A DNA stretch of 62,447 bases from a virus. Positions 1-62,447 of this stretch are shown here, piece by piece. The notes beneath the pieces were generated by a model. It was not told where the DNA came from. It worked only from the letters and a program-made list of their open reading frames with translations, and ran no database searches. Every line of letters starts with the position of its first letter. Position 1 is the stretch's first letter. Both the position numbers and the translations under genes were made by a program. The stretch covers positions 1 through 62,447 of IMG/VR virus record IMGVR_UViG_3300009285_010995; one strand, given 5' to 3'.

Positions 1-240
1 TCTCCTGTTAAGTCTAAAAAATTGACAAACTTTCATAGCGACATTAAAAATCATTTTATGAATAATCAAATTCAAGTTGATACTAAATATCCTGATTACA
101 ATCCTCATGTTACGATAGAATACGTTAATGAAGGTGATAAACCAAAATATAAAGGATTACACATTATTGATGAATTTGTAGTAGATTCTGTATGGATTTG
201 GGGAACTTATGAACCTTATATGGTACCATTTGGGCGATAA
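1..240 (+). CDS. C-terminal part of a 2H phosphoesterase-like (2'-5' RNA ligase/LigT fold) protein, partial
   Basis: The reading frame is open to the left edge, so only the last 79 residues are seen; the TTG at 22 is probably not the true start. The piece contains PHVTIEYV, matching the second HxT motif of the 2H phosphoesterase superfamily, followed by the usual closing strand FVVDSV and a short end. 2H domains occur in several phages next to head genes. The position just before neck and tail-terminator genes suggests a virion or morphogenesis role, but that is inference. The first HxT motif would lie outside the window, so catalytic ability cannot be judged. Confidence 0.5.
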   Translation, partial: SPVKSKKLTNFHSDIKNHFMNNQIQVDTKYPDYNPHVTIEYVNEGDKPKYKGLHIIDEFVVDSVWIWGTYEPYMVPFGR

Positions 241-255
241 CAAAGTAATTAAGGT

Positions 256-723
256 ATGTCCAGATTATTTTTAGGCTCTCAAGAATTAAATTTTATCAAT
301 AGTATAACTAAAGAAGTAATACAAAAAGTTGTAGAACAACGTATTATTTATTATTCAGTATCAGACGAACACACCAATACTCATTCTTTATACGATGAAG
401 CTATAAAGAAAACTGTTTTTACTCCTGTAGAAATCAATGCTTTAGTTCTGTATAATGAACCAGAACAGGTTGCTAATGAATTTAGCATTGATACAGTCTA
501 TAAAATTGAAGCATATTTCCATATTCATGAATTACAGGAGAGAAATATAATTCCTCGTGAAGGTGATTTTATAAAATTTGGAAATATTCTTTATGAAATT
601 GAAAAATTAACAAAGCCACAAATAGTCTATGGACAAATAGAAAAAGAAGTAATGGTTAAATCTATTTGTAGAGTAGCTCGTAAAAGTCAAATAGAAATAA
701 TGGATGGTTTAAAGGGCATCTAA
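256..723 (+). CDS. Probable neck / head-tail connector protein (gp14-like position)
   Basis: A 155-residue protein with a central segment typical of phage head-closure or neck proteins (FTPVEINALVLYNEPEQ, then an EGDFIKFGNILYEI beta strand pair). It precedes a gp15-like tail terminator and the sheath gene. In T4 the order is neck proteins 13 and 14, then 15, then 18, so position and sequence both suggest the connector between head and tail. The Shine-Dalgarno-like AAGG lies only one base before the ATG, which is unusually close. The family call is by resemblance and gene order, with no diagnostic catalytic residue. Confidence 0.5.
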   Translation: MSRLFLGSQELNFINSITKEVIQKVVEQRIIYYSVSDEHTNTHSLYDEAIKKTVFTPVEINALVLYNEPEQVANEFSIDTVYKIEAYFHIHELQERNIIPREGDFIKFGNILYEIEKLTKPQIVYGQIEKEVMVKSICRVARKSQIEIMDGLKGI

Positions 724-734
724 TTAATTAAATT

Positions 735-1583
735 ATGAACAATAAATACAATGACAAAAAAGGACGTTATGAAATACGCCCTATTACCATTGAAACGGTA
801 GATCGCGCCATATTTGACTATTATGATAAAAAATTATCTCTTACTGTTGATGCTCAAAATGAAAGAAGAAAAGTTCCAATTATATATGCTTCTGGAGAAC
901 GCTGGAAATTAATAAGAAAAAACAAATTTCAAGATGAAAATGGTACTCTAATACTTCCTGTTGTCAGCATTAATAGAACTAGTATTGACAGAACACCTGG
1001 ATTTGGCGGGCTTGGACAAGAAGTAAATTCTATTACTGTTTCAAAACAAATTCATAAAAAGACAGGTTTGTATCAAAACCTATTACGTCAAAGAAAAATA
1101 AATAATTTTCCAGAAGTTAAAAAAGATGCCGTAGTTTATGAATATTTAACAATACCATTTCCAGATTTTGCAACTGTTTATTATGAAGTAACAGTTTGGA
1201 CACAGTTTCAAACTCAAATGAATGAAATGTTAGAAAAAATATTTTATAGTTTTGATTATAGAAGTAGTTTTGTAATGCCTATAGATTACGATACAAAATC
1301 TAAAAATGGAATTGGGAGTTATTTTGTTGGATTTTGCGATACTACGTTAACTCCAGATACTAATGTAAAAGAATTTACAGATCAGGAAAGAATATTTAAA
1401 TATGCTTTAACAATTAAAGTTCCTGCTCATTTTATATTAAGTCCTAAAGATGACGTCTTAAGCTATGGAAGAGATAGAGAAAATAAAGGAACTAACGTTG
1501 TTTATAAAACTCAAAGTGCTACAAGATTAGAATTAAAAGAAAAAACAGTAACTTTGGAAGATTTTGAAAAACTATATGAATAA
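735..1583 (+). CDS. 15: Tail terminator / sheath stabiliser, T4 gp15-like
   Basis: A 282-residue protein with two segments that match the T4 gp15 pattern: VPIIYASGERWKLI near residue 47 (gp15 has a KVPVTYAS-type strand) and YEVTVWTQFQTQMNEMLEKI near residue 150, the amphipathic helix of tail-terminator folds. gp15 forms the ring that caps the finished tail and joins it to the neck. The next gene is the sheath, as in contractile-tail clusters. An AT-rich gap of 117 bp separates it from the sheath gene. Confidence 0.65.
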   Translation: MNNKYNDKKGRYEIRPITIETVDRAIFDYYDKKLSLTVDAQNERRKVPIIYASGERWKLIRKNKFQDENGTLILPVVSINRTSIDRTPGFGGLGQEVNSITVSKQIHKKTGLYQNLLRQRKINNFPEVKKDAVVYEYLTIPFPDFATVYYEVTVWTQFQTQMNEMLEKIFYSFDYRSSFVMPIDYDTKSKNGIGSYFVGFCDTTLTPDTNVKEFTDQERIFKYALTIKVPAHFILSPKDDVLSYGRDRENKGTNVVYKTQSATRLELKEKTVTLEDFEKLYE

Positions 1584-1700
1584 AAGAATTTTCACCTAAA
1601 AAAATAATATTTATGCCACAAAATTATCTATTGAGCATAAATATCTCTATTTATAACAAATAGAATTTCTATATTCAATAATTAGGAGACCGCAAAATAA

Positions 1701-4112
1701 ATGGCAAAAAGCTTTATTTCCCCTGGAGTTTTTACAAATGAAATTGATGTTTCATTTTTAGGACCCGGGGTAGGCGCTATCGGCGCTAGCATTATTGGTA
1801 CTGCACCTAAAGGTCCTGCATTTGTACCGATTACAGTTACGAATTTTAATGAGTTTGCAACATTCTTCGGTGATTTAAATGAAGATCATGTTTTAGGTTA
1901 TGCAGCTCGTGCATATTTGAAAAATGCAGGAACAGCAAATATCGTTCGAGTTTTAGGTCCTGATGGTCGTACCGTTAATGGTACTGCTGTAACTCCTGGA
2001 TATACCGCAGAATCTATGTGGGCTGTTACTGCAGGAAGTGGTTCTGCTGCTGCTGTAATGGCATTGATTGAAGTTACTGCTTCTGCTGAAATGGTTGTAG
2101 TAGATTTAGATGATGAATTTTGCTATATACGTTTTACTGGGTCGAGTCTCGCACATACAGTAAATCCAGCACAGGATGGTTTTGCTGCTGCGACTGCTTC
2201 TTTTATCGCTGGTGATGCGAAATATATAAAAAATGTTTTAAATACAGATCCAACTAAATTTGCTGAAAAAGGATATTATGTTCGCGAAGTATATGATTAT
2301 GCTGTGAAACATTTTGCAGATGCTAATGCTGGATTTGGTTCTGCAAGTTATGCACAAACTGCATTTACGTTAGGTTACAATAGTGGTTCAACTTCATGGA
2401 TTACTTCACAATTTTATAGTAATGATGTTTATAATTTATTTAGGATTCATACTTTAGGACACGGTGTAGCTGAAAATGGGCGCTTTAAAGTTTCTGTAGC
2501 TAATATTCGTCCTTCTGCAGCTCCTTCTGTAAGCGAATTTGGTCGCTTTGACTTAGAGTTGCGTGGATTTGACGATACGGATAAGGCAAAAAATATCGTT
2601 GAATCATTTCCTAATTTATCCATGGACGAAAAAGATCCAAATTATATTTGCAGAGTAATTGGTGATAAATATTTGGTATATAACGCTACTCAAAATAAAA
2701 TGACCGAACAAGGAGACTTTTCTAATCGTTCTAAGTTTATTCGAGTAGAAATGACAACTGGTTCTTATCCTGATTCAGCATTGCCTTGGGGTTTTAGAGG
2801 ATATGAAAAACCAGTATTAATGGTAAGTGGAACTGTAGAAATTCAAGACATGGATGCTGAATTTACAAGTTCTATTCGTGATTTGCCTTTAGTAGCAGAT
2901 TTATTAGACAAAGATACCCAGAGTGAAACTAGTAACAGATATTATTGGGGTGTAGAATTTAAGCTTTCTGGAAGCGTTAAAGCCAGATTGAGTCGTCTTC
3001 TTACGATGACGGGATCAGATCCAGATTTCAGTTTAACATATGTAAGCGGAAATTCAGTAAGTGATTTTGTTTATAATGGGTCTAGCCCAATTGACAACTG
3101 GAAGGTTCCTGGAACTGCTGATGATGACACTACTTTAATATCTACAACTGCTAAATTTACATTGCCAATAGCATTTGGATTTGATGGGTTTGATCCACGG
3201 AAAACTAATCCATTAGATAATGAAGCTGAATTGCTTACTGTAAGTCAACTAGGAACACAAGCAGTTCGTCAAGCTGTTGATATTATTTCAGATCCTGATT
3301 TTATCGACATCAACATGGTTTGTATTCCTGGACTTTATAGTAGTCGTATTGTTAATTATACAATTACTCAAGTAGAAGCACGGTCTGACTGTTTCTATGT
3401 TGCTGATATTTCAGGCAGTAGCGTAACTGCTGTTGTTCAGAATGTTCAAGGACTTGGATTTGACAGCAATTATGCTTCAGTATATTATCCTGGAATTAAA
3501 ATTTATGACGATACCAACAAGAAAGCTAAAGTTCTTCCTGCTTCAGTTGCTGCATTAGGCGCAATAGCATACAATGATAGAGTAGCGTATGCTTGGTATG
3601 CTCCTGCTGGTCTAAATCGTGCAGGATTAAATCGTGATACAATTGGTTTTGATGTTCTACGAATTGAAGACCAATTAACTCAAGCAGACAGAGACAGTCT
3701 GTATGAGAATCGTATTAATCCAATTGCGCGATTCCCTGATGTTCCTGCAGTAATTTGGGGACAGAAAACTCTGCAGCTAAAGAATTCTTCTTTAGACAGA
3801 ATTAATGTTCGCAGATTGTTAATTCACGCCAAGAAATTGATCGCCTCCGCGGCCAAATTCCTGGTTTTTGAGCCAAATAATCCTGCAACACAAACGCGGT
3901 TTAAGCAATTAGTCAATCCAATTCTTGCTGATATTCAGCAAAAACAAGGATTAGAGCGTTTTCTAGTGGTTATGGATTCGTCAAATAATACTGCAGAATC
4001 TATTGATAGAAATGTTTTGGTAGGCCAGATTTTCTTGGTTCCGACGAGAGCAACTGAGTTCGTTCAACTTTCTTTTATTGTTTCTCCAACTGGCGCATCT
4101 TTTTCTGAATAA
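1701..4112 (+). CDS. 18: Tail sheath protein
   Basis: An 803-residue contractile sheath subunit. The N-terminus SPGVFTNEIDVSF is the classic sheath opening, and the C-terminal third carries the conserved sheath core (RFPDVPAVIWGQKTL, LDRINVRRLLIHAKK, TEFVQLSFIV). The middle is an expanded variable region, making it longer than T4 gp18 (659 residues). An AGGAG site (1683-1687) precedes the ATG. It assembles around the tail tube encoded at 5318 and contracts during DNA injection. The sheath-tube pair is split by an endonuclease-like gene. Confidence 0.95.
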   Translation: MAKSFISPGVFTNEIDVSFLGPGVGAIGASIIGTAPKGPAFVPITVTNFNEFATFFGDLNEDHVLGYAARAYLKNAGTANIVRVLGPDGRTVNGTAVTPGYTAESMWAVTAGSGSAAAVMALIEVTASAEMVVVDLDDEFCYIRFTGSSLAHTVNPAQDGFAAATASFIAGDAKYIKNVLNTDPTKFAEKGYYVREVYDYAVKHFADANAGFGSASYAQTAFTLGYNSGSTSWITSQFYSNDVYNLFRIHTLGHGVAENGRFKVSVANIRPSAAPSVSEFGRFDLELRGFDDTDKAKNIVESFPNLSMDEKDPNYICRVIGDKYLVYNATQNKMTEQGDFSNRSKFIRVEMTTGSYPDSALPWGFRGYEKPVLMVSGTVEIQDMDAEFTSSIRDLPLVADLLDKDTQSETSNRYYWGVEFKLSGSVKARLSRLLTMTGSDPDFSLTYVSGNSVSDFVYNGSSPIDNWKVPGTADDDTTLISTTAKFTLPIAFGFDGFDPRKTNPLDNEAELLTVSQLGTQAVRQAVDIISDPDFIDINMVCIPGLYSSRIVNYTITQVEARSDCFYVADISGSSVTAVVQNVQGLGFDSNYASVYYPGIKIYDDTNKKAKVLPASVAALGAIAYNDRVAYAWYAPAGLNRAGLNRDTIGFDVLRIEDQLTQADRDSLYENRINPIARFPDVPAVIWGQKTLQLKNSSLDRINVRRLLIHAKKLIASAAKFLVFEPNNPATQTRFKQLVNPILADIQQKQGLERFLVVMDSSNNTAESIDRNVLVGQIFLVPTRATEFVQLSFIVSPTGASFSE

Positions 4113-4181
4113 TTGACTTTTCCTCTTCGCTTTTCTCATTTTTTCCTTTAAATTTATGTTCATTTGTCGTAATGAACATCT

Positions 4182-5261
4182 ATGCCACGCAAACTCACCA
4201 TTGAAGAAATCAAAGCAAGACTCTATAAAGTTCATGGAGATGTTGTCTCTCTAAAGGAAGACACCTATATACATACTTGCGTTAAAGCTGTTTTTACTGA
4301 CATCGATCATGGTGATTGGGAAGCTACACCAACTCAGGTCTTGTGTCGCGGTACGTCCCACCCAGCAAGAAAGCGAGAAAAAGTAAAGCAAACATGTTTA
4401 AAAAGATATGGAATTGAAAATTCTCTTAATAGAATAGACATAAGAAAAAAATCTATTGAATCAAGACGAATTTCAATTGAAACCGTAAAAGAAAGATTGA
4501 AAGATGTGCATGGAGATATTGTTACTTTAGATGAAAAAACTTATATTAATATAAGCTCTAAGTGTTTGTTTTATGATTTTGAATATGGTTCGTGGTGGGC
4601 AACTCCTAATAATGTAATCGGTAGTAAAAAATCTCATCCAAAAAGACGTTCTTTGAAAGCTAAAGAAACATTGAAGAAAAAATATGGTGTAGAAAAAATT
4701 TTTGATATTTCTGGGATGAGGGATAAGATTAAGAATATAAATATGAAAAAACATGGGAATGAGTGGTATTTGTCAACTGAAGAATCGAAACATAAGAGAA
4801 AAAAATATAATTTAAAAAAATATGGGTGTGAGTGCATAACGCAGTCTGAATATTTCAAAGAAAAATGTAAAGATACTTGTATGCGTAAGTATGGAACAAA
4901 ACATGTAATGCAAAATAAAGAAATTTCTTTAAAAGCTGCCAAATCTTTAAATAATTCATACATTCAGTATCATTGGAAAACTAATGAAGAATTAGTTTGT
5001 CAAGCTTCGTATGAATTAAGGGTTGTTCAATATTTAAACGATAATAAAATTGATTTTAAATGGCAACCAGAAGTATTTAAATTACCTAATGGAAGAACGT
5101 ACAGGCCAGATTTATTTTTAATCGAAGAACATAAGTGGATAGAAATAAAAGGATATTTTAGAGGACGATCTTTAGAAAAATGGAAATGGTTTCAGAAAGA
5201 ATATCCCAATAGTGAACTGTGGAATGAACAAAAGCTGAAAGAAATGAAAATATTAAGCTAA
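4182..5261 (+). CDS. Free-standing homing-endonuclease-like protein, PD-(D/E)XK type
   Basis: A 359-residue basic protein inserted between sheath and tube genes. It starts with two copies of a module of about 90 residues (IEEIKARLYKVHGD... and IETVKERLKDVHGD..., each ending in a W-x-A-T-P segment and SHP-R), followed by several KKYG-type repeats seen in phage-borne endonucleases (LKRYGIENS, LKKKYGVEK, LKKYGCEC, MRKYGTKH). The C-terminus has YELRVVQYL, YRPDLFL and WIEIKGYF, which supply the acidic and E-x-K residues of a PD-(D/E)XK nuclease. No good ribosome site is seen before the ATG. The likely role is a mobile DNA endonuclease; its target, perhaps in a neighbouring tail gene, is inference. 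Confidence 0.65.
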   Translation: MPRKLTIEEIKARLYKVHGDVVSLKEDTYIHTCVKAVFTDIDHGDWEATPTQVLCRGTSHPARKREKVKQTCLKRYGIENSLNRIDIRKKSIESRRISIETVKERLKDVHGDIVTLDEKTYINISSKCLFYDFEYGSWWATPNNVIGSKKSHPKRRSLKAKETLKKKYGVEKIFDISGMRDKIKNINMKKHGNEWYLSTEESKHKRKKYNLKKYGCECITQSEYFKEKCKDTCMRKYGTKHVMQNKEISLKAAKSLNNSYIQYHWKTNEELVCQASYELRVVQYLNDNKIDFKWQPEVFKLPNGRTYRPDLFLIEEHKWIEIKGYFRGRSLEKWKWFQKEYPNSELWNEQKLKEMKILS

Positions 5262-5317
5262 TTATAATATTGCTTTATATTTATAATTAAATTAATACAA
5301 CAGGAGAATTTACTTCC

Positions 5318-5806
5318 TTGGCTGAAATACTCGAAGTTAATCAAATGTTAGCGGATACTTACGAGCCAAAACGAAAGTTCCGATGGATCATGGCTATTGG
5401 TGGTGTTGACGCTTTTACATTAAAAACTGCATCAAGACCAGCACTTGAATTTGGAGAAAGTGTAATAGATTATATTAACCAAAAGCGTTTTATAAGCGCG
5501 AAAGGAACTTGGCAACCATTAAATGTTACTCTCTATGACCCAATAGTTCCCAGCAGTAGTGCGAAAGTAATGGAGTGGGTACGATTATGTTGGGAAAACA
5601 CTACTGGACGCATGGGTTATGCTCAGTTTTACAAAAAAACAATTAATCTTCACCTTTTAGATCCTGTTGGTTCAGTAGTGGAAAACTGGGAAATGCAGGG
5701 AACCTGGATTCAGCAATCTAACTTCGGTGATCTCGACTATAGTGCGGACGATCCTGTAGAAATTGCATGTGTTCTTCGTTTCGATCAAGCCATTCTATTA
5801 TTCTAA
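5318..5806 (+). CDS. 19: Tail tube protein
   Basis: A 162-residue gp19-family tube protein. Typical features are the N-terminal YEPKRKFRWIM strand, a central AKGTWQPLNVTLYDPIV segment, and the C-terminal WIQQSNFGDLDYS strand with a hydrophobic end. It polymerises into the inner tail tube. The start is a TTG at 5318, chosen because AGGAG lies about 11 bp upstream (5303-5307) and the homologous start falls here. It is followed by a tandem terminator, so it closes this transcription unit. Confidence 0.92.
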   Translation: MAEILEVNQMLADTYEPKRKFRWIMAIGGVDAFTLKTASRPALEFGESVIDYINQKRFISAKGTWQPLNVTLYDPIVPSSSAKVMEWVRLCWENTTGRMGYAQFYKKTINLHLLDPVGSVVENWEMQGTWIQQSNFGDLDYSADDPVEIACVLRFDQAILLF

Positions 5807-5859
5807 ATTTTCCAAAATTTTTCTTTACTTTTTAAATAATTGATGTATTTAAGTAAAGG

Positions 5860-5894
5860 ACGAAAGGTTATTAATCGCTACTCCTTTCGTTTTC
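5860..5894 (+). terminator. First hairpin of a tandem terminator
   Basis: ACGAAAGG at 5860-5867 pairs perfectly with CCTTTCGT at 5883-5890 and is followed by a short T run. On its own it is a weaker terminator than the hairpin just downstream; the two probably act together after the tail tube gene. Confidence 0.55.
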
Positions 5895-5903
5895 CTATAT
5901 ATA

Positions 5904-5938
5904 GGGGAGGGGTGCAATGCCCCTCCCCATTTTTTTTA
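5904..5938 (+). terminator. Strong rho-independent terminator after the tail tube gene
   Basis: GGGGAGGGG (5904-5912) pairs perfectly with CCCCTCCCC (5920-5928) around a 7-base loop, followed by a run of eight T. It stands out in this AT-rich DNA. It lies 100 bp after the tube gene and just before the gp26-like gene, so it should cut most read-through into the baseplate genes. Confidence 0.88.
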
Positions 5939-5951
5939 TTGGGAGTTTTTA

Positions 5952-6767
5952 GTGACAGAAAATAATCCGTTTAATGTATCACAGCGTGAAGTACCATCAG
6001 TAAATTCTCAAGATTACAATATTCCAGTAGATTCAATTTCTTTGCCCAGCAAAGGGTTATTGTATTCTTCAGATCATCCTTTGTGCAACGAAGCTTCTGT
6101 AGAAATTCGTTGTATGACAGCTAGAGAAGAAGATTTACTAACTTCTGCTGCTTTAGTAAAGAATGGCACTGTTTTAGACAAATTAATGGAATCCTGTCTG
6201 TTAAATAAAACAGTAGAGCCAGGTTCTCTTTTGTTGGGCGACAGAAGTGCTATTTTAATTGCTATTCGTGTTTCAGGGTATGGCTCAAATTATTCTGTGA
6301 AGGTTAAGTGTCCTTCTTGTTTTCAGGAATTTGAACATGATTTTAGTTTAAATGGACTTACAGTTAAATCATTAGGCGCAGAACCTGTTGAATCTAATAC
6401 AAATGTTTTTCAATATGTTCTTCCTCTTTCTAAATCAACTGTTCAGTTCAAATTGTTAACTGGTAACGATGAAACTGAAATCAATTCTGCGCATGACAAA
6501 AAGAAGAAATTAGGAGTTCAAGTTGAAAACGCAGTCACTTCCAGACTAATTCATCAAATTTTGTCTGTTGACGGCAATTCTGACAAATCCGTAATTTCAA
6601 AATTCATCAACACAATGCGTGCTGGTGATTCATTATCATTACGAAAGTATATCAATAAAATTTCTCCAGATGTTAATGTTAAACAAACAATGTCTTGCAA
6701 ATATTGCAATGAAGAAAGCGAGGTTGGCATTCCATTTGGAATGTCATTCTTTTGGCCAGACGTCTAA
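5952..6767 (+). CDS. 26: Baseplate hub protein, T4 gp26-like
   Basis: A 271-residue member of the T4 base-plate family (gp26 type). The N-terminus has LPSKGLLYSS and VEIRCMTAREEDLL; the middle has a zinc-ribbon-like CPSC, with CKYC near the C-terminus. The start is GTG at 5952, with GGGAG at 5941-5945, and no ATG fits better. In T4, gp26 belongs to the baseplate hub pathway. It is the first gene after the tandem terminator. Confidence 0.8.
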   Translation: MTENNPFNVSQREVPSVNSQDYNIPVDSISLPSKGLLYSSDHPLCNEASVEIRCMTAREEDLLTSAALVKNGTVLDKLMESCLLNKTVEPGSLLLGDRSAILIAIRVSGYGSNYSVKVKCPSCFQEFEHDFSLNGLTVKSLGAEPVESNTNVFQYVLPLSKSTVQFKLLTGNDETEINSAHDKKKKLGVQVENAVTSRLIHQILSVDGNSDKSVISKFINTMRAGDSLSLRKYINKISPDVNVKQTMSCKYCNEESEVGIPFGMSFFWPDV

Positions 6768-7020
6768 AGAAGATTTATTCTTAGAAGAAATTTGGGCATG
6801 CATGACAGTTTATTCAGGCATGTCTTATTGGGATATTTATAAATTACCAGTTCCTATTAGAAAATGGTTAATCAGAAGACACAATAAACATGCTCAAGAA
6901 AAGTCTTCTGACAACAATATAAACGAACCTTTAAGCCCCTCCCAGAAGCGCCAGGCGCGCGCTCAGCAGACGCAAACCAGAAACCTGGATACTATGTTTA
7001 GCCCTCGCAGAAACAGCTAA
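6724..7020 (+). CDS. Small baseplate-assembly protein, T4 gp51-like by position and pattern
   Basis: This frame overlaps the end of the gp26-like gene and continues to 7020. The conserved-looking part is FLEEIWACMTVYSGMSYWDIY, cited here in two pieces as FLEEIWACM and YWDIYKLPVPIRKWLIRRH. The LP-x-x-R-x-W-x-x-R pattern resembles small proteins that follow gp26 in T4-like phages (gp51, hub assembly catalyst). The tail is proline, glutamine and arginine rich. The start is uncertain: TTG at 6724 or 6736 gives a short overlap, ATG 6619 would overlap by 149 bp, and ATG 6802 would cut the conserved part. Confidence 0.55.
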   Translation: MAFHLECHSFGQTSKEDLFLEEIWACMTVYSGMSYWDIYKLPVPIRKWLIRRHNKHAQEKSSDNNINEPLSPSQKRQARAQQTQTRNLDTMFSPRRNS

Positions 7021-7038
7021 AATCCCCCCTTTTTCGCC

Positions 7039-7066
7039 TTGAAAACCCCCTGTACTCTGGCATAAT
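7039..7066 (+). promoter_or_regulatory. Sigma70-like promoter
   Basis: TTGAAA at 7039-7044 and CATAAT at 7061-7066 are separated by 16 bp; each matches the host sigma70 consensus at five of six positions. It lies in the gap before the gene at 7101 and would restart transcription into the two small genes and the tape measure gene. Confidence 0.6.
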
Positions 7067-7100
7067 AAGAGTAGGCAGTCAGAACCCTTTGGAGGTGGTC

Positions 7101-7370
7101 ATGAATACCAGGGAAAACTTTCAAGATGCAGTATCCAGTATTTCTGCAAAAATGGCAGTCATCGAAGGGAATTATAAATCCCTTATGTCGCAATTGCAGA
7201 TGATTGGTGAATTTGACAAAAATGGCGAATTTAGATTTTCGCAAACAATCAACAAAGATGAAATTGCGCAAGTTGTTCAAGATTTTTTCAAAATGCAAAA
7301 AAGGTTGGATGGCATTATAGAAAATCTTGAAAGAAATCCTGAAATTGATGTTGGCGCCTACATGTACTGA
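7101..7370 (+). CDS. Small protein of unknown function upstream of the tape measure gene
   Basis: A 89-residue, mostly helical protein not recognised as a family. The ATG at 7101 is chosen over an in-frame TTG at 7089 because GGAGGTGG (7091-7098) is a near-ideal ribosome site for it. It is the first gene after the promoter at 7039. By position just upstream of the tape measure it could be a tail assembly chaperone or baseplate component, but nothing in the sequence proves this. Confidence 0.75.
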   Translation: MNTRENFQDAVSSISAKMAVIEGNYKSLMSQLQMIGEFDKNGEFRFSQTINKDEIAQVVQDFFKMQKRLDGIIENLERNPEIDVGAYMY

Positions 7371-7396
7371 TTTTAAGGATTTAATAGGAGTTTACA

Positions 7397-7981
7397 ATGA
7401 TGAAGCGAACATGGTGGCAGTATCTTGATATAGCATGGCAGTATGCTTGTGGCAGAAAAAGCGATTATGACGTTATTGAAGTAGGCGGCAGAACCATGCT
7501 GCGCAAAGAATTTCGAGAACTTTCGTTTGACGAATCAATGTATCTTTGTTGTCTTTCTGACATGGAAGATAGAAAAAATGGTAAGTATGGAATGTTGTGG
7601 GAAGATAGAAAGAAAGTTCGGGAAGAATGGGAAAGACTTCAGGAGAAAATTTTTTCTGCATGGGATGAAATTGCATATATGACGCCTGACAGAGGAAAAT
7701 TAATAAGATTTAAGGAAGGGGTTACAAGAGAACAAGCTGTTAGAGTTAGAAAATATGTAGAATCAGTACAAGAGAAACTGCAAGAATTAACTGCTGCTTT
7801 GAAACCTATCAACAAAGACATTGCGGAAATGCAATCCAAACTTATGTTGTCTGCATGGAATCAACGTCAGCAACGTTTGAGGTGGCTTTCAGAAGGTCAG
7901 ACAGTTGGCAAGTGGGATACTTTGAGGCTTCATCTTGATAAGCCAAATTTAACCTTCGAAGAGTTTCAAAAAATATGCTAA
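7397..7981 (+). CDS. Unknown protein before the tape measure gene, possible tail assembly factor
   Basis: A 194-residue soluble protein rich in Trp and charged residues, with a long predicted helical or coiled segment (residues about 60-160). AGGAG precedes the ATG-ATG start, so 7400 is an equally possible start. No family is recognised. Genes directly upstream of the tape measure are often tail assembly chaperones; here no frameshift link to the 7101 gene is visible, because they are separated by a stop and 26 bp. Confidence 0.75.
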   Translation: MMKRTWWQYLDIAWQYACGRKSDYDVIEVGGRTMLRKEFRELSFDESMYLCCLSDMEDRKNGKYGMLWEDRKKVREEWERLQEKIFSAWDEIAYMTPDRGKLIRFKEGVTREQAVRVRKYVESVQEKLQELTAALKPINKDIAEMQSKLMLSAWNQRQQRLRWLSEGQTVGKWDTLRLHLDKPNLTFEEFQKIC

Positions 7982-8021
7982 ATTAGTAGCTTAGGCTATT
8001 TATGGAAGGAGACTTGATGAA

Positions 8022-10346
8022 TTGGCTAATTTAAAAGAAGAACTTGAAGGTTTAGAGGAGACATTAGAAGATCTAGGAGATGAGTTATCTGCTCATGAAC
8101 GTCTTTTTGGATCTATGAAGCAACACGCTAAAGACACCAATAAAGAAATTAAACTTTCTGCTGATGGTATTTTTAGTTTTAACAATATTCTTCGTCGTGC
8201 TGTTTTGGATGTAAAAAAACTCCCTGGTTATATTTCTAGTGCTGCTCAACTTGAAAAAGAAATGGTTAAAAGTGCTAAAGTATTTAGCGCTGTAGAATCA
8301 TATATTATTGGTTTAGCTAAACAGCACATTGAAGATTTGCGTGAACAAGGCGCATCAGAAGAAAAAATCCTTAGCATCAAGCAACAAGTAAACAGTGATA
8401 TCGAAGAGGGTTTAAAATTACTTAAGCGTCAACAAGAATATCTTGATCAATCTAAAGCCAGATTTTTCGATATTAATAAGTTAGCCAAACAATTTGGCGA
8501 ATATTTATATAATCCTTCTACAGCCATTGAAGCAATTGTAGGTAAATTATCAGCATTTCCTGTTAAAGTTTTTGAAGAAGCTGCTAAAGGTGGAATGAAA
8601 TTAGGTACTGTTCTTAAAGAAGGTGTTGGTGGTGCTCTTAAAGTAATTCAATCTAGTGCTTCTTTATTGTTTTCTCCATTAGGTCTTCTAATAGCCGGTG
8701 TTGCAGGAGCATTAGCTCCTATTATTTTATTATTTAAAGGTTTCAAAGATGTTTATGAGCATTTAGATAAAAATGTTATTCCTGCTACTGTAGAATTTAA
8801 TAAGCAAATTGGTGGTTCTGGTGTTGCTGTATCTCAATTAAAATTGCAAATGAATGCTATGGGCCAGCAATTTTTGCATCTTGGCAGGGATTTTTCAGAA
8901 GGTGCTTCTTTAGTTCGTGATTTTGCATTAGGAATGAGAGACGTTTCTTTTGCTTCAGATTCTAAAACACTGAAAGAAACTTTATATGTTGGCACAAGAT
9001 TGATTGGTGTTTTAGGTTTAAGTGGAGAAGAGGCAGGTAAATTAGCTCTGCAATTTCGAAAGTCTTCTGTTGGTCTTGCTGGTCTTAATAAGATGATGAA
9101 AATTGGTGCAGATGCTGCAGGTTCTTATGGCGTTCCAGTTTCTCAAGTTCAGCAAGATATGGCAAAGAGTCCAGAAATTTTAGCTCGTTTTGGTGCTGCC
9201 AATCTTTCAGAATTTTCTAAATCTACAGCCTTAGCAAATAGATATGGGTTTTCTATAAAAACTTTAAATGGTGCTTTTGGCAAGAATTTAGACAGTTTCG
9301 AAGGAAGTGCAGAAGCTGCAGCTAAATTAAATGCAGTATTTGGAACTAACATTGATTCGATGAAGTTGATGTTAGAGCAGGACCCAACAAAACGTTTTGA
9401 AATGATTAGAACAGCTCTGATTCAACAAGGTAAAGATTGGGGTAAACTAACTGTTCAACAGAAAAACGTAATTACTTCTACTACAGGATTATCTCAAGAA
9501 GAAGCAGCTCTTGGATTTTCTTTAGATAGAGGAATGGAAAAATTGAAGCGTCAACTTAAGCAAAAACAAATTGATGCTGATTTTAATAAAACTTGGGAAA
9601 ATGGTTTAATTGGTGTCAAAAAGACAGTTACTGCATTAGGTCCAGCTATAGATAGAATTAGTCGTGCTCTTGCAGATTTTGTAACTCATTTATTCGGAGG
9701 GCAAGATGCTGGAAATGCTATGATTAGTACCTCTAGAAAAATAGAATCTGCTGTTATTTCTATTGCTAAAGCTATTGAAAATGCAACTTCGAAAATTGAT
9801 AAATGGAAAGATTTGTGGGATTCTATATTTAATCAGGATAGATGGAGCAAAGCTATAGAAATTGCATATGATTTAAAAAAAGCTAATGCTAATATACTTC
9901 AGGGTGTTGGTTCTCAGGATGATGCTAAGAAAATATTAGATCGTCTTGAACAAGATTCAGAAGTTAAATCTATGGTTCTTAGAAATATGAGATTATCAGG
10001 AGCTACATCTGATCAAATTCAAGGTACATTATCTAGAGTGGGTTTGCAAGCTGGTCCAGGTGGATTAGATTTTAGCCAAATAAAATTTAATTCTCCTGGT
10101 CAAATAAAAGCAATAGAAACAAATAGAGTACCGCAAGCTACTGTTTCTCCTGCTGGCAGAATGCAACCAATAGAATCTGTTGCTATTAAACAGGACATTC
10201 AAGCTGCTAAAAAATACGCACAAGAAGCTGCTATGAAAGTTTCTAAAGCAATTGATTTTAAAAATGATAAAGATATAAACATAAACTTATATATTGATGG
10301 CGAAAAAATTGGAACAAGTCTTGTTAAAAAATCCGCAATTCAGTAA
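8022..10346 (+). CDS. Probable tail tape measure protein
   Basis: A 774-residue protein with long helical and coiled segments (an N-terminal acidic coil, residues 1-60, and a second around 75-150), a central hydrophobic stretch near residue 220 (SPLGLLIAGVAGALAPIILL) and a long Ala, Lys and Gln rich remainder. That is the usual architecture of tape measure proteins, which set tail length inside the tube and may reach the host membrane. The start is TTG at 8022 after GGAAGGAG. The gene order gp26-like, small genes, this gene, then tube-cap and hub genes resembles T4 26-51-27-28-29-48. Confidence 0.7.
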   Translation: MANLKEELEGLEETLEDLGDELSAHERLFGSMKQHAKDTNKEIKLSADGIFSFNNILRRAVLDVKKLPGYISSAAQLEKEMVKSAKVFSAVESYIIGLAKQHIEDLREQGASEEKILSIKQQVNSDIEEGLKLLKRQQEYLDQSKARFFDINKLAKQFGEYLYNPSTAIEAIVGKLSAFPVKVFEEAAKGGMKLGTVLKEGVGGALKVIQSSASLLFSPLGLLIAGVAGALAPIILLFKGFKDVYEHLDKNVIPATVEFNKQIGGSGVAVSQLKLQMNAMGQQFLHLGRDFSEGASLVRDFALGMRDVSFASDSKTLKETLYVGTRLIGVLGLSGEEAGKLALQFRKSSVGLAGLNKMMKIGADAAGSYGVPVSQVQQDMAKSPEILARFGAANLSEFSKSTALANRYGFSIKTLNGAFGKNLDSFEGSAEAAAKLNAVFGTNIDSMKLMLEQDPTKRFEMIRTALIQQGKDWGKLTVQQKNVITSTTGLSQEEAALGFSLDRGMEKLKRQLKQKQIDADFNKTWENGLIGVKKTVTALGPAIDRISRALADFVTHLFGGQDAGNAMISTSRKIESAVISIAKAIENATSKIDKWKDLWDSIFNQDRWSKAIEIAYDLKKANANILQGVGSQDDAKKILDRLEQDSEVKSMVLRNMRLSGATSDQIQGTLSRVGLQAGPGGLDFSQIKFNSPGQIKAIETNRVPQATVSPAGRMQPIESVAIKQDIQAAKKYAQEAAMKVSKAIDFKNDKDININLYIDGEKIGTSLVKKSAIQ

Positions 10347-10354
10347 TTAATACA

Positions 10355-12718
10355 ATGGCAAATTTATTAGAATTAGTAGATATATTCATTGGAAATGTTC
10401 TTAAAGGAAATGTATATACCGATACTCAGCCTTTTAGAAGCTTTGTATTAAAACAACCTTCTAATATAGAAAGTGGTATTCCAAAAATTGATAATAGTTC
10501 TAAACCTTTAGGATTTGATAAAGGACCTGCACACCCTCACGACAATTTTTTAGATGCTAGAAGTGGAAAAGATATTATTCCTCCACCTACTCATGGTTCT
10601 CGAAGTGACAGTAGCTATAAGCCTTTAGCGTTCACTAAAGGACCTGAACACCCGCACGACAACTTTATAGACACTGTAAGTGGGAAGCCCATCATTCCTC
10701 CACCTACTCATGGTTCTCGAAACGATAATAGTTACAAACCTTTAGGATTTGATAAAGGACCTGAACATCCTCATGACAACTTTAAAGACCCTGTAAGTGG
10801 AAAATACATTATTCCTCCACCTATTCATGGTCCTCCTGCGTTAGCAAGAGACGAAATTTATCTTAAAAGTAAATCTTTCAATAGAACAAGTGATGCTAGT
10901 GATTTAATAAATTTTCATAAATCAATAGAACAGCAAATTAATGATCGTCCTAATGTTGGTCGGCTTAGAAATGGTACAGAAGGGCATAGGTTTGGAAATC
11001 AATATGATGACAGATCTGCAGAAACATTTTTATTCGATTCTCAAGGTGGGAAATTTGCCAGTGAAGTTTTTGTTGGACCTTTGAAATATTTCGATGTTTT
11101 TGCTATAGCTAATTGGTTCAAAAACATTAGTAGAGAATTTGGTGTATTGCCAAGAGCTAATAACAATATCGCCAATCCAGCAGTTGAGCGTTCTGGAGAG
11201 TCTATTGTAAAAGGAATAACTTGGGCAGCTTCTCAGTTGTTATTGACTGCATTAAATCCAGGTGATATTGAAAATGGTGGGCCTCTCAATAAAATATGGA
11301 ATCCTTTATCTTTGCCACTATCATTAATTCCTGGAACTAGAGTTTCCACTCCTATTAGTAATATTACTTTAGGTTCTGTTATTGGTGATTATAAAACTAA
11401 TTCAGCAGCTTCTGTAGCTGCAGGAACTGAACGTTTACTTTTAATGCGCAAAGGTGTTTATGCAGGATTTAATGGCATAGGATTTCTTGGAGATGTTGCG
11501 AAAGTTGGCGACATGGATACGCTAGAAAGACCAGCAGCATTACCAGTTTCTATAGAAGCTCAAGTAGATCAAGATCCTTTCAATCCTTTATTTTATGTCG
11601 CCAAAGCAGCCGGTGTACAAGCAAACGTATATTCTCCAGATAATAATTATTTAACTTCTATTCCTGAAGGTACATCGCTTACAGACATAGAAAATAAAAT
11701 AGATGAAAATTCTCAAAGACGTTTACCTTTAGTTGGTAATGCACGACCACGAAATGTAGAAGAACTTGATAAACAAGCAGGATCATATAAATTAAGCAAA
11801 TTATTTACTCCACAAAAATATCCTGGCTCTACTAGAACATCAGAAAAAAGTGCATATGCTTGGACTGCTGACGTTCGCGTTCCAGACCCATTTGGAGGTT
11901 TATTTCAGGCAGCATTGCCAGGTCCTGATGAATTATCTACTCGTTTATTAGAAGGCGACGATACTGAAGATGGTGTTGTTGCTGATCCTATAGATGATTC
12001 TAAATTATATTTTCCTTTTATGTTTCAGGATTTACGACAAAATTTCAACCAATTTTTATACTTTAGAGCATTTTTAAAGCCAGAAAGTCTTGCTGAAAGT
12101 TTTACTCCTGAATGGAATTCAGAAAGATATTATGGAAGAGTTGATCAAATTCCTGTTTATCAAGGAACAATTAGAACAATTAATGTAGCTTTTGATGTTG
12201 TTGCTTGGGGTCCTTCAGATTTACCTGTAATGTGGAGAAAATTATCTAAATTGCAGTCTATGGTATATCCAGCATATGACACTAGAGGATTTTTGCAATC
12301 AGGACCTATCATTAGAATGCGCATTGGAGACCTATTCGCTTCAACTGCAGATGGAACTACAAAAGGTTTGCCTGGATATATTAGTTCTATGGATTGGAGT
12401 TATGATGATGGAATCTGGAATTTGAAAGAAGATTTCAAAGTTCCTAGAAAAGTTACAGTATCATTATCGTTTATTGTTATTCATAACGGGAATCCTGGTT
12501 TGTATCCGTATTCAGATTTATCAGATATACCATTGGGAGCTACAGAAGAAACGTTGGCTGGTCGCGCTCAAGGCGGACCTACTTTTGGTGCTGGAACGTT
12601 TACAAGAACAGTTCGTTCTGGTGGAGAAACCACAAATGGTAATATTGATGCTAAAGTTTCAAGAAGTGAAATTAGAAAAATATTTGATACTGTAAGAAAT
12701 ACTTCGAGGTTGCCATAA
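10355..12718 (+). CDS. Baseplate / tail-tube-cap structural protein with three 39-residue repeats
   Basis: A 787-residue virion protein. Residues about 50-166 are three tandem repeats of a 39-residue unit (KPLGFDKGPEHPHDNF... IIPPPTHG). The C-terminal 250 residues have the look of baseplate tube-associated proteins (RYYGRVDQIPVYQGTIRTIN, GPIIRMRIGDLF, LPGYISSMDWSYDDG). It ends by sharing its last base with the next start (TAATG), so translation is probably coupled to the gp53-like gene. The exact T4 counterpart (gp48 or gp54 class) is not certain. Confidence 0.7.
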   Translation: MANLLELVDIFIGNVLKGNVYTDTQPFRSFVLKQPSNIESGIPKIDNSSKPLGFDKGPAHPHDNFLDARSGKDIIPPPTHGSRSDSSYKPLAFTKGPEHPHDNFIDTVSGKPIIPPPTHGSRNDNSYKPLGFDKGPEHPHDNFKDPVSGKYIIPPPIHGPPALARDEIYLKSKSFNRTSDASDLINFHKSIEQQINDRPNVGRLRNGTEGHRFGNQYDDRSAETFLFDSQGGKFASEVFVGPLKYFDVFAIANWFKNISREFGVLPRANNNIANPAVERSGESIVKGITWAASQLLLTALNPGDIENGGPLNKIWNPLSLPLSLIPGTRVSTPISNITLGSVIGDYKTNSAASVAAGTERLLLMRKGVYAGFNGIGFLGDVAKVGDMDTLERPAALPVSIEAQVDQDPFNPLFYVAKAAGVQANVYSPDNNYLTSIPEGTSLTDIENKIDENSQRRLPLVGNARPRNVEELDKQAGSYKLSKLFTPQKYPGSTRTSEKSAYAWTADVRVPDPFGGLFQAALPGPDELSTRLLEGDDTEDGVVADPIDDSKLYFPFMFQDLRQNFNQFLYFRAFLKPESLAESFTPEWNSERYYGRVDQIPVYQGTIRTINVAFDVVAWGPSDLPVMWRKLSKLQSMVYPAYDTRGFLQSGPIIRMRIGDLFASTADGTTKGLPGYISSMDWSYDDGIWNLKEDFKVPRKVTVSLSFIVIHNGNPGLYPYSDLSDIPLGATEETLAGRAQGGPTFGAGTFTRTVRSGGETTNGNIDAKVSRSEIRKIFDTVRNTSRLP
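10502..10852 (+). repeat. Three in-frame 117-bp tandem repeats
   Basis: Units begin at 10502, 10619 and 10736, exactly 117 bp (39 codons) apart. Each encodes KPL-[GA]-F-x-KGPxHPHDNF followed by a SGK-x-IIPPP-x-HG ending. The protein pattern is conserved while many third codon positions differ, indicating that the repeat is old and selected at protein level. Confidence 0.95.
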
Positions 12719-12996
12719 TGGCTGTATCACGATATAGAAATATTAATATAATCAATAATTCTTATTTTGCTTCATCTGATTTTCCTACACAGAGACAGCT
12801 TGATGAAGTTCCTGTTCTTAGAATAAGAATTGGTCAGTTTCATAGGCTAGATCAATTATCTGCAAAATATTTAGGTGATGGTTCTTATTGGTGGGTTATA
12901 GCAGTTATGAATAATTTACAGTGGGCTTTTGGTTTCGAAGCAGGACAGATTATTAAAATACCAATAGACGTAAATGATGTGCTAAGGTTCTTTTAA
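12718..12996 (+). CDS. 53: Baseplate wedge protein, gp53-like with LysM-type fold
   Basis: A 92-residue protein whose C-terminal half (LSAKYLGDGSYWWVIAVMNN, then GQIIKIP) is the LysM-like pattern found in T4 gp53 and tail protein X. These small proteins clamp baseplate parts around the tail tube. It is overlapped with both neighbours by TAATG junctions, indicating a translationally coupled structural operon. Confidence 0.75.
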   Translation: MAVSRYRNINIINNSYFASSDFPTQRQLDEVPVLRIRIGQFHRLDQLSAKYLGDGSYWWVIAVMNNLQWAFGFEAGQIIKIPIDVNDVLRFF

Positions 12997-14759
12997 TGCC
13001 AGTTCAATTAAAGTATAAATTTCTAGGGCAACCTGCTCCTCAGGTTGTTAATCAAAATTTTGATGGACAACTAACACCAGACAACAATGCGTTTTCTGAC
13101 AATTATCATCCATTGTTCAATTTCACTCCAGAATTTGTTAGAACACTAGAATCCATTGGAGCATTGGAGTTAGCTGAATCTATTCCATATATTTCTTTGA
13201 GTTTGTTAAATGCTCAAGGAGGTGTATTGCAAAATTTCAATATTAGTTTTTTACACAAAACTATTGATGTCAACAACATTCATCAAGGTGTTCGTTATGG
13301 TGACAGACCTAATATTTCTTTAAAAGGAATTACTATTGAAGTAGATGAAGCTAGTGGATATCTTTCTTATACTAAAGTTAATATAGAGTTTAAGGTTCAC
13401 GCTCCTACAGAAATAACCAATACATCTTTACAATCTTTATTGTATTCTGGTGCTCCTTTGAAGTTAGAATATGGATGGTCAAATTCTAGAGCATCATCAT
13501 TTTTAAACGTAAAGGAAACTTTATTAATTAATGTTTCAACATATGACATAACTTATGACACCACAGGACAAATAGATTTATCTGTTAGCGGTTATGCATT
13601 TAATGATATGTTTAATAATATTTTGGTTGGCGATGAAGCGATAAATTTTAATGCTGCTGCAGCTAGACAAAAAAATCCTATACATGATGGTAAAGGTGAA
13701 ATCTTTGAACAAATTCAAGATATAAATAATTTTTTGCAACACATACAAGATGTTATTAATTCTGGTGGCAGACGAGACAATAATATTTTAGCACAGATGA
13801 ATGCTCGTGTAGTAGATCTAGAAAAACGAGGTCGTGGTCCTGTTGCTTCAAAATTTAAAGAAAAACTTACATCTGTTAAAACATCTTATGTTCGTCGTGT
13901 TAATCGATTTGGCTACCAAGGATTAAGAGTTGTTACATTACATGATTTATTTTCTACATTATGTGGAGATACCATAAGAAATGCTGGAGATATGTTTAAA
14001 GGCATTCGAGAAATCAATGTAATTTATGGAAGGTTTAACGAAAAAGCAGGTGAATGGGCCAACAAATCAATAGCTGAATTTCCAATTCCATATAAAAAAT
14101 TCATTAATTTGTTCAATAAAAATACCAAAAGAGGCATTTTGGTTCCGACAATGGGAAGGTTGTTCAACTTCATTATTGGAGAATTTTTACAGAATCCAAA
14201 ATATTTTATTACACCAAATTCGAACAACAACGATGCCAGTTTTTCTATGCCTCAAGTTGTTATAAATTCAACTACTCGCAATGATAAATTTGAAATTCAA
14301 ATATTAGATTTGAAATACAATGTTCCTGTAACAACTGCTACATTAAGAGCAGGATTACAAACACAGCAACAATTAGAACAAGAAATAATCGTTAATCAGC
14401 ATTTACCAATTGTTCGTTTGGGGCATGCTAATTCATTCATCAAAGATGCTAAATTATCCAATGTCGTTGATTCTAACATGAAATCTGCCATGGTGGTAGA
14501 TATGCAATCAGCTCGTATTGGTTCTCCTCGCGATACACGCGCCATTGCCAAAGGACGCAACGACAATCAAACGTCTCCGTTGTTATTCCCTATACGAGGC
14601 ATCCTGACCGTACTCGGCCACCCACAATGGCGTCCTTTTCGTTTCTTTTGGCTTGACACTGGTACATATTTCCTGGATGGTGTTTATAAGATACTAGGGG
14701 TAAAGCATCATCTGGGTGTAGATGGATTTACTACTGAATTAGATATAATGTTTAATTAA
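12996..14759 (+). CDS. Baseplate hub protein (gp27 / gpD-like)
   Basis: A 587-residue protein. The C-terminus (LTVLGHPQWRPFRFFWL, TGTYFLDGVYKILGVKHHL, FTTELDIMFN) matches the hub-domain end shared by gp27 and late control protein D families: a GHP strand, a DGVY strand and a final TEL-D beta strand. The N-terminal region holds beta-rich hub domains with a helical insertion in the middle. It would form the trimeric hub that links tube and spike. It is the last gene of the structural block. Confidence 0.7.
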   Translation: MPVQLKYKFLGQPAPQVVNQNFDGQLTPDNNAFSDNYHPLFNFTPEFVRTLESIGALELAESIPYISLSLLNAQGGVLQNFNISFLHKTIDVNNIHQGVRYGDRPNISLKGITIEVDEASGYLSYTKVNIEFKVHAPTEITNTSLQSLLYSGAPLKLEYGWSNSRASSFLNVKETLLINVSTYDITYDTTGQIDLSVSGYAFNDMFNNILVGDEAINFNAAAARQKNPIHDGKGEIFEQIQDINNFLQHIQDVINSGGRRDNNILAQMNARVVDLEKRGRGPVASKFKEKLTSVKTSYVRRVNRFGYQGLRVVTLHDLFSTLCGDTIRNAGDMFKGIREINVIYGRFNEKAGEWANKSIAEFPIPYKKFINLFNKNTKRGILVPTMGRLFNFIIGEFLQNPKYFITPNSNNNDASFSMPQVVINSTTRNDKFEIQILDLKYNVPVTTATLRAGLQTQQQLEQEIIVNQHLPIVRLGHANSFIKDAKLSNVVDSNMKSAMVVDMQSARIGSPRDTRAIAKGRNDNQTSPLLFPIRGILTVLGHPQWRPFRFFWLDTGTYFLDGVYKILGVKHHLGVDGFTTELDIMFN

Positions 14760-14808
14760 CAGTGGAGCAGCATATTTATATATAATAATTTAACCATGGG
14801 CCATTTGC

Positions 14809-16134
14809 ATGAAATATCTTTGCATAGAATCCATATTCAACAATGGCTCTACAGTTTCTGCTTCTGTCTTTTCCGATTCTGGTAAGTTTCAGCTTCAACA
14901 ATTTATTGACCTAGATAAAGCATTTTTTGAAAACGAATATTATCAAAATTGTACAATTGTATGTTTTGATTCATTCAAGTATATGAATTTTTTTTCAAAA
15001 AATGCTTTGTTCGTATATGACGTTAAGACTTTATATCGTTTATTTGGATATAAAATTGACAGTTTAATTGATCTAGGAACTGCTTTGTTAGGCGTTGATA
15101 GACTTAATCGCTATGTAGACCTGTCAAATAAAATTAAATATCATTTAAATAGTTATTCAGTTTGCAAGATTGATTATAAAAAATATTCTGAGGATAAATT
15201 ATTTCCTGCAGATCTCCTTGCAGAACTTTACAGAGAAAGAGCAAAAGTTATAATTGAACTGTTCTTAAGATTTGACGAGAAAGACGTCATGTCTTTTTAT
15301 AATAAATTTTATGATAAGTTGAAAACTTTATTTTATATTTCTCAAAATCATATCTTAATTGATAAAGAATACATAAAGAATATAGATAGTTTTCATGTTC
15401 AGACAATTTTAAAATCCATAAAAGAAGACAATACTATTCAATTAAAATTTAATCCTGTTGGTGCAAAAACAGGTCGCCTGTCTTTTGAGAAAAATTCTTT
15501 AAACATTTATTCGTTACCTAAAGAACGAGTACGTCAAGCTATAATAGCGCCAGATGATTTTCGTCTGGTTCAATTTGATTATAAATCTTTTCAGCCACGA
15601 TTAGCTATTTTCTCTACTGATAATGAAACATTCAAAAATAAATTCAGAAATGTGTATGACATTTATTCTATCTTTGATGGAGATAGAGAGAAAAATAAAA
15701 TGGGCTTTCTTGCCTGGATGTTTGGTGTAGATAATAATTTAATCGAATTTGATGCTTTACCTATTCGTGAATTACGAATGAATTTATATGAACAATTTCT
15801 TAAGCTAGGGAAATTGATTAATCCATTCGGAAGAGTGTTGAAATATACACGAGAACCAGTTCATTCTATTTTTCAAAATTATATTACTTCATTGGAAGTG
15901 GATTGTATGTTAGCGGTTCTTCAAGAATTAGAAATGAAATTAGAAGATAAAAAGTCTAAAATTATTTTTCCATTTCATGATGCTATTGTTTTTTATATCA
16001 GCAAACATGAAGTGTCGTTAATCAAAGAAATTAAATACATCATGGAAAATACTCACACTAATATGTTCGGCACAAAATTCCCTGTAGATATAAAAATTGG
16101 TAAAAATTTTGGACAAATGGAGAATATGAATTAA
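14809..16134 (+). CDS. polA: Compact family-A DNA polymerase
   Basis: A 441-residue divergent Pol I polymerase domain. TGRLSFEKNSLNIYSLP followed by RVRQAIIAP (near 225-245) is the Pol I TGR motif. RLVQFDYKSFQPRLAIF (near 257) is motif A with the catalytic Asp. REKNKMGFLAWMFG (near 300) fits motif B, R-x3-K...[YF]G. FPFHDAIVFY (near 394) is motif C with His-Asp. The normal motif A Glu (DYSQIELR) is replaced by Gln (DYKSFQPR). There is no 3'-5' exonuclease domain, and the 5' nuclease is a separate gene at 19199. It may serve in primer replacement, with DnaE (32043-38178) doing bulk synthesis; that division of labour is inference. Confidence 0.8.
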   Translation: MKYLCIESIFNNGSTVSASVFSDSGKFQLQQFIDLDKAFFENEYYQNCTIVCFDSFKYMNFFSKNALFVYDVKTLYRLFGYKIDSLIDLGTALLGVDRLNRYVDLSNKIKYHLNSYSVCKIDYKKYSEDKLFPADLLAELYRERAKVIIELFLRFDEKDVMSFYNKFYDKLKTLFYISQNHILIDKEYIKNIDSFHVQTILKSIKEDNTIQLKFNPVGAKTGRLSFEKNSLNIYSLPKERVRQAIIAPDDFRLVQFDYKSFQPRLAIFSTDNETFKNKFRNVYDIYSIFDGDREKNKMGFLAWMFGVDNNLIEFDALPIRELRMNLYEQFLKLGKLINPFGRVLKYTREPVHSIFQNYITSLEVDCMLAVLQELEMKLEDKKSKIIFPFHDAIVFYISKHEVSLIKEIKYIMENTHTNMFGTKFPVDIKIGKNFGQMENMN

Positions 16135-16592
16135 TGCATATTTCTAGATTTTTTAAGAGCAATTCTTTAGAGAAGAAAATAATTAAGATAAGCAATGAAA
16201 ATTCAAAATCAAATGAGAACAATATGGCAAGCACAACGCAAAACTTATGCAATTTAGCACCAATACCAGCACCGCAAGTATGTTCAGAACCAATAGTAGT
16301 AAAGCAAGAAAAACAAGAAATTACTGTACAAAAAGAACATCAGGAAAGTATTCAGCCGCCTATTATAATTGATAGTCAACTTCAGGTGATGTCACTTGAA
16401 ATTCATGATCTTTCTATGGAGAATCACCAAAACATTACAGAAGCCCCTTTACAAACAGAAGAAAACAATATAGAAACGCAATCTTCACCGCGAGGTGAAA
16501 AAAGAAGTAAAACAATTAAAACAACAAAAACAACTGGAGAAAAAAAACATGGCAAACCTAGAAAAACTAAAAGCACGGCTGGAACAAATTAA
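16134..16592 (+). CDS. Low-complexity, probably disordered protein
   Basis: A 152-residue protein rich in Gln, Glu, Pro, Ser and Lys with a strongly basic end (KTIKTTKTTGEKKHGKPRKT). It starts at a TAATG overlap with the polymerase gene and its 3' end overlaps the start of the SSB gene by 44 bp. No domain is recognised. The placement between polymerase and SSB suggests a replication accessory role, but only position supports this. Confidence 0.55.
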   Translation: MHISRFFKSNSLEKKIIKISNENSKSNENNMASTTQNLCNLAPIPAPQVCSEPIVVKQEKQEITVQKEHQESIQPPIIIDSQLQVMSLEIHDLSMENHQNITEAPLQTEENNIETQSSPRGEKRSKTIKTTKTTGEKKHGKPRKTKSTAGTN

Positions 16593-17337
16593 GTCAGGAC
16601 AACGATTTCCCGTACAAGAAGGTTCTCAATATTTTTTCAAGTCTAAGAAAGACGGTAAGAAAACTTCAGCACGCATCATTCACTATCCGTTTAGTAAAGA
16701 TGAGCCATTTGTAGAAGCATGGTTTTATTATGGTATCGGCGAAGGTCCTGGCGTTTTAGCGCCTCGGATGCTTGGAAAGCCAGATCCTATTCATGATTTT
16801 TGCAAGGCTTTGCGTTCGTCTGGCGAAGCTAAGGACTTGGAACTTTCTAAGAAATTATTTGCTAAGCAGCGGTTTTTTGCTGTAGTGGTAGATCGAGAAG
16901 ACGAATCAAATACGCCAAAGTATTGGTCATTTGGCATAACTCTTTATGAAGCACTTATTGAATCTTTATTTAATTCAGATACTGCTCACTATCTTGATCC
17001 TAAGCATGGCATCGATGTTGATATTTGGCAGGTAAAAGTTCCTGGAAAGATGTATGCTGAAACAAAATTTCAGTTTAAGAGAACGGATTCTCCCTTAGCT
17101 TCTTCTCAAGAAGAAATTGATGCCATTCTTCAAAGGGTTAAGCCATTCGAAGAACTTCATACGGTTCCAACAGCTCAAGAGCTTCAGAAGCGTTTAAGTG
17201 ATTGGCTGTCGTTCCAAAAGAACGAAGAAGATATTTCCGAAGAAACTGTAGATGTATTTCGTGGTGGGAATGGTAAAGCAGAAGATATGGATATCGAAGC
17301 AGAGTTTGAAGAAGCTTTGCGCAATGCTCGTGTATAA
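16549..17337 (+). CDS. 32: Single-stranded DNA-binding protein, gp32-like
   Basis: A 262-residue protein with the gp32-type N-terminus MANLEKLKARLEQIKSG, an OB-fold core (YFFKSKKDGKKTSARIIHYP, EAWFYYGIGEGPG, RFFAVVVDRED, YWSFGITLYEALI) and a strongly acidic C-terminal tail (EDMDIEAEFEEAL), the usual protein-protein interaction tail of SSBs. The zinc-binding Cys of T4 gp32 are absent, as in several T4-like relatives. The ATG 16549 start is preferred because GGAG lies just upstream and the upstream in-frame extension only reads through the 3' end of the previous gene. Confidence 0.75.
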   Translation: MANLEKLKARLEQIKSGQRFPVQEGSQYFFKSKKDGKKTSARIIHYPFSKDEPFVEAWFYYGIGEGPGVLAPRMLGKPDPIHDFCKALRSSGEAKDLELSKKLFAKQRFFAVVVDREDESNTPKYWSFGITLYEALIESLFNSDTAHYLDPKHGIDVDIWQVKVPGKMYAETKFQFKRTDSPLASSQEEIDAILQRVKPFEELHTVPTAQELQKRLSDWLSFQKNEEDISEETVDVFRGGNGKAEDMDIEAEFEEALRNARV

Positions 17338-17353
17338 AAAAAACAATTGATTT

Positions 17354-17397
17354 AAAAAGCCTGCTAGGATTTTCAAAAGTTCTAGCAGGCTTTTTTA
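17354..17397 (+). terminator. Rho-independent terminator after the SSB gene
   Basis: AAAAAGCCTGCTAG (17354-17367) pairs with CTAGCAGGCTTTTT (17382-17395) around a 14-base loop, followed by a T run. The perfect stem and poly-T make this a clear terminator. The ribosome site of the recombinase gene follows at once, so some read-through is likely needed to express it. Confidence 0.9.
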
Positions 17398-17410
17398 TTT
17401 GGAGTTCATA

Positions 17411-18520
17411 ATGGCTAAAAAAACAAAATCTAGTATTGATGTTGATTCAACAGATGATTTACGTGAACTTTTAGAATCAGATGAAGTAGATGATGTTCAA
17501 GAATATGTTGGAACAGGTTCAACATTACTGAATTATGCTATTTCTAATGGCAAAAATGGCGGAATTCCAGTTGGTAGAATTACAGAACTTATTGGAGAAA
17601 ACCAATCTGGCAAAACATTAATCGCTACTCATGTTTTATCAGAAACACAAAAACGCGGTGGCATTGCTATTTTAATTGATACTGAACATGATGTTGATAA
17701 AAGCTTTTCATATCGCGTTGGTTTAAACTGGGATGGTCTTATCTATAAAGAATGGCTGTCTTCTTTAGAAGAAGTGTTTTCATACATCGAACAGGTCATT
17801 GTAAAAACACGACTAAAACATAAAGATAAGTTAATTACAATTGTTTGGGATTCTATTGGTGCAACTCCTGCTGGTGTAGAACTAGAAAGTGGTTACGACC
17901 CAAGTAAATTGATGGGTGTTCATGCTCGTATTATGTCAATGGGTTTAAGAAAAATTCGTAGTGCCATTAAGTCTGAACGAATTGCGCTTCTTTGTACCAA
18001 TCAATTGCGTCATAAAATTGGCGTTTCTTTTGGGGATCCTACAACAACTAGTCACGGAAAGGCCATGAGTTTTTATGCTTCTGTTCGCATTAAACTTAGC
18101 AGAGTCAGTCAACTTAAAGATAAAGATGGGCGTATTGTAGGAGCGGCTTGTGATGCAAGCGTCATTAAAAATAAAGTCGGTCCAGCATGGAGGAAAGTAA
18201 GTTTTCCTGTTATGTATGATTGGGGTATTGATGATGCTGGAAGTCTTTTTGATTATTTATATGACATGAATATTATAACTGGAAAAAGTTATAAATCTAT
18301 TATGCTTGGCGAACAAGAGATAAAATTTAGAAATTCTGAATGGACTGAATTATTGCAAAATAATTTGCCACTAAGGCAATATGTATTTGAGTGCATTAGC
18401 AATAAAATGATTATTGATTTTACACGAAAGATTGAATCTTTAGATATTGATGTTGATTCTGTTTTGGAAGTAGAACAAATCAAAAGTGATTTAGAAAAGG
18501 AATCACAAATGGAGCTGTAA
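17411..18520 (+). CDS. uvsX: RecA/UvsX-type recombinase
   Basis: A 369-residue RecA-fold ATPase. Walker A is GENQSGKT (near residue 54), Walker B is the hydrophobic strand ending IVWDSIG (near 147), and TNQLRHKIG is the loop L2 region. GGAG at 17401-17404 sets the ATG 17411 start rather than the ORF opening a few codons earlier. It forms filaments on ssDNA for strand exchange and recombination-dependent replication, working with the SSB upstream. It ends in a TAATG overlap with the next gene. Confidence 0.93.
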   Translation: MAKKTKSSIDVDSTDDLRELLESDEVDDVQEYVGTGSTLLNYAISNGKNGGIPVGRITELIGENQSGKTLIATHVLSETQKRGGIAILIDTEHDVDKSFSYRVGLNWDGLIYKEWLSSLEEVFSYIEQVIVKTRLKHKDKLITIVWDSIGATPAGVELESGYDPSKLMGVHARIMSMGLRKIRSAIKSERIALLCTNQLRHKIGVSFGDPTTTSHGKAMSFYASVRIKLSRVSQLKDKDGRIVGAACDASVIKNKVGPAWRKVSFPVMYDWGIDDAGSLFDYLYDMNIITGKSYKSIMLGEQEIKFRNSEWTELLQNNLPLRQYVFECISNKMIIDFTRKIESLDIDVDSVLEVEQIKSDLEKESQMEL

Positions 18521-19170
18521 TGGCATATTACAAAATTGGAGATTTAGTAAGTTTTAGTTATCCTGCCGTTCATCTAGAAGGAACGCAAGCCCACGACAAA
18601 CATCCAGAAGTATTAATACTGCATCCTAATTGGGAAGGTCTAGTTCATGGTTTAAATTTCAACTATTTAACTAGAGATGAAATCAATATTCTTAGAATGT
18701 TGATTGATCCAATGTATGAGATGCGCTACAGAACTGCTTTAAAGCAAAGAAATCCTACTGCTTATGCAGAAATGGATAAAATTATTTCAGAGCCAGGTGC
18801 TTATAGAAATACCAAAATAAATTCTCCTCATGATTTTTATAGAGGAGTCATTCGTCCTTTTATCATAACGCGCAATTGGGATCCTTATAGACGATATAGA
18901 CCAGAGAAAATGCGTAATATTAGAATAGTTCAAAATGCTGCACACATGATGGGCGAAGATTCTATGGCTAAGTTCAAAAAAGAACAAGAAGAAATGGCCA
19001 ATATGGTTTCGCAAGCCATTGCAAAAGCGAAAACAAGAGAAGAAAAAGAAGCAGCAGAAAAGATGAAGCAAGAACTAGAGAAAAACAAATCTTTATCTCA
19101 ACGTCAAAGCGTTCTAAAGAAATTTTCAGACTTCATTCAATTTTGGCGCGGTCCTAGAATTAAGTTCTAA
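18520..19170 (+). CDS. Conserved-looking phage protein of unknown function in the replication block
   Basis: A 216-residue protein. The N-terminal half (YKIGDLVSFSYPAV, VLILHPNWEGLVHGLNFNYL) resembles an SH3-like beta domain seen in unnamed phage proteins, and the C-terminal half is a charged coiled coil (about 145-195, rich in KE and EEK) with a basic end. It is translationally coupled to the recombinase and followed by the FEN nuclease, so a role in recombination or fork assembly is plausible. No enzyme motif is visible. Confidence 0.75.
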   Translation: MAYYKIGDLVSFSYPAVHLEGTQAHDKHPEVLILHPNWEGLVHGLNFNYLTRDEINILRMLIDPMYEMRYRTALKQRNPTAYAEMDKIISEPGAYRNTKINSPHDFYRGVIRPFIITRNWDPYRRYRPEKMRNIRIVQNAAHMMGEDSMAKFKKEQEEMANMVSQAIAKAKTREEKEAAEKMKQELEKNKSLSQRQSVLKKFSDFIQFWRGPRIKF

Positions 19171-19198
19171 GTCAATTCTAATCATCGAAAGGTGTTCT

Positions 19199-20131
19199 AT
19201 GAGCATTTTATTAGTTGATGCTACGAATAACTTTTTGCGTAATTGGACAGTTGTTCCTACGATAAATTCAAATGGCGTGGCAAATGGAGGAGTGGTAGGA
19301 TTTCTAAGAAGTCTAGGATACTTTGTAAATTTAAGTCAGCCATCTAAAGTAATTCTTGTTTGGGATGGTCCTGGCGGTAGCAAACGAAGAAAGGCAATAA
19401 AAGAAGAATACAAAGGAAACCGTTCTCCTCCAAGAATAAATAGAGAATATGATTTTTCAGCCGACAATCCAGAACAAAACAAAATAGATCAAAGACTGCG
19501 ATTAGGACAATATCTCAAAGACTTGCCAGTAATTGAAATAACAATTCCTGACATAGAAGCTGATGACGTTATTGCGTATTTGTCAGCATATTATTCAGAT
19601 GACGACATTGTCATCGCTTCTGGAGATAAAGATTTTTACCAACTGATAACTGACCGCATCAAAATTTTTAGTCCTACAGCAAAAGAATTTATTGACATTG
19701 ACTCAGTTTATAGGCGATACACTATTTATCCCAATAATTTTTGCCTGGCCAGGGCAGTCATTGGGGATAAATCAGATAATCTAAAGGGCGTCAAAGGAAT
19801 AGGCGAGAAAAAATTGCTTAAATTTTTTCCCTGTTTTTCTGAAAAAAATACCATAAATTTGCAATATTTTTTTGAATTATGCGAACAAAATTTAGAAAAA
19901 TATAAGCTGTTCTTAGACTACAAAGATATAATTATAGACAATCACAAAGTAATGCAGCTTGCGTCTCCTATTATAAGCGCTACAAGCGTTCAAAGGATTG
20001 GTCTTGCCTTGAGACAGAACATTAAATTTAGTTCTACTATATTTAGATTAAAATTGCTAGAAGACGGCATAGACCAATTAAGTCAACTTTTCTTTCATTC
20101 CTTCAGAACTTTAACTGTAAAAGGTAACTAA
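19199..20131 (+). CDS. 5'-3' exonuclease / flap endonuclease (T4 RNase H type)
   Basis: A 310-residue FEN-family nuclease. Metal-binding motifs include VWDGPGGSKRR then EEYKGNR, IPDIEADDVI, IASGDKDFYQL, and the helix-hairpin-helix segment GDKSDNLKGVKGIGEKKLLK. It would remove RNA primers and flaps, the function usually fused to Pol I; here nuclease and polymerase are separate genes. A good AAGG site precedes the ATG, and the helicase gene follows after 3 bp. Confidence 0.92.
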   Translation: MSILLVDATNNFLRNWTVVPTINSNGVANGGVVGFLRSLGYFVNLSQPSKVILVWDGPGGSKRRKAIKEEYKGNRSPPRINREYDFSADNPEQNKIDQRLRLGQYLKDLPVIEITIPDIEADDVIAYLSAYYSDDDIVIASGDKDFYQLITDRIKIFSPTAKEFIDIDSVYRRYTIYPNNFCLARAVIGDKSDNLKGVKGIGEKKLLKFFPCFSEKNTINLQYFFELCEQNLEKYKLFLDYKDIIIDNHKVMQLASPIISATSVQRIGLALRQNIKFSSTIFRLKLLEDGIDQLSQLFFHSFRTLTVKGN

Positions 20132-20134
20132 TAT

Positions 20135-21457
20135 ATGAATTCTAAATTTAAAAATGATAATCATTTTGAAGAATGCGTTGTTCAGGCATTGATTTCTGAC
20201 CATCAGTTTGCCGAACAAATGACAGAAGTATTAAATGTAGATTATTTTAATTTAGAACATCTTAAGCAATTAACTAAATCATATTTTGAATATCACGAAA
20301 AACATAAAGTATTTCCGTCATTAAGATTGTTGGTTACAATAGCGAAGAATGATTTTGATGATGAAATTGTTAAAGAAAAGGTTTTAGGTTATTTGTTTAA
20401 AATCTTAAAGACTAGAGATGAAAATGATTTATTTTATGCCAAAGAACAAGCTTTAGAATTCTGCAAAAAAAGAGCGTTGTTCATTGCTCTTGAAAAATCC
20501 CTTCAACTAATTGAAGATAATAAATTTGAACAAATTGTAGAACCTATTCAGAAAGCTATTCAAGCTGGTTCTGAAAGAGACATAGGACATTTCTATGCAG
20601 AAGGATTAGATAAACGCATGGAAATTGAAGCAGAAGTTGGCAAAGTCATTCCTACACCCTATGAACAAATCAATGCAATTCTAAAGCGTGGTGGCATTCC
20701 TGGGAAAAAATTATGTGTTGTGTGTGCTCCGACAGGGCTCGGTAAATCGCATATGCTAGTTGACATCGGTCAACATGCAGCAAAACTTGGATTTAATGTT
20801 GTTCATTATACACTAGAATTAGATGATGTAGAAATTGGTTCTCGTTATGATGCTCGAATATCTACAATTAATTCAGATAAATTATTAGAGAATAAAGAAA
20901 TAGTTCGCGAAAAACTGAAAGAAGTTCCTGGATACATCACCATTAAAATGTTTTCTACAGCTACTGTCAATACCATCAGAAATCATTTAAATAGATTGCG
21001 AATGGTTGGTCGATATCCTGACTTGATCATTATTGATTATGCAGACTTAATGCGTTCGCAACATCATTATGATCAAAGAAGATTAGAAGAAGAAGCTGTA
21101 TATAGGGATTTACGCGCACTATCAATGGAGTTAGACATACCTATTTGGACTGCTACTCAAACCAATCGAGAAGGTTTAGATGTAGAAGTCATCACTAAAA
21201 AACATGTAGCAGAAGCTTTTGGCAAAATTATGGTAAGCGATTTATGGATTACGATGAGTCACAAATATTTATTTGTAGCCAAGAGTAGATTGGGACCAGA
21301 CAATAAAAAGTTTCCTGTTTCTATCAATACTGCTATTTCAAAAATTGATGTCTTTGAACCTGCTACTATTGAAAGCTTTGAAGAAGAGACATCTGTCGCT
21401 TTGCTTCGCGATAAATTTCGCGATTATCAAAAAATTAATAAATCGAATTTTGTATAA
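20135..21457 (+). CDS. dnaB: Replicative DNA helicase, DnaB/gp41 family
   Basis: A 440-residue RecA-fold hexameric helicase. Walker A is APTGLGKSH (near residue 197), followed by the DnaB-type helix and HYTLELDD. Walker B is LIIIDYADLM (near 300). TATQTNREG fits the arginine-finger and sensor region. The N-terminal domain (about 1-150) is helical, as in DnaB or gp41. No separate primase gene is recognised in this window. It is directly downstream of the FEN nuclease gene. Confidence 0.93.
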   Translation: MNSKFKNDNHFEECVVQALISDHQFAEQMTEVLNVDYFNLEHLKQLTKSYFEYHEKHKVFPSLRLLVTIAKNDFDDEIVKEKVLGYLFKILKTRDENDLFYAKEQALEFCKKRALFIALEKSLQLIEDNKFEQIVEPIQKAIQAGSERDIGHFYAEGLDKRMEIEAEVGKVIPTPYEQINAILKRGGIPGKKLCVVCAPTGLGKSHMLVDIGQHAAKLGFNVVHYTLELDDVEIGSRYDARISTINSDKLLENKEIVREKLKEVPGYITIKMFSTATVNTIRNHLNRLRMVGRYPDLIIIDYADLMRSQHHYDQRRLEEEAVYRDLRALSMELDIPIWTATQTNREGLDVEVITKKHVAEAFGKIMVSDLWITMSHKYLFVAKSRLGPDNKKFPVSINTAISKIDVFEPATIESFEEETSVALLRDKFRDYQKINKSNFV

Positions 21458-21474
21458 ATAGGGAGAGCATTAAT

Positions 21475-23328
21475 ATGGACTTAGGGCGAAAACTTTTAAG
21501 TGACGTTACAGTATTTTCAAAATATTCTAGATACATGCCAGAAAAACAAAGAAGAGAAACTTGGCATGAATTATGTTATAGAAATAGAAATATGCACTTA
21601 GATATGTATCCTCATCTAAAAAATGAAATTATATCAGTATATGAAAATTTTGTAATACCGAAAAAAGTTCTTCCGGCGATGAGATCACTCCAATTTTCAG
21701 GCAAGCCAATAATGCTTAATCCGGCAAGACAATACAACTGTACGTTTGCTGCAGTTGATGATTATCGTGTATTTAGCGAAACAATGTTTTTGTTGCTAGG
21801 TGGTTCTGGAGTGGGGTATTCTGTTCAAAATACTCATATTAAAAAATTGCCAGTATTGCGATATCCTCTTGAGAAAAAACGTTATGTTGTAGGTGATTCA
21901 ATTGAAGGATGGGCAGAAGCAGTAAGAATGCTTGCTAAGGCATTTTTTGCAGGAGGTTGGTTGCCAATATTTGACTTTAGCGATATTCGCCCTAAAGGAG
22001 CTTTGCTGGTCACAGCAGGTGGCAAAGCTCCAGGCCCTAAACCGTTAAAAATATGTCTTGAAAAAATACAATCTATTTTGTATTCAATTCCTGATGGCAA
22101 ACGTATCAATAGTTTGCAAATTCATGATATTCAGTGTTTTATTGCGGACGCTGTATTGACAGGTGGTATTCGTAGAGCAGCAATGATTTCATTGTTTGAT
22201 ATTGATGACGAACTAATGCTGAAGGCTAAATCTGGAGATTGGTGGATCGATAATCCTCAAAGAGCAAGAGCCAACAATAGTGCAGTAATTATTCGTCATA
22301 AAGTCAAGCAAGCAGATTTTTTAGATTTATGGAAAATTGTAGAAGATTCTCAAGCAGGCGAACCTGGCATCCTATTTTCTAATACTCCACACATGGGGGC
22401 AAACCCTTGTTTGGAATTGTCATTGAAATCACAAGGGGCCTGCAACTTGTCTGAAATAAACATGGCTACCATTGAAAGCGAAGAAGACTACATTGCTCGT
22501 GCAAAAGTTGCTTCGTTTTTAGGAACCTTGCAAGCTGGATATACTCATTTTCATTATCTTAGAAAAGAGTGGCAAGAAACCATCGAAAAGGAAGCTTTGA
22601 TTGGAGTTTCAGGGACCGGCATTGCTGCACAGTCTGTTTTGCGATATGACCACGCTAAAGCCGCTGAGGCTGTTAAAGCTGAGAACAAACGAGTTGCCAA
22701 GTTGATAGGCATTCGTTCTGCTGCTAGAACGACCTGCGTCAAACCCGCAGGAACAACCAGTTGCGTTTTAGGTTCATCTTCTGGCATTCATGCGTGGTAT
22801 GATAATTATTATATTCGCAGAATGCGCATTGGGAAAAATGAATCAATTTACCGTTATTTGAAAGACAATCATTCGCATATGCTAGAAGATGATGTAGAAA
22901 AGCCAGACATTCAGTCAATTATTTCTTTCCCTATTAAAGCGCCAGATGATGCAATCACGCGACATGAAAATGTATTTAATTTTCTTGACAGAATTGCATT
23001 ATTTTCCACACAATGGATTAGAAAAGGTCATATAAAAGGCGACAATACAAATAATGTTTCTGCAACAGTTTCAATTAAAGATAATGAATGGGAGCCTGTT
23101 GGAAAATGGATGTGGGAAAACAGAGATATTTACAATGGTTTAAGTGTTCTTCCTTATGATGGAGGTACGTATCGACAGACGCCATTTGAAAGTATTTCAG
23201 AAGAAACTTATAAAAAGATGTATTCTCAATTAAAGCCTATGGATTTAAAGGATGTTTCAGAAATCACTGACAATACTGATTTGACTGGTGAACTTGCTTG
23301 TGCAGGCGGTAAGTGTGAGGTTGTATAG
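21475..23328 (+). CDS. nrdJ: Class II (adenosylcobalamin-dependent) ribonucleotide reductase
   Basis: A 617-residue single-chain reductase of the monomeric RTPR type. Seen are RQYNCTFAAVDD with the first redox Cys, GGSGVGYSVQ, NPCLELSLKSQGACNLSE carrying the finger-loop Cys-x-Glu and the partner Cys, KPAGTTS, and a C-terminal C-x4-C (CAGGKC) for electron transfer. It makes deoxynucleotides without oxygen dependence but needs B12 cofactor from the host or surroundings. It is shorter than the Lactobacillus enzyme (739 residues). No NrdA/B genes occur in the window. Confidence 0.9.
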   Translation: MDLGRKLLSDVTVFSKYSRYMPEKQRRETWHELCYRNRNMHLDMYPHLKNEIISVYENFVIPKKVLPAMRSLQFSGKPIMLNPARQYNCTFAAVDDYRVFSETMFLLLGGSGVGYSVQNTHIKKLPVLRYPLEKKRYVVGDSIEGWAEAVRMLAKAFFAGGWLPIFDFSDIRPKGALLVTAGGKAPGPKPLKICLEKIQSILYSIPDGKRINSLQIHDIQCFIADAVLTGGIRRAAMISLFDIDDELMLKAKSGDWWIDNPQRARANNSAVIIRHKVKQADFLDLWKIVEDSQAGEPGILFSNTPHMGANPCLELSLKSQGACNLSEINMATIESEEDYIARAKVASFLGTLQAGYTHFHYLRKEWQETIEKEALIGVSGTGIAAQSVLRYDHAKAAEAVKAENKRVAKLIGIRSAARTTCVKPAGTTSCVLGSSSGIHAWYDNYYIRRMRIGKNESIYRYLKDNHSHMLEDDVEKPDIQSIISFPIKAPDDAITRHENVFNFLDRIALFSTQWIRKGHIKGDNTNNVSATVSIKDNEWEPVGKWMWENRDIYNGLSVLPYDGGTYRQTPFESISEETYKKMYSQLKPMDLKDVSEITDNTDLTGELACAGGKCEVV

Positions 23329-23350
23329 CATAAGGAATTATGGTATAATC

Positions 23351-23677
23351 ATGTATGGCGTGTTGTCTAAAAAAATTAGGGTGACATTTGATTATGATGA
23401 TTCAATTTGGGACATTCCTGTTGTTGTAATTGCATATGACAGAGCAAAATATTATGCATATGAATACGATAATGATGTAGAAAAATCCTTAGAAGAAGAC
23501 ACATTGCCTTTATTTGAATCTGATAGATTTTATATTATTGATTGGTTTGAAGGTTGTATGGATTGGAATGATGTTAAGGAAGTTGCAATCAGAAGAAAAG
23601 ATCTAGAAAGCAAACCAGAAGTTGATTATAGTCTTGAAATAACCAATAATTGCAAAAAAGAACTTGTGGAGAGTTAA
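23351..23677 (+). CDS. Small acidic protein of unknown function
   Basis: A 108-residue protein with Tyr and Asp rich segments (FDYDDSIWDIPVVVIAYDRAKYYAYEYDND). The ATG at 23351 follows AAGGAA and is preferred over an earlier in-frame codon that would overlap the reductase. It sits between nrdJ and dut with the dut ATG directly after its stop, so a link to nucleotide metabolism is possible. No family recognised. Confidence 0.7.
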   Translation: MYGVLSKKIRVTFDYDDSIWDIPVVVIAYDRAKYYAYEYDNDVEKSLEEDTLPLFESDRFYIIDWFEGCMDWNDVKEVAIRRKDLESKPEVDYSLEITNNCKKELVES

Positions 23678-24166
23678 ATGAATTCGATTGAAGTAAAGTT
23701 TAAGCGTTTATTTGAAGATGTTGAAATTCCTACTAAAGCGCATGTTGATGATGCTGGCTTTGATATCCAAGCGTTTTTTGAAAAAAATCGTTCTGGAATG
23801 AGAGATGATATTATTTTATTTGCAGGACAATCAACATTAATTAAATGTGGATTTTGTTTAGAAATTCCTTCTGGATACGAAGCACAAGTAAGGTCTCGTA
23901 GTGGTTTATCTTTGAAGAATCAAATTATTGTATTGAATTCTCCAGGAACTATTGATAGTTCTTATCGTGGTGAAATTGGAGTTATTTTAGCTAATTTTAG
24001 CAATAGCTGGTTTCGCATTGAACATGGCATGAGAATTGCTCAGCTTGTTTTTAACAAAATTCCTAATGTTGTTTTCAATGTTTCAGAAAAACTTTCAGAT
24101 TCTAGCCGTGATGCAGACGGCTTTGGTTCTTCTGGAGTTTTTCAATTGTCCAACATCAATTATTAA
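23678..24166 (+). CDS. dut: dUTP diphosphatase (trimeric dUTPase)
   Basis: A 162-residue dUTPase with all five conserved motifs in order: DDAGFDI, RSRSGLS, NSPGTIDSSYRGE, GMRIAQLVF and the C-terminal glycine-rich DGFGSSG. It hydrolyses dUTP to dUMP, keeping uracil out of DNA and feeding the thymidylate synthase encoded at 27724. It begins immediately after the preceding stop. Confidence 0.95.
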   Translation: MNSIEVKFKRLFEDVEIPTKAHVDDAGFDIQAFFEKNRSGMRDDIILFAGQSTLIKCGFCLEIPSGYEAQVRSRSGLSLKNQIIVLNSPGTIDSSYRGEIGVILANFSNSWFRIEHGMRIAQLVFNKIPNVVFNVSEKLSDSSRDADGFGSSGVFQLSNINY

Positions 24167-24199
24167 AAGAAACAAGAAAATCGTTAAGTGGAGCAAGTC

Positions 24200-24442
24200 A
24201 TGAATGAAGAAATATGCGAAATTTGTGAGACGTGCAAACGAGGTTATAAAGATGGTCAAAAGGACGTCGCATTGGAAACTGTTGAATTACCGCGCATGAC
24301 GTTGCGCCAATGGTACACGGGATTAGCGATGTCGAAACTCATTGGGATGCAACCCTGGAGTAACAAAACCCCTATAGCACAACTAGCTATTGCGTACGCC
24401 GACGCGCAGATTGCGGAATTAAAAAGAAAAGGTGAGCCATGA
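24200..24442 (+). CDS. Small Cys-containing protein of unknown function
   Basis: An 80-residue protein starting CEICETC-like (MNEEICEICETCKRG) with a helical rest (LRQWYTGLAMSKLIG, IAQLAIAYADAQIAELK). GGAG at 24189-24192 fixes the ATG 24200 start. The gene overlaps the next by ATGA. GC content rises sharply within it, marking the start of a GC-rich cassette unlike its surroundings. Confidence 0.7.
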   Translation: MNEEICEICETCKRGYKDGQKDVALETVELPRMTLRQWYTGLAMSKLIGMQPWSNKTPIAQLAIAYADAQIAELKRKGEP

Positions 24443-24458
24443 GAGAATTGAACAGATA
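24431..24458 (+). repeat. 28-bp direct repeat, copy 1 (leader and start of the duplicated gene)
   Basis: The 28 bases from 24431 to 24458 are identical to 24862-24889. The repeat spans the ribosome-binding region GGTGAG and the first codons of both paralogs, evidence of a recent gene duplication. Confidence 0.95.
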
Positions 24459-24696
24459 TACTCTGAGATTGCACCGGTATACTCGCCCTTCCGGCGGTTC
24501 GATTGATAACCTCGCGCTCGAGGCGACGACGGCACGTTCGGACGATGGTGCGATTGTTTGGTATGAGGATGTCGCCAAGGACCTTGCGATAGCGGCGGCC
24601 GCACGGGCGTACGTCAGCGAGATAATCTACGGCACTGCAGACGAGATCGAGGCGGCACACAAGGGGCTGATCGCGACGGTAAGGGGGAAGTCATGA
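24439..24696 (+). CDS. Small protein, first copy of a duplicated gene
   Basis: An 85-residue protein (MRELNRYTLRLHRY..., TTARSDDGAIVWYEDVAKDL, AAAARAYVSEI). A close paralog lies at 24870, sharing MRELNRY, the LHR segment, TTARSDDGAIV and the following helix. Both genes are preceded by the same 28-bp leader carrying the ribosome site. Base composition is GC-rich. Function unknown. Confidence 0.8.
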   Translation: MRELNRYTLRLHRYTRPSGGSIDNLALEATTARSDDGAIVWYEDVAKDLAIAAAARAYVSEIIYGTADEIEAAHKGLIATVRGKS

Positions 24697-24854
24697 GCGC
24701 AGAGCTAAATCTGTGCCCATTCTGCGGTCACACGTGTGCGATTGTGCACGTCGCCCCATATACTTGGCATAGTGAGTGCCTTGGGTGTCATTCGAGGACG
24801 CGCACGCATTTCACTCGTGAAGCGGCCATTGCGGCGTGGAATAGACGTCCCTGA
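24693..24854 (+). CDS. Lar-like mini zinc-ribbon protein (53 aa)
   Basis: A 53-residue protein with LCPFCGH, a central C-x2-C (CLGCHSR) and the end TREAAIAAWNRRP. This C-P-F-C-G ... C-x2-C ... A-I-x-A-W-N-R-R layout is that of the Lar (restriction alleviation) type of small phage zinc proteins. It overlaps the previous gene by ATGA. Members named after Rac prophage Lar modulate type I restriction; whether this one does is not shown. Confidence 0.75.
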   Translation: MSAELNLCPFCGHTCAIVHVAPYTWHSECLGCHSRTRTHFTREAAIAAWNRRP

Positions 24855-24861
24855 AGATAAG

Positions 24862-24889
24862 GGTGAGCCATGAGAGAATTGAACAGATA
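24862..24889 (+). repeat. 28-bp direct repeat, copy 2
   Basis: Identical to 24431-24458. It carries the ribosome site and first codons of the second paralog. Confidence 0.95.
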
Positions 24890-25151
24890 CAATCTAAAAC
24901 TGCATCGTTTTTCCTCTGCGTCCGACGGTTTGATTAGAAACGTTTCGTTTGACGTGACGACGGCACGGTCAGATGACGGCGCGATTGTCTACTTCGAAGA
25001 CATCGCGCAAGAACTGGCAATAGCACAAGCGGCGCGCACCTATATCGAGTCTTTCTGCGAGCCGATGGCCTTCGGACTGCAAGAAGTGACATTCAACGCG
25101 CTGGTCGCGGCGGTGGAAATGGAATGTACACTTCAGACACGGAAAATCTAA
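24870..25151 (+). CDS. Small protein, second copy of the duplicated gene
   Basis: A 93-residue paralog of the protein at 24439, with the same N-terminus MRELNRY and the conserved TTARSDDGAIV...FEDIAQELAIA core. The C-terminus is longer and unlike the first copy. It is still GC-rich; composition falls back to AT-rich right after its stop. Function unknown. Confidence 0.8.
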   Translation: MRELNRYNLKLHRFSSASDGLIRNVSFDVTTARSDDGAIVYFEDIAQELAIAQAARTYIESFCEPMAFGLQEVTFNALVAAVEMECTLQTRKI

Positions 25152-25152
25152 A

Positions 25153-25281
25153 ATGAAAAAGAAACCTTTTTATAAATCTATTTTGTGTTTATTGATTGGT
25201 CATCGCTGGTATCGGGGTGGACAAAAAGTTTCACAAATTTGCTTAAGATGTCATCTATATTTAGAAAACAAAGGAAAATAA
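25153..25281 (+). CDS. 42-aa mini-protein with GHRW and C-x2-C pattern (DUF1660-like)
   Basis: A tiny ORF filling the gap between two genes. It has LCLLIGHRWY then ICLRCH, the C-x3-GH-x-W ... C-x-R-C layout of small prophage zinc proteins of the DUF1660 type. It is tightly packed, with start two bases after the previous stop and its own stop directly before the next ATG. Function unknown. Confidence 0.6.
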   Translation: MKKKPFYKSILCLLIGHRWYRGGQKVSQICLRCHLYLENKGK

Positions 25282-25500
25282 ATGAATAAGCCAGAACCAT
25301 ATATTGATAATCAAGGTATTCCTCAGTGTTCAAGAAGTTGTCCTATGTACAATTTTGATAAAGAATATCTCTTTGTTCGTTGTGAACATGAACAATGCGA
25401 CCTTCCAGATGAAAGTGTGTGCATTGCAGCTATTAAAGAAATCATGAAAGAAAGAGATATTCTTAAGAGTCGTTTAGCAGAGTTAGAACAACAAAAGTAA
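25282..25500 (+). CDS. Small Cys-rich protein of unknown function
   Basis: A 72-residue protein with six Cys in the first two thirds (CSRSCP, CEHEQCDLP, SVC) and a C-terminal helical coil (KEIMKERDILKSRLAELEQQ). It could bind zinc and dimerise through the coil. AAGGAAA precedes the ATG, which abuts the previous stop. Confidence 0.75.
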   Translation: MNKPEPYIDNQGIPQCSRSCPMYNFDKEYLFVRCEHEQCDLPDESVCIAAIKEIMKERDILKSRLAELEQQK

Positions 25501-25545
25501 CATACAAACTTTTCTTCTTTAAATAACAAATAGAAAGAAAAACAA

Positions 25546-26157
25546 ATGAGGATTGAAGAATGTTGGGACGCTTTAGGTATTCCTCCTAATTCATCTCAAG
25601 ATGAAATTAAAAAAGCATATCGAAAGAAAGCTCTTGATACACATCCAGATAAAAATAATGGAAATGATGAAGAATTTAAAAAAATTAATCAAGCATACAA
25701 CATTTTAATTGGGAAAGATAAACCAGAAGAACCACCACCATCTTTTAGTTTTAATTTTGATCCTATGGGGTTTCCTGATTTATCAAATTTTTTCCATGGT
25801 TTTGGTGGTCATACCATAAATCAGGAACCACAGCGACCTCCTAGTGATGATGAAAATGTATTTTTTGAATTAAAAATATCAGCAGCAGATATTAAGCGTG
25901 GCAAACATTTTGGTGTTGAATATGCAAAATCAAAAAATTGCATTAAATGCAATGGTGTAGGTGGAGATTCTAAAGAAAATTGCGCAACCTGCAATGGTCA
26001 AGGACGATTCATTAAGCCAGCAGGTCTTTTTACAATATCTCAAGCTTGTCCTAGTTGCATGGGAAAAGGAAAGCGCATAAATAATGTTTGTAAGTCTTGT
26101 GATGGAAAAGGATTTGAAGTATATAAAGAAGTCATAAGATTTGCCATCAAGTCTTAA
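25546..26157 (+). CDS. dnaJ: Short DnaJ (Hsp40) co-chaperone
   Basis: A 203-residue J-protein. The J domain (1-65) has the invariant HPD in DTHPDKNNG. A Gly/Phe-rich linker with proline follows (GFPDLSNFFHGFGG), and the zinc region has four C-x2-C repeats (CIKCNGVG, CATCNGQG, CPSCMGKG, CKSCDGKG). The rest of the C-terminal substrate domain and dimerisation end of type I DnaJ is missing, so it stops right after the zinc domain. It probably stimulates host DnaK in phage assembly or replication; that is inference. Confidence 0.9.
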   Translation: MRIEECWDALGIPPNSSQDEIKKAYRKKALDTHPDKNNGNDEEFKKINQAYNILIGKDKPEEPPPSFSFNFDPMGFPDLSNFFHGFGGHTINQEPQRPPSDDENVFFELKISAADIKRGKHFGVEYAKSKNCIKCNGVGGDSKENCATCNGQGRFIKPAGLFTISQACPSCMGKGKRINNVCKSCDGKGFEVYKEVIRFAIKS

Positions 26158-26168
26158 TGGAGAAAAAT

Positions 26169-26624
26169 ATGGGATTATTTGATGAAATATTTGTTGAAGA
26201 ATCAATAGTTTTAGAATATAAGCTGGAATGTTTTTTGTGCCATGCTCCTTATTCTAATTTTCAAACAAAAGATTTTAAATCTGAATTATTCAATTATTAC
26301 TTAACACGTTCTTCTGACAACAAACAGATTGAATTGTTAGAATTGGGTCCTCCTTCAGATAAACAATTTTGGAGAAGTTTTTCAGAAGAAGAAAAATTTA
26401 AAAAAAGTCGTCTTCTGCCAGGTATTTTTTCAGAAGGAGAGTGGTTGACGGCAGCTTATTTTCCTTGCAATAGACAGAAAAAACATAGACAAGGGTTTCC
26501 TCATCAATGGGTGTGTATGTATTCTCGATGTAGAATATGCAATCCACCCATGGGTTTAGATGAATTTAATTTAAAATTTACAGATGGTTTTCTTAAGGAG
26601 TTGAATCGTGTCTCTAGAGAATGA
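26169..26624 (+). CDS. Cys-rich protein of unknown function
   Basis: A 151-residue protein with CFLCHAP near the start and CMYSRCRICNPP near the end, suggesting a zinc site built from N- and C-terminal Cys pairs. The ATG at 26169 has TGGAG (26158-26162) at good spacing; an in-frame ATG at 26157 overlaps the DnaJ stop. Its 3' end overlaps the DHH gene by 17 bp. No family recognised. Confidence 0.7.
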   Translation: MGLFDEIFVEESIVLEYKLECFLCHAPYSNFQTKDFKSELFNYYLTRSSDNKQIELLELGPPSDKQFWRSFSEEEKFKKSRLLPGIFSEGEWLTAAYFPCNRQKKHRQGFPHQWVCMYSRCRICNPPMGLDEFNLKFTDGFLKELNRVSRE

Positions 26625-27522
26625 TATTTTGGTAACTCATAAAAACTGCATGGATGGTTCTTTGTGCGCTGTTCTGTTTCGAGTCGCAGGGGGTAAGACA
26701 GAAAATATTAGGTTTACTTTCCCTTCTCATGACGATAGCGATGATTGTGTGCGCGAAGCCTTGACTGACGCTCTAGGTCGTGTTATTGTGGCTGACGCTT
26801 CAGTTTCTTTGTCGTGCGCTGAACAAATTGATTTGCAATATAAAAATATTGTAATTATAGATCATCACGTTTCAGCGTCTCCATTAACAAAATTTTCTTG
26901 GTGCAAAATAGATACAGGAAATACTAAGTGTGGATCCTTGTCGTTTTATTATTGGCTTTTGGAAAACACTCCAAAGGGCCGCCATTCTTTGCTTAAAGAT
27001 TATTTATCTCTTGCTAATATCATAGATGATTACGACAGGTGGCAACATAATTTTCCAGAATCTCATGTTTTTTCAATGTTGTTTGGATTGTACGGGCAGA
27101 AATCTTTCATTGAAAGATGTTTTCATAATCCATCTATTTCATTAAGTGGCGAAGAATATTTTGCCGTTATGCTTGAAAGACGTAAGCTTGACAATTTAAT
27201 TCAACAAAAAAAAGAAGAAGTTAGTGTTATTCCTGTTTCTATACAAGGACATTCTATAAATTTAGGAATAGTGCACTGCTATGAACAGCAAAGCCGCATA
27301 GGGCATGCACTATGTGAAGATGCAAATTTGAATATTGATATTGCAATGTTAGTTGGTACGCAAGCAGTATCTTTACGGTCTTCTGCAACATGTCCGGTTG
27401 ATTTGTCAATTTTATCAAAAAACAATGGAGGCGGCGGACACTTTCATGCTTCTGGAGTGAAAATAAACAATATTCTTGGAAAAGATTTTTGTGATTTAGT
27501 TTTTGAAAAAATGAAGTTTTGA
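26608..27522 (+). CDS. DHH-family phosphoesterase
   Basis: A 304-residue protein starting at GTG. Motifs are THKNCMDGSLCA (motif I with the metal Asp), VIVADAS, VIIDHHVSA (the DHH signature), LANIIDDYDRW, and a C-terminal GGGGHFHASG typical of the DHHA1 substrate domain. The family includes RecJ and NrnA/NrnB-type nanoRNases and cyclic dinucleotide phosphodiesterases. The size and short DHHA1 end fit the nanoRNase or oligonucleotide group better than RecJ. Possible roles are recycling short oligonucleotides or degrading signalling nucleotides. Confidence 0.85.
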   Translation: MSLENDILVTHKNCMDGSLCAVLFRVAGGKTENIRFTFPSHDDSDDCVREALTDALGRVIVADASVSLSCAEQIDLQYKNIVIIDHHVSASPLTKFSWCKIDTGNTKCGSLSFYYWLLENTPKGRHSLLKDYLSLANIIDDYDRWQHNFPESHVFSMLFGLYGQKSFIERCFHNPSISLSGEEYFAVMLERRKLDNLIQQKKEEVSVIPVSIQGHSINLGIVHCYEQQSRIGHALCEDANLNIDIAMLVGTQAVSLRSSATCPVDLSILSKNNGGGGHFHASGVKINNILGKDFCDLVFEKMKF

Positions 27523-27535
27523 CAACGAGATTTTT

Positions 27536-27742
27536 ATGTGGAACATTTTAAAGTTTGCCGTTACTCTTTTTTGGTGTGGTATTTTTTTCTTCTGCGTCAA
27601 AGACATGCCAGCGATTGAATCTGGATCTGTTTTGTTTATCATAGCTCCTCTTTTGGTTCTTATCCTTTGGATTCCTGCTATTGCACTGGATATATACAAA
27701 AGCAAAATCAACGGAGAAGAGAAGTGGAAAAACTTTATTTAG
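27536..27742 (+). CDS. Small membrane protein with two TM segments
   Basis: A 68-residue protein with hydrophobic segments at about 5-21 (LKFAVTLFWCGIFFFC) and 33-53 (LFIIAPLLVLILWIPAIAL) and a basic C-terminus. It probably sits in the inner membrane. Its last 19 bases overlap the start of thyA. Role unknown; small phage membrane proteins include lysis and exclusion factors, but no motif supports a choice. Confidence 0.7.
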   Translation: MWNILKFAVTLFWCGIFFFCVKDMPAIESGSVLFIIAPLLVLILWIPAIALDIYKSKINGEEKWKNFI

Positions 27743-28587
27743 GTCAACTTAGGCATATATTGAAGGTTGGATCTTTTCGTAACGATAGAACAAAAACAGG
27801 AACTATGAGTGTTTTTGGTTTAAATGCCATATATGATTTACACAAAGGGTTTCCGCTATTAACAACAAAAAAAATGCCATGGAAGAATACTGTAAGAGAA
27901 TTATTATGGTTTCTTTCTGGTTCTACGAATGTCTTTGACTTACCTGAAGCTACACAAAACTGGTGGGCTCCATGGGCTGATGAACACGGAGAATTAGGGC
28001 CTATATACGGGCAGTTATGGAGACAATGGCCATACAAAAAAGATACATCTTTTTTAAAACATCCTTCTTATTTTTCGACAGATGAAATACATCCTAAATC
28101 TTTCCATTCACGCATTGATCAATTAAAAGAAGTAATTGAAAACATAAAAAAAGACCCCCATTCCAGAAGACATCTTATGGTTACTTGGCATCCGGGGGAG
28201 CTGTCAAATCAACGATTGCCACCATGCCATGGAATTGTAATTCAATTTTATGTTGATTCGCGCGGTTTATCAATGTTCACTCATCAACGTAGTGCTGATA
28301 TGTTTTTAGGGCATCCTGTAAATATTGCTTCATATGCTCTGCTTCTTTGTATGATTTCTCAAGTTTGTAATTTGCAGGCAAATCAGCTACACTATTCAAT
28401 TGGTGATGCTCACATTTATTTGAATCACATGGAGCAAGTTAACGAACAATTAACTCGAAAACCATTTGGTTCTCCAACTCTATTTTTAAATCCAGAAATA
28501 AAAAGTATTGATGACTTTACATTTTCTGATATAAACTTATTCAACTATGAAAGTCACCCCAACATTAAAGCTCCAGTATCAATTTAA
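27724..28587 (+). CDS. thyA: Thymidylate synthase (ThyA)
   Basis: A 287-residue folate-dependent thymidylate synthase. Seen are RNDRTKTGTMSVFG, FPLLTTKK, ELLWFLSGSTN, GPIYGQLWRQW, RRHLMVTWHP, the catalytic Cys in LPPCHG, HQRSADMFLGHP, and YSIGDAHIY near the end. The GTG at 27724 with GGAGA six bases upstream is chosen; the longer ORF only reads back through the membrane-protein gene. It makes dTMP from dUMP with the DHFR encoded just downstream. Confidence 0.95.
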   Translation: MEKLYLGQLRHILKVGSFRNDRTKTGTMSVFGLNAIYDLHKGFPLLTTKKMPWKNTVRELLWFLSGSTNVFDLPEATQNWWAPWADEHGELGPIYGQLWRQWPYKKDTSFLKHPSYFSTDEIHPKSFHSRIDQLKEVIENIKKDPHSRRHLMVTWHPGELSNQRLPPCHGIVIQFYVDSRGLSMFTHQRSADMFLGHPVNIASYALLLCMISQVCNLQANQLHYSIGDAHIYLNHMEQVNEQLTRKPFGSPTLFLNPEIKSIDDFTFSDINLFNYESHPNIKAPVSI

Positions 28588-28689
28588 AAGACAACAGTAG
28601 ACAAAGTGCTTCCTGAAGGTTTCAAAAAGTCTACGTATGCTGCCTCATGGTTTCAGTTGTTCAAAAACGTCAATCGCGAGATTAAATTA

Positions 28690-29244
28690 ATGTCATCGAT
28701 TGTTCAGCGCGAAGAATCAATTTCAATCATTGTAGCGTATAACAACAAACGAACTATTGGACTTGACAACAAAATACCCTGGCATATTTCAGATGATTTG
28801 AAAAAATTTAAGAAAATAACTCTAGGTTCTGTTATAATTATGGGTAGAAAAACTCACGAATCTATTGGCAAGACTTTGTCTAAAAGAGTTAATATAATCA
28901 TCTCAAGAAATCTAAATTATCTTCCTTGCGACTTTAACAATCCTTTTATTATTGCAGATAGTTTTATGTCTGCACTTCAAGTATCTCATGAGCATTGGAT
29001 TGAAAATCCAAAAGAACTAAAAGAAACTTTTGTGATTGGAGGAGGACAAATATATAAAAAAGCGCTGTTATGTGCTACTAAAATCTATGCTACAGAAATT
29101 AACAATGATATTGAAGGAGATGTATTTTTCCCTGAAATCTCTGAAGAATGGCAGAGAAAAGATGTGGAACAATACAATAATTTTTCATTTGTAGTTTACG
29201 AAAGGGACAGAAATAAAAATGATTACCACAAACACATACGTTAA
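28690..29244 (+). CDS. folA: Dihydrofolate reductase
   Basis: A DHFR with SISIIVAYNNKRTIGLDNKI, IPWHISDDLKKFK (with the active-site acidic residue), VIIMGRKTHESIG and FVIGGGQIYKKAL. It regenerates tetrahydrofolate used by ThyA. The ATG 28690 fits the family length (184 residues); a GTG at 28606 would add 28 residues that do not look like DHFR, and neither start has a strong ribosome site. It lies directly after thyA, the usual phage pairing. Confidence 0.9.
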   Translation: MSSIVQREESISIIVAYNNKRTIGLDNKIPWHISDDLKKFKKITLGSVIIMGRKTHESIGKTLSKRVNIIISRNLNYLPCDFNNPFIIADSFMSALQVSHEHWIENPKELKETFVIGGGQIYKKALLCATKIYATEINNDIEGDVFFPEISEEWQRKDVEQYNNFSFVVYERDRNKNDYHKHIR

Positions 29245-29563
29245 AATGACAAAACTTGAACAAGTAAAAGATGCTAAATTTGTAGCTTCAGATCCTGACG
29301 AATATGAATACGGACAATTCAACTTTGGAAAATCAGTTCCAATTGGATATTGGGTAACTGGTAAAGTTTACAAAGACATAAAAGTAGGGCAACATATTAT
29401 GATTGCTAGAGATTGTCGAAATGGCAAAAAAGTTGATGGGATATTGGAAACATCTTCTTTGCAAAAAATAGAGAAGATGTCTGATTCATCGTTCTTGCTG
29501 ATTACAAAAAATTCTGGATATAAATTAGAGATACTTTCAGAACCTAAGGAGAACCATATTTGA
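29219..29563 (+). CDS. Small protein of unknown function
   Basis: A 114-residue, probably beta-rich protein (YGQFNFGKSVPIGYWVTGKV, IKVGQHIMIARDCRNGKKVDG, SSFLLITKNSGYKLEIL), which could be an OB- or SH3-like barrel. It overlaps the DHFR gene by 26 bp and touches the PhoH gene by its stop. No family recognised. Confidence 0.7.
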   Translation: MITTNTYVKMTKLEQVKDAKFVASDPDEYEYGQFNFGKSVPIGYWVTGKVYKDIKVGQHIMIARDCRNGKKVDGILETSSLQKIEKMSDSSFLLITKNSGYKLEILSEPKENHI

Positions 29564-30426
29564 TGTTCAAAAATTATTCAGGTGTCCGTGTGCATGTTGT
29601 TTCAAAGAATATAATTGATAAGCTATACTCAGATAAAACAATAGATGTCAAAGAAGTTAGCAATGTTCACGAGTGGTATGAGAATCTATATCTTGTAATG
29701 AAAGATGAAACAGGAGGACAATCATCTGCATTAGCTAAAGTCAAAAATAACAAAATTATTTTGTTAAATAACAATCTGTCTGCAAATAATATTGTGGCAC
29801 GAAATAAAGAGCAAAAAATGGCTCTTGATGCATTGTTAGATGACAGCATCCGAGTTGTGGTCTTAACAGGCACGGCAGGTTCTGGCAAGACTCTTTTATC
29901 GCTTGCAGCCGCTTTAGAAAAGATGCAGAATAAAAATTATAGTCGGGTTGTGCTGACACGCACAATGACAAATGTGGGCAAAGAACCGTTAGGCATATTA
30001 CCGGGGTCAATCGAAGAAAAGTTCTCACCCTACCTTGGTAATTATATGTGCAACCTAGAATACATGTTAGGTGGCGATAGATCTAAAGTTCAGTATTTGA
30101 TTGATCAGGCCAAATTTGAATTTGTTCCTATTCAATTAATTCGTGGTATGTCATGGATGAATACGTTCATTATAGCTGATGAATTACAAAATGTTGGTTT
30201 TCACGAAACATTAACGTTAGGAACACGCGTTGGAGAAAACAGCAAACTTGTTATTTTAGGAGACCTCAATCAAAGAGATGAAAAAATTGCTAAAGATAAG
30301 ACAGGAATTTTTAAATTTATCAATAGCAGTATCGCACAAAACAGTCCCTTGGTTGCTTCAATTGAATTAATAAAAAGCGAAAGAAGTGAAGTTGCCACCA
30401 TATTTGCCAGTGTATTTGAAGACTAG
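29563..30426 (+). CDS. phoH: PhoH-family ATPase
   Basis: A 287-residue P-loop protein. Walker A is LTGTAGSGKTLLS (near residue 105), Walker B is FIIADELQN (near 205), and LVILGDLNQRD is motif III of the PhoH/superfamily-1 core. PhoH proteins are common in large phages; their job is unproven, with RNA metabolism and stress roles proposed. AAGGAG at 29546-29551 precedes the ATG, which overlaps the previous stop. Confidence 0.92.
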   Translation: MFKNYSGVRVHVVSKNIIDKLYSDKTIDVKEVSNVHEWYENLYLVMKDETGGQSSALAKVKNNKIILLNNNLSANNIVARNKEQKMALDALLDDSIRVVVLTGTAGSGKTLLSLAAALEKMQNKNYSRVVLTRTMTNVGKEPLGILPGSIEEKFSPYLGNYMCNLEYMLGGDRSKVQYLIDQAKFEFVPIQLIRGMSWMNTFIIADELQNVGFHETLTLGTRVGENSKLVILGDLNQRDEKIAKDKTGIFKFINSSIAQNSPLVASIELIKSERSEVATIFASVFED

Positions 30427-30489
30427 AAATTCTTACTGTACGTTTCCAACTATACTTTTCTAAAAACTTAATTTTAAATTGGAGTCTGC

Positions 30490-30942
30490 ATGTACCCCAT
30501 TGATTATAGTAATGAAAATCTTCAGTGTTTCAAAGAACTTACTGATGCATCTTTGAAAGCATTAGAAATTTATAGCAAAAATAAATACAATATAGAAAAA
30601 ATTCATAAATACTTAGACTTTCTATTTACAAAATGCGCTCCATTTCAAGTTGGAGATAAAGTGGAATTAATAAAAGCACCAATTATTGATGATGATAATA
30701 GACCTGGTTGGAGATCATATAAAAATATGTTAGTCGTAGGCGCTACTGCTACTGTGGAAACCGTAGATGTGAATTGCAATAAATTCATTGCTTTAGTAAA
30801 GTTTGATAATCAATTTTGGACTCACTATGACTACAAACTTAAAATGGGTATCGATACGCCACTTCAAGAAGATGTTCTTTTTACTTTTTCAGAAGACTAC
30901 CTCAAGGTGATTTGCAATTATAATCATTCTGATGGAATTTAA
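30490..30942 (+). CDS. Protein of unknown function with possible SH3-like domain
   Basis: A 150-residue protein: a helical N-terminal half, then PFQVGDKVELIKAP ... VVGATATVETVDV ... IALVKFDNQFW, a strand pattern like small SH3-type barrels in phage proteins. GGAG precedes the ATG. It stands alone, with a 63-bp AT-rich gap upstream and 30 bp downstream. Confidence 0.75.
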   Translation: MYPIDYSNENLQCFKELTDASLKALEIYSKNKYNIEKIHKYLDFLFTKCAPFQVGDKVELIKAPIIDDDNRPGWRSYKNMLVVGATATVETVDVNCNKFIALVKFDNQFWTHYDYKLKMGIDTPLQEDVLFTFSEDYLKVICNYNHSDGI

Positions 30943-30972
30943 TTTCGTTAAATAAAAACAAAAGGTCTGCAC

Positions 30973-32052
30973 ATGAACGTTGACGAAATTCAACATTGCA
31001 CCATTTTTCTTTGTAGAGCTGGTTCTCACGCTTATGGTACCAATACGCCAGAGAGTGACATAGATATTAGAGGAGTCTGTATTCCTACAAATTTGTCTTA
31101 TTATGTAGGGTTTGGCTTAAAACACTTTGAACAAAAAACTGACGGGTGGCCTGAAAATGAAGACAAAACTGTTTATGATTTAAGAAAAGCCATTAAATTG
31201 ATGGCAGATAATAATCCTAATATGCTGGAATTGTTATACACAAGGCCAGAAGATACACTTCATTCAACTATTTTTTGGCACAATATTGTAGACCATAGAA
31301 AGAAATTCCTTTCAAAAAAGGTGCGCTATCGCTATAGCGGTTATGCTTACGCTCAGTTGAAGCGAATCGAAACGCATCGTAATTATTTATTGAATCCTCC
31401 AAAGAAACAACCTCTTAGAAAAGATTTTGGATTACAAGAAAAAAGGATGTTAACTAAACATCAAGAAGAATCTTTTCTTTGGTTAATTTCTAGATTGCTC
31501 GAAGACAGCATTGAAGAAATGAAACTAACAGATGAGGTAAGAAAAGTTCTTCGAGAAGTAAATTATATTGGACTGCTGCAATCTAAAATACCAGATGACG
31601 TAGAACAGATCATTAAGCGAATGACAAACGCACCTGATGAATGGGTGCAGCTATTATTAAAAGAAAAAGCATATGCAAACGCCAAACAAAATTGGATTTC
31701 ATATGAAAATTGGGGAAAAACTAGAAATCCAAAACGACATGAACTAGAAAAAAAATACGGCTTTGACGCAAAACACGCTCTTCATCTTGTACGCCTTCTG
31801 AGACAGGGCATTGAAATTTTGAAAACAGAAACACTTGAAGTATATCGTCAAGACAGAGAAGAGCTTCTTGCAATTCGCAATGGCGCATGGACTTTCGAAG
31901 AGTTGAAAGACTATTTCAATAGATGCGAAAAAGAACTTCATGATTTGTATGCGACAACATCTCTTCCTAATACACCAGATTTGAAGTTCATTGATAAACT
32001 GTGTATAGAGACAATACAAGATTATCTTGGATTTAAGAACACATGGCTCTAA
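30973..32052 (+). CDS. Predicted nucleotidyltransferase, PolB superfamily (RlaP-like)
   Basis: A 359-residue protein opening with the nucleotidyltransferase core GSHAYGTNTPESDIDIRGV, where D-x-D supplies the metal ligands, followed by YDLRKAIKLM and NNPNMLELLY. This is the pattern of the family of predicted nucleotidyltransferases that includes RlaP and is common in large phages. The rest is helical and basic. The substrate is unknown; RNA ends or nucleotides are possible. It overlaps the DnaE N-fragment by 10 bp. Confidence 0.82.
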   Translation: MNVDEIQHCTIFLCRAGSHAYGTNTPESDIDIRGVCIPTNLSYYVGFGLKHFEQKTDGWPENEDKTVYDLRKAIKLMADNNPNMLELLYTRPEDTLHSTIFWHNIVDHRKKFLSKKVRYRYSGYAYAQLKRIETHRNYLLNPPKKQPLRKDFGLQEKRMLTKHQEESFLWLISRLLEDSIEEMKLTDEVRKVLREVNYIGLLQSKIPDDVEQIIKRMTNAPDEWVQLLLKEKAYANAKQNWISYENWGKTRNPKRHELEKKYGFDAKHALHLVRLLRQGIEILKTETLEVYRQDREELLAIRNGAWTFEELKDYFNRCEKELHDLYATTSLPNTPDLKFIDKLCIETIQDYLGFKNTWL

Positions 32053-32912
32053 AATTTTTCAATCTTCACGGACATACGTCATATAGCCTTTACGACGCCA
32101 TAGGAGGGGTGCAGGAGCATGCAAATTGGATGTTGCAGAATGCAGGAGAGGATTCTGGAGGGTTCGCAATCACTGACCACGGGCATTTAAATGCTGCTGG
32201 CGAAATCGCGGCCATTCAAAAGCGTGCCAAAGAAAAAGGACAGCCACTAAAACTTATCTATGGCTGTGAATTTTATTTCGTTCCTTCGCTAGAGAAATGG
32301 CGACTTGACAAAGAACAAAGCGATATTTTAAAAAAAGAACAGAAGGAAAATAAACTAAAAAAAATAGAACAAGACGAAGAAGGTGAAAGTGATTTAGTTA
32401 TTGAAAACGAACAAGAATCTAAATCAAATTATTATTATAATCCTATCAATAGAAGAAATCACTTAGTTGTTTGTGCAATAAATCAAACAGGACTGAAAAA
32501 CTTATTTAGATTAGTATCTCGATCGTATCGAGAAGGATTTTATAAAAAACCAAGAATTGACTTTGCGTTGTTAGAAAAGTTCAATGAAGGACTTTTGGCA
32601 AGCACTGCCTGTTTGCACAAGGATAATATTTTAATTACGTCTTGTGGGATGTTGACTATTGAAAATGTTGTAAAAAAAATAAACAATGATGAAAACATAT
32701 ATGTTTTGGCATACGACATAAATAAAGAAGTGTTAAAGTTTGAAAAAGTTCTGTGGGGCGGTATTACTAAAACGCAAGTTAAGCTAATAAAAATAACATT
32801 AGAAAATGGAAAAGAGGTAAAGCTCACTCCAGATCATAAAGTATTTACCAATTATGGTTATATAGAAGCTAAACAACTCACCAAAGAACATAAAATATTA
32901 GCATTAAAGTAA
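32043..32912 (+). CDS. dnaE: DnaE (DNA polymerase III alpha) N-terminal fragment fused to an N-intein
   Basis: Residues 1-189 are the PHP domain of DnaE: LHGHTSYSLYDA, ITDHGHLNAAGE, YGCEFYF, NHLVVCAINQTGLKNLF and EGLLASTA. From Cys 190 the protein turns into an N-intein (CLHKDNILITSCGMLTIENV, block A; LTPDHKVF, block B with T-x2-H) that ends at a real stop codon. PHP metal ligands appear complete when the next fragment is included, so the exonuclease-like site may be active. The piece can only become DnaE by protein trans-splicing with the fragment at 33880. Confidence 0.93.
   Translation: MALKFFNLHGHTSYSLYDAIGGVQEHANWMLQNAGEDSGGFAITDHGHLNAAGEIAAIQKRAKEKGQPLKLIYGCEFYFVPSLEKWRLDKEQSDILKKEQKENKLKKIEQDEEGESDLVIENEQESKSNYYYNPINRRNHLVVCAINQTGLKNLFRLVSRSYREGFYKKPRIDFALLEKFNEGLLASTACLHKDNILITSCGMLTIENVVKKINNDENIYVLAYDINKEVLKFEKVLWGGITKTQVKLIKITLENGKEVKLTPDHKVFTNYGYIEAKQLTKEHKILALK
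32610..32909 (+). other. N-terminal half of split intein 1 (100 aa)
   Basis: It begins at Cys (TGT 32610-32612) after ASTA and shows block A (C-L-x-x-D-N-I-L-I) and block B (TPDH). It stops at TAA 32910-32912 about where mini-inteins are cut between blocks B and F. The partner is at 33880-34011. Together they give 144 residues, a normal mini-intein size. Confidence 0.9.
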
Positions 32913-32916
32913 CTAT

Positions 32917-32960
32917 ATAGCACCTCTTTCTATTTATTTAAAATAGTCAGGTGGTGCTAT
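32917..32960 (+). promoter_or_regulatory. Hairpin that could hide the ribosome site of the endonuclease gene
   Basis: ATAGCACC (32917-32924) pairs with GGTGCTAT (32953-32960); inside, CTATTT (32930-32935) pairs with AAATAG (32941-32946). The outer stem's right arm includes part of AGGTGG (32949-32954), the apparent ribosome site for the ATG at 32964. Hairpins over ribosome sites limit translation of some T4 homing endonucleases; the same role here is inference. Confidence 0.45.
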
Positions 32961-32963
32961 GGA

Positions 32964-33917
32964 ATGCCTACGGATAAACAAATAATGCATAGTGTTGGAA
33001 AATTTATATCGATACAAAAAATTAAAAGAATGCTTTTAGAAGAAAAGCATTGCCCTTTGATGATTTATGACTTACTGAAGAGAGATCATGAAATATTTTT
33101 CCACGAATGTGCAATTAACAAAAAAAGATTTAGGAAATTTATTATTGATAATTTCGAATGGAACAAAGAATCATATTTAAAACAACAGAATTTTTTTAAA
33201 TTACAATACAAATTTCCCAAAGAAACAACTGAAGATACATTAAAAGAAAAACAAAAATTAATGTGTCAACTAGGACAAAAGAAAGTTATTGAAATTAGGA
33301 AAAGCAATCCAGATGGATTTTCTCCTCATCAAAAATTACAATTTTGGTTAAACAAAGGATTAGCTCATGATGATGCATGTGTTGCTTTAAAAAAATTTAA
33401 ACAAGAAAATTCACCATTTTCTGTTGAATTTTATCTTAAAAGAGGGTATTCACATGAACAATCACTTGAAAAAACTAAGGAGTTGCATAGTTTAGGAGCT
33501 TCATATGCTTTAAAAAGAACGCAAAACCCACAAACCGAACAAATTATAGACAAAATTTTAAAAGATTTTAGCAATATAGAAATTGAATATGTTCGTCAAT
33601 TTAGTATAACATTAAATAACAATGAACGTTTATTTAGAAAGACAAGATACATATACGACTTCTGTATCTTTGCGTATAGTTTAGTTATTGAATGTCATGG
33701 AACTTATTGGCATTGCGATCCGCGTTTTTTTAAAGCATCAGATAATGTAAAGTTTCCTGGAAATCGTACAATATTGGCAGAAGAAGTTTGGGAGCGTGAT
33801 GACCATCGAAAAGCTGTTGCGCATTCAAGAGGCTATAAGTATTTAGTTTTTTGGGAACACGATTTACAGGACATAACTTATGTTGAAAAAAAACTCTTAC
33901 CAGTTTTTCTCAATTGA
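32964..33917 (+). CDS. Vsr-like (EDxHD-type) homing endonuclease in split-intein break 1
   Basis: A 317-residue basic protein. The C-terminal nuclease domain has YIYDFCIFAYSLVIECHGTY then WHCDP, and VWERDDHRKAVAHSRGYKYL then VFWEHDL, matching the very-short-patch-repair-like fold of the endonuclease family reported in fractured phage genes. The N-terminal and middle parts have repeats such as FWLNKGLAHDDA and FYLKRGYSHEQS, seen in phage endonucleases. It is not in frame with either intein half; its 3' end overlaps the C-intein start by 38 bp. It presumably drives spread of the broken allele into unbroken dnaE. Confidence 0.8.
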   Translation: MPTDKQIMHSVGKFISIQKIKRMLLEEKHCPLMIYDLLKRDHEIFFHECAINKKRFRKFIIDNFEWNKESYLKQQNFFKLQYKFPKETTEDTLKEKQKLMCQLGQKKVIEIRKSNPDGFSPHQKLQFWLNKGLAHDDACVALKKFKQENSPFSVEFYLKRGYSHEQSLEKTKELHSLGASYALKRTQNPQTEQIIDKILKDFSNIEIEYVRQFSITLNNNERLFRKTRYIYDFCIFAYSLVIECHGTYWHCDPRFFKASDNVKFPGNRTILAEEVWERDDHRKAVAHSRGYKYLVFWEHDLQDITYVEKKLLPVFLN

Positions 33918-34011
33918 TTCAATCGAAGAAGTTGAAGGATTGCACGATGTTTATGATATTGAAGTAGCAAATGCACATAATTTTTTTGCAAACGATATTT
34001 TAGTTCATAAT
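33880..34011 (+). other. C-terminal half of split intein 1 (44 aa)
   Basis: It starts at its own ATG inside the 3' end of the endonuclease gene and ends LVHN, with the usual His-Asn pair before extein Cys+1 (TGC 34012-34014). Block F is DVYDIEV...HNFFANDI. Confidence 0.9.
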
Positions 34012-36312
34012 TGCATTGCAGGAATACCAGCATGGTGTTCGCATCATCCTGATGTTGAAAATAATCAAGATAAAATTTTTAAACTATATGGTAAAGAATT
34101 ATTGCCATTAATGCAGTTGTTTGGCAAAGATAGATTCTTTTTGGAATTACAATTTAACAAATTGCCTCAACAAACTAAAGTTAATTTAGATTTAATAGAA
34201 TATTCCAAGAGAACTGGATATGATTTAATTGTAACATGCGATGCACATTATCCATCGCCAAATCTTTGGCGTGATAGAGAATTATATAGGATGCTTGGCT
34301 TTCAAATGCAGAAGATGAAAGGTGTCGATACTTCTGTGATTGAAAAACAGGAAGCAGATTTAGAATGTCACTTATATTTAAAGAATGGGGATCAACTTTT
34401 TCAACACTACAAAGACACATTTGCCAATGATTTCAAAGATGAAAACATTATACGACAAGCTATTGAACGAACATTTCATGTTGCTTACGGTTTGTGCGAC
34501 AGTGTTTTTCCAGATTCTACCTACAAACTTCCACGAACTGTTACTGCTGCTGACAAAGTTAAAACTTCTTTTGATAAGCTGAAAAATTTGACCATTCAAG
34601 GGTTAAAGCAAAAAGGCAAAATTTCTAAAGAATATTTAGATAGAGCAGCTTTCGAACTTCAGGTTATCAAAAGAATTGGTGTAGAAGAATATTTCTTAAC
34701 TGATTTGGAGATAATGGATTCACTAAAAAAATATATGTTGACAGGTCCAGCTAGAGGTTCTGCAGGCGGAAGTTTAATATGCTATGCTATTGGTATTACT
34801 TTAATTGATCCATTGAAAAATAACCTATTGTTTGAACGATTTATGTCTACGTCTCGTAAAGAAATGCCTGACATAGACAATGATGTAGCCGACAAAGAAC
34901 AGTCCTTGGATATACTTAAATCACATTTTGGACAAAACAATGTTTTAGCAATTTCCAATTATAATAGATTACAACTAAAGTCCTTAGTTAAAGATATTTC
35001 TAAATTATATGACGTTCCTTTTGATGAAGTAAATGCAGTTACTAAACAAATAGAGTTAGAAGCCAGAGATAAAATTTTAGAAGAAATTGGACATGACCAA
35101 AAATTATATGAATTAACTTTTGAAAGAGCACAACAATATTCACCATCATTTCAAAAGTTCATAGAAAAATACCCAAAAGTAGGATTACATATAACCAATT
35201 TGTATCGAGAAATTAGAGCGACTTCGAAACATGCTGGAGGAATTTTAATAGTTCCAGATGCAGAAAGTTGTTTGCCAATAGTGCGCATAAGAGGTACTGA
35301 TCAATCACCTATTTCAGAAGGTCTTACAGCCCAATATTTGCAAAATTTCGGATTAATTAAATTTGATGTTCTTGGCTTAACTACTTTAAAAATTATTTCA
35401 AAATGCATTGAACAAATTTTGATTGACACCAAAGATTTAGTTACTCCTACAACAGAACAAATATGGGAATTTTATAATAACAACATCCATCCAGATGTGA
35501 TTGACGATAAAGATGCTAAGGTTTTTGAAAATGTGTATCATAATGGACGGTGGCCTTCGATATTTCAATTTACAGAAAGAGGCGTACAGTCGTTTTGCCA
35601 GAAAGCCAAACCTAGAAGTGTTAAGGATATTGCAGCGATAACAAGTTTGTGGCGTCCAGGTCCTTTGGGCGGCAAAGCTGATCAACGTTATTTGTCATTT
35701 AAGCCTTCAGACATCAAAAAAGAACATCCTATTATTCAAGAAGTTCTTGGAGATACACGTGGGCTGTTGGTTTACCAAGAGCAATTTATGTTGTTGGCTA
35801 ACAAATTAGCTGGATTTTCTCTTGAAGAATGCAATGTTCTTCGCAAAAAATTAGTAAAACCTGCTACTTCGCTAGCAGAAGAAATGAAGAAAGAACGTAT
35901 TGAATTAGGAGAAAAATTTATAAATGGGTGTATTGCTAGCGGATTAACTAAAGAAAGAGCAGAAAAATTGTGGTACGAAGAGATTATGGGCTTTATTAGC
36001 TATGGTTTCTGTCATTGTTTGCACTATAAAACTTTTGTTGAAACTGAAAATATGAAAAAATTTATATGCGATGTTGAAATAGGAGATTTGATTAAATCAA
36101 ATAATGGTTATGTTAGAGTACTCAACAAATATAAAAATGGCAAAAAGAAACTTTTTAAAATAAAAACCGAATCAGGAAAGACATTAATTTGTACGATGCA
36201 GCACAAAATAGAAACTTCGACAGGAATGAAAACCCTTAAAGAAATTATTGAAAATAATTTATTAATTAATGTAGACGATAATGAATATGAAATGCCAAAT
36301 ATGCGGAATTGA
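33880..36312 (+). CDS. dnaE: DnaE middle fragment flanked by a C-intein (front) and a different N-intein (end)
   Basis: Residues 1-44 are C-intein 1 (block F VYDIEVANAHNFFANDILVHN, given here only by its ends VYDIEV and ILVHN). The extein then begins at Cys 45 (CIAGIPAW). The extein carries the last PHP ligands (TCDAHYPSP), the Pol III fingers and palm (TGPARGSAGGSLICY, MPDIDNDVADKEQ with catalytic Asp, LIKFDVLGLTTLKII with the third Asp, WRPGPLG). It ends FISYGFCH, followed by N-intein 2 and a stop. This polypeptide must be spliced at both ends, so the two inteins have to be mutually selective. Confidence 0.93.
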   Translation: MLKKNSYQFFSIDSIEEVEGLHDVYDIEVANAHNFFANDILVHNCIAGIPAWCSHHPDVENNQDKIFKLYGKELLPLMQLFGKDRFFLELQFNKLPQQTKVNLDLIEYSKRTGYDLIVTCDAHYPSPNLWRDRELYRMLGFQMQKMKGVDTSVIEKQEADLECHLYLKNGDQLFQHYKDTFANDFKDENIIRQAIERTFHVAYGLCDSVFPDSTYKLPRTVTAADKVKTSFDKLKNLTIQGLKQKGKISKEYLDRAAFELQVIKRIGVEEYFLTDLEIMDSLKKYMLTGPARGSAGGSLICYAIGITLIDPLKNNLLFERFMSTSRKEMPDIDNDVADKEQSLDILKSHFGQNNVLAISNYNRLQLKSLVKDISKLYDVPFDEVNAVTKQIELEARDKILEEIGHDQKLYELTFERAQQYSPSFQKFIEKYPKVGLHITNLYREIRATSKHAGGILIVPDAESCLPIVRIRGTDQSPISEGLTAQYLQNFGLIKFDVLGLTTLKIISKCIEQILIDTKDLVTPTTEQIWEFYNNNIHPDVIDDKDAKVFENVYHNGRWPSIFQFTERGVQSFCQKAKPRSVKDIAAITSLWRPGPLGGKADQRYLSFKPSDIKKEHPIIQEVLGDTRGLLVYQEQFMLLANKLAGFSLEECNVLRKKLVKPATSLAEEMKKERIELGEKFINGCIASGLTKERAEKLWYEEIMGFISYGFCHCLHYKTFVETENMKKFICDVEIGDLIKSNNGYVRVLNKYKNGKKKLFKIKTESGKTLICTMQHKIETSTGMKTLKEIIENNLLINVDDNEYEMPNMRN
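36016..36309 (+). other. N-terminal half of split intein 2 (98 aa)
   Basis: It begins at Cys (TGT 36016-36018) after extein FISYGFCH with block A CLHYKTFVETENMKKF and then DVEIGDLI; block B is TMQH. It stops at 36310-36312. The partner is at 37156-37269; together they are 136 residues. Confidence 0.9.
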
Positions 36313-37159
36313 ATTTAAAATTATTACCTGGAAGCATCTTTGGTATAAACATAGTATTACCATTGATGATTACGATAAAGAGTATGGAAAAATACAACAT
36401 GCGACAACCAACTCAACTGATGAATCGAGAAAAAAAGCATCTATAACCAAAAAGAAAAATAAAATAACCGCATGGAATAAGGGACTCACTAAAGATAATA
36501 ATGCTTCCATGAAAAGACTGTCCGAATCCAGAATGGGGGCGAGTAATCCAGTTCATAAAATAAAAGATAAAGAAAAGTGGAAACAAAATGTTGCAGAAGG
36601 ACTAAAGGATCATCATTCATTTATAAGAGGAAAAACATATGAAGAGTTGTACGGAGAAGAATTAGCGAAAAAATTAAAAACAAGACTATCTGAAGATCTT
36701 CTTGCTAGAGAGGTTTTTCCTCACACGGGGCATAAACATTCAGAGGCAACAAAAGAAAAGTTAAGAAAAAGTGCAGTCGAACAAATGTCAAAGTATAAAA
36801 TGCATGTGTCTAAACTTCAACAAGAATTTTTCAATGAACTTATTAAAAGATTTGGAAATAAATATGAAATAGTAATACAATATCCTTTTGAATTTTATAC
36901 AATAGATATAGCTATTCCAAACATAAAATTAGCCATTGAAGTTGACGGAGACTTTTGGCATGTCAACAGCAACAAAGGATACGAAATAAAATACAATGCT
37001 CAAAAAAGAAATATCAAAAATGATAAAGCTAAAAATTCATTTATTTTAAACAAAAAGTGGAATTTAGTAAGATTTTGGGAAAGCGACATCACAGAAAACA
37101 AAGAAGAGTGTTTTTGTAAATTATTGGAAATTTTTAAAAAAAGTGAAAACATATTATGA
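36281..37159 (+). CDS. Zinc-finger / NUMOD3 / Vsr-like homing endonuclease in split-intein break 2
   Basis: A 292-residue basic protein. It begins with a zinc-finger-like CQICGIEFKIITWKHLWYKH, then NUMOD3-like DNA-binding motifs (TAWNKGLTKDN, HTGHKHSEATKEKLRKS), and ends in a Vsr-like nuclease domain (IDIAIPNIKLAIEVDGDFWH, NIKNDKAKNSFIL, LVRFWESDI). It overlaps the end of N-intein 2 by 32 bp and the start of C-intein 2 by an ATGA. An ATG two codons in (36287) is an alternative start. Its domain build differs from the endonuclease in break 1, so the two insertions look independent. Confidence 0.82.
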   Translation: MNMKCQICGIEFKIITWKHLWYKHSITIDDYDKEYGKIQHATTNSTDESRKKASITKKKNKITAWNKGLTKDNNASMKRLSESRMGASNPVHKIKDKEKWKQNVAEGLKDHHSFIRGKTYEELYGEELAKKLKTRLSEDLLAREVFPHTGHKHSEATKEKLRKSAVEQMSKYKMHVSKLQQEFFNELIKRFGNKYEIVIQYPFEFYTIDIAIPNIKLAIEVDGDFWHVNSNKGYEIKYNAQKRNIKNDKAKNSFILNKKWNLVRFWESDITENKEECFCKLLEIFKKSENIL

Positions 37160-37269
37160 AATGTGAAAAAATTCAATCTATTCAGTATTTTGGAATTGAC
37201 GAAACATATGACATAGAAGTTGATAGTCAAGAACACACATTTTTTGCTAATGGTATCAGCGTTTCTAAT
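37156..37269 (+). other. C-terminal half of split intein 2 (38 aa)
   Basis: Block F is TYDIEVDSQEHTFFANGISV and the end is SVSN before extein Ser+1 (TCC 37270-37272). The penultimate residue is Ser rather than His, as in cyanobacterial DnaE split inteins that end in Ala-Ser-Asn. Confidence 0.9.
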
Positions 37270-38178
37270 TCCCACGCCGTAGCTTATTCATATAACAGTT
37301 ATCAATGCGCTTGGTTATTCACATATTATCCAGATCAATGGATAAAAGCATGTCTTGAATATGATCCTGATTTAGAAAAAACTATTACTGTAGTAGCTGG
37401 ATTGGGCTACCAAATTCAGAAGCCTAGCGTTAACGATTCAGAGGCTTCAGAATGGTCTGTAAAGGGCGCTGTTTGTGTTCCAGCCCTTACTGCGATAAAA
37501 GGTATTGGTGTCACAGCAGCATCAGAATTGGTGCGCTTACGGCCCCGTAGTGGCTTTGCAAGTCTACGTCATTTTTTCTTTTGTGATGCTGGAATTTGGC
37601 GATGGTCGAAATTTAATAAAAAAGCTATTGAAGCATTGATAAAAGTAGAAGGTTTGCCATTTTCAGATGATATAGGTTCAGGCAAACTATTCAAGAATTA
37701 CAGACATCTATTCAATACTTTGTTTGAAGTTGAGAAGTTTGATAAGTTAAAAAAGAATTGGGAAAACATTGAAAATGCTGCTGTATTGGCAGATTCAGAG
37801 GATTGGCCAGTAAGTGAGAAAATAAACATTCAAAAAGAAATCATAGGATTCTATGATAAAAATTTGATTGTTGGCAATTTTCTAGAAGCATTTAAAGAAT
37901 TTGGAGTTCAAGCAATTGATGAATCAGATGACGAAAAGAATAAAACAAGAGTTTGGGGATTGATAGAACAAATTCAAAAAAAGAAAACAGTTAGCGATAC
38001 AGTATTTTTATCCGTTACAGCTTCTGGAATTAGCAGCAAGAGCTATAATTTCAGAGTATGGAATCCTAATTTAGAATTTTGGAAAGAAGGAGAAATATTG
38101 ATATTAAATCTTGAATACGACAAACAGTATGGATACAGCGTTCCTCGTCATTCTAAAATTATTAAGGTCAATAAATGA
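37156..38178 (+). CDS. dnaE: DnaE C-terminal fragment preceded by a C-intein
   Basis: Residues 1-38 are C-intein 2; the extein starts at Ser 39 (SHAVAYSYNSYQCAWLF, equivalent to the K-S-H-A-x-A-Y motif of DnaE). It continues with a helix-hairpin-helix (ALTAIKGIGVTAASELV) and an OB-fold-like end (TRVWGLIEQIQ, FLSVTASGIS, KSYNFRVWNP). With 189 and 668 residues from the other pieces, these 302 give 1159 residues, in line with the 1160 of E. coli DnaE. It is the last part of the fractured gene and overlaps the next gene by ATGA. Confidence 0.93.
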   Translation: MKCEKIQSIQYFGIDETYDIEVDSQEHTFFANGISVSNSHAVAYSYNSYQCAWLFTYYPDQWIKACLEYDPDLEKTITVVAGLGYQIQKPSVNDSEASEWSVKGAVCVPALTAIKGIGVTAASELVRLRPRSGFASLRHFFFCDAGIWRWSKFNKKAIEALIKVEGLPFSDDIGSGKLFKNYRHLFNTLFEVEKFDKLKKNWENIENAAVLADSEDWPVSEKINIQKEIIGFYDKNLIVGNFLEAFKEFGVQAIDESDDEKNKTRVWGLIEQIQKKKTVSDTVFLSVTASGISSKSYNFRVWNPNLEFWKEGEILILNLEYDKQYGYSVPRHSKIIKVNK

Positions 38179-38642
38179 ACGATAATTCTATTTTCTTTGT
38201 TGGAAAATATGAAAATTTCATTCAAAGAAAAATCACTGGGTTGCGTATATTTATTGCAAACAAAACTAAATTTGGTTTTTTGCATGCGTATCCAAAAGTG
38301 AAATTCACAAATATACAAAAGCCTGTTTTAAAAACATATCAAGCCTATGATTTGTGGGATTGCGCAAACTATATAAGAAATAAATACGATATTTCCATAT
38401 TCGATGTTTATGGAAAATACTGTAATGCAAGAGGATTACCAAAGCCAATTCGAATGACTGAAGTTCCTCACTACGATTTTTGGTATTTTTTGCAGGAAAA
38501 ACTGAATATAAGTCGTCCTGTTTTGTTTAGTTTACACGAATCGATGCTTTGTGGCATATCGCCAAATTGGGTTTTAGAAATATTCGATTTGTTAAAAAAA
38601 GAGTTCGGAAACGATAGAGAAGAGTTTATTTTTTTCGCATAG
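38175..38642 (+). CDS. Protein of unknown function following DnaE
   Basis: A 155-residue protein, not recognised. It opens with a strand-rich part (SIFFVGKYENFIQRKITGLR, IFIANKTKFGFLHAYPKVKF) and then a helical part with many aromatic residues. The start overlaps the dnaE stop by ATGA, so it is translated with the polymerase C-fragment and might be a polymerase accessory, which is inference from coupling only. Confidence 0.75.
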   Translation: MNDNSIFFVGKYENFIQRKITGLRIFIANKTKFGFLHAYPKVKFTNIQKPVLKTYQAYDLWDCANYIRNKYDISIFDVYGKYCNARGLPKPIRMTEVPHYDFWYFLQEKLNISRPVLFSLHESMLCGISPNWVLEIFDLLKKEFGNDREEFIFFA

Positions 38643-38647
38643 GTTTA

Positions 38648-38860
38648 ATGATGATTGTGGCATATAATGTGTGTGATTTTTGCGGTAATCAAAATGAAAT
38701 AGTTTCTGGCAGTTTGGGAGGTATTTCAGTTTCTTGGAATGTTCTTCCAATATTGAATATAATGTTTGAAAATCAGAAGTACAAAAAACATCAAACTGGA
38801 ACTTTTTGTGGGATAATTTGTTTTTGTGAGTTCCTTAAAAAGAAAGCTAAAGTAGAATGA
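38648..38860 (+). CDS. Small protein with a C-x2-C motif, unknown
   Basis: A 70-residue protein with VCDFCGNQNE near the start and CGIICFCEFLKKK near the end, which looks like a split zinc ribbon. It overlaps the next gene by ATGA. Function unknown. Confidence 0.65.
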   Translation: MMIVAYNVCDFCGNQNEIVSGSLGGISVSWNVLPILNIMFENQKYKKHQTGTFCGIICFCEFLKKKAKVE

Positions 38861-39153
38861 GAAACGAACTTCCGTTAAGTTTTGAATGTTGCTTTAAGTT
38901 AGTTTTAACTAGCTGGTTTATACTTTTGTTCGTTTTAATATTTGGTGTCACTGGATGTCATAAAGAAGACAAATGTAGTTGTAGGGCGGTAGAAGGCTGT
39001 GAAGAAGCAGCTTTTGATATTTATCATTTATTGGAAAAATGCGAACGTGAATTGAAATATGCTGTAAATTCAGTGGAAATTTACAAGAATTTATTCGAAG
39101 AACTGAATGAATTCAATGTAGATAATTCATGTATCATTAAGAAAGGAAATTAA
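38857..39153 (+). CDS. Predicted lipoprotein
   Basis: A 98-residue protein with a hydrophobic signal segment (about 17-32, LTSWFILLFVLIFGVTGC) ending in a good lipobox V-T-G-C. The mature part is Cys and Glu rich and helical. It would be lipid-anchored at the inner or outer membrane. Phage lipoproteins include outer spanins and superinfection-exclusion proteins; it lacks the Pro-rich build of Rz1-type spanins, so exclusion is the better guess. Confidence 0.75.
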   Translation: MRNELPLSFECCFKLVLTSWFILLFVLIFGVTGCHKEDKCSCRAVEGCEEAAFDIYHLLEKCERELKYAVNSVEIYKNLFEELNEFNVDNSCIIKKGN

Positions 39154-39154
39154 A

Positions 39155-39370
39155 ATGTTTCAAATAAATTTAACTACGGACGAATTGAACATTGTTTTGG
39201 AACTAATAGACAGAGAACTAAAGCGAGAAGGGCTTCAATCTCTTCAGTTGTGTTCAAAAGTTTTTGCAATTTTGCAAAAAGGGGAAACCATCCCAGACCG
39301 GAAAGAACCAGAAGCAAATATTATAGAAAAAGAATACATTGCAGAAACGAGGAAAGAGAATGAAGTATAG
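39155..39370 (+). CDS. Small helical protein of unknown function
   Basis: A 71-residue protein (INLTTDELNIVLELIDRELK) with an acidic, polar C-terminal half. GAAAGGAAA precedes the ATG. It overlaps the next gene by 11 bp. No family recognised. Confidence 0.65.
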   Translation: MFQINLTTDELNIVLELIDRELKREGLQSLQLCSKVFAILQKGETIPDRKEPEANIIEKEYIAETRKENEV

Positions 39371-39626
39371 AACGGAAACTTTGAATGCATTAGCAGATTA
39401 CGCACATGAAGCGTGGGCTGGATGGATGATGCATTTGTTTGAAAAAAGTCAAGCAAATACAGACGGAACTGTTACTATTCCTAAAAATTTAGTTGACCGC
39501 TGGCACCGACAAGCGCATACTCTATACTCGGACTTGCCAGAAAACGAGCAACTGTCTGATGTTGATGAAGCCGTAAAAATTTTGAATACAATAAGGAGCG
39601 TCGCTCATTTAAATGAAGGAAAATAA
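39360..39626 (+). CDS. Small protein with RyR-like W-x2-W / RW-x-RQ pattern
   Basis: An 88-residue helical protein (LADYAHEAWAGWMMHLFEKS, VDRWHRQAHTLYSDLPENEQ, LSDVDEAVKIL). The W-x2-W ... L-V-x-R-W-x-R-Q ... Y-x-x-L-x-E-x-E-x-x-S-D pattern is that of small phage proteins resembling the RyR repeat. The ATG 39360 with GAGGAAAG upstream is preferred over an earlier TTG. Function unknown. Confidence 0.7.
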   Translation: MKYRTETLNALADYAHEAWAGWMMHLFEKSQANTDGTVTIPKNLVDRWHRQAHTLYSDLPENEQLSDVDEAVKILNTIRSVAHLNEGK

Positions 39627-39873
39627 ATTTAGGTTTGATCCAATCAACAATGCTGATTCACAATTCAGCAGACAAACAGCAGCTAAAGCTGGTAGACTGA
39701 AGAAAAAGCCTTTAGGTGGCAAAGATATTCTTCAGGCAATCGGTGCTGACGAAGAAGAACTAGGAAGCCCTTTGCAAAGTGGCGACTTAAGTTTAATGGA
39801 TATTGTAATACAGGATTTTGAAGATGCTATTGCAAGCAACAAAAAAAACAAGAAAAGGAAAAAGCAATGCTGA
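39613..39873 (+). CDS. Small charged protein of unknown function
   Basis: An 86-residue, mostly polar protein with a basic first half (TAAKAGRLKKKPLGGKDIL), an acidic centre and a poly-Lys end (KKNKKRKKQC). It overlaps both neighbours by a few codons (14 bp and 7 bp), so it is part of a tight operon. No family recognised. Confidence 0.6.
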   Translation: MKENKFRFDPINNADSQFSRQTAAKAGRLKKKPLGGKDILQAIGADEEELGSPLQSGDLSLMDIVIQDFEDAIASNKKNKKRKKQC

Positions 39874-40223
39874 AAGATGCTCTAAAGAATGTTGATATTC
39901 TAGATTTAGTAACTATTGAAGTTTATGATGTAGTATCTAAAACCAACATGGGAACATTGCAATCAACTATCGAAGTGCAGGTAGTTCCGTTAGATACTAC
40001 AAAAAACTTTGTAATTGATGAAAAAGCTAAATGGACTATGGAAGGAAAAGTAATGGAAAGAATTAATTCCATGAATCCTCAAGATGTGCGAACTAAAGGA
40101 TATGTTAAAGAATTTGTTGGGCGTATGATTTCTGAATTATATAGAAGTGAGTTATGTTTTCTTGAAGACGCTTCACTAGACAGTATTGCAGACCACTATG
40201 CGGATTTACGCAAAACAAACTGA
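39867..40223 (+). CDS. Protein of unknown function
   Basis: A 118-residue protein with a beta-rich first half (VTIEVYDVVSKTNMGTLQST, IEVQVVPLD) and a helical second half. AAGGAAAAAG precedes the start. It lies directly before the CCA-adding enzyme gene. Not recognised. Confidence 0.7.
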   Translation: MLKDALKNVDILDLVTIEVYDVVSKTNMGTLQSTIEVQVVPLDTTKNFVIDEKAKWTMEGKVMERINSMNPQDVRTKGYVKEFVGRMISELYRSELCFLEDASLDSIADHYADLRKTN

Positions 40224-40231
40224 GGTTTGCT

Positions 40232-41647
40232 GTGTTTCAATTCAGTTCGCTTAATTTTCTTTTTGATGCATTCAAAAACAATTCGTTTGAACTTTTTTAT
40301 GTTGGTGGTTTTGTAAGAGATAAAACTCAACATGAAATGTCGTCTGACCCTAGAATTAGTGATATTACAAACTTACAGCCATTCAATCCTAATGATATAG
40401 ATTTGGCTACAAATGCGCACCCTAATCAAATTTCAAAAATTCTTTCATCTTTAAAGCTTCCTGTAATTCCAATAGGAATTAAATTTGGAACTATAGGTAG
40501 CATTATTGATGATAGAAAAATTGAAATAACAACTTATAGATGTAAAGAGTCTTATCAAAAAGGAAACAGAAAGCCTGATGTAGTGTTTGGAACAATATTA
40601 AAAGAAGATTTATCAAGAAGAGATTTTACCATGAATGCCATGGCAATGGATCAAAATGGTACATTGATAGATCCTTGGTATGGTTATGCTGATCTGATAA
40701 TGGGCTTGTTAATAACGCCTATTGCCCCGTCTATTTCTTTTTCTGATGATCCATTGCGCATGATGCGCGCATTTAGATTTGTTTCTCAGGATCTAGGAGC
40801 TATAGAATATACAGCAGGGGAAGCTATTTCAAAACTAAAAGATTCTATTTTATCTGTTTCGCCTGAACGTATTGTTGATGAAATGAACAAAATATTGATA
40901 GGCCGAAGTGCTTCTAAAGCTTTAGAACAAATGGGTCAGAGTGGTTTGCTTGGCGTGATTTTCCCAGAATTACAAAAAGTAATTGATTTCAAACAAAATC
41001 AAGGAATTTTTCACAGCAAAAAAGTATGGCCTCATACATTAGATGTCGTAAAGAATTCTCCTGCTAAATTAGAATTACGATGGGCAGCTTTATTTCATGA
41101 TGTTGCTAAGCCAGAAACATATAGCGAAAATGAATCAGGAGTGCATTTTTATTGTCATGAAATACGTGGTTCGCATATATGGCGCAGCATAGCGGATAGA
41201 TTGAAAATGAGCCATATGTTTAGGGATCATGTTGAATTGCTTATAAAAGAGCATTTAAGTCCTGGTCTTCTAACTTACCAAGGAGTTAATCATTGCAGCA
41301 AAACTGCATTACGTCGTTTTATTTATCGAGCTGAAGATAAACTAGATGATATTTTTAAATTATCTTTAGCCGATATTACTTCCCACAAACCCGAAGTTGT
41401 GTTAAAAAAAACACAAGATTGTCTGGCTTTGAAAGAAAGGGTATCTGAACTTGCAAAACAAGAAGATATTCCCAGAATTAAATTACCAAAAGGAACTGGT
41501 TTATTGATTGCAAAACATTATAATTTAGTACCTGGTCCTTATCTTGGTACTATTATGGATTATTTGAAGCAAGAATTAATTGACGGAACAATCACAGAAA
41601 ACAGCAATTTTGTTCAGGAAGCAGGAAAACATGTCTGGAAGTCTTAA
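40232..41647 (+). CDS. cca: CCA-adding tRNA nucleotidyltransferase with HD domain
   Basis: A 471-residue class II enzyme. The nucleotidyltransferase head has YVGGFVRD, the catalytic NDIDLAT (D-x-D), IEITTYR, and the template motif LSRRDFTMNAMAM. The neck follows (DDPLRMMRAFRF), and the C-terminal half has an HD phosphohydrolase-like domain (WAALFHDVAKPETYS, HLSPGLL). The start is GTG at 40232 after GAGG. It repairs or completes the CCA end of tRNAs. The phage's own tRNA genes already encode CCA, so repair of damaged tRNA ends is a plausible role. Confidence 0.92.
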   Translation: MFQFSSLNFLFDAFKNNSFELFYVGGFVRDKTQHEMSSDPRISDITNLQPFNPNDIDLATNAHPNQISKILSSLKLPVIPIGIKFGTIGSIIDDRKIEITTYRCKESYQKGNRKPDVVFGTILKEDLSRRDFTMNAMAMDQNGTLIDPWYGYADLIMGLLITPIAPSISFSDDPLRMMRAFRFVSQDLGAIEYTAGEAISKLKDSILSVSPERIVDEMNKILIGRSASKALEQMGQSGLLGVIFPELQKVIDFKQNQGIFHSKKVWPHTLDVVKNSPAKLELRWAALFHDVAKPETYSENESGVHFYCHEIRGSHIWRSIADRLKMSHMFRDHVELLIKEHLSPGLLTYQGVNHCSKTALRRFIYRAEDKLDDIFKLSLADITSHKPEVVLKKTQDCLALKERVSELAKQEDIPRIKLPKGTGLLIAKHYNLVPGPYLGTIMDYLKQELIDGTITENSNFVQEAGKHVWKS

Positions 41648-41819
41648 TTTTGAAATGGAAGGTCACGTGTGGGTTGTAGAGCGTGACGAAAATGATAATG
41701 AAATTTCTCGCGAAGAAATTGAAGGCGACGTTGTTTTACGCATTCTAATAACAATATTGGAAGAAAGTTTAAAAGCTCTTGAGTTAGACAAAAAAGAGGA
41801 TGATAATAATGAGTCTTGA
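41631..41819 (+). CDS. Small acidic protein of unknown function
   Basis: A 62-residue protein (SGSLNFEMEGHVWVVERDEN, EEIEGDVVLRILITILEESL, then an acidic tail). The ATG 41631 follows AGGAAGCAGG inside the end of the cca gene. It overlaps cca by 17 bp. No family recognised. Confidence 0.6.
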   Translation: MSGSLNFEMEGHVWVVERDENDNEISREEIEGDVVLRILITILEESLKALELDKKEDDNNES

Positions 41820-42202
41820 AAAATACAGGAGATGGCTTTCATTTCGCTATACGAGAAGCTGAAAAGTCAAAATTCATTAGAAATCACAGAACGCTTATTC
41901 GTTTAGGCGCTGTTGTATTGAAAAAGAATCGTCTTATCGGAAAAGGTTTCAACCAAAGAAAAACCCATCCCTATCTAAAAAAGCTGTTTGGTGAAAAATG
42001 CTGTCTTCATGCGGAATACAGTGCGCTGCTGAATACTAACAAAACTCAAGGGGATACCATTGTTGTTGTTCGTATTTTGCCAAATGGCGTCTTGTCATGT
42101 TCTAAACCATGCGAATGCTGTATTGAGCTGATAAAAGAATTCAATATCAGAAAGGTTGTCTATATTGATTGGGATGGTTTACCAAAAGAACTGAGACTTT
42201 AA
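41816..42202 (+). CDS. Cytidine/deoxycytidylate deaminase-family protein
   Basis: A 128-residue zinc deaminase fold: HFAIREAEKSKF, LIRLGAVVLKKNRLIGKGFN, the zinc motif CCLHAEYSALL (H-A-E), and SCSKPCECCIELIK (P-C-x2-C). It starts at TTG overlapping the previous stop. In this setting a dCMP or related nucleotide deaminase feeding dUMP to ThyA is plausible, but it is shorter than T4 dCMP deaminase (193 residues), so the substrate is open. Confidence 0.8.
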   Translation: MKNTGDGFHFAIREAEKSKFIRNHRTLIRLGAVVLKKNRLIGKGFNQRKTHPYLKKLFGEKCCLHAEYSALLNTNKTQGDTIVVVRILPNGVLSCSKPCECCIELIKEFNIRKVVYIDWDGLPKELRL

Positions 42203-42853
42203 ATGTTTAAAAAGCCAGACAACGAAGATGAAGTCCTTCCAGAATTCGTCAAACAGTCTAGAGCATTTTTGTCTAACTACGTTCCTTTTGATGACAACAA
42301 GTGTTTTGTTGCAGGAGGATTTTTTCCAAGATTTTTCCATGGTCTTCCACTGAAGGATATAGATGTCTATGTTAACGATAGTGAATATCTGATTGATATG
42401 CGCAAAGAATATAAACGATTAGGATGGGACACTTTATATTACAGCGATAAATATCAAAAACTGGTAAAGAACGGAGAACCTGATATTGATTTGATTTCGT
42501 TTCATTCACCTAATGATTTTACATACATAAAATCATTTGATTTTACAATTTGTCAGTTTGCTATTGATCATAAAAGTTATTACAGTGAAGCAAATACTTT
42601 TCGAGACATACAATGTAAATTTTTGATATACACAGGAAAATCAAGCTACTCTTCAAAGGACAACAATATCTTAACAAGATTGGTAAAATATTCACACCTT
42701 GGATTTAGGTGTGGAAATTCTGATCTTACTAAACTTTTTTATGACATAAAGAATGGAAATATTTCAAAGTTTGCCAAATATAACAAGGAAAAAGTTTTAG
42801 AAAAAAAAGCTTTAGAGAAAGAAGACCTAAAGTCTTTAACAATTTTTGTATGA
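42203..42853 (+). CDS. Nucleotidyltransferase-fold protein
   Basis: A 216-residue protein with FVAGGFFPRFFHGLPLKDID then VYV, and later PDIDLISF and SFDFTICQFAI. This matches the pattern of small PolB-superfamily nucleotidyltransferases found in phages (G-G-F/S ... D-I-D-V ... D-x-D). The ATG directly follows the deaminase stop. It is the third nucleotidyltransferase-type gene in the window after 30973 and 40232. Substrate unknown. Confidence 0.75.
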   Translation: MFKKPDNEDEVLPEFVKQSRAFLSNYVPFDDNKCFVAGGFFPRFFHGLPLKDIDVYVNDSEYLIDMRKEYKRLGWDTLYYSDKYQKLVKNGEPDIDLISFHSPNDFTYIKSFDFTICQFAIDHKSYYSEANTFRDIQCKFLIYTGKSSYSSKDNNILTRLVKYSHLGFRCGNSDLTKLFYDIKNGNISKFAKYNKEKVLEKKALEKEDLKSLTIFV

Positions 42854-42899
42854 AATAGATATTAACCTTCCAACCAGACATAGTTATTAAGAGATTGAT

Positions 42900-43178
42900 A
42901 TGGCTAAAAAAGAAAGAATTTTATGTCCCATCAGAATGTACGAAGATGAGTATATTAAAGTAAGAGAAAAAGCTTTAGAGGATGGAATAACATATCAAAA
43001 ATTAATAGAAGTATTGGTTAGATCGTATATGAAAGATGACATGTCTATTAGAAAAATTGTGTTAAATTATGTAAATCAAATCAAAAAAGGGACTACATCT
43101 GGAATGATTGACCAGGATGAAGCTTCAGAAATTCTTAGAATGTTAGAAGAAAAATCGCCACTGAATGCACAAAGATAA
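42900..43178 (+). CDS. Small regulator-like protein, possible ribbon-helix-helix
   Basis: A 92-residue protein whose N-terminus (ILCPIRMYEDEYIKVREKAL, EDGITYQKLIEVLVRSYMKD) fits a ribbon-helix-helix DNA-binding domain: one strand then two helices. The rest is helical. It may be a repressor acting on phage promoters. AGAG precedes the ATG. No operator is identified. Confidence 0.6.
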   Translation: MAKKERILCPIRMYEDEYIKVREKALEDGITYQKLIEVLVRSYMKDDMSIRKIVLNYVNQIKKGTTSGMIDQDEASEILRMLEEKSPLNAQR

Positions 43179-43187
43179 GGATTGATT

Positions 43188-43433
43188 ATGAATAACTTTT
43201 ATGTTTTAACAGTAACAAACAATCTTCAAGAGCAATTGCAACACTTAAAAAATAAGTTCAGACCAAATGAAAAAATCATAAGTCAACAAGCTGCCAAAGA
43301 CGAAAATGGGAAAAGTGTTCTGATTGTCACTACAGAAATAGTCCAGTCCAGCAAAAATTTATTGTTAGATCAGATTCGCAAAGGCGAATATCCAGATGTG
43401 TTTAATGTAAGGAAGGAGACTTTAAATGATTGA
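43188..43433 (+). CDS. Small protein of unknown function
   Basis: An 81-residue protein (NNFYVLTVTNNLQEQLQHLK, VLIVTTEIVQSSKN). The ATG 43188 has AAGGA at good spacing and is preferred over a TTG two codons earlier. It overlaps the next reading frame by a few bases. Not recognised. Confidence 0.65.
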   Translation: MNNFYVLTVTNNLQEQLQHLKNKFRPNEKIISQQAAKDENGKSVLIVTTEIVQSSKNLLLDQIRKGEYPDVFNVRKETLND

Positions 43434-43447
43434 CAAGGGGGGATAAT

Positions 43448-43633
43448 ATGATAAAAGCGTGGATTATCGAAGAGCTGCGCAGACGACAAGAACAGCAACA
43501 GGACAATCGTCCTGTGCTGCAGTTGCCGTTGTATGACGTAGAATGTGAACAGAAGTCAACGGCACAAAAAAAACAATCTAGAGTAATTACTATTAGTATG
43601 TATAGTGATGACGAAGAGGAAGAAGAGTCGTAA
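43448..43633 (+). CDS. Small T4-like protein with IKAWIIEELRRR start
   Basis: A 61-residue protein: an N-terminal basic helix (MIKAWIIEELRRRQEQQQ), then RPVLQLPLY, a pattern recurrent in small phage proteins, and an acidic end (SDDEEEEES). A strong AGGGGGGAT site precedes the ATG 43448. Function unknown. Confidence 0.65.
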   Translation: MIKAWIIEELRRRQEQQQDNRPVLQLPLYDVECEQKSTAQKKQSRVITISMYSDDEEEEES

Positions 43634-43772
43634 TCTTTTTGCTATTTCTGCTCAATTCAGAAATTCTGCAGGAGCATTTCTTGACAGAAAAAAAGAAGAA
43701 TTAAAAAATCTTTCTAGAAAACTTCACAACAAAAACGAATTACGAAAACTGGTTGACGGAGATGATCAGTGA
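43608..43772 (+). CDS. 54-aa basic protein of unknown function
   Basis: An ORF that overlaps the acidic tail of the previous gene in another frame, then fills the gap to the kinase gene and overlaps its GTG start by four bases. The product (MTKRKKSRNLFAISAQFRNS, RKKEELKNLSRKLHNKNELR) is basic and helical. No clear ribosome site is seen, so expression would depend on coupling. The perfect fit to the gap supports it. Confidence 0.5.
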   Translation: MTKRKKSRNLFAISAQFRNSAGAFLDRKKEELKNLSRKLHNKNELRKLVDGDDQ

Positions 43773-44326
43773 TAATTGGATTAGGCTATAAAGCTCGCAG
43801 TGGAAAAGATACCGTAGGGGAATACTTAAAATATTTTTATGACTTTCATCATGTCTATTTTGCTGAATCTTTAAAAACAGCATGCGGAGCAATTTTCAAA
43901 TTAACAAACGAACAATTATATGGAAAAGATAAAGAAAATATTGATCCATATTGGGGAAAATCTCCTCGAGAATTACTGCAAACTGTAGGTACAGATTTGC
44001 TAAGAAATCAATTTGATAGAAGTATTTGGATTAAATCTATATATAAACTTATACAACAATTTCCAGAAAGAGATTATGTGATTACAGATGTCCGATATCC
44101 TAATGAAGCTGTAGCTGTCAAAAAGTGGGGAGGACTTTTAATTCATATTAATCGACCTAACAAAGATGATATAGGAAGCAAAAGCAAGCATTCTTCTGAA
44201 ACTTCTTTAGATGATTTTAATAATTGGGACTTTACTCTTCAAAATGATCGCACTATAAAGGATTTGCACAGTAATGTTGACAAAATAATGTCTAAGCTTG
44301 GAAAGGTAAAACATGAAAGTCTATAG
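43769..44326 (+). CDS. Deoxynucleoside monophosphate kinase
   Basis: A 185-residue P-loop kinase of the T4 gp1 type. The P-loop is GLGYKARSGKDTVGEYL; further motifs are SPRELLQTVGTDLLR and VITDVRYPNEA, the base-specificity and LID region. It raises dNMPs to dNDPs for the phage dNTP pool. The GTG start at 43769 overlaps the previous stop. It overlaps the next gene by 14 bp. Confidence 0.9.
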   Translation: MIIGLGYKARSGKDTVGEYLKYFYDFHHVYFAESLKTACGAIFKLTNEQLYGKDKENIDPYWGKSPRELLQTVGTDLLRNQFDRSIWIKSIYKLIQQFPERDYVITDVRYPNEAVAVKKWGGLLIHINRPNKDDIGSKSKHSSETSLDDFNNWDFTLQNDRTIKDLHSNVDKIMSKLGKVKHESL

Positions 44327-44990
44327 AGTACAATGTTGTTCTGATGAATTCCGAGTATCTCCTTGGGACGGATCTCTGTCTCGGGAGACTACCGAGGCTC
44401 ATATTGCTGGCAGTCTCGCAAAAGCTGTGCTATGGTGCCGCCAGAATAGAACCTATGGTGGCACTCCAGGAGTATATGCATATTATCCTTGGTATTGGCG
44501 TATTTTAAAAGATGAGATAGACGGCGAAGAGACTGATAAATTAATAGCTGAATTGCATTCAGATGGTTCTTTGAAAAAATTTTATTCAACAAAAAAACAA
44601 GGCACAAAAATGTCAGAAAATTGCGAAAATAAATGTGAAAAATGTCAGTGTCATGATGAAGAAGACGACATGGAAGATTTGTGGAATGACGAAGATGAAG
44701 AAAGACTTTCTGATGATGAAGAAGAACAGGTAAGAGATGTATTGAATTTAGTAGATGAAGAACAATTTCTTGATGATGATGATAGAGATGCTTTAGTAGA
44801 GCATTATGCAGATGAGCGTCTTATGATAGGAAATATCTGGAAACATTATTCTTCTATTGTTGCTACAGCTAAAGATAGAGCGATCTGGAACAGTACAATT
44901 AATCTAATTGTAGCCCATATAGGTGCCATGCAACCATCTGAAACTTTAAACGCATTACAAGTAATTGTAGAAAATTGTCGATTCAAATAA
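44313..44990 (+). CDS. Acidic protein with a Cys cluster, unknown function
   Basis: A 225-residue protein. Residues 1-95 are a compact domain rich in Trp and Tyr (GTPGVYAYYPWYWRILKDE); then a Cys cluster (CENKCEKCQCHDEE, about 103-116) leads into a long acidic stretch (118-165, mostly Asp and Glu), and a helical end follows. The Cys-acidic centre could bind metal or mimic DNA. Not recognised. Confidence 0.7.
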   Translation: MKVYRVQCCSDEFRVSPWDGSLSRETTEAHIAGSLAKAVLWCRQNRTYGGTPGVYAYYPWYWRILKDEIDGEETDKLIAELHSDGSLKKFYSTKKQGTKMSENCENKCEKCQCHDEEDDMEDLWNDEDEERLSDDEEEQVRDVLNLVDEEQFLDDDDRDALVEHYADERLMIGNIWKHYSSIVATAKDRAIWNSTINLIVAHIGAMQPSETLNALQVIVENCRFK

Positions 44991-44997
44991 TATTTAA

Positions 44998-45333
44998 ATG
45001 GTCATAAAGGATAAAATATTTAGATATGACAATGTTCTGTTGAAGTTCAATTTCAATCCTCTCTATTTTTTTACCATAGTCAGAACACCAAATTTAGAAT
45101 TTCAAGATGAATTTAAGGAAAAAGAAGAAATTATAGAAGTTTTTTACGATCCCACAAACACATTTAAATCTTATAATTATATGCTGTCTAAACTGGATGA
45201 AGTTGATAAGGTGCTTTATACCTTTTCTATACAAGATTCATTTAATAATAACGCTTACGATTTTTGTAAGCGACTCGCAGAAACACCAGAATCTGAATGG
45301 CTTTCGATTAACGATAATGATTCAGAAAATTAA
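44998..45333 (+). CDS. Protein of unknown function
   Basis: A 111-residue protein (FRYDNVLLKFNFNPLYFFTI, EVFYDPTNTFKSYNYMLSKL) with an acidic end. It sits 7 bp after the previous stop. No family or motif recognised. Confidence 0.7.
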   Translation: MVIKDKIFRYDNVLLKFNFNPLYFFTIVRTPNLEFQDEFKEKEEIIEVFYDPTNTFKSYNYMLSKLDEVDKVLYTFSIQDSFNNNAYDFCKRLAETPESEWLSINDNDSEN

Positions 45334-45338
45334 CATTC

Positions 45339-45929
45339 ATGAAAAAAATTACAGCTTGTCTGTTGCTGACATCTTCTTGTTTGTCTGAACCAGAATGCCG
45401 TCTTTATCCTTTTAAGGAATTGTCACACTACAATGTTAATCCAAGCAAAACAACTCCAAATGGAATTCCGGTTGATCCGACAAAGCAAACTGTAGACCTG
45501 GAATTAATCGATTCTTTAACAGATGAGGTTGTCCAGTGTCTATCCGAAACTTTTCCTGACGGGATATTGCCAGAAGATGTAAGACAGCAAGCAATGTGCG
45601 ACTATGAGAGTTTTGATGTATCGCTTGTTAATTCTTGCATTAGGATAAAAATTCCTGATGATTGGTTTTATAGCTGCTCAAATCAGCAGGTTCTCAACGT
45701 AGATGCGGACCCGATAAATTGCGAACAAAAAGGCATAACAGTTACACCTGAATGTGGATGCCACTGGCGACAGACAATACAGCAAATCGATACAGAAGAT
45801 TATGATATTGTAGTAACACCAAATCTATATATCTACAAAGACGCATTAGTAAGGGCGTTAACAAGCTGTGGAAATCCATGGAACAATTCAAGTTTGGCGA
45901 AATGTGCAACACCACATTTTGATCCATAA
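45339..45929 (+). CDS. Exported Cys-rich protein, probable lipoprotein
   Basis: A 196-residue protein with a short signal segment MKKITACLLLTSSCLS; the LTSSC could act as a lipobox, although Thr at -3 is not ideal. The mature part holds many Cys (CLSETF, AMCDYE, NSCIRIK, SCSNQQ, NCEQ, CGCHW, TSCGNP, KCATP), pointing to a disulphide-bonded periplasmic or surface domain. Phage-encoded exported proteins of this sort often alter the cell surface; nothing more specific can be read. Confidence 0.7.
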   Translation: MKKITACLLLTSSCLSEPECRLYPFKELSHYNVNPSKTTPNGIPVDPTKQTVDLELIDSLTDEVVQCLSETFPDGILPEDVRQQAMCDYESFDVSLVNSCIRIKIPDDWFYSCSNQQVLNVDADPINCEQKGITVTPECGCHWRQTIQQIDTEDYDIVVTPNLYIYKDALVRALTSCGNPWNNSSLAKCATPHFDP

Positions 45930-45952
45930 AGGTGTAGTGTAGAGAAACGAAG

Positions 45953-46504
45953 ATGACTATGTACTTTACATCAGACCACCACTTTGGTCATTTTAATATT
46001 ATTTCATTTTGCAAAAGACCATTTGATACTACAGAGCAAATGAATAAAGCATTGATTAACAACTGGAATTCCACTGTTGAAGAAAATGACGAAGTGTATT
46101 ACCTTGGTGACTTTTCTTTTTGCAGCAACGGATATACTGTTGGAATATTGAATCAACTGAAAGGACGTAAGTTCTTTGTTGTTGGAAATCATGATAAAAA
46201 AATAATTAAACGTTTTGAGTTTTGTTCAAAATTTGAATGGGTCAAAGACTATTACGAGCTAACAATAGACGATAAAGATGCTTCCAATGGAAATCAATTG
46301 GTAGTTTTAAGTCATTATCCAATTTTATCCTGGATCAGAAGCAACAGAGGTTCGTTCATGCTTCATGGTCACAGTCATAGCAACATGAATCATTTAAACG
46401 AAGGAGTAAAAAGGTATGATGTCGGAGTAGATAATAATCTTTTCAAGCCAGTGTCGTACGAAGAAATTAAAAAGATATTGACCAATAACAAAAACGTTCA
46501 TTAG
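45953..46504 (+). CDS. Calcineurin-like metallophosphoesterase
   Basis: A 183-residue enzyme with all motifs of the family: TSDHHFGHFNI (D-x-H), VYYLGDFSF (GD), VVGNHDKK (GNHD), VLSHYPIL (H) and MLHGHSHS (GH-x-H). This small single-domain type is common in phages. Substrates might be nucleic acid ends or phosphorylated small molecules. It lies 23 bp after an exported-protein gene and before the beta-helix gene. Confidence 0.9.
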   Translation: MTMYFTSDHHFGHFNIISFCKRPFDTTEQMNKALINNWNSTVEENDEVYYLGDFSFCSNGYTVGILNQLKGRKFFVVGNHDKKIIKRFEFCSKFEWVKDYYELTIDDKDASNGNQLVVLSHYPILSWIRSNRGSFMLHGHSHSNMNHLNEGVKRYDVGVDNNLFKPVSYEEIKKILTNNKNVH

Positions 46505-46520
46505 TATAGGAGAAGTTATC

Positions 46521-48800
46521 ATGAACTACAAGAATGTATTGTATATTTTATTTTTCTTAAGTTGTTTATTAATTCCTAGGTCATCATATCCTCAAGATTG
46601 TGATTTGTGGAATGTGCCTTTGCGCTGCAATCTTGCATTAGAATTGCAGGCAAAAGAGGCAGCCTGGCTGGACACCAAAGCTAACAATAGCATGGTAGAA
46701 AACTCTTCCTTATTTTTAGCAAGCGAAGAGTTGTGTTTAAATGAATTTAAGACATCATTCAGTGACGTAAATATTCACAGTCACTATCGAAGTACAAAAG
46801 ACTATTCAAATTATACTTTTCAAGGAAAATTCAAAGTTTCAGACAGCAACACTGGAACAGGAATTACTGTTTATTCGCAGTATTTAGACGGAAAAGACAA
46901 ATACATAAGACTTAGACGTTACTATGGAAAAGGTGATTTACATATTTCAAATCATTTTAACGGAAGTGTTTGCGATAACAAGACGACAAATGTATTTCCG
47001 TTAGTAAACAATACATACAAATTTAAATTAAAAGCTACTACAAATGCAAATGACGTAAGGATTCAGGCCAAAGTTTGGCAAGAAGTATCAATTGAACCTG
47101 GGTGGCAAATCGATTGTTTGGAAACATCTGCAGATAGACCAACTAAAGGAACTGTAGGTTTGTGGTCTATGAGCAATGGAAGTAAACATTGGTATAATTT
47201 ACAACTAGTATCTAACGAACAAACAAGTAACGGAATAGAATCTCCAGTAAATATGGAACCCATTCCGCAACCTGTACCAGAGCCAGAACCTGTACCAGAA
47301 CCTGTACCAGAACCTGTACCAGAACCTGTACCAGAGCCTGTGCCAGAGCCAACAATGCCTCCTGTAAACACTCTGCCAACAGCAGAAGCACCAATAGCAG
47401 TAGATTGCTGGCATCAGGGTGCAGGAAAAGACTTTCAAGTAGGAGAAAACAAGGAATACAAATATTTAAATGATGTTCCTTGGGACAGCTTAAAAGCTGG
47501 AGACACGGTTCGTATTTTCTGGAAATCTGAACCTTATCGAGAAACAATATTAATTTCTGGGACGGGCACAAAAGACCAACCAATTAGAGTTTGTGGTGTT
47601 CCAGGATTTTATGGTGAATTGCCTATATTAGACGGGGCTAATGCTATTTCGACATCCAAGTCAAATTGGACAGGAGACTATCAGCAAGATGGCGGTGTAA
47701 TTTTAATTGATTTTAATTATACACAAAAAAACAATTCTTATTACACTTATGAGCCAAAAAATATTGTCATCGAAGGACTTGAAATTCGAGGGGCAAGATA
47801 TGGAAATTATCATACTTTAACAAATAAAGTACGAAAAGAATGGAGAGAAGGTGCTTCTGGAATAGTTGTCTATCGTGGAGACAATATTGTTATTAGGGGA
47901 AACATTGTTCACGACAATGAATTTGGATTGTTTACTAAATCAACTGGAACTGGTGCTTTTCTTATTGAAAATATATTGATTGAGGGAAATTATTTTTATG
48001 GAAATGGTCGATTAAACAATTATGGAATTCATAATGTTTATGTTCAAACTGCTTATCCAGTTTATCAATTTAATAGGTTTGGCAAAACAAGAGATGGCTC
48101 TTCAGGATTGCCATTGAAAGACAGATCTGTATTGCCAATTGTTCGATACAACTGGTTTGACTGGTATGCTTTAGATTTGGTTGGACCAGAAGAATTTTAT
48201 GATGATGTAAAAAATTGGCCAGATTATCATATTGCTTATGTTTATGGGAATGTTTTTAACATTAAGAATGCAAATGAATTTGTTGGAATAATTCATTTTG
48301 GTGACGAACATGGACATGAAAAGAAAGGTCCATTATATATCTACAACAATACCATTTATGCGCAAACAATATCAACAGCTTGGAATAAAGTTTTATTTAG
48401 AATTGATCGTTCGGATGCTTTAGTGCATATTAACAACAACATTTTGCATGTCACTGGCGGTCGCTCGGATGCACCAAAAGTTGCCTTGCTTGCAAAGGGC
48501 GGCAATGCTATATTAGGAACAAACTGGATTACAACCGGTTGGATTCAGAGCGCTGGTACCTGGACAGGTACTGTAACAGGTACTGCAAATATGATCACAG
48601 GAACCCATCCAGGTTTTGATCTTAACAATAATTTAAAATTAATGTCTGGTTCTCCTGCAATTGATAAGTCCACTACTTTGCCATCATCTATTTCTAACAG
48701 TTTAAAAGTTACTTTAGAATATGTTCCTCACTTTAAAGCAAAGTCAAAATCTGTTAGTGGTACGTCTATAGATTTAGGCGCATTTGAATATCTGCCTTAA
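46521..48800 (+). CDS. Secreted two-domain protein: lectin-like N-domain, PEPV linker, right-handed beta-helix
   Basis: A 759-residue protein with a Sec signal peptide (VLYILFFLSCLLIP, then PQDC). Residues about 60-235 form a jelly-roll-like domain of the kind seen in glycan-binding or glucanase folds (YTFQGKFKVSD, YIRLRRYYGKGD, TVGLWSMSNGSKHWYNLQL). A Pro-Glu-Pro-Val linker follows (about 250-277). Residues 295-759 are a parallel beta-helix of the pectate-lyase type (NIVIEGLEIRGARYG, IVVYRGDNIVIRGNIVHDNE, NILIEGNYFYGNGR, LYIYNNTIYA) ending in SPAIDKSTTLP and IDLGAFEYLP. It probably binds or cuts polysaccharide, exported by the infected cell rather than built into the particle. Confidence 0.75.
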   Translation: MNYKNVLYILFFLSCLLIPRSSYPQDCDLWNVPLRCNLALELQAKEAAWLDTKANNSMVENSSLFLASEELCLNEFKTSFSDVNIHSHYRSTKDYSNYTFQGKFKVSDSNTGTGITVYSQYLDGKDKYIRLRRYYGKGDLHISNHFNGSVCDNKTTNVFPLVNNTYKFKLKATTNANDVRIQAKVWQEVSIEPGWQIDCLETSADRPTKGTVGLWSMSNGSKHWYNLQLVSNEQTSNGIESPVNMEPIPQPVPEPEPVPEPVPEPVPEPVPEPVPEPTMPPVNTLPTAEAPIAVDCWHQGAGKDFQVGENKEYKYLNDVPWDSLKAGDTVRIFWKSEPYRETILISGTGTKDQPIRVCGVPGFYGELPILDGANAISTSKSNWTGDYQQDGGVILIDFNYTQKNNSYYTYEPKNIVIEGLEIRGARYGNYHTLTNKVRKEWREGASGIVVYRGDNIVIRGNIVHDNEFGLFTKSTGTGAFLIENILIEGNYFYGNGRLNNYGIHNVYVQTAYPVYQFNRFGKTRDGSSGLPLKDRSVLPIVRYNWFDWYALDLVGPEEFYDDVKNWPDYHIAYVYGNVFNIKNANEFVGIIHFGDEHGHEKKGPLYIYNNTIYAQTISTAWNKVLFRIDRSDALVHINNNILHVTGGRSDAPKVALLAKGGNAILGTNWITTGWIQSAGTWTGTVTGTANMITGTHPGFDLNNNLKLMSGSPAIDKSTTLPSSISNSLKVTLEYVPHFKAKSKSVSGTSIDLGAFEYLP
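47270..47352 (+). repeat. 12-bp tandem repeat encoding a Pro-Glu-Pro-Val linker
   Basis: CCTGTACCAGAA-like units repeat several times, giving PVPEPEPVPEPVPEPVPEP. Such rigid linkers span distance between domains, as in TonB-like proteins. The slippage-prone repeat may vary in length between isolates. Confidence 0.95.
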
Positions 48801-48886
48801 TAGTTTGTTTCGTCACTTTCTTTAACACTAACGTCTTCTTTAATTTTTAGGTCGAAAAAGATCTTAAAAAGACAAAGGATTCTATC

Positions 48887-49504
48887 ATGCAGAAATACAC
48901 TGTAGTTGTAGACGACGAAGGAACAATTCGATGGCACAAAGAAGGAACTGAAATTTTACATAGAGAAGATGGCCCTGCTGTAGAATGGTTCGATGGCCGT
49001 AAATCCTGGTACCAGAATAACAAACGTCACCGTTTAGATGGTCCTGCTATAGAATATAATAGCGGAACTAAATTTTGGTATCAGAATGATGAGTTGCATC
49101 GTTTAGATGGCCCTGCCATAGAATATAATAGCGGAATTAAGTTTTGGTATCAGAATAATGAATTGCACCGTTTAGATGGTCCTGCTGTAGAATGGTTCGA
49201 TGGCAACAAACTTTGGTATCAGAATGGAAAACTACATCGTTTAAATGGTCCTGCTAAAGAATATGCTTATAATACTAAGATTTGGTATATTGAAGGAATA
49301 AATTATTCTGAAGAAAAATATTTAAAGAAAATTAAAGAATTGAATCAACAAAAAGAATGTTTCGACAATGCAACTATTGATCAATTGCTAAATCTTGCAG
49401 AAGATTTAGCAGATTACATTACAAATGGTTCTGTAGATATAGAAAGATGGAAAAAAGAACTAGAACCTCGCATGAAAACATTAGTTTGGAAAGTTGACAA
49501 ATAG
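48887..49504 (+). CDS. HRxDGPA-repeat protein (MORN-like 23-residue repeats)
   Basis: A 205-residue protein. After MQKYTVVVDDEGTIRWHKEG, five tandem 23-residue repeats of the form HR[LE]DGPA-x-E-x4-G-x-K-x-WYQN-x-[KE]-L follow, then WYIEG and a helical C-terminus. The repeats resemble MORN-type or YwqK-like beta-hairpin repeats, whose role is generally binding. Paralogs lie on the other strand at 61250, 61612 and 62139; the first 30 residues are nearly identical to the 61612 protein. Function unknown. Confidence 0.8.
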   Translation: MQKYTVVVDDEGTIRWHKEGTEILHREDGPAVEWFDGRKSWYQNNKRHRLDGPAIEYNSGTKFWYQNDELHRLDGPAIEYNSGIKFWYQNNELHRLDGPAVEWFDGNKLWYQNGKLHRLNGPAKEYAYNTKIWYIEGINYSEEKYLKKIKELNQQKECFDNATIDQLLNLAEDLADYITNGSVDIERWKKELEPRMKTLVWKVDK

Positions 49505-49512
49505 AGGGTGAC

Positions 49513-49761
49513 ATGACAAAAGAAACACAAAACGAAGTGTTTGTATTGCACTATCAGGGAAAAATCATTACACCTTGGATTTGGAAAGAATTTTCCAAGA
49601 ATTACGGACATCACGGAGGGCTTGTTGGTTGGCGTGCACCGAAATATTTGTATATGAAATTAGGACATGCTAAATGTGCTATAAAACACTTACCTAAAAT
49701 TATTCAAAATCAAATTGAAATAGTGAAATATATTCCTGTAGCTAGTGCATTGAATGAATAG
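49513..49761 (+). CDS. Small protein, copy 1 of a tandem pair
   Basis: An 82-residue protein (MTKETQNEVFVLHYQGKIIT, APKYLYMKLGHAKCAIKHLP, QNQIEIVKYIP). The next gene at 49771 is a paralog with the same opening, the PKY-x-Y centre and the QIEIV-[KR]-Y ending. It lies 8 bp after the repeat-protein gene. Function unknown. Confidence 0.75.
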   Translation: MTKETQNEVFVLHYQGKIITPWIWKEFSKNYGHHGGLVGWRAPKYLYMKLGHAKCAIKHLPKIIQNQIEIVKYIPVASALNE

Positions 49762-49770
49762 GATGATGAC

Positions 49771-50013
49771 ATGACAAAGAAAACACAAAGTGAAGTATTT
49801 GTATTACACTATCAACAGAAAATGTTAACTTCAGATATCGTGGAAGAAAATATTAAATACAGGCTAAAACATTCAAGATTTTGGAAGCGCCCAAAATATA
49901 TGTACAGTGAAAAAAGACATGCTAAAAATGCAATTATGCACTTTCCAAAAATACTTCAAGATCAAATTGAAATAGTGCGATATGTTCCTGAATATGATTC
50001 AGGAATATGGTGA
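49771..50013 (+). CDS. Small protein, copy 2 of a tandem pair
   Basis: An 80-residue paralog of the 49513 protein (MTKKTQSEVFVLHYQQKMLT, RPKYMYSEKRHAKNAIMHFP, QDQIEIVRYVP). The separation by 9 bp and shared ends show a tandem duplication that has since diverged in the middle. Function unknown. Confidence 0.75.
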   Translation: MTKKTQSEVFVLHYQQKMLTSDIVEENIKYRLKHSRFWKRPKYMYSEKRHAKNAIMHFPKILQDQIEIVRYVPEYDSGIW

Positions 50014-50100
50014 CCTGAAGCACCTGAAAAAAAAAAGAACATTCGCAAGCGTCGTGCGCATTTCCCCCTTGACTTCTGAAGTGAACGAAGGTACATAGAA

Positions 50101-50171
50101 AAAACAACGAGAACAACGAACCTGAAATGCTGCGTTGTGTGGGTCCTGGCGTTGTTCTCGTTGTTTTTTTT
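50101..50171 (+). terminator. Strong rho-independent terminator before the tRNA cluster
   Basis: AAAACAACGAGAACAACG (50101-50118) pairs perfectly over 18 bp with 50150-50167, and the right arm runs into eight or more T. The loop is 31 bases. It ends the long plus-strand gene block; the tRNA-Asn gene starts three bases after the T run, so the tRNAs need either read-through or a promoter inside the hairpin region. Confidence 0.9.
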
Positions 50172-50173
50172 GA

Positions 50174-50249
50174 TGAGATGTAGCTCAATTGGTAGAGCAC
50201 TCGGCTGTTAACCGAGGGGTTGCCGGTTCGAATCCGGCCTTCTCAGCCA
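50174..50249 (+). tRNA. tRNA-Asn (GTT)
   Basis: Cloverleaf with acceptor TGAGATG/CTTCTCA (one mismatch at pair 6), anticodon stem CTCGG/CCGAG with loop CTGTTAA, T-loop TTCGAAT, discriminator G and encoded CCA. The anticodon GTT reads AAC/AAT codons, abundant in this AT-rich genome. Confidence 0.95.
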
Positions 50250-50328
50250 TTAATTTTTTTTAGAATTGCATGTCAGCAAACTCTAGCCATGCTCTTGGCG
50301 AATCTCCTTGTGGGCTGGCATGCAATAC

Positions 50329-50413
50329 GGGCCTGTGTTGGAACTGGTAGACAATGCGGACTTAAAATCCGTTGCCTTATGGCGTGCGAGTTCGAATCTC
50401 GCCAGGCCCACCA
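50329..50413 (+). tRNA. tRNA-Leu (TAA)
   Basis: Class II tRNA of 85 bases: acceptor GGGCCTG/CAGGCCC, anticodon loop CTTAAAA with anticodon TAA, a long variable arm (TTGCCTTATGGCGT region), T-loop TTCGAAT and encoded CCA. It reads TTA, a very frequent codon in the surrounding genes. Confidence 0.95.
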
Positions 50414-50433
50414 TTTCTTTTAAATCACAAATC

Positions 50434-50508
50434 GGACCCATAGCTCAGTGGTAGAGCTGTCGGCTCATAACCGATCGGTCCTAGGTTCAAATCCTAGTGG
50501 GTCCACCA
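50434..50508 (+). tRNA. tRNA with CAT anticodon (Met, or Ile2 if modified)
   Basis: Acceptor GGACCCA/TGGGTCC is fully paired, so it is not an initiator tRNA. The anticodon loop is CTCATAA. T-loop TTCAAAT; encoded CCA. A CAT elongator can be Met or, if the C is lysidine-modified, Ile for ATA codons; the sequence alone does not decide. Confidence 0.93.
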
Positions 50509-51564
50509 TCATTTCACGTCATACCCGCCAACTTTAATAGTTCCGTGCACTCGCCGCCAGTGTGGTTCAATCCATTGCTGTCGTTGTTGTTCTAGATTTT
50601 TCCCAAATCTTTGTCGTCTCCAAAATCCAGAAATTTCTTTCCATGTTCCTGGTAGATCCAGTATTTTTGTGTTGAAGTTTTTTGTATCTTCATTTAAAGA
50701 TCTACGTTGTATAACAGTAGATTTAGACTCGTCAATCATTTTCCATGATTGTTTATCAATGTTTTTGTAGCGCTCCAGCAATTTAGAGCGTTTTATTCCT
50801 TTTGGTAATTTCTGAATTCTTTCCCACAATTGTTTGGCTTCTACGTTTCTTTCCCAGTGTTCTCCTGGATTATACCAAGTAATATACAAAATTAAATTAG
50901 TTGTCCAGTGAAGAATGTTTTTCCATGTATTTTTAGATTCTTCGCTTGGGGCATCTATCATTGAATCAATAATTGCTTGTTCCAATAATTTGCCTGGTTC
51001 GAGATAAATTCTACAAAATGATGTATTGTCATCATATAATAATTCGCCGTTGTAATTAACGGCTTCTGGTTTGCTTGAAACATTAAATCGTAATGTTCGA
51101 GAATAAGATCCGTCTCCAGGATCTTCAGTGACATAAATACCCCATGCATTATTAGAACCTGATTGTCCTGGCATAATCCAAAAAGACATTGAAAAATCTT
51201 CAGGTAAAGAAATGTAGATGCTTTTATACGGTAATTTTATATCATCAGTCAAAAGACCTTTGATTTGTGTAGCTTTTAATTTTTCCGCTAATGATTTAGT
51301 TATATGATAAAAGTGCTTTCCTGCGTGCTCAAATGTTACAACATTATACATCAATACAATAAAATGTCTAATTTCATTAGGATAGCTTTCAAATACTTGA
51401 GCAACATATGCCCAACAATAGAAATTGTGACAATCATCTAAAGCCTTCTTAACTGCGCTATAAATTTTCTGAAATATTATTTGGTTATTTTTCAATACTT
51501 GGCTGTGAACTGGTTTGTTGATTGCTTGATGTATGAAATCATAATGACTTTTGAAATCTGCCAC
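50509..51564 (-). CDS. Unknown protein with an AcrVA2-like C-terminal pattern
   Basis: A 351-residue minus-strand protein inserted in the tRNA cluster; its stop directly abuts tRNA-Met. The N-terminal two thirds are a mixed fold (YKSIYISLPEDFSMSFWIMP, NAWGIYVTEDPGDGS). The C-terminus is GFWRRQRFGKNLEQQRQQWI then EPHWRRVHG; the GxWRxQ...WIEPxWRG pattern recurs in plasmid and phage proteins, including the C-terminal part of the anti-CRISPR AcrVA2 as I recall it. AcrVA2 lowers Cas12a by acting on its mRNA. Whether this protein is an anti-CRISPR is untested. An AAGGAAG-type site lies before its ATG. Confidence 0.55.
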   Translation of the reverse strand: MADFKSHYDFIHQAINKPVHSQVLKNNQIIFQKIYSAVKKALDDCHNFYCWAYVAQVFESYPNEIRHFIVLMYNVVTFEHAGKHFYHITKSLAEKLKATQIKGLLTDDIKLPYKSIYISLPEDFSMSFWIMPGQSGSNNAWGIYVTEDPGDGSYSRTLRFNVSSKPEAVNYNGELLYDDNTSFCRIYLEPGKLLEQAIIDSMIDAPSEESKNTWKNILHWTTNLILYITWYNPGEHWERNVEAKQLWERIQKLPKGIKRSKLLERYKNIDKQSWKMIDESKSTVIQRRSLNEDTKNFNTKILDLPGTWKEISGFWRRQRFGKNLEQQRQQWIEPHWRRVHGTIKVGGYDVK

Positions 51565-51658
51565 AACTTACTTCCTTTCTAAAAAAAAGTGAAGGACGAT
51601 GCAGAAAGTGCTTGATGTCCAGTTCGATACAGGCTATATCATAGACGTAACCAAGCAC

Positions 51659-51732
51659 TCCCTGCAAGCTTTAAAGTGAAGCAGCGCGCTTTTAACGCGC
51701 AGAATCCGGGGCAGTACCGGGGCGGGGAACCA
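51659..51732 (+). tRNA. tRNA-Lys (TTT)-like gene with abnormal D- and T-loops
   Basis: A 74-base cloverleaf with every stem paired: acceptor TCCCTGC/GCGGGGA (one G-T), D-stem GCTT/AAGC, anticodon stem GCGCG/CGCGC, T-stem TCCGG/CCGGG (one wobble), discriminator A and encoded CCA. The anticodon loop CTTTTAA gives TTT. The elbow is not canonical: the D-loop TAAAGTG lacks the GG pair and the T-loop is GGCAGTA instead of TTCRANN. It may be missed by standard scans. It could be a functional variant, a decoy or a decayed tRNA. Confidence 0.65.
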
Positions 51733-51737
51733 TTTTT

Positions 51738-52226
51738 GTGTGTTATATGTACGACAAACCAATAAAACTAACAATTATTAATGGCTATCAAATATTTTTT
51801 GACCCTCAACATACTTTGGCAAATAAATCAGGTATTGTCTATTGCCATCGTCACGTTGTTTCTTTAGCTTTGAAACGCTGGATTTCATCTGATGAACATG
51901 TTCATCACAAAGATGGTAATCGAAACAATAATGACATATCTAACTTATTTATTGCCACAAAACAAGAACACGCCAAATTGCACAGCAATGCAATCAATCT
52001 TTTATTTATACAATGTCAAGTCTGTGGAAAAATGGTTCATTCAAGCAGTCACAAAATTAGAGTTAGAAAATTTTGTTCACAGAAATGTTGTCAGTTTTCA
52101 CGACGAAAAATCATAAATCGTCCATCCAAAGAAACATTGTTAGAAGAGTTAAAAACAATGAATTATGTTGCTCTTGGCAAGAAATACAACGTAAGCGATA
52201 ATGCAATTAGAAAGTGGTTAAAATAA
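51738..52226 (+). CDS. HNH homing endonuclease in the tRNA cluster
   Basis: A 162-residue protein with the phage HNH pattern: GIVYCHRHVVSLALKRWISS, DEHVHHKDGNRNNNDISNLF, IATKQEHAKLH. A treble-clef-like zinc site follows (CQVCGKMVH ... KFCSQKCC), and a C-terminal helix-turn-helix (LLEELKTMNYVALGKKYNVS) for DNA binding. The ATG at 51747 is as likely as the GTG 51738. It lies 5 bp after the tRNA-Lys-like gene and 14 bp before the tRNA-like RNA, so it may target a tRNA site. Confidence 0.85.
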   Translation: MCYMYDKPIKLTIINGYQIFFDPQHTLANKSGIVYCHRHVVSLALKRWISSDEHVHHKDGNRNNNDISNLFIATKQEHAKLHSNAINLLFIQCQVCGKMVHSSSHKIRVRKFCSQKCCQFSRRKIINRPSKETLLEELKTMNYVALGKKYNVSDNAIRKWLK

Positions 52227-52240
52227 ACATGAATATCTCC

Positions 52241-52448
52241 GCTCTTGTATCTCAATTGGCAGAGCACACGTAAAACGGAACGTGCGGTGAAAACCATAGA
52301 CGATTTAATTTTGAAATTTTGCATGGTTGCAGTGCACCGAATGGCTCAGACAGGGTCTGTAGGGAAGCGCGTTTCCAAAAAATTTCAATCCTTAGAGTAA
52401 TGTCTAAGTTTTTGTCTAATGTGGGTTCGAATCCCACCAAGAGCGCCA
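52241..52448 (+). ncRNA. tRNA-like RNA with a structured insert of about 130 nt
   Basis: The ends are those of a tRNA: acceptor GCTCTTG/CAAGAGC, a D-arm (TCTC AATTGGCA GAGC), T-arm GTGGG TTCGAAT CCCAC, discriminator G and CCA. An anticodon-like arm CACGT/ACGTG (52267-52284) has an 8-base loop AAAACGGA without the usual T33. Then, in place of a variable loop, come a GGT-GAAA-ACC hairpin (52286-52295), a closing helix ATAGAC/GTCTAAT (52296-52301 with 52414-52420), a 10-bp helix TTGAAATTTT/AAAATTTCAA (52311-52320 with 52379-52388) enclosing a CAGAC/GTCTG hairpin, and a CTTAGA/TCTAAG hairpin (52391-52408). It is too short for a normal group I intron. Function unknown. Confidence 0.6.
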
Positions 52449-52454
52449 ATTTTC

Positions 52455-52994
52455 ATGAATATTTTTGTTTTAGATATTGAACCAAAATTAGCTGCACAAT
52501 ATCATTGCAATCGGCATGTCGTAAAAATGATATTAGAAACAACACAAATATTGTCAACTTCTGTTTATTATTATTTTAAAAAACCAATAAATGATTTTTG
52601 TGCAGAAACAGGTTTATACAGACCGACACACATAAATCATCCTTGCAGTATTTGGTGCCGTCGTTCTAAAGAAAATTTTCTATGGCTGCATCAACTTGGC
52701 ATGCATTTAATTGACGAATACTTTTTTCGTTATGACAAAATTCATGCCTGCTTGCCAAAGTTAAATCAAACAAAATCATATATTCATTTGTTCCCAAATG
52801 ATTCTTTAACTGATTTTGCTTTAGCCATGCCAGAAAAGTATAAATGTGGAGATGCAGTTAAGTCATATAGAAATTATTACAAACATGATAAAATACATTT
52901 GCTGCAATACAAAAAACGCGAACATCCATTTTGGCTAGAGGACTTAGAAAATGGCAGAAAAACATACATTAATTGTCAACAAAGCAAGATGTAG
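52455..52994 (+). CDS. Conserved phage protein with N-x-H-V-V-K-M and F-A-L-A-M-P motifs
   Basis: A 179-residue protein (MNIFVLDIEPKLAAQYHCNR, HVVKMILETTQILSTSVYYY, THINHPCSIWCRRSKENFLW, LTDFALAMPEKYK, VKSYRNYYKHDKI). This combination is frequent among large-phage proteins, usually left unnamed; I do not know a proven function. Conserved His, Cys and Lys suggest an enzyme. The ATG 52455 starts 6 bp after the tRNA-like RNA; a longer frame reads back into that RNA and is not used. Confidence 0.75.
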   Translation: MNIFVLDIEPKLAAQYHCNRHVVKMILETTQILSTSVYYYFKKPINDFCAETGLYRPTHINHPCSIWCRRSKENFLWLHQLGMHLIDEYFFRYDKIHACLPKLNQTKSYIHLFPNDSLTDFALAMPEKYKCGDAVKSYRNYYKHDKIHLLQYKKREHPFWLEDLENGRKTYINCQQSKM

Positions 52995-53196
52995 GAAATG
53001 CAACGATATAGTAATTTCAGCATATCGACATGATTTCAAAAAATGCAAATGTGGAAATATATTTGTAGATGGTGGATTGGATTATCTAAGAAGAGGTGCC
53101 GCATCACTTGAGGATATAGAGGAACTGTCAGAATGGAAACCTTGTAATAAAAAAGATTGTGACTATTGCAAGCCTTCCAAGGCAGAAAAAATTTAG
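52951..53196 (+). CDS. Zinc-ribbon protein (DUF7695-like)
   Basis: An 81-residue protein: NKARCRKCNDIVISAYRHDF, KKCKCGNIFVDGGLDYLRRG, then CNKKDCDYC near the end. The C-x2-C ... C-x-C-G ... DGG-x-DY-x-R-x-G pattern is that of a small zinc-ribbon family common in phages. It overlaps the upstream gene by 44 bp and converges with the minus-strand gene at 53193. Function unknown. Confidence 0.75.
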   Translation: MAEKHTLIVNKARCRKCNDIVISAYRHDFKKCKCGNIFVDGGLDYLRRGAASLEDIEELSEWKPCNKKDCDYCKPSKAEKI

Positions 53197-53663
53197 GCAG
53201 GTGTGTAGTACATATTCTTTCTATTGCCAACTTTCTGAATAATACCGCCACTAGAAAGTGCATTCAGAACGTGACGAACATGGTTCAGTGTAAAAACAAA
53301 TGGCAAATTCTTTTCACGAATCAAGTCAACTAATTCTCCAATTAAATATCCCTTCTTTTTCTTCTTGATAATTGATGCAACTGTATTTGTTAAAGTTGCA
53401 TTGTCTTGTTCTGACAAACGAATGTGTTGTCGTGTTTCTCTGACTTCTTCGTCCTCAAACAAATCAGGGAAAAAATCAAGAACTGGCGTTGTCATTAACG
53501 TATTGGTTGCATCTTTATCTGCGCTTGCCATTTCGACTAGCTGTTGCAGTGTTACGTGCTCCTGCCCGATAGAGCGAATCACGCGTTGAACAGCGGTCTT
53601 CGCGGCAACGTTAGTAATGGCACGACGCTCTTCTTGCAGAATTTCTGTAAAATTGGTGTCCAT
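53193..53663 (-). CDS. Winged-helix-like protein, unknown role
   Basis: A 156-residue protein. The C-terminal 70 residues (KKGYLIGELVDLIREKNLPF, TLNHVRHVLNALSSGGIIQK, VGNRKNMYYTPA) look like a winged helix: two helices, a recognition helix and a beta-wing ending in a short strand. The gene at 55352 has a similar end. AAGGAG lies before the ATG and a strong sigma70-like promoter at 53700-53728 reads into it, so it is likely expressed early. It may be a transcriptional regulator. Confidence 0.75.
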   Translation of the reverse strand: MDTNFTEILQEERRAITNVAAKTAVQRVIRSIGQEHVTLQQLVEMASADKDATNTLMTTPVLDFFPDLFEDEEVRETRQHIRLSEQDNATLTNTVASIIKKKKKGYLIGELVDLIREKNLPFVFTLNHVRHVLNALSSGGIIQKVGNRKNMYYTPA

Positions 53664-53699
53664 CTTGTACTCCTTTTGGCCATCGGCCTGTCTACCTCT

Positions 53700-53728
53700 A
53701 TTATCGGCGCTCGATTGTGCCTTGTCAA
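53700..53728 (-). promoter_or_regulatory. Strong sigma70-like promoter on the minus strand
   Basis: Reading the minus strand, TTGACA (complement of 53723-53728) and GATAAT (complement of 53700-53705) are 17 bp apart: a perfect -35 and a five-of-six -10. It points to the gene ending at 53193. Confidence 0.75.
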
Positions 53729-53738
53729 CAAAATCGTC

Positions 53739-53801
53739 TTAGCTACTGTCAAAAAATTGATTATCAATCGCAGACAAATATTTATGTGCTTCAAAATACA
53801 T
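53739..53801 (-). CDS. 20-codon ORF with a strong ribosome site
   Basis: On the minus strand AAGGAG is seven bases before an ATG that opens a 20-residue frame (MYFEAHKYLSAIDNQFFDSS). It lies just upstream of the promoter at 53700. It could be a mini-protein, a leader peptide or the remnant of a deleted gene. Confidence 0.35.
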   Translation of the reverse strand: MYFEAHKYLSAIDNQFFDSS

Positions 53802-53846
53802 GGTATTCTCCTTTGATGTCGTCACGAAAACAGGGGAATTCAAAGA

Positions 53847-54173
53847 ATGGCAAGAAAAAAAACAGATAGTAAAACACTGAGCGTTGTAGATTTATCGAAA
53901 GTAAGGCAACAGAAAGAAGAAGAGCTTTCGAAAATTCCAGATGATTTTTTAGATGAAGTCAAAAATCTCTTATCTAAGAGCAAGAAGAACAAGTTGAGCA
54001 AAGCTGTTATATGGTTCGAAGTAGAAACAGATGACGAAGAAAAACCTTTGCAGCCAAAACTTCTTTTATGGCACAAAGAAGATAATTTCCCAGAACTTCA
54101 TTTGATAACAGAAAGCGTTAAGAATTTCATCTTTGATTTATGTATAGGAATCAGCTATAACGACGATGATTGA
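53847..54173 (+). CDS. Small protein of unknown function
   Basis: A 108-residue protein: a basic, helical N-terminal part (MARKKTDSKTLSVVDLSKVR, LSKSKKNKLSK), then a beta-rich part (AVIWFEVETDDEEKPLQPKL). AGGGGA precedes the ATG. It is the only plus-strand gene in this stretch and faces the minus-strand genes at both sides. Not recognised. Confidence 0.65.
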   Translation: MARKKTDSKTLSVVDLSKVRQQKEEELSKIPDDFLDEVKNLLSKSKKNKLSKAVIWFEVETDDEEKPLQPKLLLWHKEDNFPELHLITESVKNFIFDLCIGISYNDDD

Positions 54174-54174
54174 T

Positions 54175-54387
54175 TCATTTAGAATTGTCAGCAGTCTTCG
54201 TAAGCCATGTATATCGACAGCATTGACAAATTACATGCAGATGTTGGCTGACGTTGATTGCGCATTTGTCAGAACAAAAATAAAGCGTACGTTCTAAACT
54301 AGTGCACTTAGGACATCTTTGTTTGTATGAATCAAAACTCATAGCAAGTTTTTTAAACGGTTTTAATTTTCCGAACATTTTTTTCAA
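54175..54387 (-). CDS. Zinc-ribbon mini-protein
   Basis: A 70-residue protein with RCPKCTSLERTLYFCSDKC and HLHVICQCCRYTWLTKTAD. The spacing C-x2-C ... H-L-H-V-x-C-x2-C is that of small phage zinc ribbons related to transcription or nucleic-acid binding. It overlaps the upstream minus-strand gene by 35 bp. Function unknown. Confidence 0.7.
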   Translation of the reverse strand: MKKMFGKLKPFKKLAMSFDSYKQRCPKCTSLERTLYFCSDKCAINVSQHLHVICQCCRYTWLTKTADNSK

Positions 54388-54715
54388 CTAGATCAAATCC
54401 TAAAGAATCTGCTAGAAGCTGCAGCAACGCAAGAGAAGAGAGTGAATTAAAGTCGGGCGGGGTATCGGTTACGCCCAAAATGCGGCATGACGTCGGCCCA
54501 GAGGCGATTAGGGCCGTCTTTGTTGGCGGGCCATGGCAAACTATCTGGTATCCATTACAAACGTCTCCATGACCATATATGCCGTTTGTAGCGGCGGTTT
54601 TCCTGGCGATAACTTCTCGCGTCAAGTGCCACCATTCGCGCGGGGAATGGCTTATTTCCCCCCGGGCCTGGTCTCCTGATATCATTAATATGGTGTTGTG
54701 GTTGCCGCCTGGCAT
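54353..54715 (-). CDS. GC-rich small gene of unknown function
   Basis: A 120-residue product (ISGDQARGEISHSPREWWHL, YQIVCHGPPTKTALIASGPT, LALLQLLADSLGFDLVEKNV). Base composition is clearly more GC-rich than its neighbours except in the last codons. GGGGG is six bases before the ATG at 54715; a further ATG four codons upstream is possible. The end resembles the usual -LLADxLGF-x-LV-x-K finish of small phage proteins. It may be a recent import. Confidence 0.45.
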   Translation of the reverse strand: MPGGNHNTILMISGDQARGEISHSPREWWHLTREVIARKTAATNGIYGHGDVCNGYQIVCHGPPTKTALIASGPTSCRILGVTDTPPDFNSLSSLALLQLLADSLGFDLVEKNVRKIKTV

Positions 54716-54793
54716 GTGAGCCCCCATAGATTGTTGAAGAGAGGCTCACGATACCAGTGGCTGTATGCGCATGCAAGGAATTTTTCAGGCGCG

Positions 54794-54879
54794 TGCGCAT
54801 TATTGCGCAACACAGAATTCAGATTAATCTGCTTTGCTAACCTTAATAAAGATTTCATTGGGATGCGCATTATTGCGCT
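54794..54879. repeat. Two copies of a 16-base inverted-repeat motif
   Basis: TGCGCATTATTGCGCA at 54794-54809 recurs at 54864-54879 with one change in the last base. Each is a TGCGC/GCGC[AT] inverted repeat around a short centre. The copies are 70 bp apart, one inside the 3' end of the gene at 54824 and one in the gap before the 54715 start. A paired operator is possible. Confidence 0.6.
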
Positions 54880-55333
54880 TTCTCAGATTTTCAAACATTT
54901 TTTGAGTTTTAGTTGAAAGCATTTTTATTCGTGAAGTCGGAAATATTTCAAATTTGTAATTACCGTAACGTGTTCCGTCGATTTTTACAACAGCGGAAGT
55001 ATATCTTTTGCCATGTTGCTTTTGAATAATTTCTAGCTTTTGTTCGTTCACTTTAGACTTAGACCAAAAATGAACAATCAACAAATGCTTGCACAAATAA
55101 ATGCTATTTGCTTCTGCTTGTTCAATTAATTCGCTAGCTCCTTTGTATATTAAACTTTGAGCTATTTTTATTTCTTGAGATGAAATAGATTCTAACGTTT
55201 TTTTCCGAGATATTTTATCTGGTGCTTCTAGTTGCTGAATTAGTTCATCTGTTAGTTTAGTTAAATTAACTCTGCGCCCTAATGCTTTTAATTCAGCCGT
55301 AAGCTTCTTGTTCTTTTCTGATGTAATTTTCAT
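54824..55333 (-). CDS. Protein of unknown function
   Basis: A 169-residue basic protein. The first 70 residues are helical and charged (MKITSEKNKKLTAELKALGR), and the middle and end have strands (LCKHLLIVHFWSKSK, TSAVVKIDGTRYGNYKFEIF). No motif is recognised. It belongs to a minus-strand run with the 55352 gene upstream. Confidence 0.65.
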   Translation of the reverse strand: MKITSEKNKKLTAELKALGRRVNLTKLTDELIQQLEAPDKISRKKTLESISSQEIKIAQSLIYKGASELIEQAEANSIYLCKHLLIVHFWSKSKVNEQKLEIIQKQHGKRYTSAVVKIDGTRYGNYKFEIFPTSRIKMLSTKTQKMFENLRKRNNAHPNEIFIKVSKAD

Positions 55334-55351
55334 GTTTGTCGGTCGGAAAAG

Positions 55352-55843
55352 TTATACTGCAAAAAACAATGTGTTTGAAGTGTTTCCTACTCTTTTGATA
55401 AGCTTCTGCTTAACAAGCTTTTTGTGCATCTTTCTCCACTGAGTTTCTGTAATCGGCATTTTCTTGGCGCGCATCATTCTGTAGACTGCAGAGCTAGTTT
55501 TGCCAGCATCTTTTGACAACAGGCTAAGAATTGTGTTTTGGTATTTTTCATAATCATCAGCAGCAATAGGTGAAACACGATTGCTAATCTTATTCGTTTT
55601 GTTGCGATGAATCATTGCAGGTCTTGCCTTATTTTGTGGCACAAACAATTCTGCAACTGGAATATTTTGCAGACCTTCTGAAACAGATTCATATTCAGAA
55701 ATAAAAAATGAATGGAAATCATCAAAAGTTGGATTGTCGCCAGTGCTTTGCCTTACATATTCCAGCAGCAAGGCCGTTCCTGTTTTGTTCGATTGCAGGA
55801 ATTCCAGCAAATCTGGAGAAATGGTGGGATTTTTTTTTGCCAT
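55352..55843 (-). CDS. Winged-helix-like protein, unknown role
   Basis: A 163-residue protein. The C-terminal segment (NTILSLLSKDAGKTSSAVYR, TQWRKMHKKLVKQKLIKRVG, NTSNTLFFAV) fits a winged helix like that of the 53193 protein, including a VGN turn before the final strand. AGGAG eight bases upstream selects the ATG at 55843 over one nine codons earlier. It may bind DNA as a regulator. Confidence 0.7.
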   Translation of the reverse strand: MAKKNPTISPDLLEFLQSNKTGTALLLEYVRQSTGDNPTFDDFHSFFISEYESVSEGLQNIPVAELFVPQNKARPAMIHRNKTNKISNRVSPIAADDYEKYQNTILSLLSKDAGKTSSAVYRMMRAKKMPITETQWRKMHKKLVKQKLIKRVGNTSNTLFFAV

Positions 55844-55870
55844 CTGTAGCTCCTGTGGTAGTTCTTGCAA

Positions 55871-56245
55871 TCAACAGCCATTGTCAGAAGATTCTAGTGC
55901 GGCGTCGCGGTAAAACAATGGTGCAGGTTGCGTTTGTAGTTCGGATTTTGCCGTATGAATAACAAGCCTCTCTAGCTCTTTCAGTGCACATGCCGCAATA
56001 CCGAAAAGACTTTTAATTTCTGGATGCCCGTCGATATATATCGGCGATGTTAAAATCGTGCGTTGTCTAACTCCTTTGATTTTTCCTGTCAAATCAACAA
56101 GCTTTTCGTATATCTCGATTTTACCTTCCATGTAGTCGTAATGCCATTTGCATTCGGCAGGATGTAAAGTTATACTTTCGGAAATAAATTTTCTCGACAC
56201 CTCAATCCATTTTGAAGATTCAGTCGCAACAAGTTTTTTGGCCAT
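55871..56245 (-). CDS. Protein of unknown function
   Basis: A 124-residue protein (MAKKLVATESSKWIEVSRKF, CKWHYDYMEGKIEIYEKLVD, GHPEIKSLFGIAACALKELE). The ATG 56245 is chosen; a GTG at 56272 is the alternative and neither has a strong ribosome site. Not recognised. Confidence 0.6.
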   Translation of the reverse strand: MAKKLVATESSKWIEVSRKFISESITLHPAECKWHYDYMEGKIEIYEKLVDLTGKIKGVRQRTILTSPIYIDGHPEIKSLFGIAACALKELERLVIHTAKSELQTQPAPLFYRDAALESSDNGC

Positions 56246-56246
56246 G

Positions 56247-56411
56247 TTAAACTTTTCTGTTCCAAAGAGCACTATCAGGATATGCTCTTGTACTAATGGT
56301 GGCTGTTAAATTATATTTTCCTATGCGCTTTTGTTCGAATACAACATGTCCTTTCTTTTTAAAATTGTGTATATGGTAACGTACCTCCCAAAGAGAACCT
56401 GTTAAAATCAT
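56247..56411 (-). CDS. 54-aa protein of unknown function
   Basis: A short ORF coupled to the upstream gene by an ATGA overlap (56408-56411). The product begins MILTGSLWEVRYHIHNFKKK and is basic with beta-strand character. The upstream part of this open frame overlaps the neighbouring gene and looks non-coding, so only this section is called. Confidence 0.55.
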   Translation of the reverse strand: MILTGSLWEVRYHIHNFKKKGHVVFEQKRIGKYNLTATISTRAYPDSALWNRKV

Positions 56412-57073
56412 GCATCTTGAACAAAGGTGTGAACATCGCATTCTTCTACCGACATCATTTCGCGCTCTTCGCCGCATGGGTTGAAACACTTTTTTGCGTC
56501 GTTTTCTACTGCTTTGTAATGCATTGTGGCGTATCGTTTTTTGAAACATACATCTTTATTTGGATGTAGTGCGAAGTCGATTATCTGTGCGTATCCTTGC
56601 TGGTCTGAGTGTTCGAGCCACACGAACAAAGCGCCCTTGGTTAGCTGTTCTTTTTCGCTAGACAACGGAAAACAACCATTTTTTTCTTCCCCAACGTAAC
56701 TGATTGCATACGGCGATGTAGCTACAGACAATAGTTTAATGAATTCCATTGTGTCGCTCAGACCAAGGCATTGCGCCATCAGCTTCAGGTGCAACATAAT
56801 AAAAAAGTTAGTTTCTATATTTTTATATTTTGGTCCAAAGATAAGTCCGCCTTCTATGGTTTTTTTATCGCAAAAGAAAAATGCTTTAGGCTCTATTAGT
56901 TTTTGTTCTATTAAAATATTTTCCGCTCCAAGTTGCATCTCTCGGAACCAATTGTACATATATGGTTTGGTTAGTTCACCTTGAGCTAAATGTCCAATGA
57001 CACTATGTGAAATAGTGCTAATCATAGGAACAAAATGTGATTTAGGGAAAAAGTCAATCATTATTCTATCCAT
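56408..57073 (-). CDS. Protein of unknown function
   Basis: A 221-residue protein (MDRIMIDFFPKSHFVPMIST, PYMYNWFREMQLGAENILIE, GALFVWLEHSDQQGYAQIID) with a Cys-containing end (KKCFNPCGEE, VEECDVHTF). The ATG 57073 overlaps the stop region of the upstream zinc mini-gene and is preferred over an earlier start that would read through it. No family recognised. Confidence 0.65.
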   Translation of the reverse strand: MDRIMIDFFPKSHFVPMISTISHSVIGHLAQGELTKPYMYNWFREMQLGAENILIEQKLIEPKAFFFCDKKTIEGGLIFGPKYKNIETNFFIMLHLKLMAQCLGLSDTMEFIKLLSVATSPYAISYVGEEKNGCFPLSSEKEQLTKGALFVWLEHSDQQGYAQIIDFALHPNKDVCFKKRYATMHYKAVENDAKKCFNPCGEEREMMSVEECDVHTFVQDA

Positions 57074-57240
57074 GTCGTTAAATGAAAATTGCAACAATGT
57101 GGACACATATATACACGAAATTCTTTTCCTGCTTTTTCTCCGATCAATTTTGCTGTTCGTTCTGCAAAATCAAAAGATTTAAATTTTTTCTTTCTTAAGC
57201 ATTCTCCTGTCCATTGCTTTGTTTGTGTAGCTTTTTTCAT
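57061..57240 (-). CDS. 59-aa zinc-knuckle mini-protein
   Basis: A basic 59-residue protein ending VYMCPHCCNFHLTTWIE. The aromatic-x-C-P-x-C-x2-x-H-L-T pattern is typical of small phage zinc proteins with a basic helical front (ERTAKLIGEKAGKEF). It overlaps the next gene start by 13 bp. Function unknown. Confidence 0.65.
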   Translation of the reverse strand: MKKATQTKQWTGECLRKKKFKSFDFAERTAKLIGEKAGKEFRVYMCPHCCNFHLTTWIE

Positions 57241-57253
57241 ATGCCGTCTTTTG

Positions 57254-58201
57254 TTAGTTAATGTTTGAGAACGTATCTAAAACCTCAATTAGTTTATGCT
57301 TAAAAAGTGCACTTGAACCAATAAGCTGTGATTCAAAATTGTCAGTTTTGTTTTTTATAGATCGCCGCCAGTCGGAATACTCCACTAGGGCACTGTAGGC
57401 ACCCCAAAGGGTGCCGGAATACGGAGCACACGCTTTGTTGCCCTCGTAAATAGCTCGGCAAACCTCCATTTGATTTTTTGCCGCAGTTGATGTTGCCGCA
57501 AAACTTTTGTCTTTCGATGAACAAAACATCTCCAGCAATAATTTTTCAAACTGAGAAACAGAAAAGCTGGTATTTAGGTATTGAATAATTTTTTCTTCAA
57601 ACTCTTCGAATGCATTACGAACCGTTACATGCATTTGTTGCGGAGCATGCAATTTTTCTAGCGCATTAGAAGTGTGTTTGATTTTTATTTCAAAGTCCTT
57701 GCAATTTTTTCCTGCAGTATGTATGATGGATTTTCCTATTGAACAAATCAAAATAGGAAGAATGGTAAAATTCTTGCTGCCATCGAATGAATTCAAAAAA
57801 AGAATGTGCTTTTCTAGGTGATGTTCTGACGATAACTGTACAGTTCCGGGCAATTGAGCTTGCACATAAATCAGTTTGCCGTCTCGAAATTCGCCACCAT
57901 TCACAAAATCGGCGGACAACTTCTGTGTTATTTGCTCAGCAATTTTGTTGTATCTATCTGTTTGAATAACGGCATAGCGAGAGTTTACACCTACACCTTC
58001 AAGTGGCCTGCCTGTATCAAGACGTACTAATCCAAAAAGATTTTTTACAACGCATTTTGTTTCAGGTATACAGAGTGGAACTTTTTGGATTTTAAAATTG
58101 ATATTAAAATTTTCTAGAGCTTCAGACCACGATCGACATTTATAGCTATGACGATGATAGTTTGTTCTCATTAGATTCTGTGGCATTGTTGCTGACATCA
58201 T
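57254..58201 (-). CDS. DUF932-family protein, divergent copy
   Basis: A 315-residue protein related to the gene at 58431. Shared features are GVNSRYAVIQTDRYNKIAEQ, SLKGGK-like EFRDGKLIYVQAQL, the HTSNALEK strand-helix, and the end TLWGAYSALVEYSDWRRSIK. DUF932 proteins are common in phages and plasmids and have no proven function. It overlaps the upstream small gene by 56 bp. The two DUF932 genes probably come from one duplication with strong divergence of this copy. Confidence 0.8.
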   Translation of the reverse strand: MMSATMPQNLMRTNYHRHSYKCRSWSEALENFNINFKIQKVPLCIPETKCVVKNLFGLVRLDTGRPLEGVGVNSRYAVIQTDRYNKIAEQITQKLSADFVNGGEFRDGKLIYVQAQLPGTVQLSSEHHLEKHILFLNSFDGSKNFTILPILICSIGKSIIHTAGKNCKDFEIKIKHTSNALEKLHAPQQMHVTVRNAFEEFEEKIIQYLNTSFSVSQFEKLLLEMFCSSKDKSFAATSTAAKNQMEVCRAIYEGNKACAPYSGTLWGAYSALVEYSDWRRSIKNKTDNFESQLIGSSALFKHKLIEVLDTFSNIN

Positions 58202-58394
58202 TTACCTCTACTACAGATGTTAATGCATGATTGACAATCGATTCTATTTGTGTCAACGCGTCTAGAACATTAGAGATTGGATGAAAATAGATATAAAGAG
58301 GGTTAACAAAAGCGTTTTCAATTTTATTCGTTGTACAGATTTTTCTAATCAACTCAAGAGATTCACGAATTGAAAGATTATCGTTTGCGGCCAT
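58146..58394 (-). CDS. Small helical protein between two DUF932 genes
   Basis: An 82-residue protein (LSIRESLELIRKICTTNKIE, ALTQIESIVNHALTSVVEVN) with a polar, probably disordered tail that overlaps the downstream DUF932 gene. GGAGGG lies before the ATG. No family recognised. Confidence 0.65.
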   Translation of the reverse strand: MAANDNLSIRESLELIRKICTTNKIENAFVNPLYIYFHPISNVLDALTQIESIVNHALTSVVEVNDVSNNATESNENKLSSS

Positions 58395-58430
58395 AAAGAC
58401 CCTCCTGCATTAGAGACGTTGAACGCAGCG

Positions 58431-59402
58431 CTACAACATTTCTACGATTGCGTCAAGCGCTTTTTGCTTTAGGGCGACCGAATTTCCGAACCAATTCGAA
58501 AATACTCTGTTTTCTACGTTATCTTTGTCGTGTCTGACAGATCTCTCCCAATCAGAAAATTCAGTGAAAGCGTTATAAGCGCCCCAAGCTGTTCCCCTCC
58601 ATTGAGCATTCCCCTTGCCATGTTCTGCCAAGATTTTAATTGTTTCAGAATAATTCTTAATTCTTGTGCTTTGTTCTTCTTTGTTGTCGTTCATGACTCT
58701 ATTAATAGCTAGATCAAGTTGCAAGTCTGTGAACTTCTGGTCTGCTAGCCAATTGATTTTTTGTTCGAAGACTTCATAGAAATCCAATGCCTGCTTCATA
58801 GTGTTTTCTGCAATTTTGAATTGCGCATCTGCATTTGCAGTGTGACGTACCTTTACAATATTTGTGCAGTCATGAAATGCTGCATTCAAAGTGTTTGCAC
58901 AAACAACTCGAACAGGAGTAAATTGAGCCATTACAGGCATGCTACCATCATGTGCAGACGACAGCAGCAAATATCTTTCAATAGTGTCGTCTGTATTTTT
59001 AACCCTAGCAATCCCTTGCAACTTTGCTAAAATCCAAACAATTTTTCCGCCCTTCAAAGATCCTGCAGTATGGATTGACGCAACACCGCTGCCAAGAATA
59101 TTGTCAATGAATCTAAATTTGTAGCTATTCTGAACTACCGTATAGCGCCCTTGCACAACTCCAAGTAAAGCATTGTCAGTTTCCCGCGCAACTTCAAACC
59201 AGCCATCAACTTCTTCATATCTGTCTTCTTCTAGTACGTAATTTATAGCATCGCGATACAAAGGACGTTTTACGACTTCCCAATTTAAACCTGCTGCAAC
59301 AATAGCTTCTTCGCTATTAACCTCTTGATCGCCTACATAAGTTCCTAGACCATGCCAAGGAGTTTTTCCTGCATACAGCATACTTTCAACTTCATGAGAC
59401 AT
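58431..59402 (-). CDS. DUF932 phage/plasmid-like protein
   Basis: A 323-residue full-length family member. It opens with SMLYAGKTPWHGLGTYV, then GVVQGRYTVVQNSY, SLKGGKIVWILAKLQG, TPVRVVCANTLNAA, VRHTANADAQF and GTAWGAYNAFTEFSDWERSV, the standard landmarks. The function is unknown, though the genes are often in early or accessory regions and close to DNA metabolism genes. It overlaps the next upstream gene by 11 bp. Confidence 0.9.
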   Translation of the reverse strand: MSHEVESMLYAGKTPWHGLGTYVGDQEVNSEEAIVAAGLNWEVVKRPLYRDAINYVLEEDRYEEVDGWFEVARETDNALLGVVQGRYTVVQNSYKFRFIDNILGSGVASIHTAGSLKGGKIVWILAKLQGIARVKNTDDTIERYLLLSSAHDGSMPVMAQFTPVRVVCANTLNAAFHDCTNIVKVRHTANADAQFKIAENTMKQALDFYEVFEQKINWLADQKFTDLQLDLAINRVMNDNKEEQSTRIKNYSETIKILAEHGKGNAQWRGTAWGAYNAFTEFSDWERSVRHDKDNVENRVFSNWFGNSVALKQKALDAIVEML

Positions 59403-59988
59403 TTGATTCTCCGCAAAATGTTTTTTGTTTTAGGTAATTTTCCAGCAGCATCAAACCATTTCCACCATTCATAGTTCTAGTGATTGATTCAGGTGGCATT
59501 TCATTGTCAAATCCACAACTAATTATAATTCCATTAGTTTCTCTAATTTGTTTTGCGCATTTATCAAAATAATCTTCAGGTGAATTATGAATATCACCAG
59601 AAAAAATTGGCCATTTAAATTCTTGAACACAATATGCAAATTCACACTTTCCAAACGCTTTCACAAATTCATAAGCTTCACTTATTCGTCGTTGAAATAA
59701 ATCAATTCGTTGATTCAATTGTTCAAGATTGTGAATATTTCCTTGTTGCATTGACTGACAAATGCTTGCTATACGAAAGTCCATTGTTGTTTGTGGCAAA
59801 CAGATTTGACATATTGATGCATCATCATCAAACTTTGTGGTCTGAATTTTTTCCGCGAGCCAGCATCCCAATTTAGTTGTACAGTGTTTTGGATCAATAG
59901 GAAAATCAGCAGATGCTATAACTTTATCAGAAAGTGGGAAGTAATTTCGAATCGCTTTTTCATTAGCTACTAAAGTAACTAGGCTCAT
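59392..59988 (-). CDS. Protein of unknown function with a C-x2-C site
   Basis: A 198-residue protein (MSLVTLVANEKAIRNYFPLS, ASICQICLPQTTMDF, GIIISCGFDNEMPP). AAGGAG seven bases before the ATG at 59988 sets the start rather than an upstream in-frame codon. The Cys pairs might bind a metal. No family recognised. Confidence 0.7.
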   Translation of the reverse strand: MSLVTLVANEKAIRNYFPLSDKVIASADFPIDPKHCTTKLGCWLAEKIQTTKFDDDASICQICLPQTTMDFRIASICQSMQQGNIHNLEQLNQRIDLFQRRISEAYEFVKAFGKCEFAYCVQEFKWPIFSGDIHNSPEDYFDKCAKQIRETNGIIISCGFDNEMPPESITRTMNGGNGLMLLENYLKQKTFCGESNVS

Positions 59989-60021
59989 TTCAAACTCCTT
60001 AAGAATATTGAAAGACAATTA

Positions 60022-60237
60022 TCATTCAGAGATTGACAATTCAATGAATTCTCCATTTGGAGAATCCCATTCATACTTTCCCCACACATTTCTGCCAGAA
60101 TTTAATCGGTAAAAAAGAAACTCATCTGTCTTCGTCAGTTCATCGCAAAAAATGTAAGCTCCGCCTGAAGCTAAAGCTTCAATTAATTCGTTTTTTTCTT
60201 CATATGTAAGTTGTTCGAATTGATTTGCTTCATTCAT
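60022..60237 (-). CDS. Small acidic protein of unknown function
   Basis: A 71-residue protein (QLTYEEKNELIEALASGGAY, FLFYRLNSGRNVWGKYEW) with an acidic end. Not recognised; part of the minus-strand small-gene series. Confidence 0.65.
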   Translation of the reverse strand: MNEANQFEQLTYEEKNELIEALASGGAYIFCDELTKTDEFLFYRLNSGRNVWGKYEWDSPNGEFIELSISE

Positions 60238-60277
60238 TTTCGTCTCTGCTGTTGACTCTCTGCGTTAAGTCATTACT

Positions 60278-60505
60278 TTAGTTAATCAATGTAACGCTCG
60301 CATCAATAGCTGCTTGATATTCTCGTTGCTTTTTAAATTTCTTAACCTTCAAATGAATGAAATGAAAAAATCCTAGAACAATAGCAGCAACACCAAAGGT
60401 CGCGCCAGGACCCCATGCCAGCATGATACACCACACGCTGACGCCCGTCAAATACGGCTCAACAACTGGCGTCGCCACCGCTACAATAGACAATATCAGA
60501 GCCAC
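60278..60505 (-). CDS. Small membrane protein
   Basis: A 75-residue protein with two hydrophobic stretches (MALILSIVAVATPVVEPYL and VWCIMLAWGPGATFGVAAIV then LGFFHF) followed by a basic, cytoplasmic-type tail (HLKVKKFKKQREYQ). It is a likely inner-membrane protein. Function unknown. Confidence 0.65.
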   Translation of the reverse strand: MALILSIVAVATPVVEPYLTGVSVWCIMLAWGPGATFGVAAIVLGFFHFIHLKVKKFKKQREYQAAIDASVTLIN

Positions 60506-60538
60506 GATGCCATTGACTTCATTTTAAATCCTTTCGTT

Positions 60539-60793
60539 TTAGTTATCTCCGTCTGCTTCTTCAATGTCATCTTGATTTATTCGACGCACATAGATATCCC
60601 AGGCTGTTCTGAAACAATCTGTCTGTATTAAAGTCTCTTGAACTCCATGGAATCCTACAATATCTACAGAATACATTTCAGATGAACATGACATTCTTAT
60701 TTTTAATGGCAATTCAGCATCATTAATAATTTCAATTCCTTCATCACGTTCAGCAATAATATCAATTTCACCTTCATCATTTTGTTCTGTCAT
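60539..60793 (-). CDS. Small acidic protein of unknown function
   Basis: An 84-residue protein with an acidic start (QNDEGEIDIIAERDEGIEII), a beta-rich middle (LPLKIRMSCSSEMYSVDIVG) and an acidic end. AAAGGAA lies before the ATG. Not recognised; strong negative charge is common in phage inhibitors but proves nothing. Confidence 0.65.
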   Translation of the reverse strand: MTEQNDEGEIDIIAERDEGIEIINDAELPLKIRMSCSSEMYSVDIVGFHGVQETLIQTDCFRTAWDIYVRRINQDDIEEADGDN

Positions 60794-60819
60794 GACAATT
60801 CCTTTTCAGTTGTCAGTGA

Positions 60820-61032
60820 CTAATGATTTTCAATCCATTCTCTTGCTGCTTCAAGACTGTTAAATTGTGGAGAATTCTGTTCATCATAATATATTCCTGT
60901 GCAATGCTTAGTCTCAATATAAAACTTCTTAGATCCAACATAAGATGTTTTTAAAATTCTTTCTCCTCTGTAGGCATATCCAATGACTTTTCTGTTTATA
61001 AGAATTGTTCTTAAGCCCTTCAAAGAATTCAT
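60820..61032 (-). CDS. Small basic protein of unknown function
   Basis: A 70-residue protein (NSLKGLRTILINRKVIGYAY, KKFYIETKHCTGIYYDEQNS) ending with a short helix (LEAAREWIENH). The ATG 61032 overlaps the preceding stop by ATGA, so it is preferred over a TTG five codons earlier. No family recognised. Confidence 0.6.
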   Translation of the reverse strand: MNSLKGLRTILINRKVIGYAYRGERILKTSYVGSKKFYIETKHCTGIYYDEQNSPQFNSLEAAREWIENH

Positions 61033-61235
61033 GTTAAAATTCCACAAAAAATGTTGAGATCAATGCCACACTTTAAACAAAAATGTTTATTTTTTGTCAG
61101 AATATGTTTTCGATATATTGGTGTACCTGTAATCTTTGTAATTTCAGAACACCACATACAAATTGCTTTTGGATTATCTAAGTCTGGATTTATATTGACT
61201 CCTATTTGCTTCTGCTTTTTTGAGGAATTAGTCAT
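61029..61235 (-). CDS. Zinc-ribbon mini-protein
   Basis: A 68-residue protein with AICMWCSEITKI, then HFCLKCGIDLNIFC: two C-x2-C pairs about 30 residues apart, a standard zinc ribbon. AAAGGA before the ATG at 61235 fixes the start; the longer frame upstream has no support. It is coupled to the next gene by ATGA. Confidence 0.7.
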   Translation of the reverse strand: MTNSSKKQKQIGVNINPDLDNPKAICMWCSEITKITGTPIYRKHILTKNKHFCLKCGIDLNIFCGILT

Positions 61236-61249
61236 TATAAATCCTTTTG

Positions 61250-61579
61250 TTAAGTTGTTACTTTCATGCAAGACACAATTTTTACAAAAGCACGATAAGT
61301 TAATCTTTTCCCATATATCCAATATTCTACATTTCCATCAGTAAGCTCTATGGCAGGACCATCTAAACGATGTAGTTTTCCGTGTTGATAATATTTTTTA
61401 TCGCCATTATTAAGTTCTATGGCAGGACCATCTTCTCGGTGTAGTAAATCATTTTGATAATAGTATTTATTACCATTTGCTTGAATTACTGCAGGACCAT
61501 TTTCTTTGTGTTTTTCGCGCGTTTTAAGTTTGTACCAAAATACATTTCCTTTTGCGTCAACTTCTCTATAAGAAGACAT
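61250..61579 (-). CDS. HRxDGPA-repeat protein, short member
   Basis: A 109-residue protein with three repeats (KHKENGPAVIQANGNKYYYQ, LHREDGPAIELNNGDKKYYQ, LHRLDGPAIELTDGNVEYWI) after a start SYREVDAKGNVFWYKL that resembles the other family members. It lacks their long helical C-terminus. Function unknown. Confidence 0.75.
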   Translation of the reverse strand: MSSYREVDAKGNVFWYKLKTREKHKENGPAVIQANGNKYYYQNDLLHREDGPAIELNNGDKKYYQHGKLHRLDGPAIELTDGNVEYWIYGKRLTYRAFVKIVSCMKVTT

Positions 61580-61611
61580 GAAAGATTCCTTCTGCCGCTA
61601 TAATGGAAATG

Positions 61612-62127
61612 TTACATACATGTTTTGCACTCAATATCAAATGCACATGAAGAAATTAAATGAGAAAGTTCCCTTGCAGAATAACCTTTGCTTGTTTGTT
61701 CTTGGAAAATTGGTTCTAGAATACTAAAAATTTTATGTTGTAATTCTACAGCATCACTTGATAACTTATTGTTTTTATCATAAAAAGATTTTAGAATTTT
61801 GTCGTTGTTAAATTTTTCAACCATTTGATTAAATGCTTCTTCAGAATAATTTTGTCCTTCAATAAACCATTCTTTGTTACCGTCAGGCCATTCTACAGCA
61901 GGACCATCTAAACGATGCAGTTCGCCATTTTGATACCAAAATTTATCACCATTAACAGATTCTTTAGCAGGACCATCTAAACGATGTAGCTTTCCATTCT
62001 GATACCAAGATTTGCTACCATCAGCATATTTAATGGCAGGCCCATTTTCTCTATGTAAAATTTCTGTTCTTTCTTTATACCAGTAAATTGTTCCTTCTTC
62101 ACTTACAACTACAGTGTATTTCTGCAT
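61612..62127 (-). CDS. HRxDGPA-repeat protein
   Basis: A 171-residue protein. It starts MQKYTVVVSEEGTIYWYKER, almost the same as the plus-strand paralog at 48887, and has three repeats (HRENGPAIKYADGSKSWYQN and two HRLDGPA units), then EWFIEGQNYSEEAFNQM and a helical end with Cys (SCAFDIECKTCM). The ATG at 62127 matches the paralog's start. Function unknown. Confidence 0.78.
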   Translation of the reverse strand: MQKYTVVVSEEGTIYWYKERTEILHRENGPAIKYADGSKSWYQNGKLHRLDGPAKESVNGDKFWYQNGELHRLDGPAVEWPDGNKEWFIEGQNYSEEAFNQMVEKFNNDKILKSFYDKNNKLSSDAVELQHKIFSILEPIFQEQTSKGYSARELSHLISSCAFDIECKTCM

Positions 62128-62138
62128 GTTGAAGCCTT

Positions 62139-62447
62139 TCAATCAACAGGAGTTAACTTATATTTCTTTCCGTCAATTTCTATGATTTTATTGGAACAGT
62201 CATTTGAATGATTCAGTTCTCCGATCTTTTTTGAATACTCTTCTTCAGAATGATTTTTTCCTTCAATATACCAATATTTCTCACCGTTAGAATATTCTAC
62301 AGCAGGACCGTTTAAACGATGCAATTTGCCATTCTGATACCAAAATTTGTTGCCATCAGAACATTCTTTTGCAGGACCATCTAAACGATGCAATTTGTTA
62401 TTTTGAAACCAAAATTTATCCCCATCAAAATATTCCATGGCAGGACC
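62139..62447 (-). CDS. HRxDGPA-repeat protein, cut by the window edge
   Basis: The frame is open to the right end, so the N-terminus is missing. The visible part has three repeats (GPAMEYFDGDKFWFQN, LHRLDGPAKECSDGNKFWYQ, LHRLNGPAVEYSNGEKYWYI) and the shared end EGKNHSEEEYSKKIGELN, then a short strand IIEIDGKKYKLTPVD. It is a third family member in a row on this strand. Confidence 0.78.
   Translation of the reverse strand, partial: GPAMEYFDGDKFWFQNNKLHRLDGPAKECSDGNKFWYQNGKLHRLNGPAVEYSNGEKYWYIEGKNHSEEEYSKKIGELNHSNDCSNKIIEIDGKKYKLTPVD

Follow-up and report, generated by a model that had tools for sequence, protein, structure and literature searches.

Gene content of the contig and location of the RNA

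The DNA analyzed in this study (the window) is the complete 62,447-nt stretch of the IMG/VR virus record IMGVR_UViG_3300009285_010995. Judging from its tail sheath, it is a 62-kb fragment of a myovirus, on which three tRNAs were found. An additional RNA with a tRNA-like body and a structured insert is situated between an HNH endonuclease gene and a phage gene of the phrog_624 group (Table 1). The endonuclease is probably a neighboring mobile gene that is separate from the RNA, while the CCA-adding tRNA nucleotidyltransferase encoded by the phage could service the 3′ end of the RNA.

Some other genes of the contig deserve mention. Two frames (32043-32912 and 33880-36312) match positions 41-181 and 198-791, respectively, of phrog_405, a DNA polymerase family, and enclose a frame of 317 aa (32964-33917). 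A split gene or an intron- or intein-like insertion is possible at this site. Just before the tRNA genes, two similar small proteins (MTKETQNEVFVLHYQ.. and MTKKTQSEVFVLHYQ..) are encoded in tandem (49513-49761 and 49771-50013), likely as the result of a duplication. A 759-aa protein (46521-48800) that combines a (PEPV)n repeat with a beta-helix region is possibly a tail or surface protein.

Table 1. Positions of the RNA, its structural parts and selected genes in the window
Feature	Position	Strand	Evidence or remark
tRNA nucleotidyltransferase (CCA-adding) of the phage	40232-41647	+	phrog_2244, E 9e-58
HNH endonuclease (HNH_3)	51738-52226	+	Pfam E 4.8e-10; ends 14 nt upstream of the RNA
Whole RNA: tRNA-like body, structured variable-arm insert, encoded CCA	52241-52448	+	Sequence; 32 relatives
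Acceptor stem, 5′ strand GCTCTTG	52241-52247	+	7/7 pairs with CAAGAGC (52438-52444)
D-arm: CTC/GAG stem, loop AATTGGCA with GG	52250-52265	+	
Anticodon-like hairpin CACGT[AAAACGGA]ACGTG	52267-52284	+	Strands 52267-52271/52280-52284; stem covariation, 32 sequences
Loop segment AAACG, 5′ side of predicted pseudoknot	52273-52277	+	Pairs with 52370-52374; compensated variants in relatives
Variable-arm stem, 5′ strand TTGAAATTTT	52311-52320	+	Pairs with 52379-52388; counterpart in relatives covaries
Conserved core GGTTGCAGTGCACCGAATGGC..GGGTCTGTAGGGAAGCGCGTTTCC	52325-52376	+	blastn identity, invariant columns, R1 score
Core hairpin a, GG(U)UGC/GCACC	52325-52338	+	
Core hairpin b, GGCUC/GGGUC, tandem G-U pairs	52343-52357	+	Distal part covaries in larger relatives
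Near-invariant strand TGTAGGGAAGCGCGTTT	52358-52374	+	Includes pseudoknot 3′ side CGTTT (52370-52374)
Variable-arm stem, 3′ strand AAAATTTCAA	52379-52388	+	Partner of 52311-52320
Extra hairpin CTTAGA/TCTAAG	52391-52408	+	Strands 52391-52396/52403-52408; window copy only, absent from relatives
T-arm GTGGG[TTCGAAT]CCCAC	52421-52437	+	Perfect
Acceptor 3′ strand, discriminator, CCA	52438-52448	+	Discriminator G 52445, CCA 52446-52448
Phage gene, phrog_624, weak Pyr_excise	52455-52994	+	Putative start codon 6 nt after CCA

Structure of the window copy

The initial annotation had delimited an RNA with complete tRNA ends, and its bounds proved exact to the base (52241-52445 plus CCA). Both helices that it had listed, the 10-bp helix formed by the two variable-arm strands and CTTAGA/TCTAAG, are present in the sequence, and the anticodon-like arm with a loop lacking T33 was confirmed (8-nt loop AAAACGGA). 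The window copy showed no GNRA hairpin of the kind described along with them; in relatives, hairpin b contains GCGA or GAGA. The proposed structured domain in place of the variable loop was upheld as well and its exact site could be specified, after position 43 and before position 48. The insert comprises approximately 136 nt between the anticodon-like hairpin and the T-arm. Within the D-arm of this copy, T10 and C25 form a mismatch. Since the element was not called as a tRNA by ARAGORN and Rfam (RF00005), and since folding of the single sequence gave only a modest gain over shuffled sequences (z -1.79), the case for this RNA rests on its relatives.

Relatives of the RNA

By blastn against phages, a core of 56 nt was found to be 86-88% identical in Streptomyces phages. 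It is unannotated in nearly all of the Streptomyces phage records listed and overlaps a hypothetical ORF in one, and full tRNA ends surround it in the flanks of the matched phages. Further members came from pattern scanning of viral contigs, from a single scan of genomes and from a core model termed R1. Only three of the 23 matches of the genome pattern scan (L049, L064 and L066) were real members. R1 gave 34-80 bits in phage carriers, 66.5 bits for the window copy and 27.8 bits for the second, divergent copy of contig G009; it disclosed further myxobacterial copies and missed one copy (G394). The two diverged copies of G009 (126542-126599 and 131956-132002) are located 5.4 kb apart in a tRNA array. 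A search of plasmids gave no match, and the last viral scan did not reveal further carrying records.

Altogether, 32 distinct relatives of 152-267 nt were recovered from phages, huge phages (contigs of 424 and 433 kb) and myxobacterial genomes, all of which possess tRNA ends and a conserved core of about 55 nt between the anticodon-like arm and the T-arm. The window copy and those of Streptomyces-type phages are of a short form, while larger forms come from the myxobacterial genomes, the huge phages and the other phages. Among 15 diverse relatives, 28 columns of the core are invariant. Except for a T-arm fragment, the window copy did not match any family of Rfam 15 (E ≤ 10), in agreement with the statement of the initial annotation that no named class has this layout, nor was there a family match for the core of two tested relatives. 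The RNA family, which exists in many phages and a few soil bacteria, is apparently undescribed.

Covariation and predicted fold

RNAalifold, applied to ten short-form sequences, recovered the acceptor, D, anticodon-like, variable-arm and T stems as well as hairpins a and b, with double changes that kept pairing in 20 of 40 pairs. In all 32 sequences the acceptor and T stems are 100% paired while the identity of the pairs changes, though these counts favor structure because acceptor positions were partly chosen by pairing. As a control, native partners were compared with partners swapped between sequences. The native pairs were superior for the variable-arm stem across the family (z 8.1), for the anticodon-like stem in 32 sequences (z 4.7) and for the pseudoknot AAAACG/CGUUUU (z 3.9). 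Compensated variants of the latter are AAAAGCG/CGCUUUU, AACUG/CGGUU and several G-U variants. The initial annotation had made its proposal dependent on helix conservation in relatives; the stems are indeed conserved and covary in the 32 relatives.

The Levitt pair 15-48 was identified in 28 of 32 sequences, as G-C in seven and as A-U in 21 (permutation p about 1e-5), and its covariation argues for the tRNA L-fold itself. A T-loop of the type TTCRA or similar exists in every sequence. Thus, the tertiary contacts of an L-fold (15-48, the GG of the D-loop, the T-loop) were found, whereas a 7-nt anticodon loop with U33 was not. Together, the fold and the Levitt pair indicate that the insert occupies the variable loop. 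Predicted pairing of the loop sequence AAAACG with CGUUUU in the core would close a pseudoknot; a loop engaged in this way should not read codons. The predicted molecule therefore has the L-fold of a tRNA, a variable arm that is giant and structured, and an anticodon loop that is locked and non-decoding.

Comparison with known RNAs

YrlA (RF02553), a Y RNA of bacteria that mimics tRNA and is the closest analogue in function, resembles the family in its tRNA-like T and D arms and in the location of its genes beside Ro60 and in rtcBA operons, a link that was seen in relatives of our RNA and not on the window contig. However, YrlA is circularly permuted (T-arm, closed acceptor, D-arm) and its RNA ends pair together, whereas the family RNA shows the normal order, free acceptor ends, a CCA that is sometimes encoded, and a core in the variable loop. 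RF02553 did not match over the window element (E ≤ 10) or elsewhere in the window record. Matches in L018 and L131 were partial or at other positions; as the model also weakly matched unrelated control genomes, short partial matches were ignored. In some phages, YrlA-like matches lie near the family RNA. Membership in YrlA was rejected since neither the model nor the arm order fits. A CGAAUG string common to both RNAs was dropped because it varies between relatives.

With tmRNA (RF00023), the family has tRNA ends, a pseudoknot and a large insert in common. Yet the insert of tmRNA follows the D-loop, not the anticodon-like arm, and the family RNA has full D and anticodon-like arms, no tag frame and no model match. 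The tRNAs with long variable arms (Leu, Ser, Tyr, Sec) likewise show a Levitt pair (15-48) and an additional variable-region helix, but the insert of the family measures roughly 85-200 nt, includes a conserved core and belongs to a molecule not called as tRNA, whose loop of at least 8 nt lacks U33 and is predicted to pair with the core. Group I introns in tRNA genes are also structured RNAs inserted within a tRNA sequence; here, the insert lies outside the anticodon loop, has no Rfam intron match and would not yield a plausible tRNA on splicing. GOLLD and other large RNAs of phage tRNA arrays are structured RNAs in the same kind of location, but the family RNA is much smaller, has tRNA ends and gave no Rfam match. 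As YrlA is incompatible in order and model, and as tmRNA, long-arm tRNAs and group I introns fail in their defining features, we regard the RNA as a new family, which by analogy probably works like a Y RNA, outside YrlA.

Association with Ro60, Rtc genes and tRNA arrays

Ro60 is encoded in 14 of the 25 RNA-carrying phage records, of which 13 were detected by the TROVE Pfam domain and one (G394) by a protein search. By comparison, phage Ro was matched in 344 of 50,697 phage records. In 13 records measured, Ro and the RNA share a strand and are separated by 1-14 kb. This proximity was significant against random placement (combined p 2e-5 over eight lineages), though the statistic is inflated by the location of both genes in tRNA-rich regions. 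The RNA was found directly upstream of Ro in G004, G006 and G398, with the likely start about 45-60 nt downstream, while in G001 the likely Ro start follows the RNA after 323 nt. In G398, a YrlA-like RNA (50.4 bits, cut-off 69), the family RNA and Ro are arranged in tandem.

A similar association exists in Myxococcota, where Ro was present in all six RNA-carrying genomes, compared with 8 of the 140 without the RNA (p 2.5e-7, or 2.6e-6 when two close relatives are treated as one). In one myxobacterium (L066), the RNA including CCA ends 26 nt before rtcB, which is followed by rtcA; rtcR is oriented divergently, and a gene for RlaP lies beyond rtcR. Y RNA genes are located upstream of rtcBA in the Salmonella operon rsr-yrlBA-rtcBA (PMC7790460), a place to which the position of the L066 RNA corresponds. 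Many copies reside within or near phage tRNA arrays, some carriers encode an RNA ligase and a polynucleotide kinase, and several encode RtcB.

By Pfam and protein searches, neither Ro60 nor RtcB was detected on the 62-kb window contig, nor were they found in the larger carriers G005 (153 kb), G008 (149 kb) and G009 (136 kb). The chromosomal copies examined, except for the one Rtc locus, are not adjacent to Ro or Rtc genes; that of L080 adjoins astB. Conversely, in eight other phages with Ro, the 20 kb on either side of this gene lack the RNA, which is thus not obligatory for Ro. Given these carriers without Ro and Ro phages without the RNA, we infer the partnership with Ro from the neighborhood of the genes.

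Interpretation

With moderate confidence, we propose that the family comprises stable non-coding, tRNA-ended RNAs with a giant variable arm and a locked anticodon-like loop, which act as partners of the Ro60/RtcB machinery. Their ends would be made by the tRNA pathway, i.e., by RNase P, 3′ processing and CCA addition. The tRNA body may pose as a tRNA or recruit factors acting on tRNA, the variable-arm core would dock a protein, and the RNA as a whole may serve the RNA-repair and RNA-quality machinery (Ro60 and RtcB/RtcA). Such a partner would be useful to phages with tRNA arrays that face anticodon nucleases of the host. YrlA tethers Ro60 to a tRNA-like function, and the proposed partnership resembles this action, although the RNA is built differently.

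It is unlikely, though worth considering, that the RNA is a decoy for anticodon nucleases. Most copies reside in or near phage tRNA arrays, some carriers possess the ligase and kinase or RtcB, and one copy belongs to an rtcR-controlled locus, RtcR being responsive to tRNA fragments (PMC7790460). On the other hand, the anticodon-like loop is nearly fixed as AAAACG and predicted to be paired with the core, while the targets of such nucleases vary; a decoy would not require a strictly conserved core of 55 nt; and YrlA was not cut in Salmonella (PMC7790460).

We are more doubtful about a new class of functional RNA that would sense damage or act as a ribozyme in the RNA-repair systems of phages and bacteria, its full tRNA body being joined at the variable loop to a catalytic or switching core with a grip on the anticodon loop of the same molecule. 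Somewhat less probable still is a core with catalytic or ligand-binding activity (self-cleavage, ligation or switching), for which the tRNA body provides the scaffold or substrate; the proximity to Ro and Rtc genes would then be incidental. The exceptional sequence conservation of the unpaired core strands (UGUAGGGAAGCG), together with the pseudoknot, is reminiscent of small ribozymes and riboswitches, but a ribozyme or riboswitch of Rfam was not matched and the association with Ro and Rtc is statistically strong.

It is very improbable that a small intron or mobile element interrupts a tRNA and is later removed. Although the same core resides on differing tRNA bodies, with ordinary or Leu/Ser-like D-arms, and an HNH gene precedes the window RNA, the anticodon arm is already complete where the insert begins, removal of the insert would leave an AAAACG-type loop of at least 8 nt without U33 in almost every relative, and the variable stem and the pseudoknot bind it to the body. 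Moreover, no intron family of Rfam matched, and a second anticodon 3′ strand near the T-arm was absent from the copies inspected; a 4-bp match to the anticodon strand near the T-arm of L018 is lost in its relative in L034. A group I intron, already doubted in the initial annotation, was rejected since a catalytic-core family match and an anticodon strand in a 3′ exon were lacking in these copies. Finally, we give almost no credence to a tmRNA-like or coding RNA making use of the 25-codon frame (52323-52400) noted initially, as the T-arm fragment matched tmRNA at only 11.5 bits, far under the cut-off of 47 bits, the core varies in length by single bases and contains stops in relatives, which breaks the frame and argues against a conserved peptide, the D and anticodon-like arms are complete, and a separate tmRNA is annotated in Streptomyces phage Comrade.

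The RNA would add a family whose architecture is unmatched in Rfam, an intact tRNA fold with a variable loop grown into a large conserved domain by which the anticodon loop is locked. The novelty would lie in the RNA architecture and the family, while the RNA probably serves a machinery that is already known. With Ro60, RtcB/RtcA/RtcR and tRNA arrays as its context, the long-open role of bacterial and phage Ro60 and Y-type RNAs would become testable in laboratory phage-host pairs.

Further RNAs were noticed in the course of the analysis. A myxobacterial MAG (L127) holds YrlA, with a Ro60 gene on the same contig, and large tRNA arrays were seen in L127 and L135-L138. Rhodococcus phage Trina (L141, 19640-19848) contains a 209-nt element with the annotation pseudo tRNA-OTHER, located 113 nt upstream of Ro. 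It does not belong to the tRNA-ended RNA family and is possibly another RNA of the Y type.
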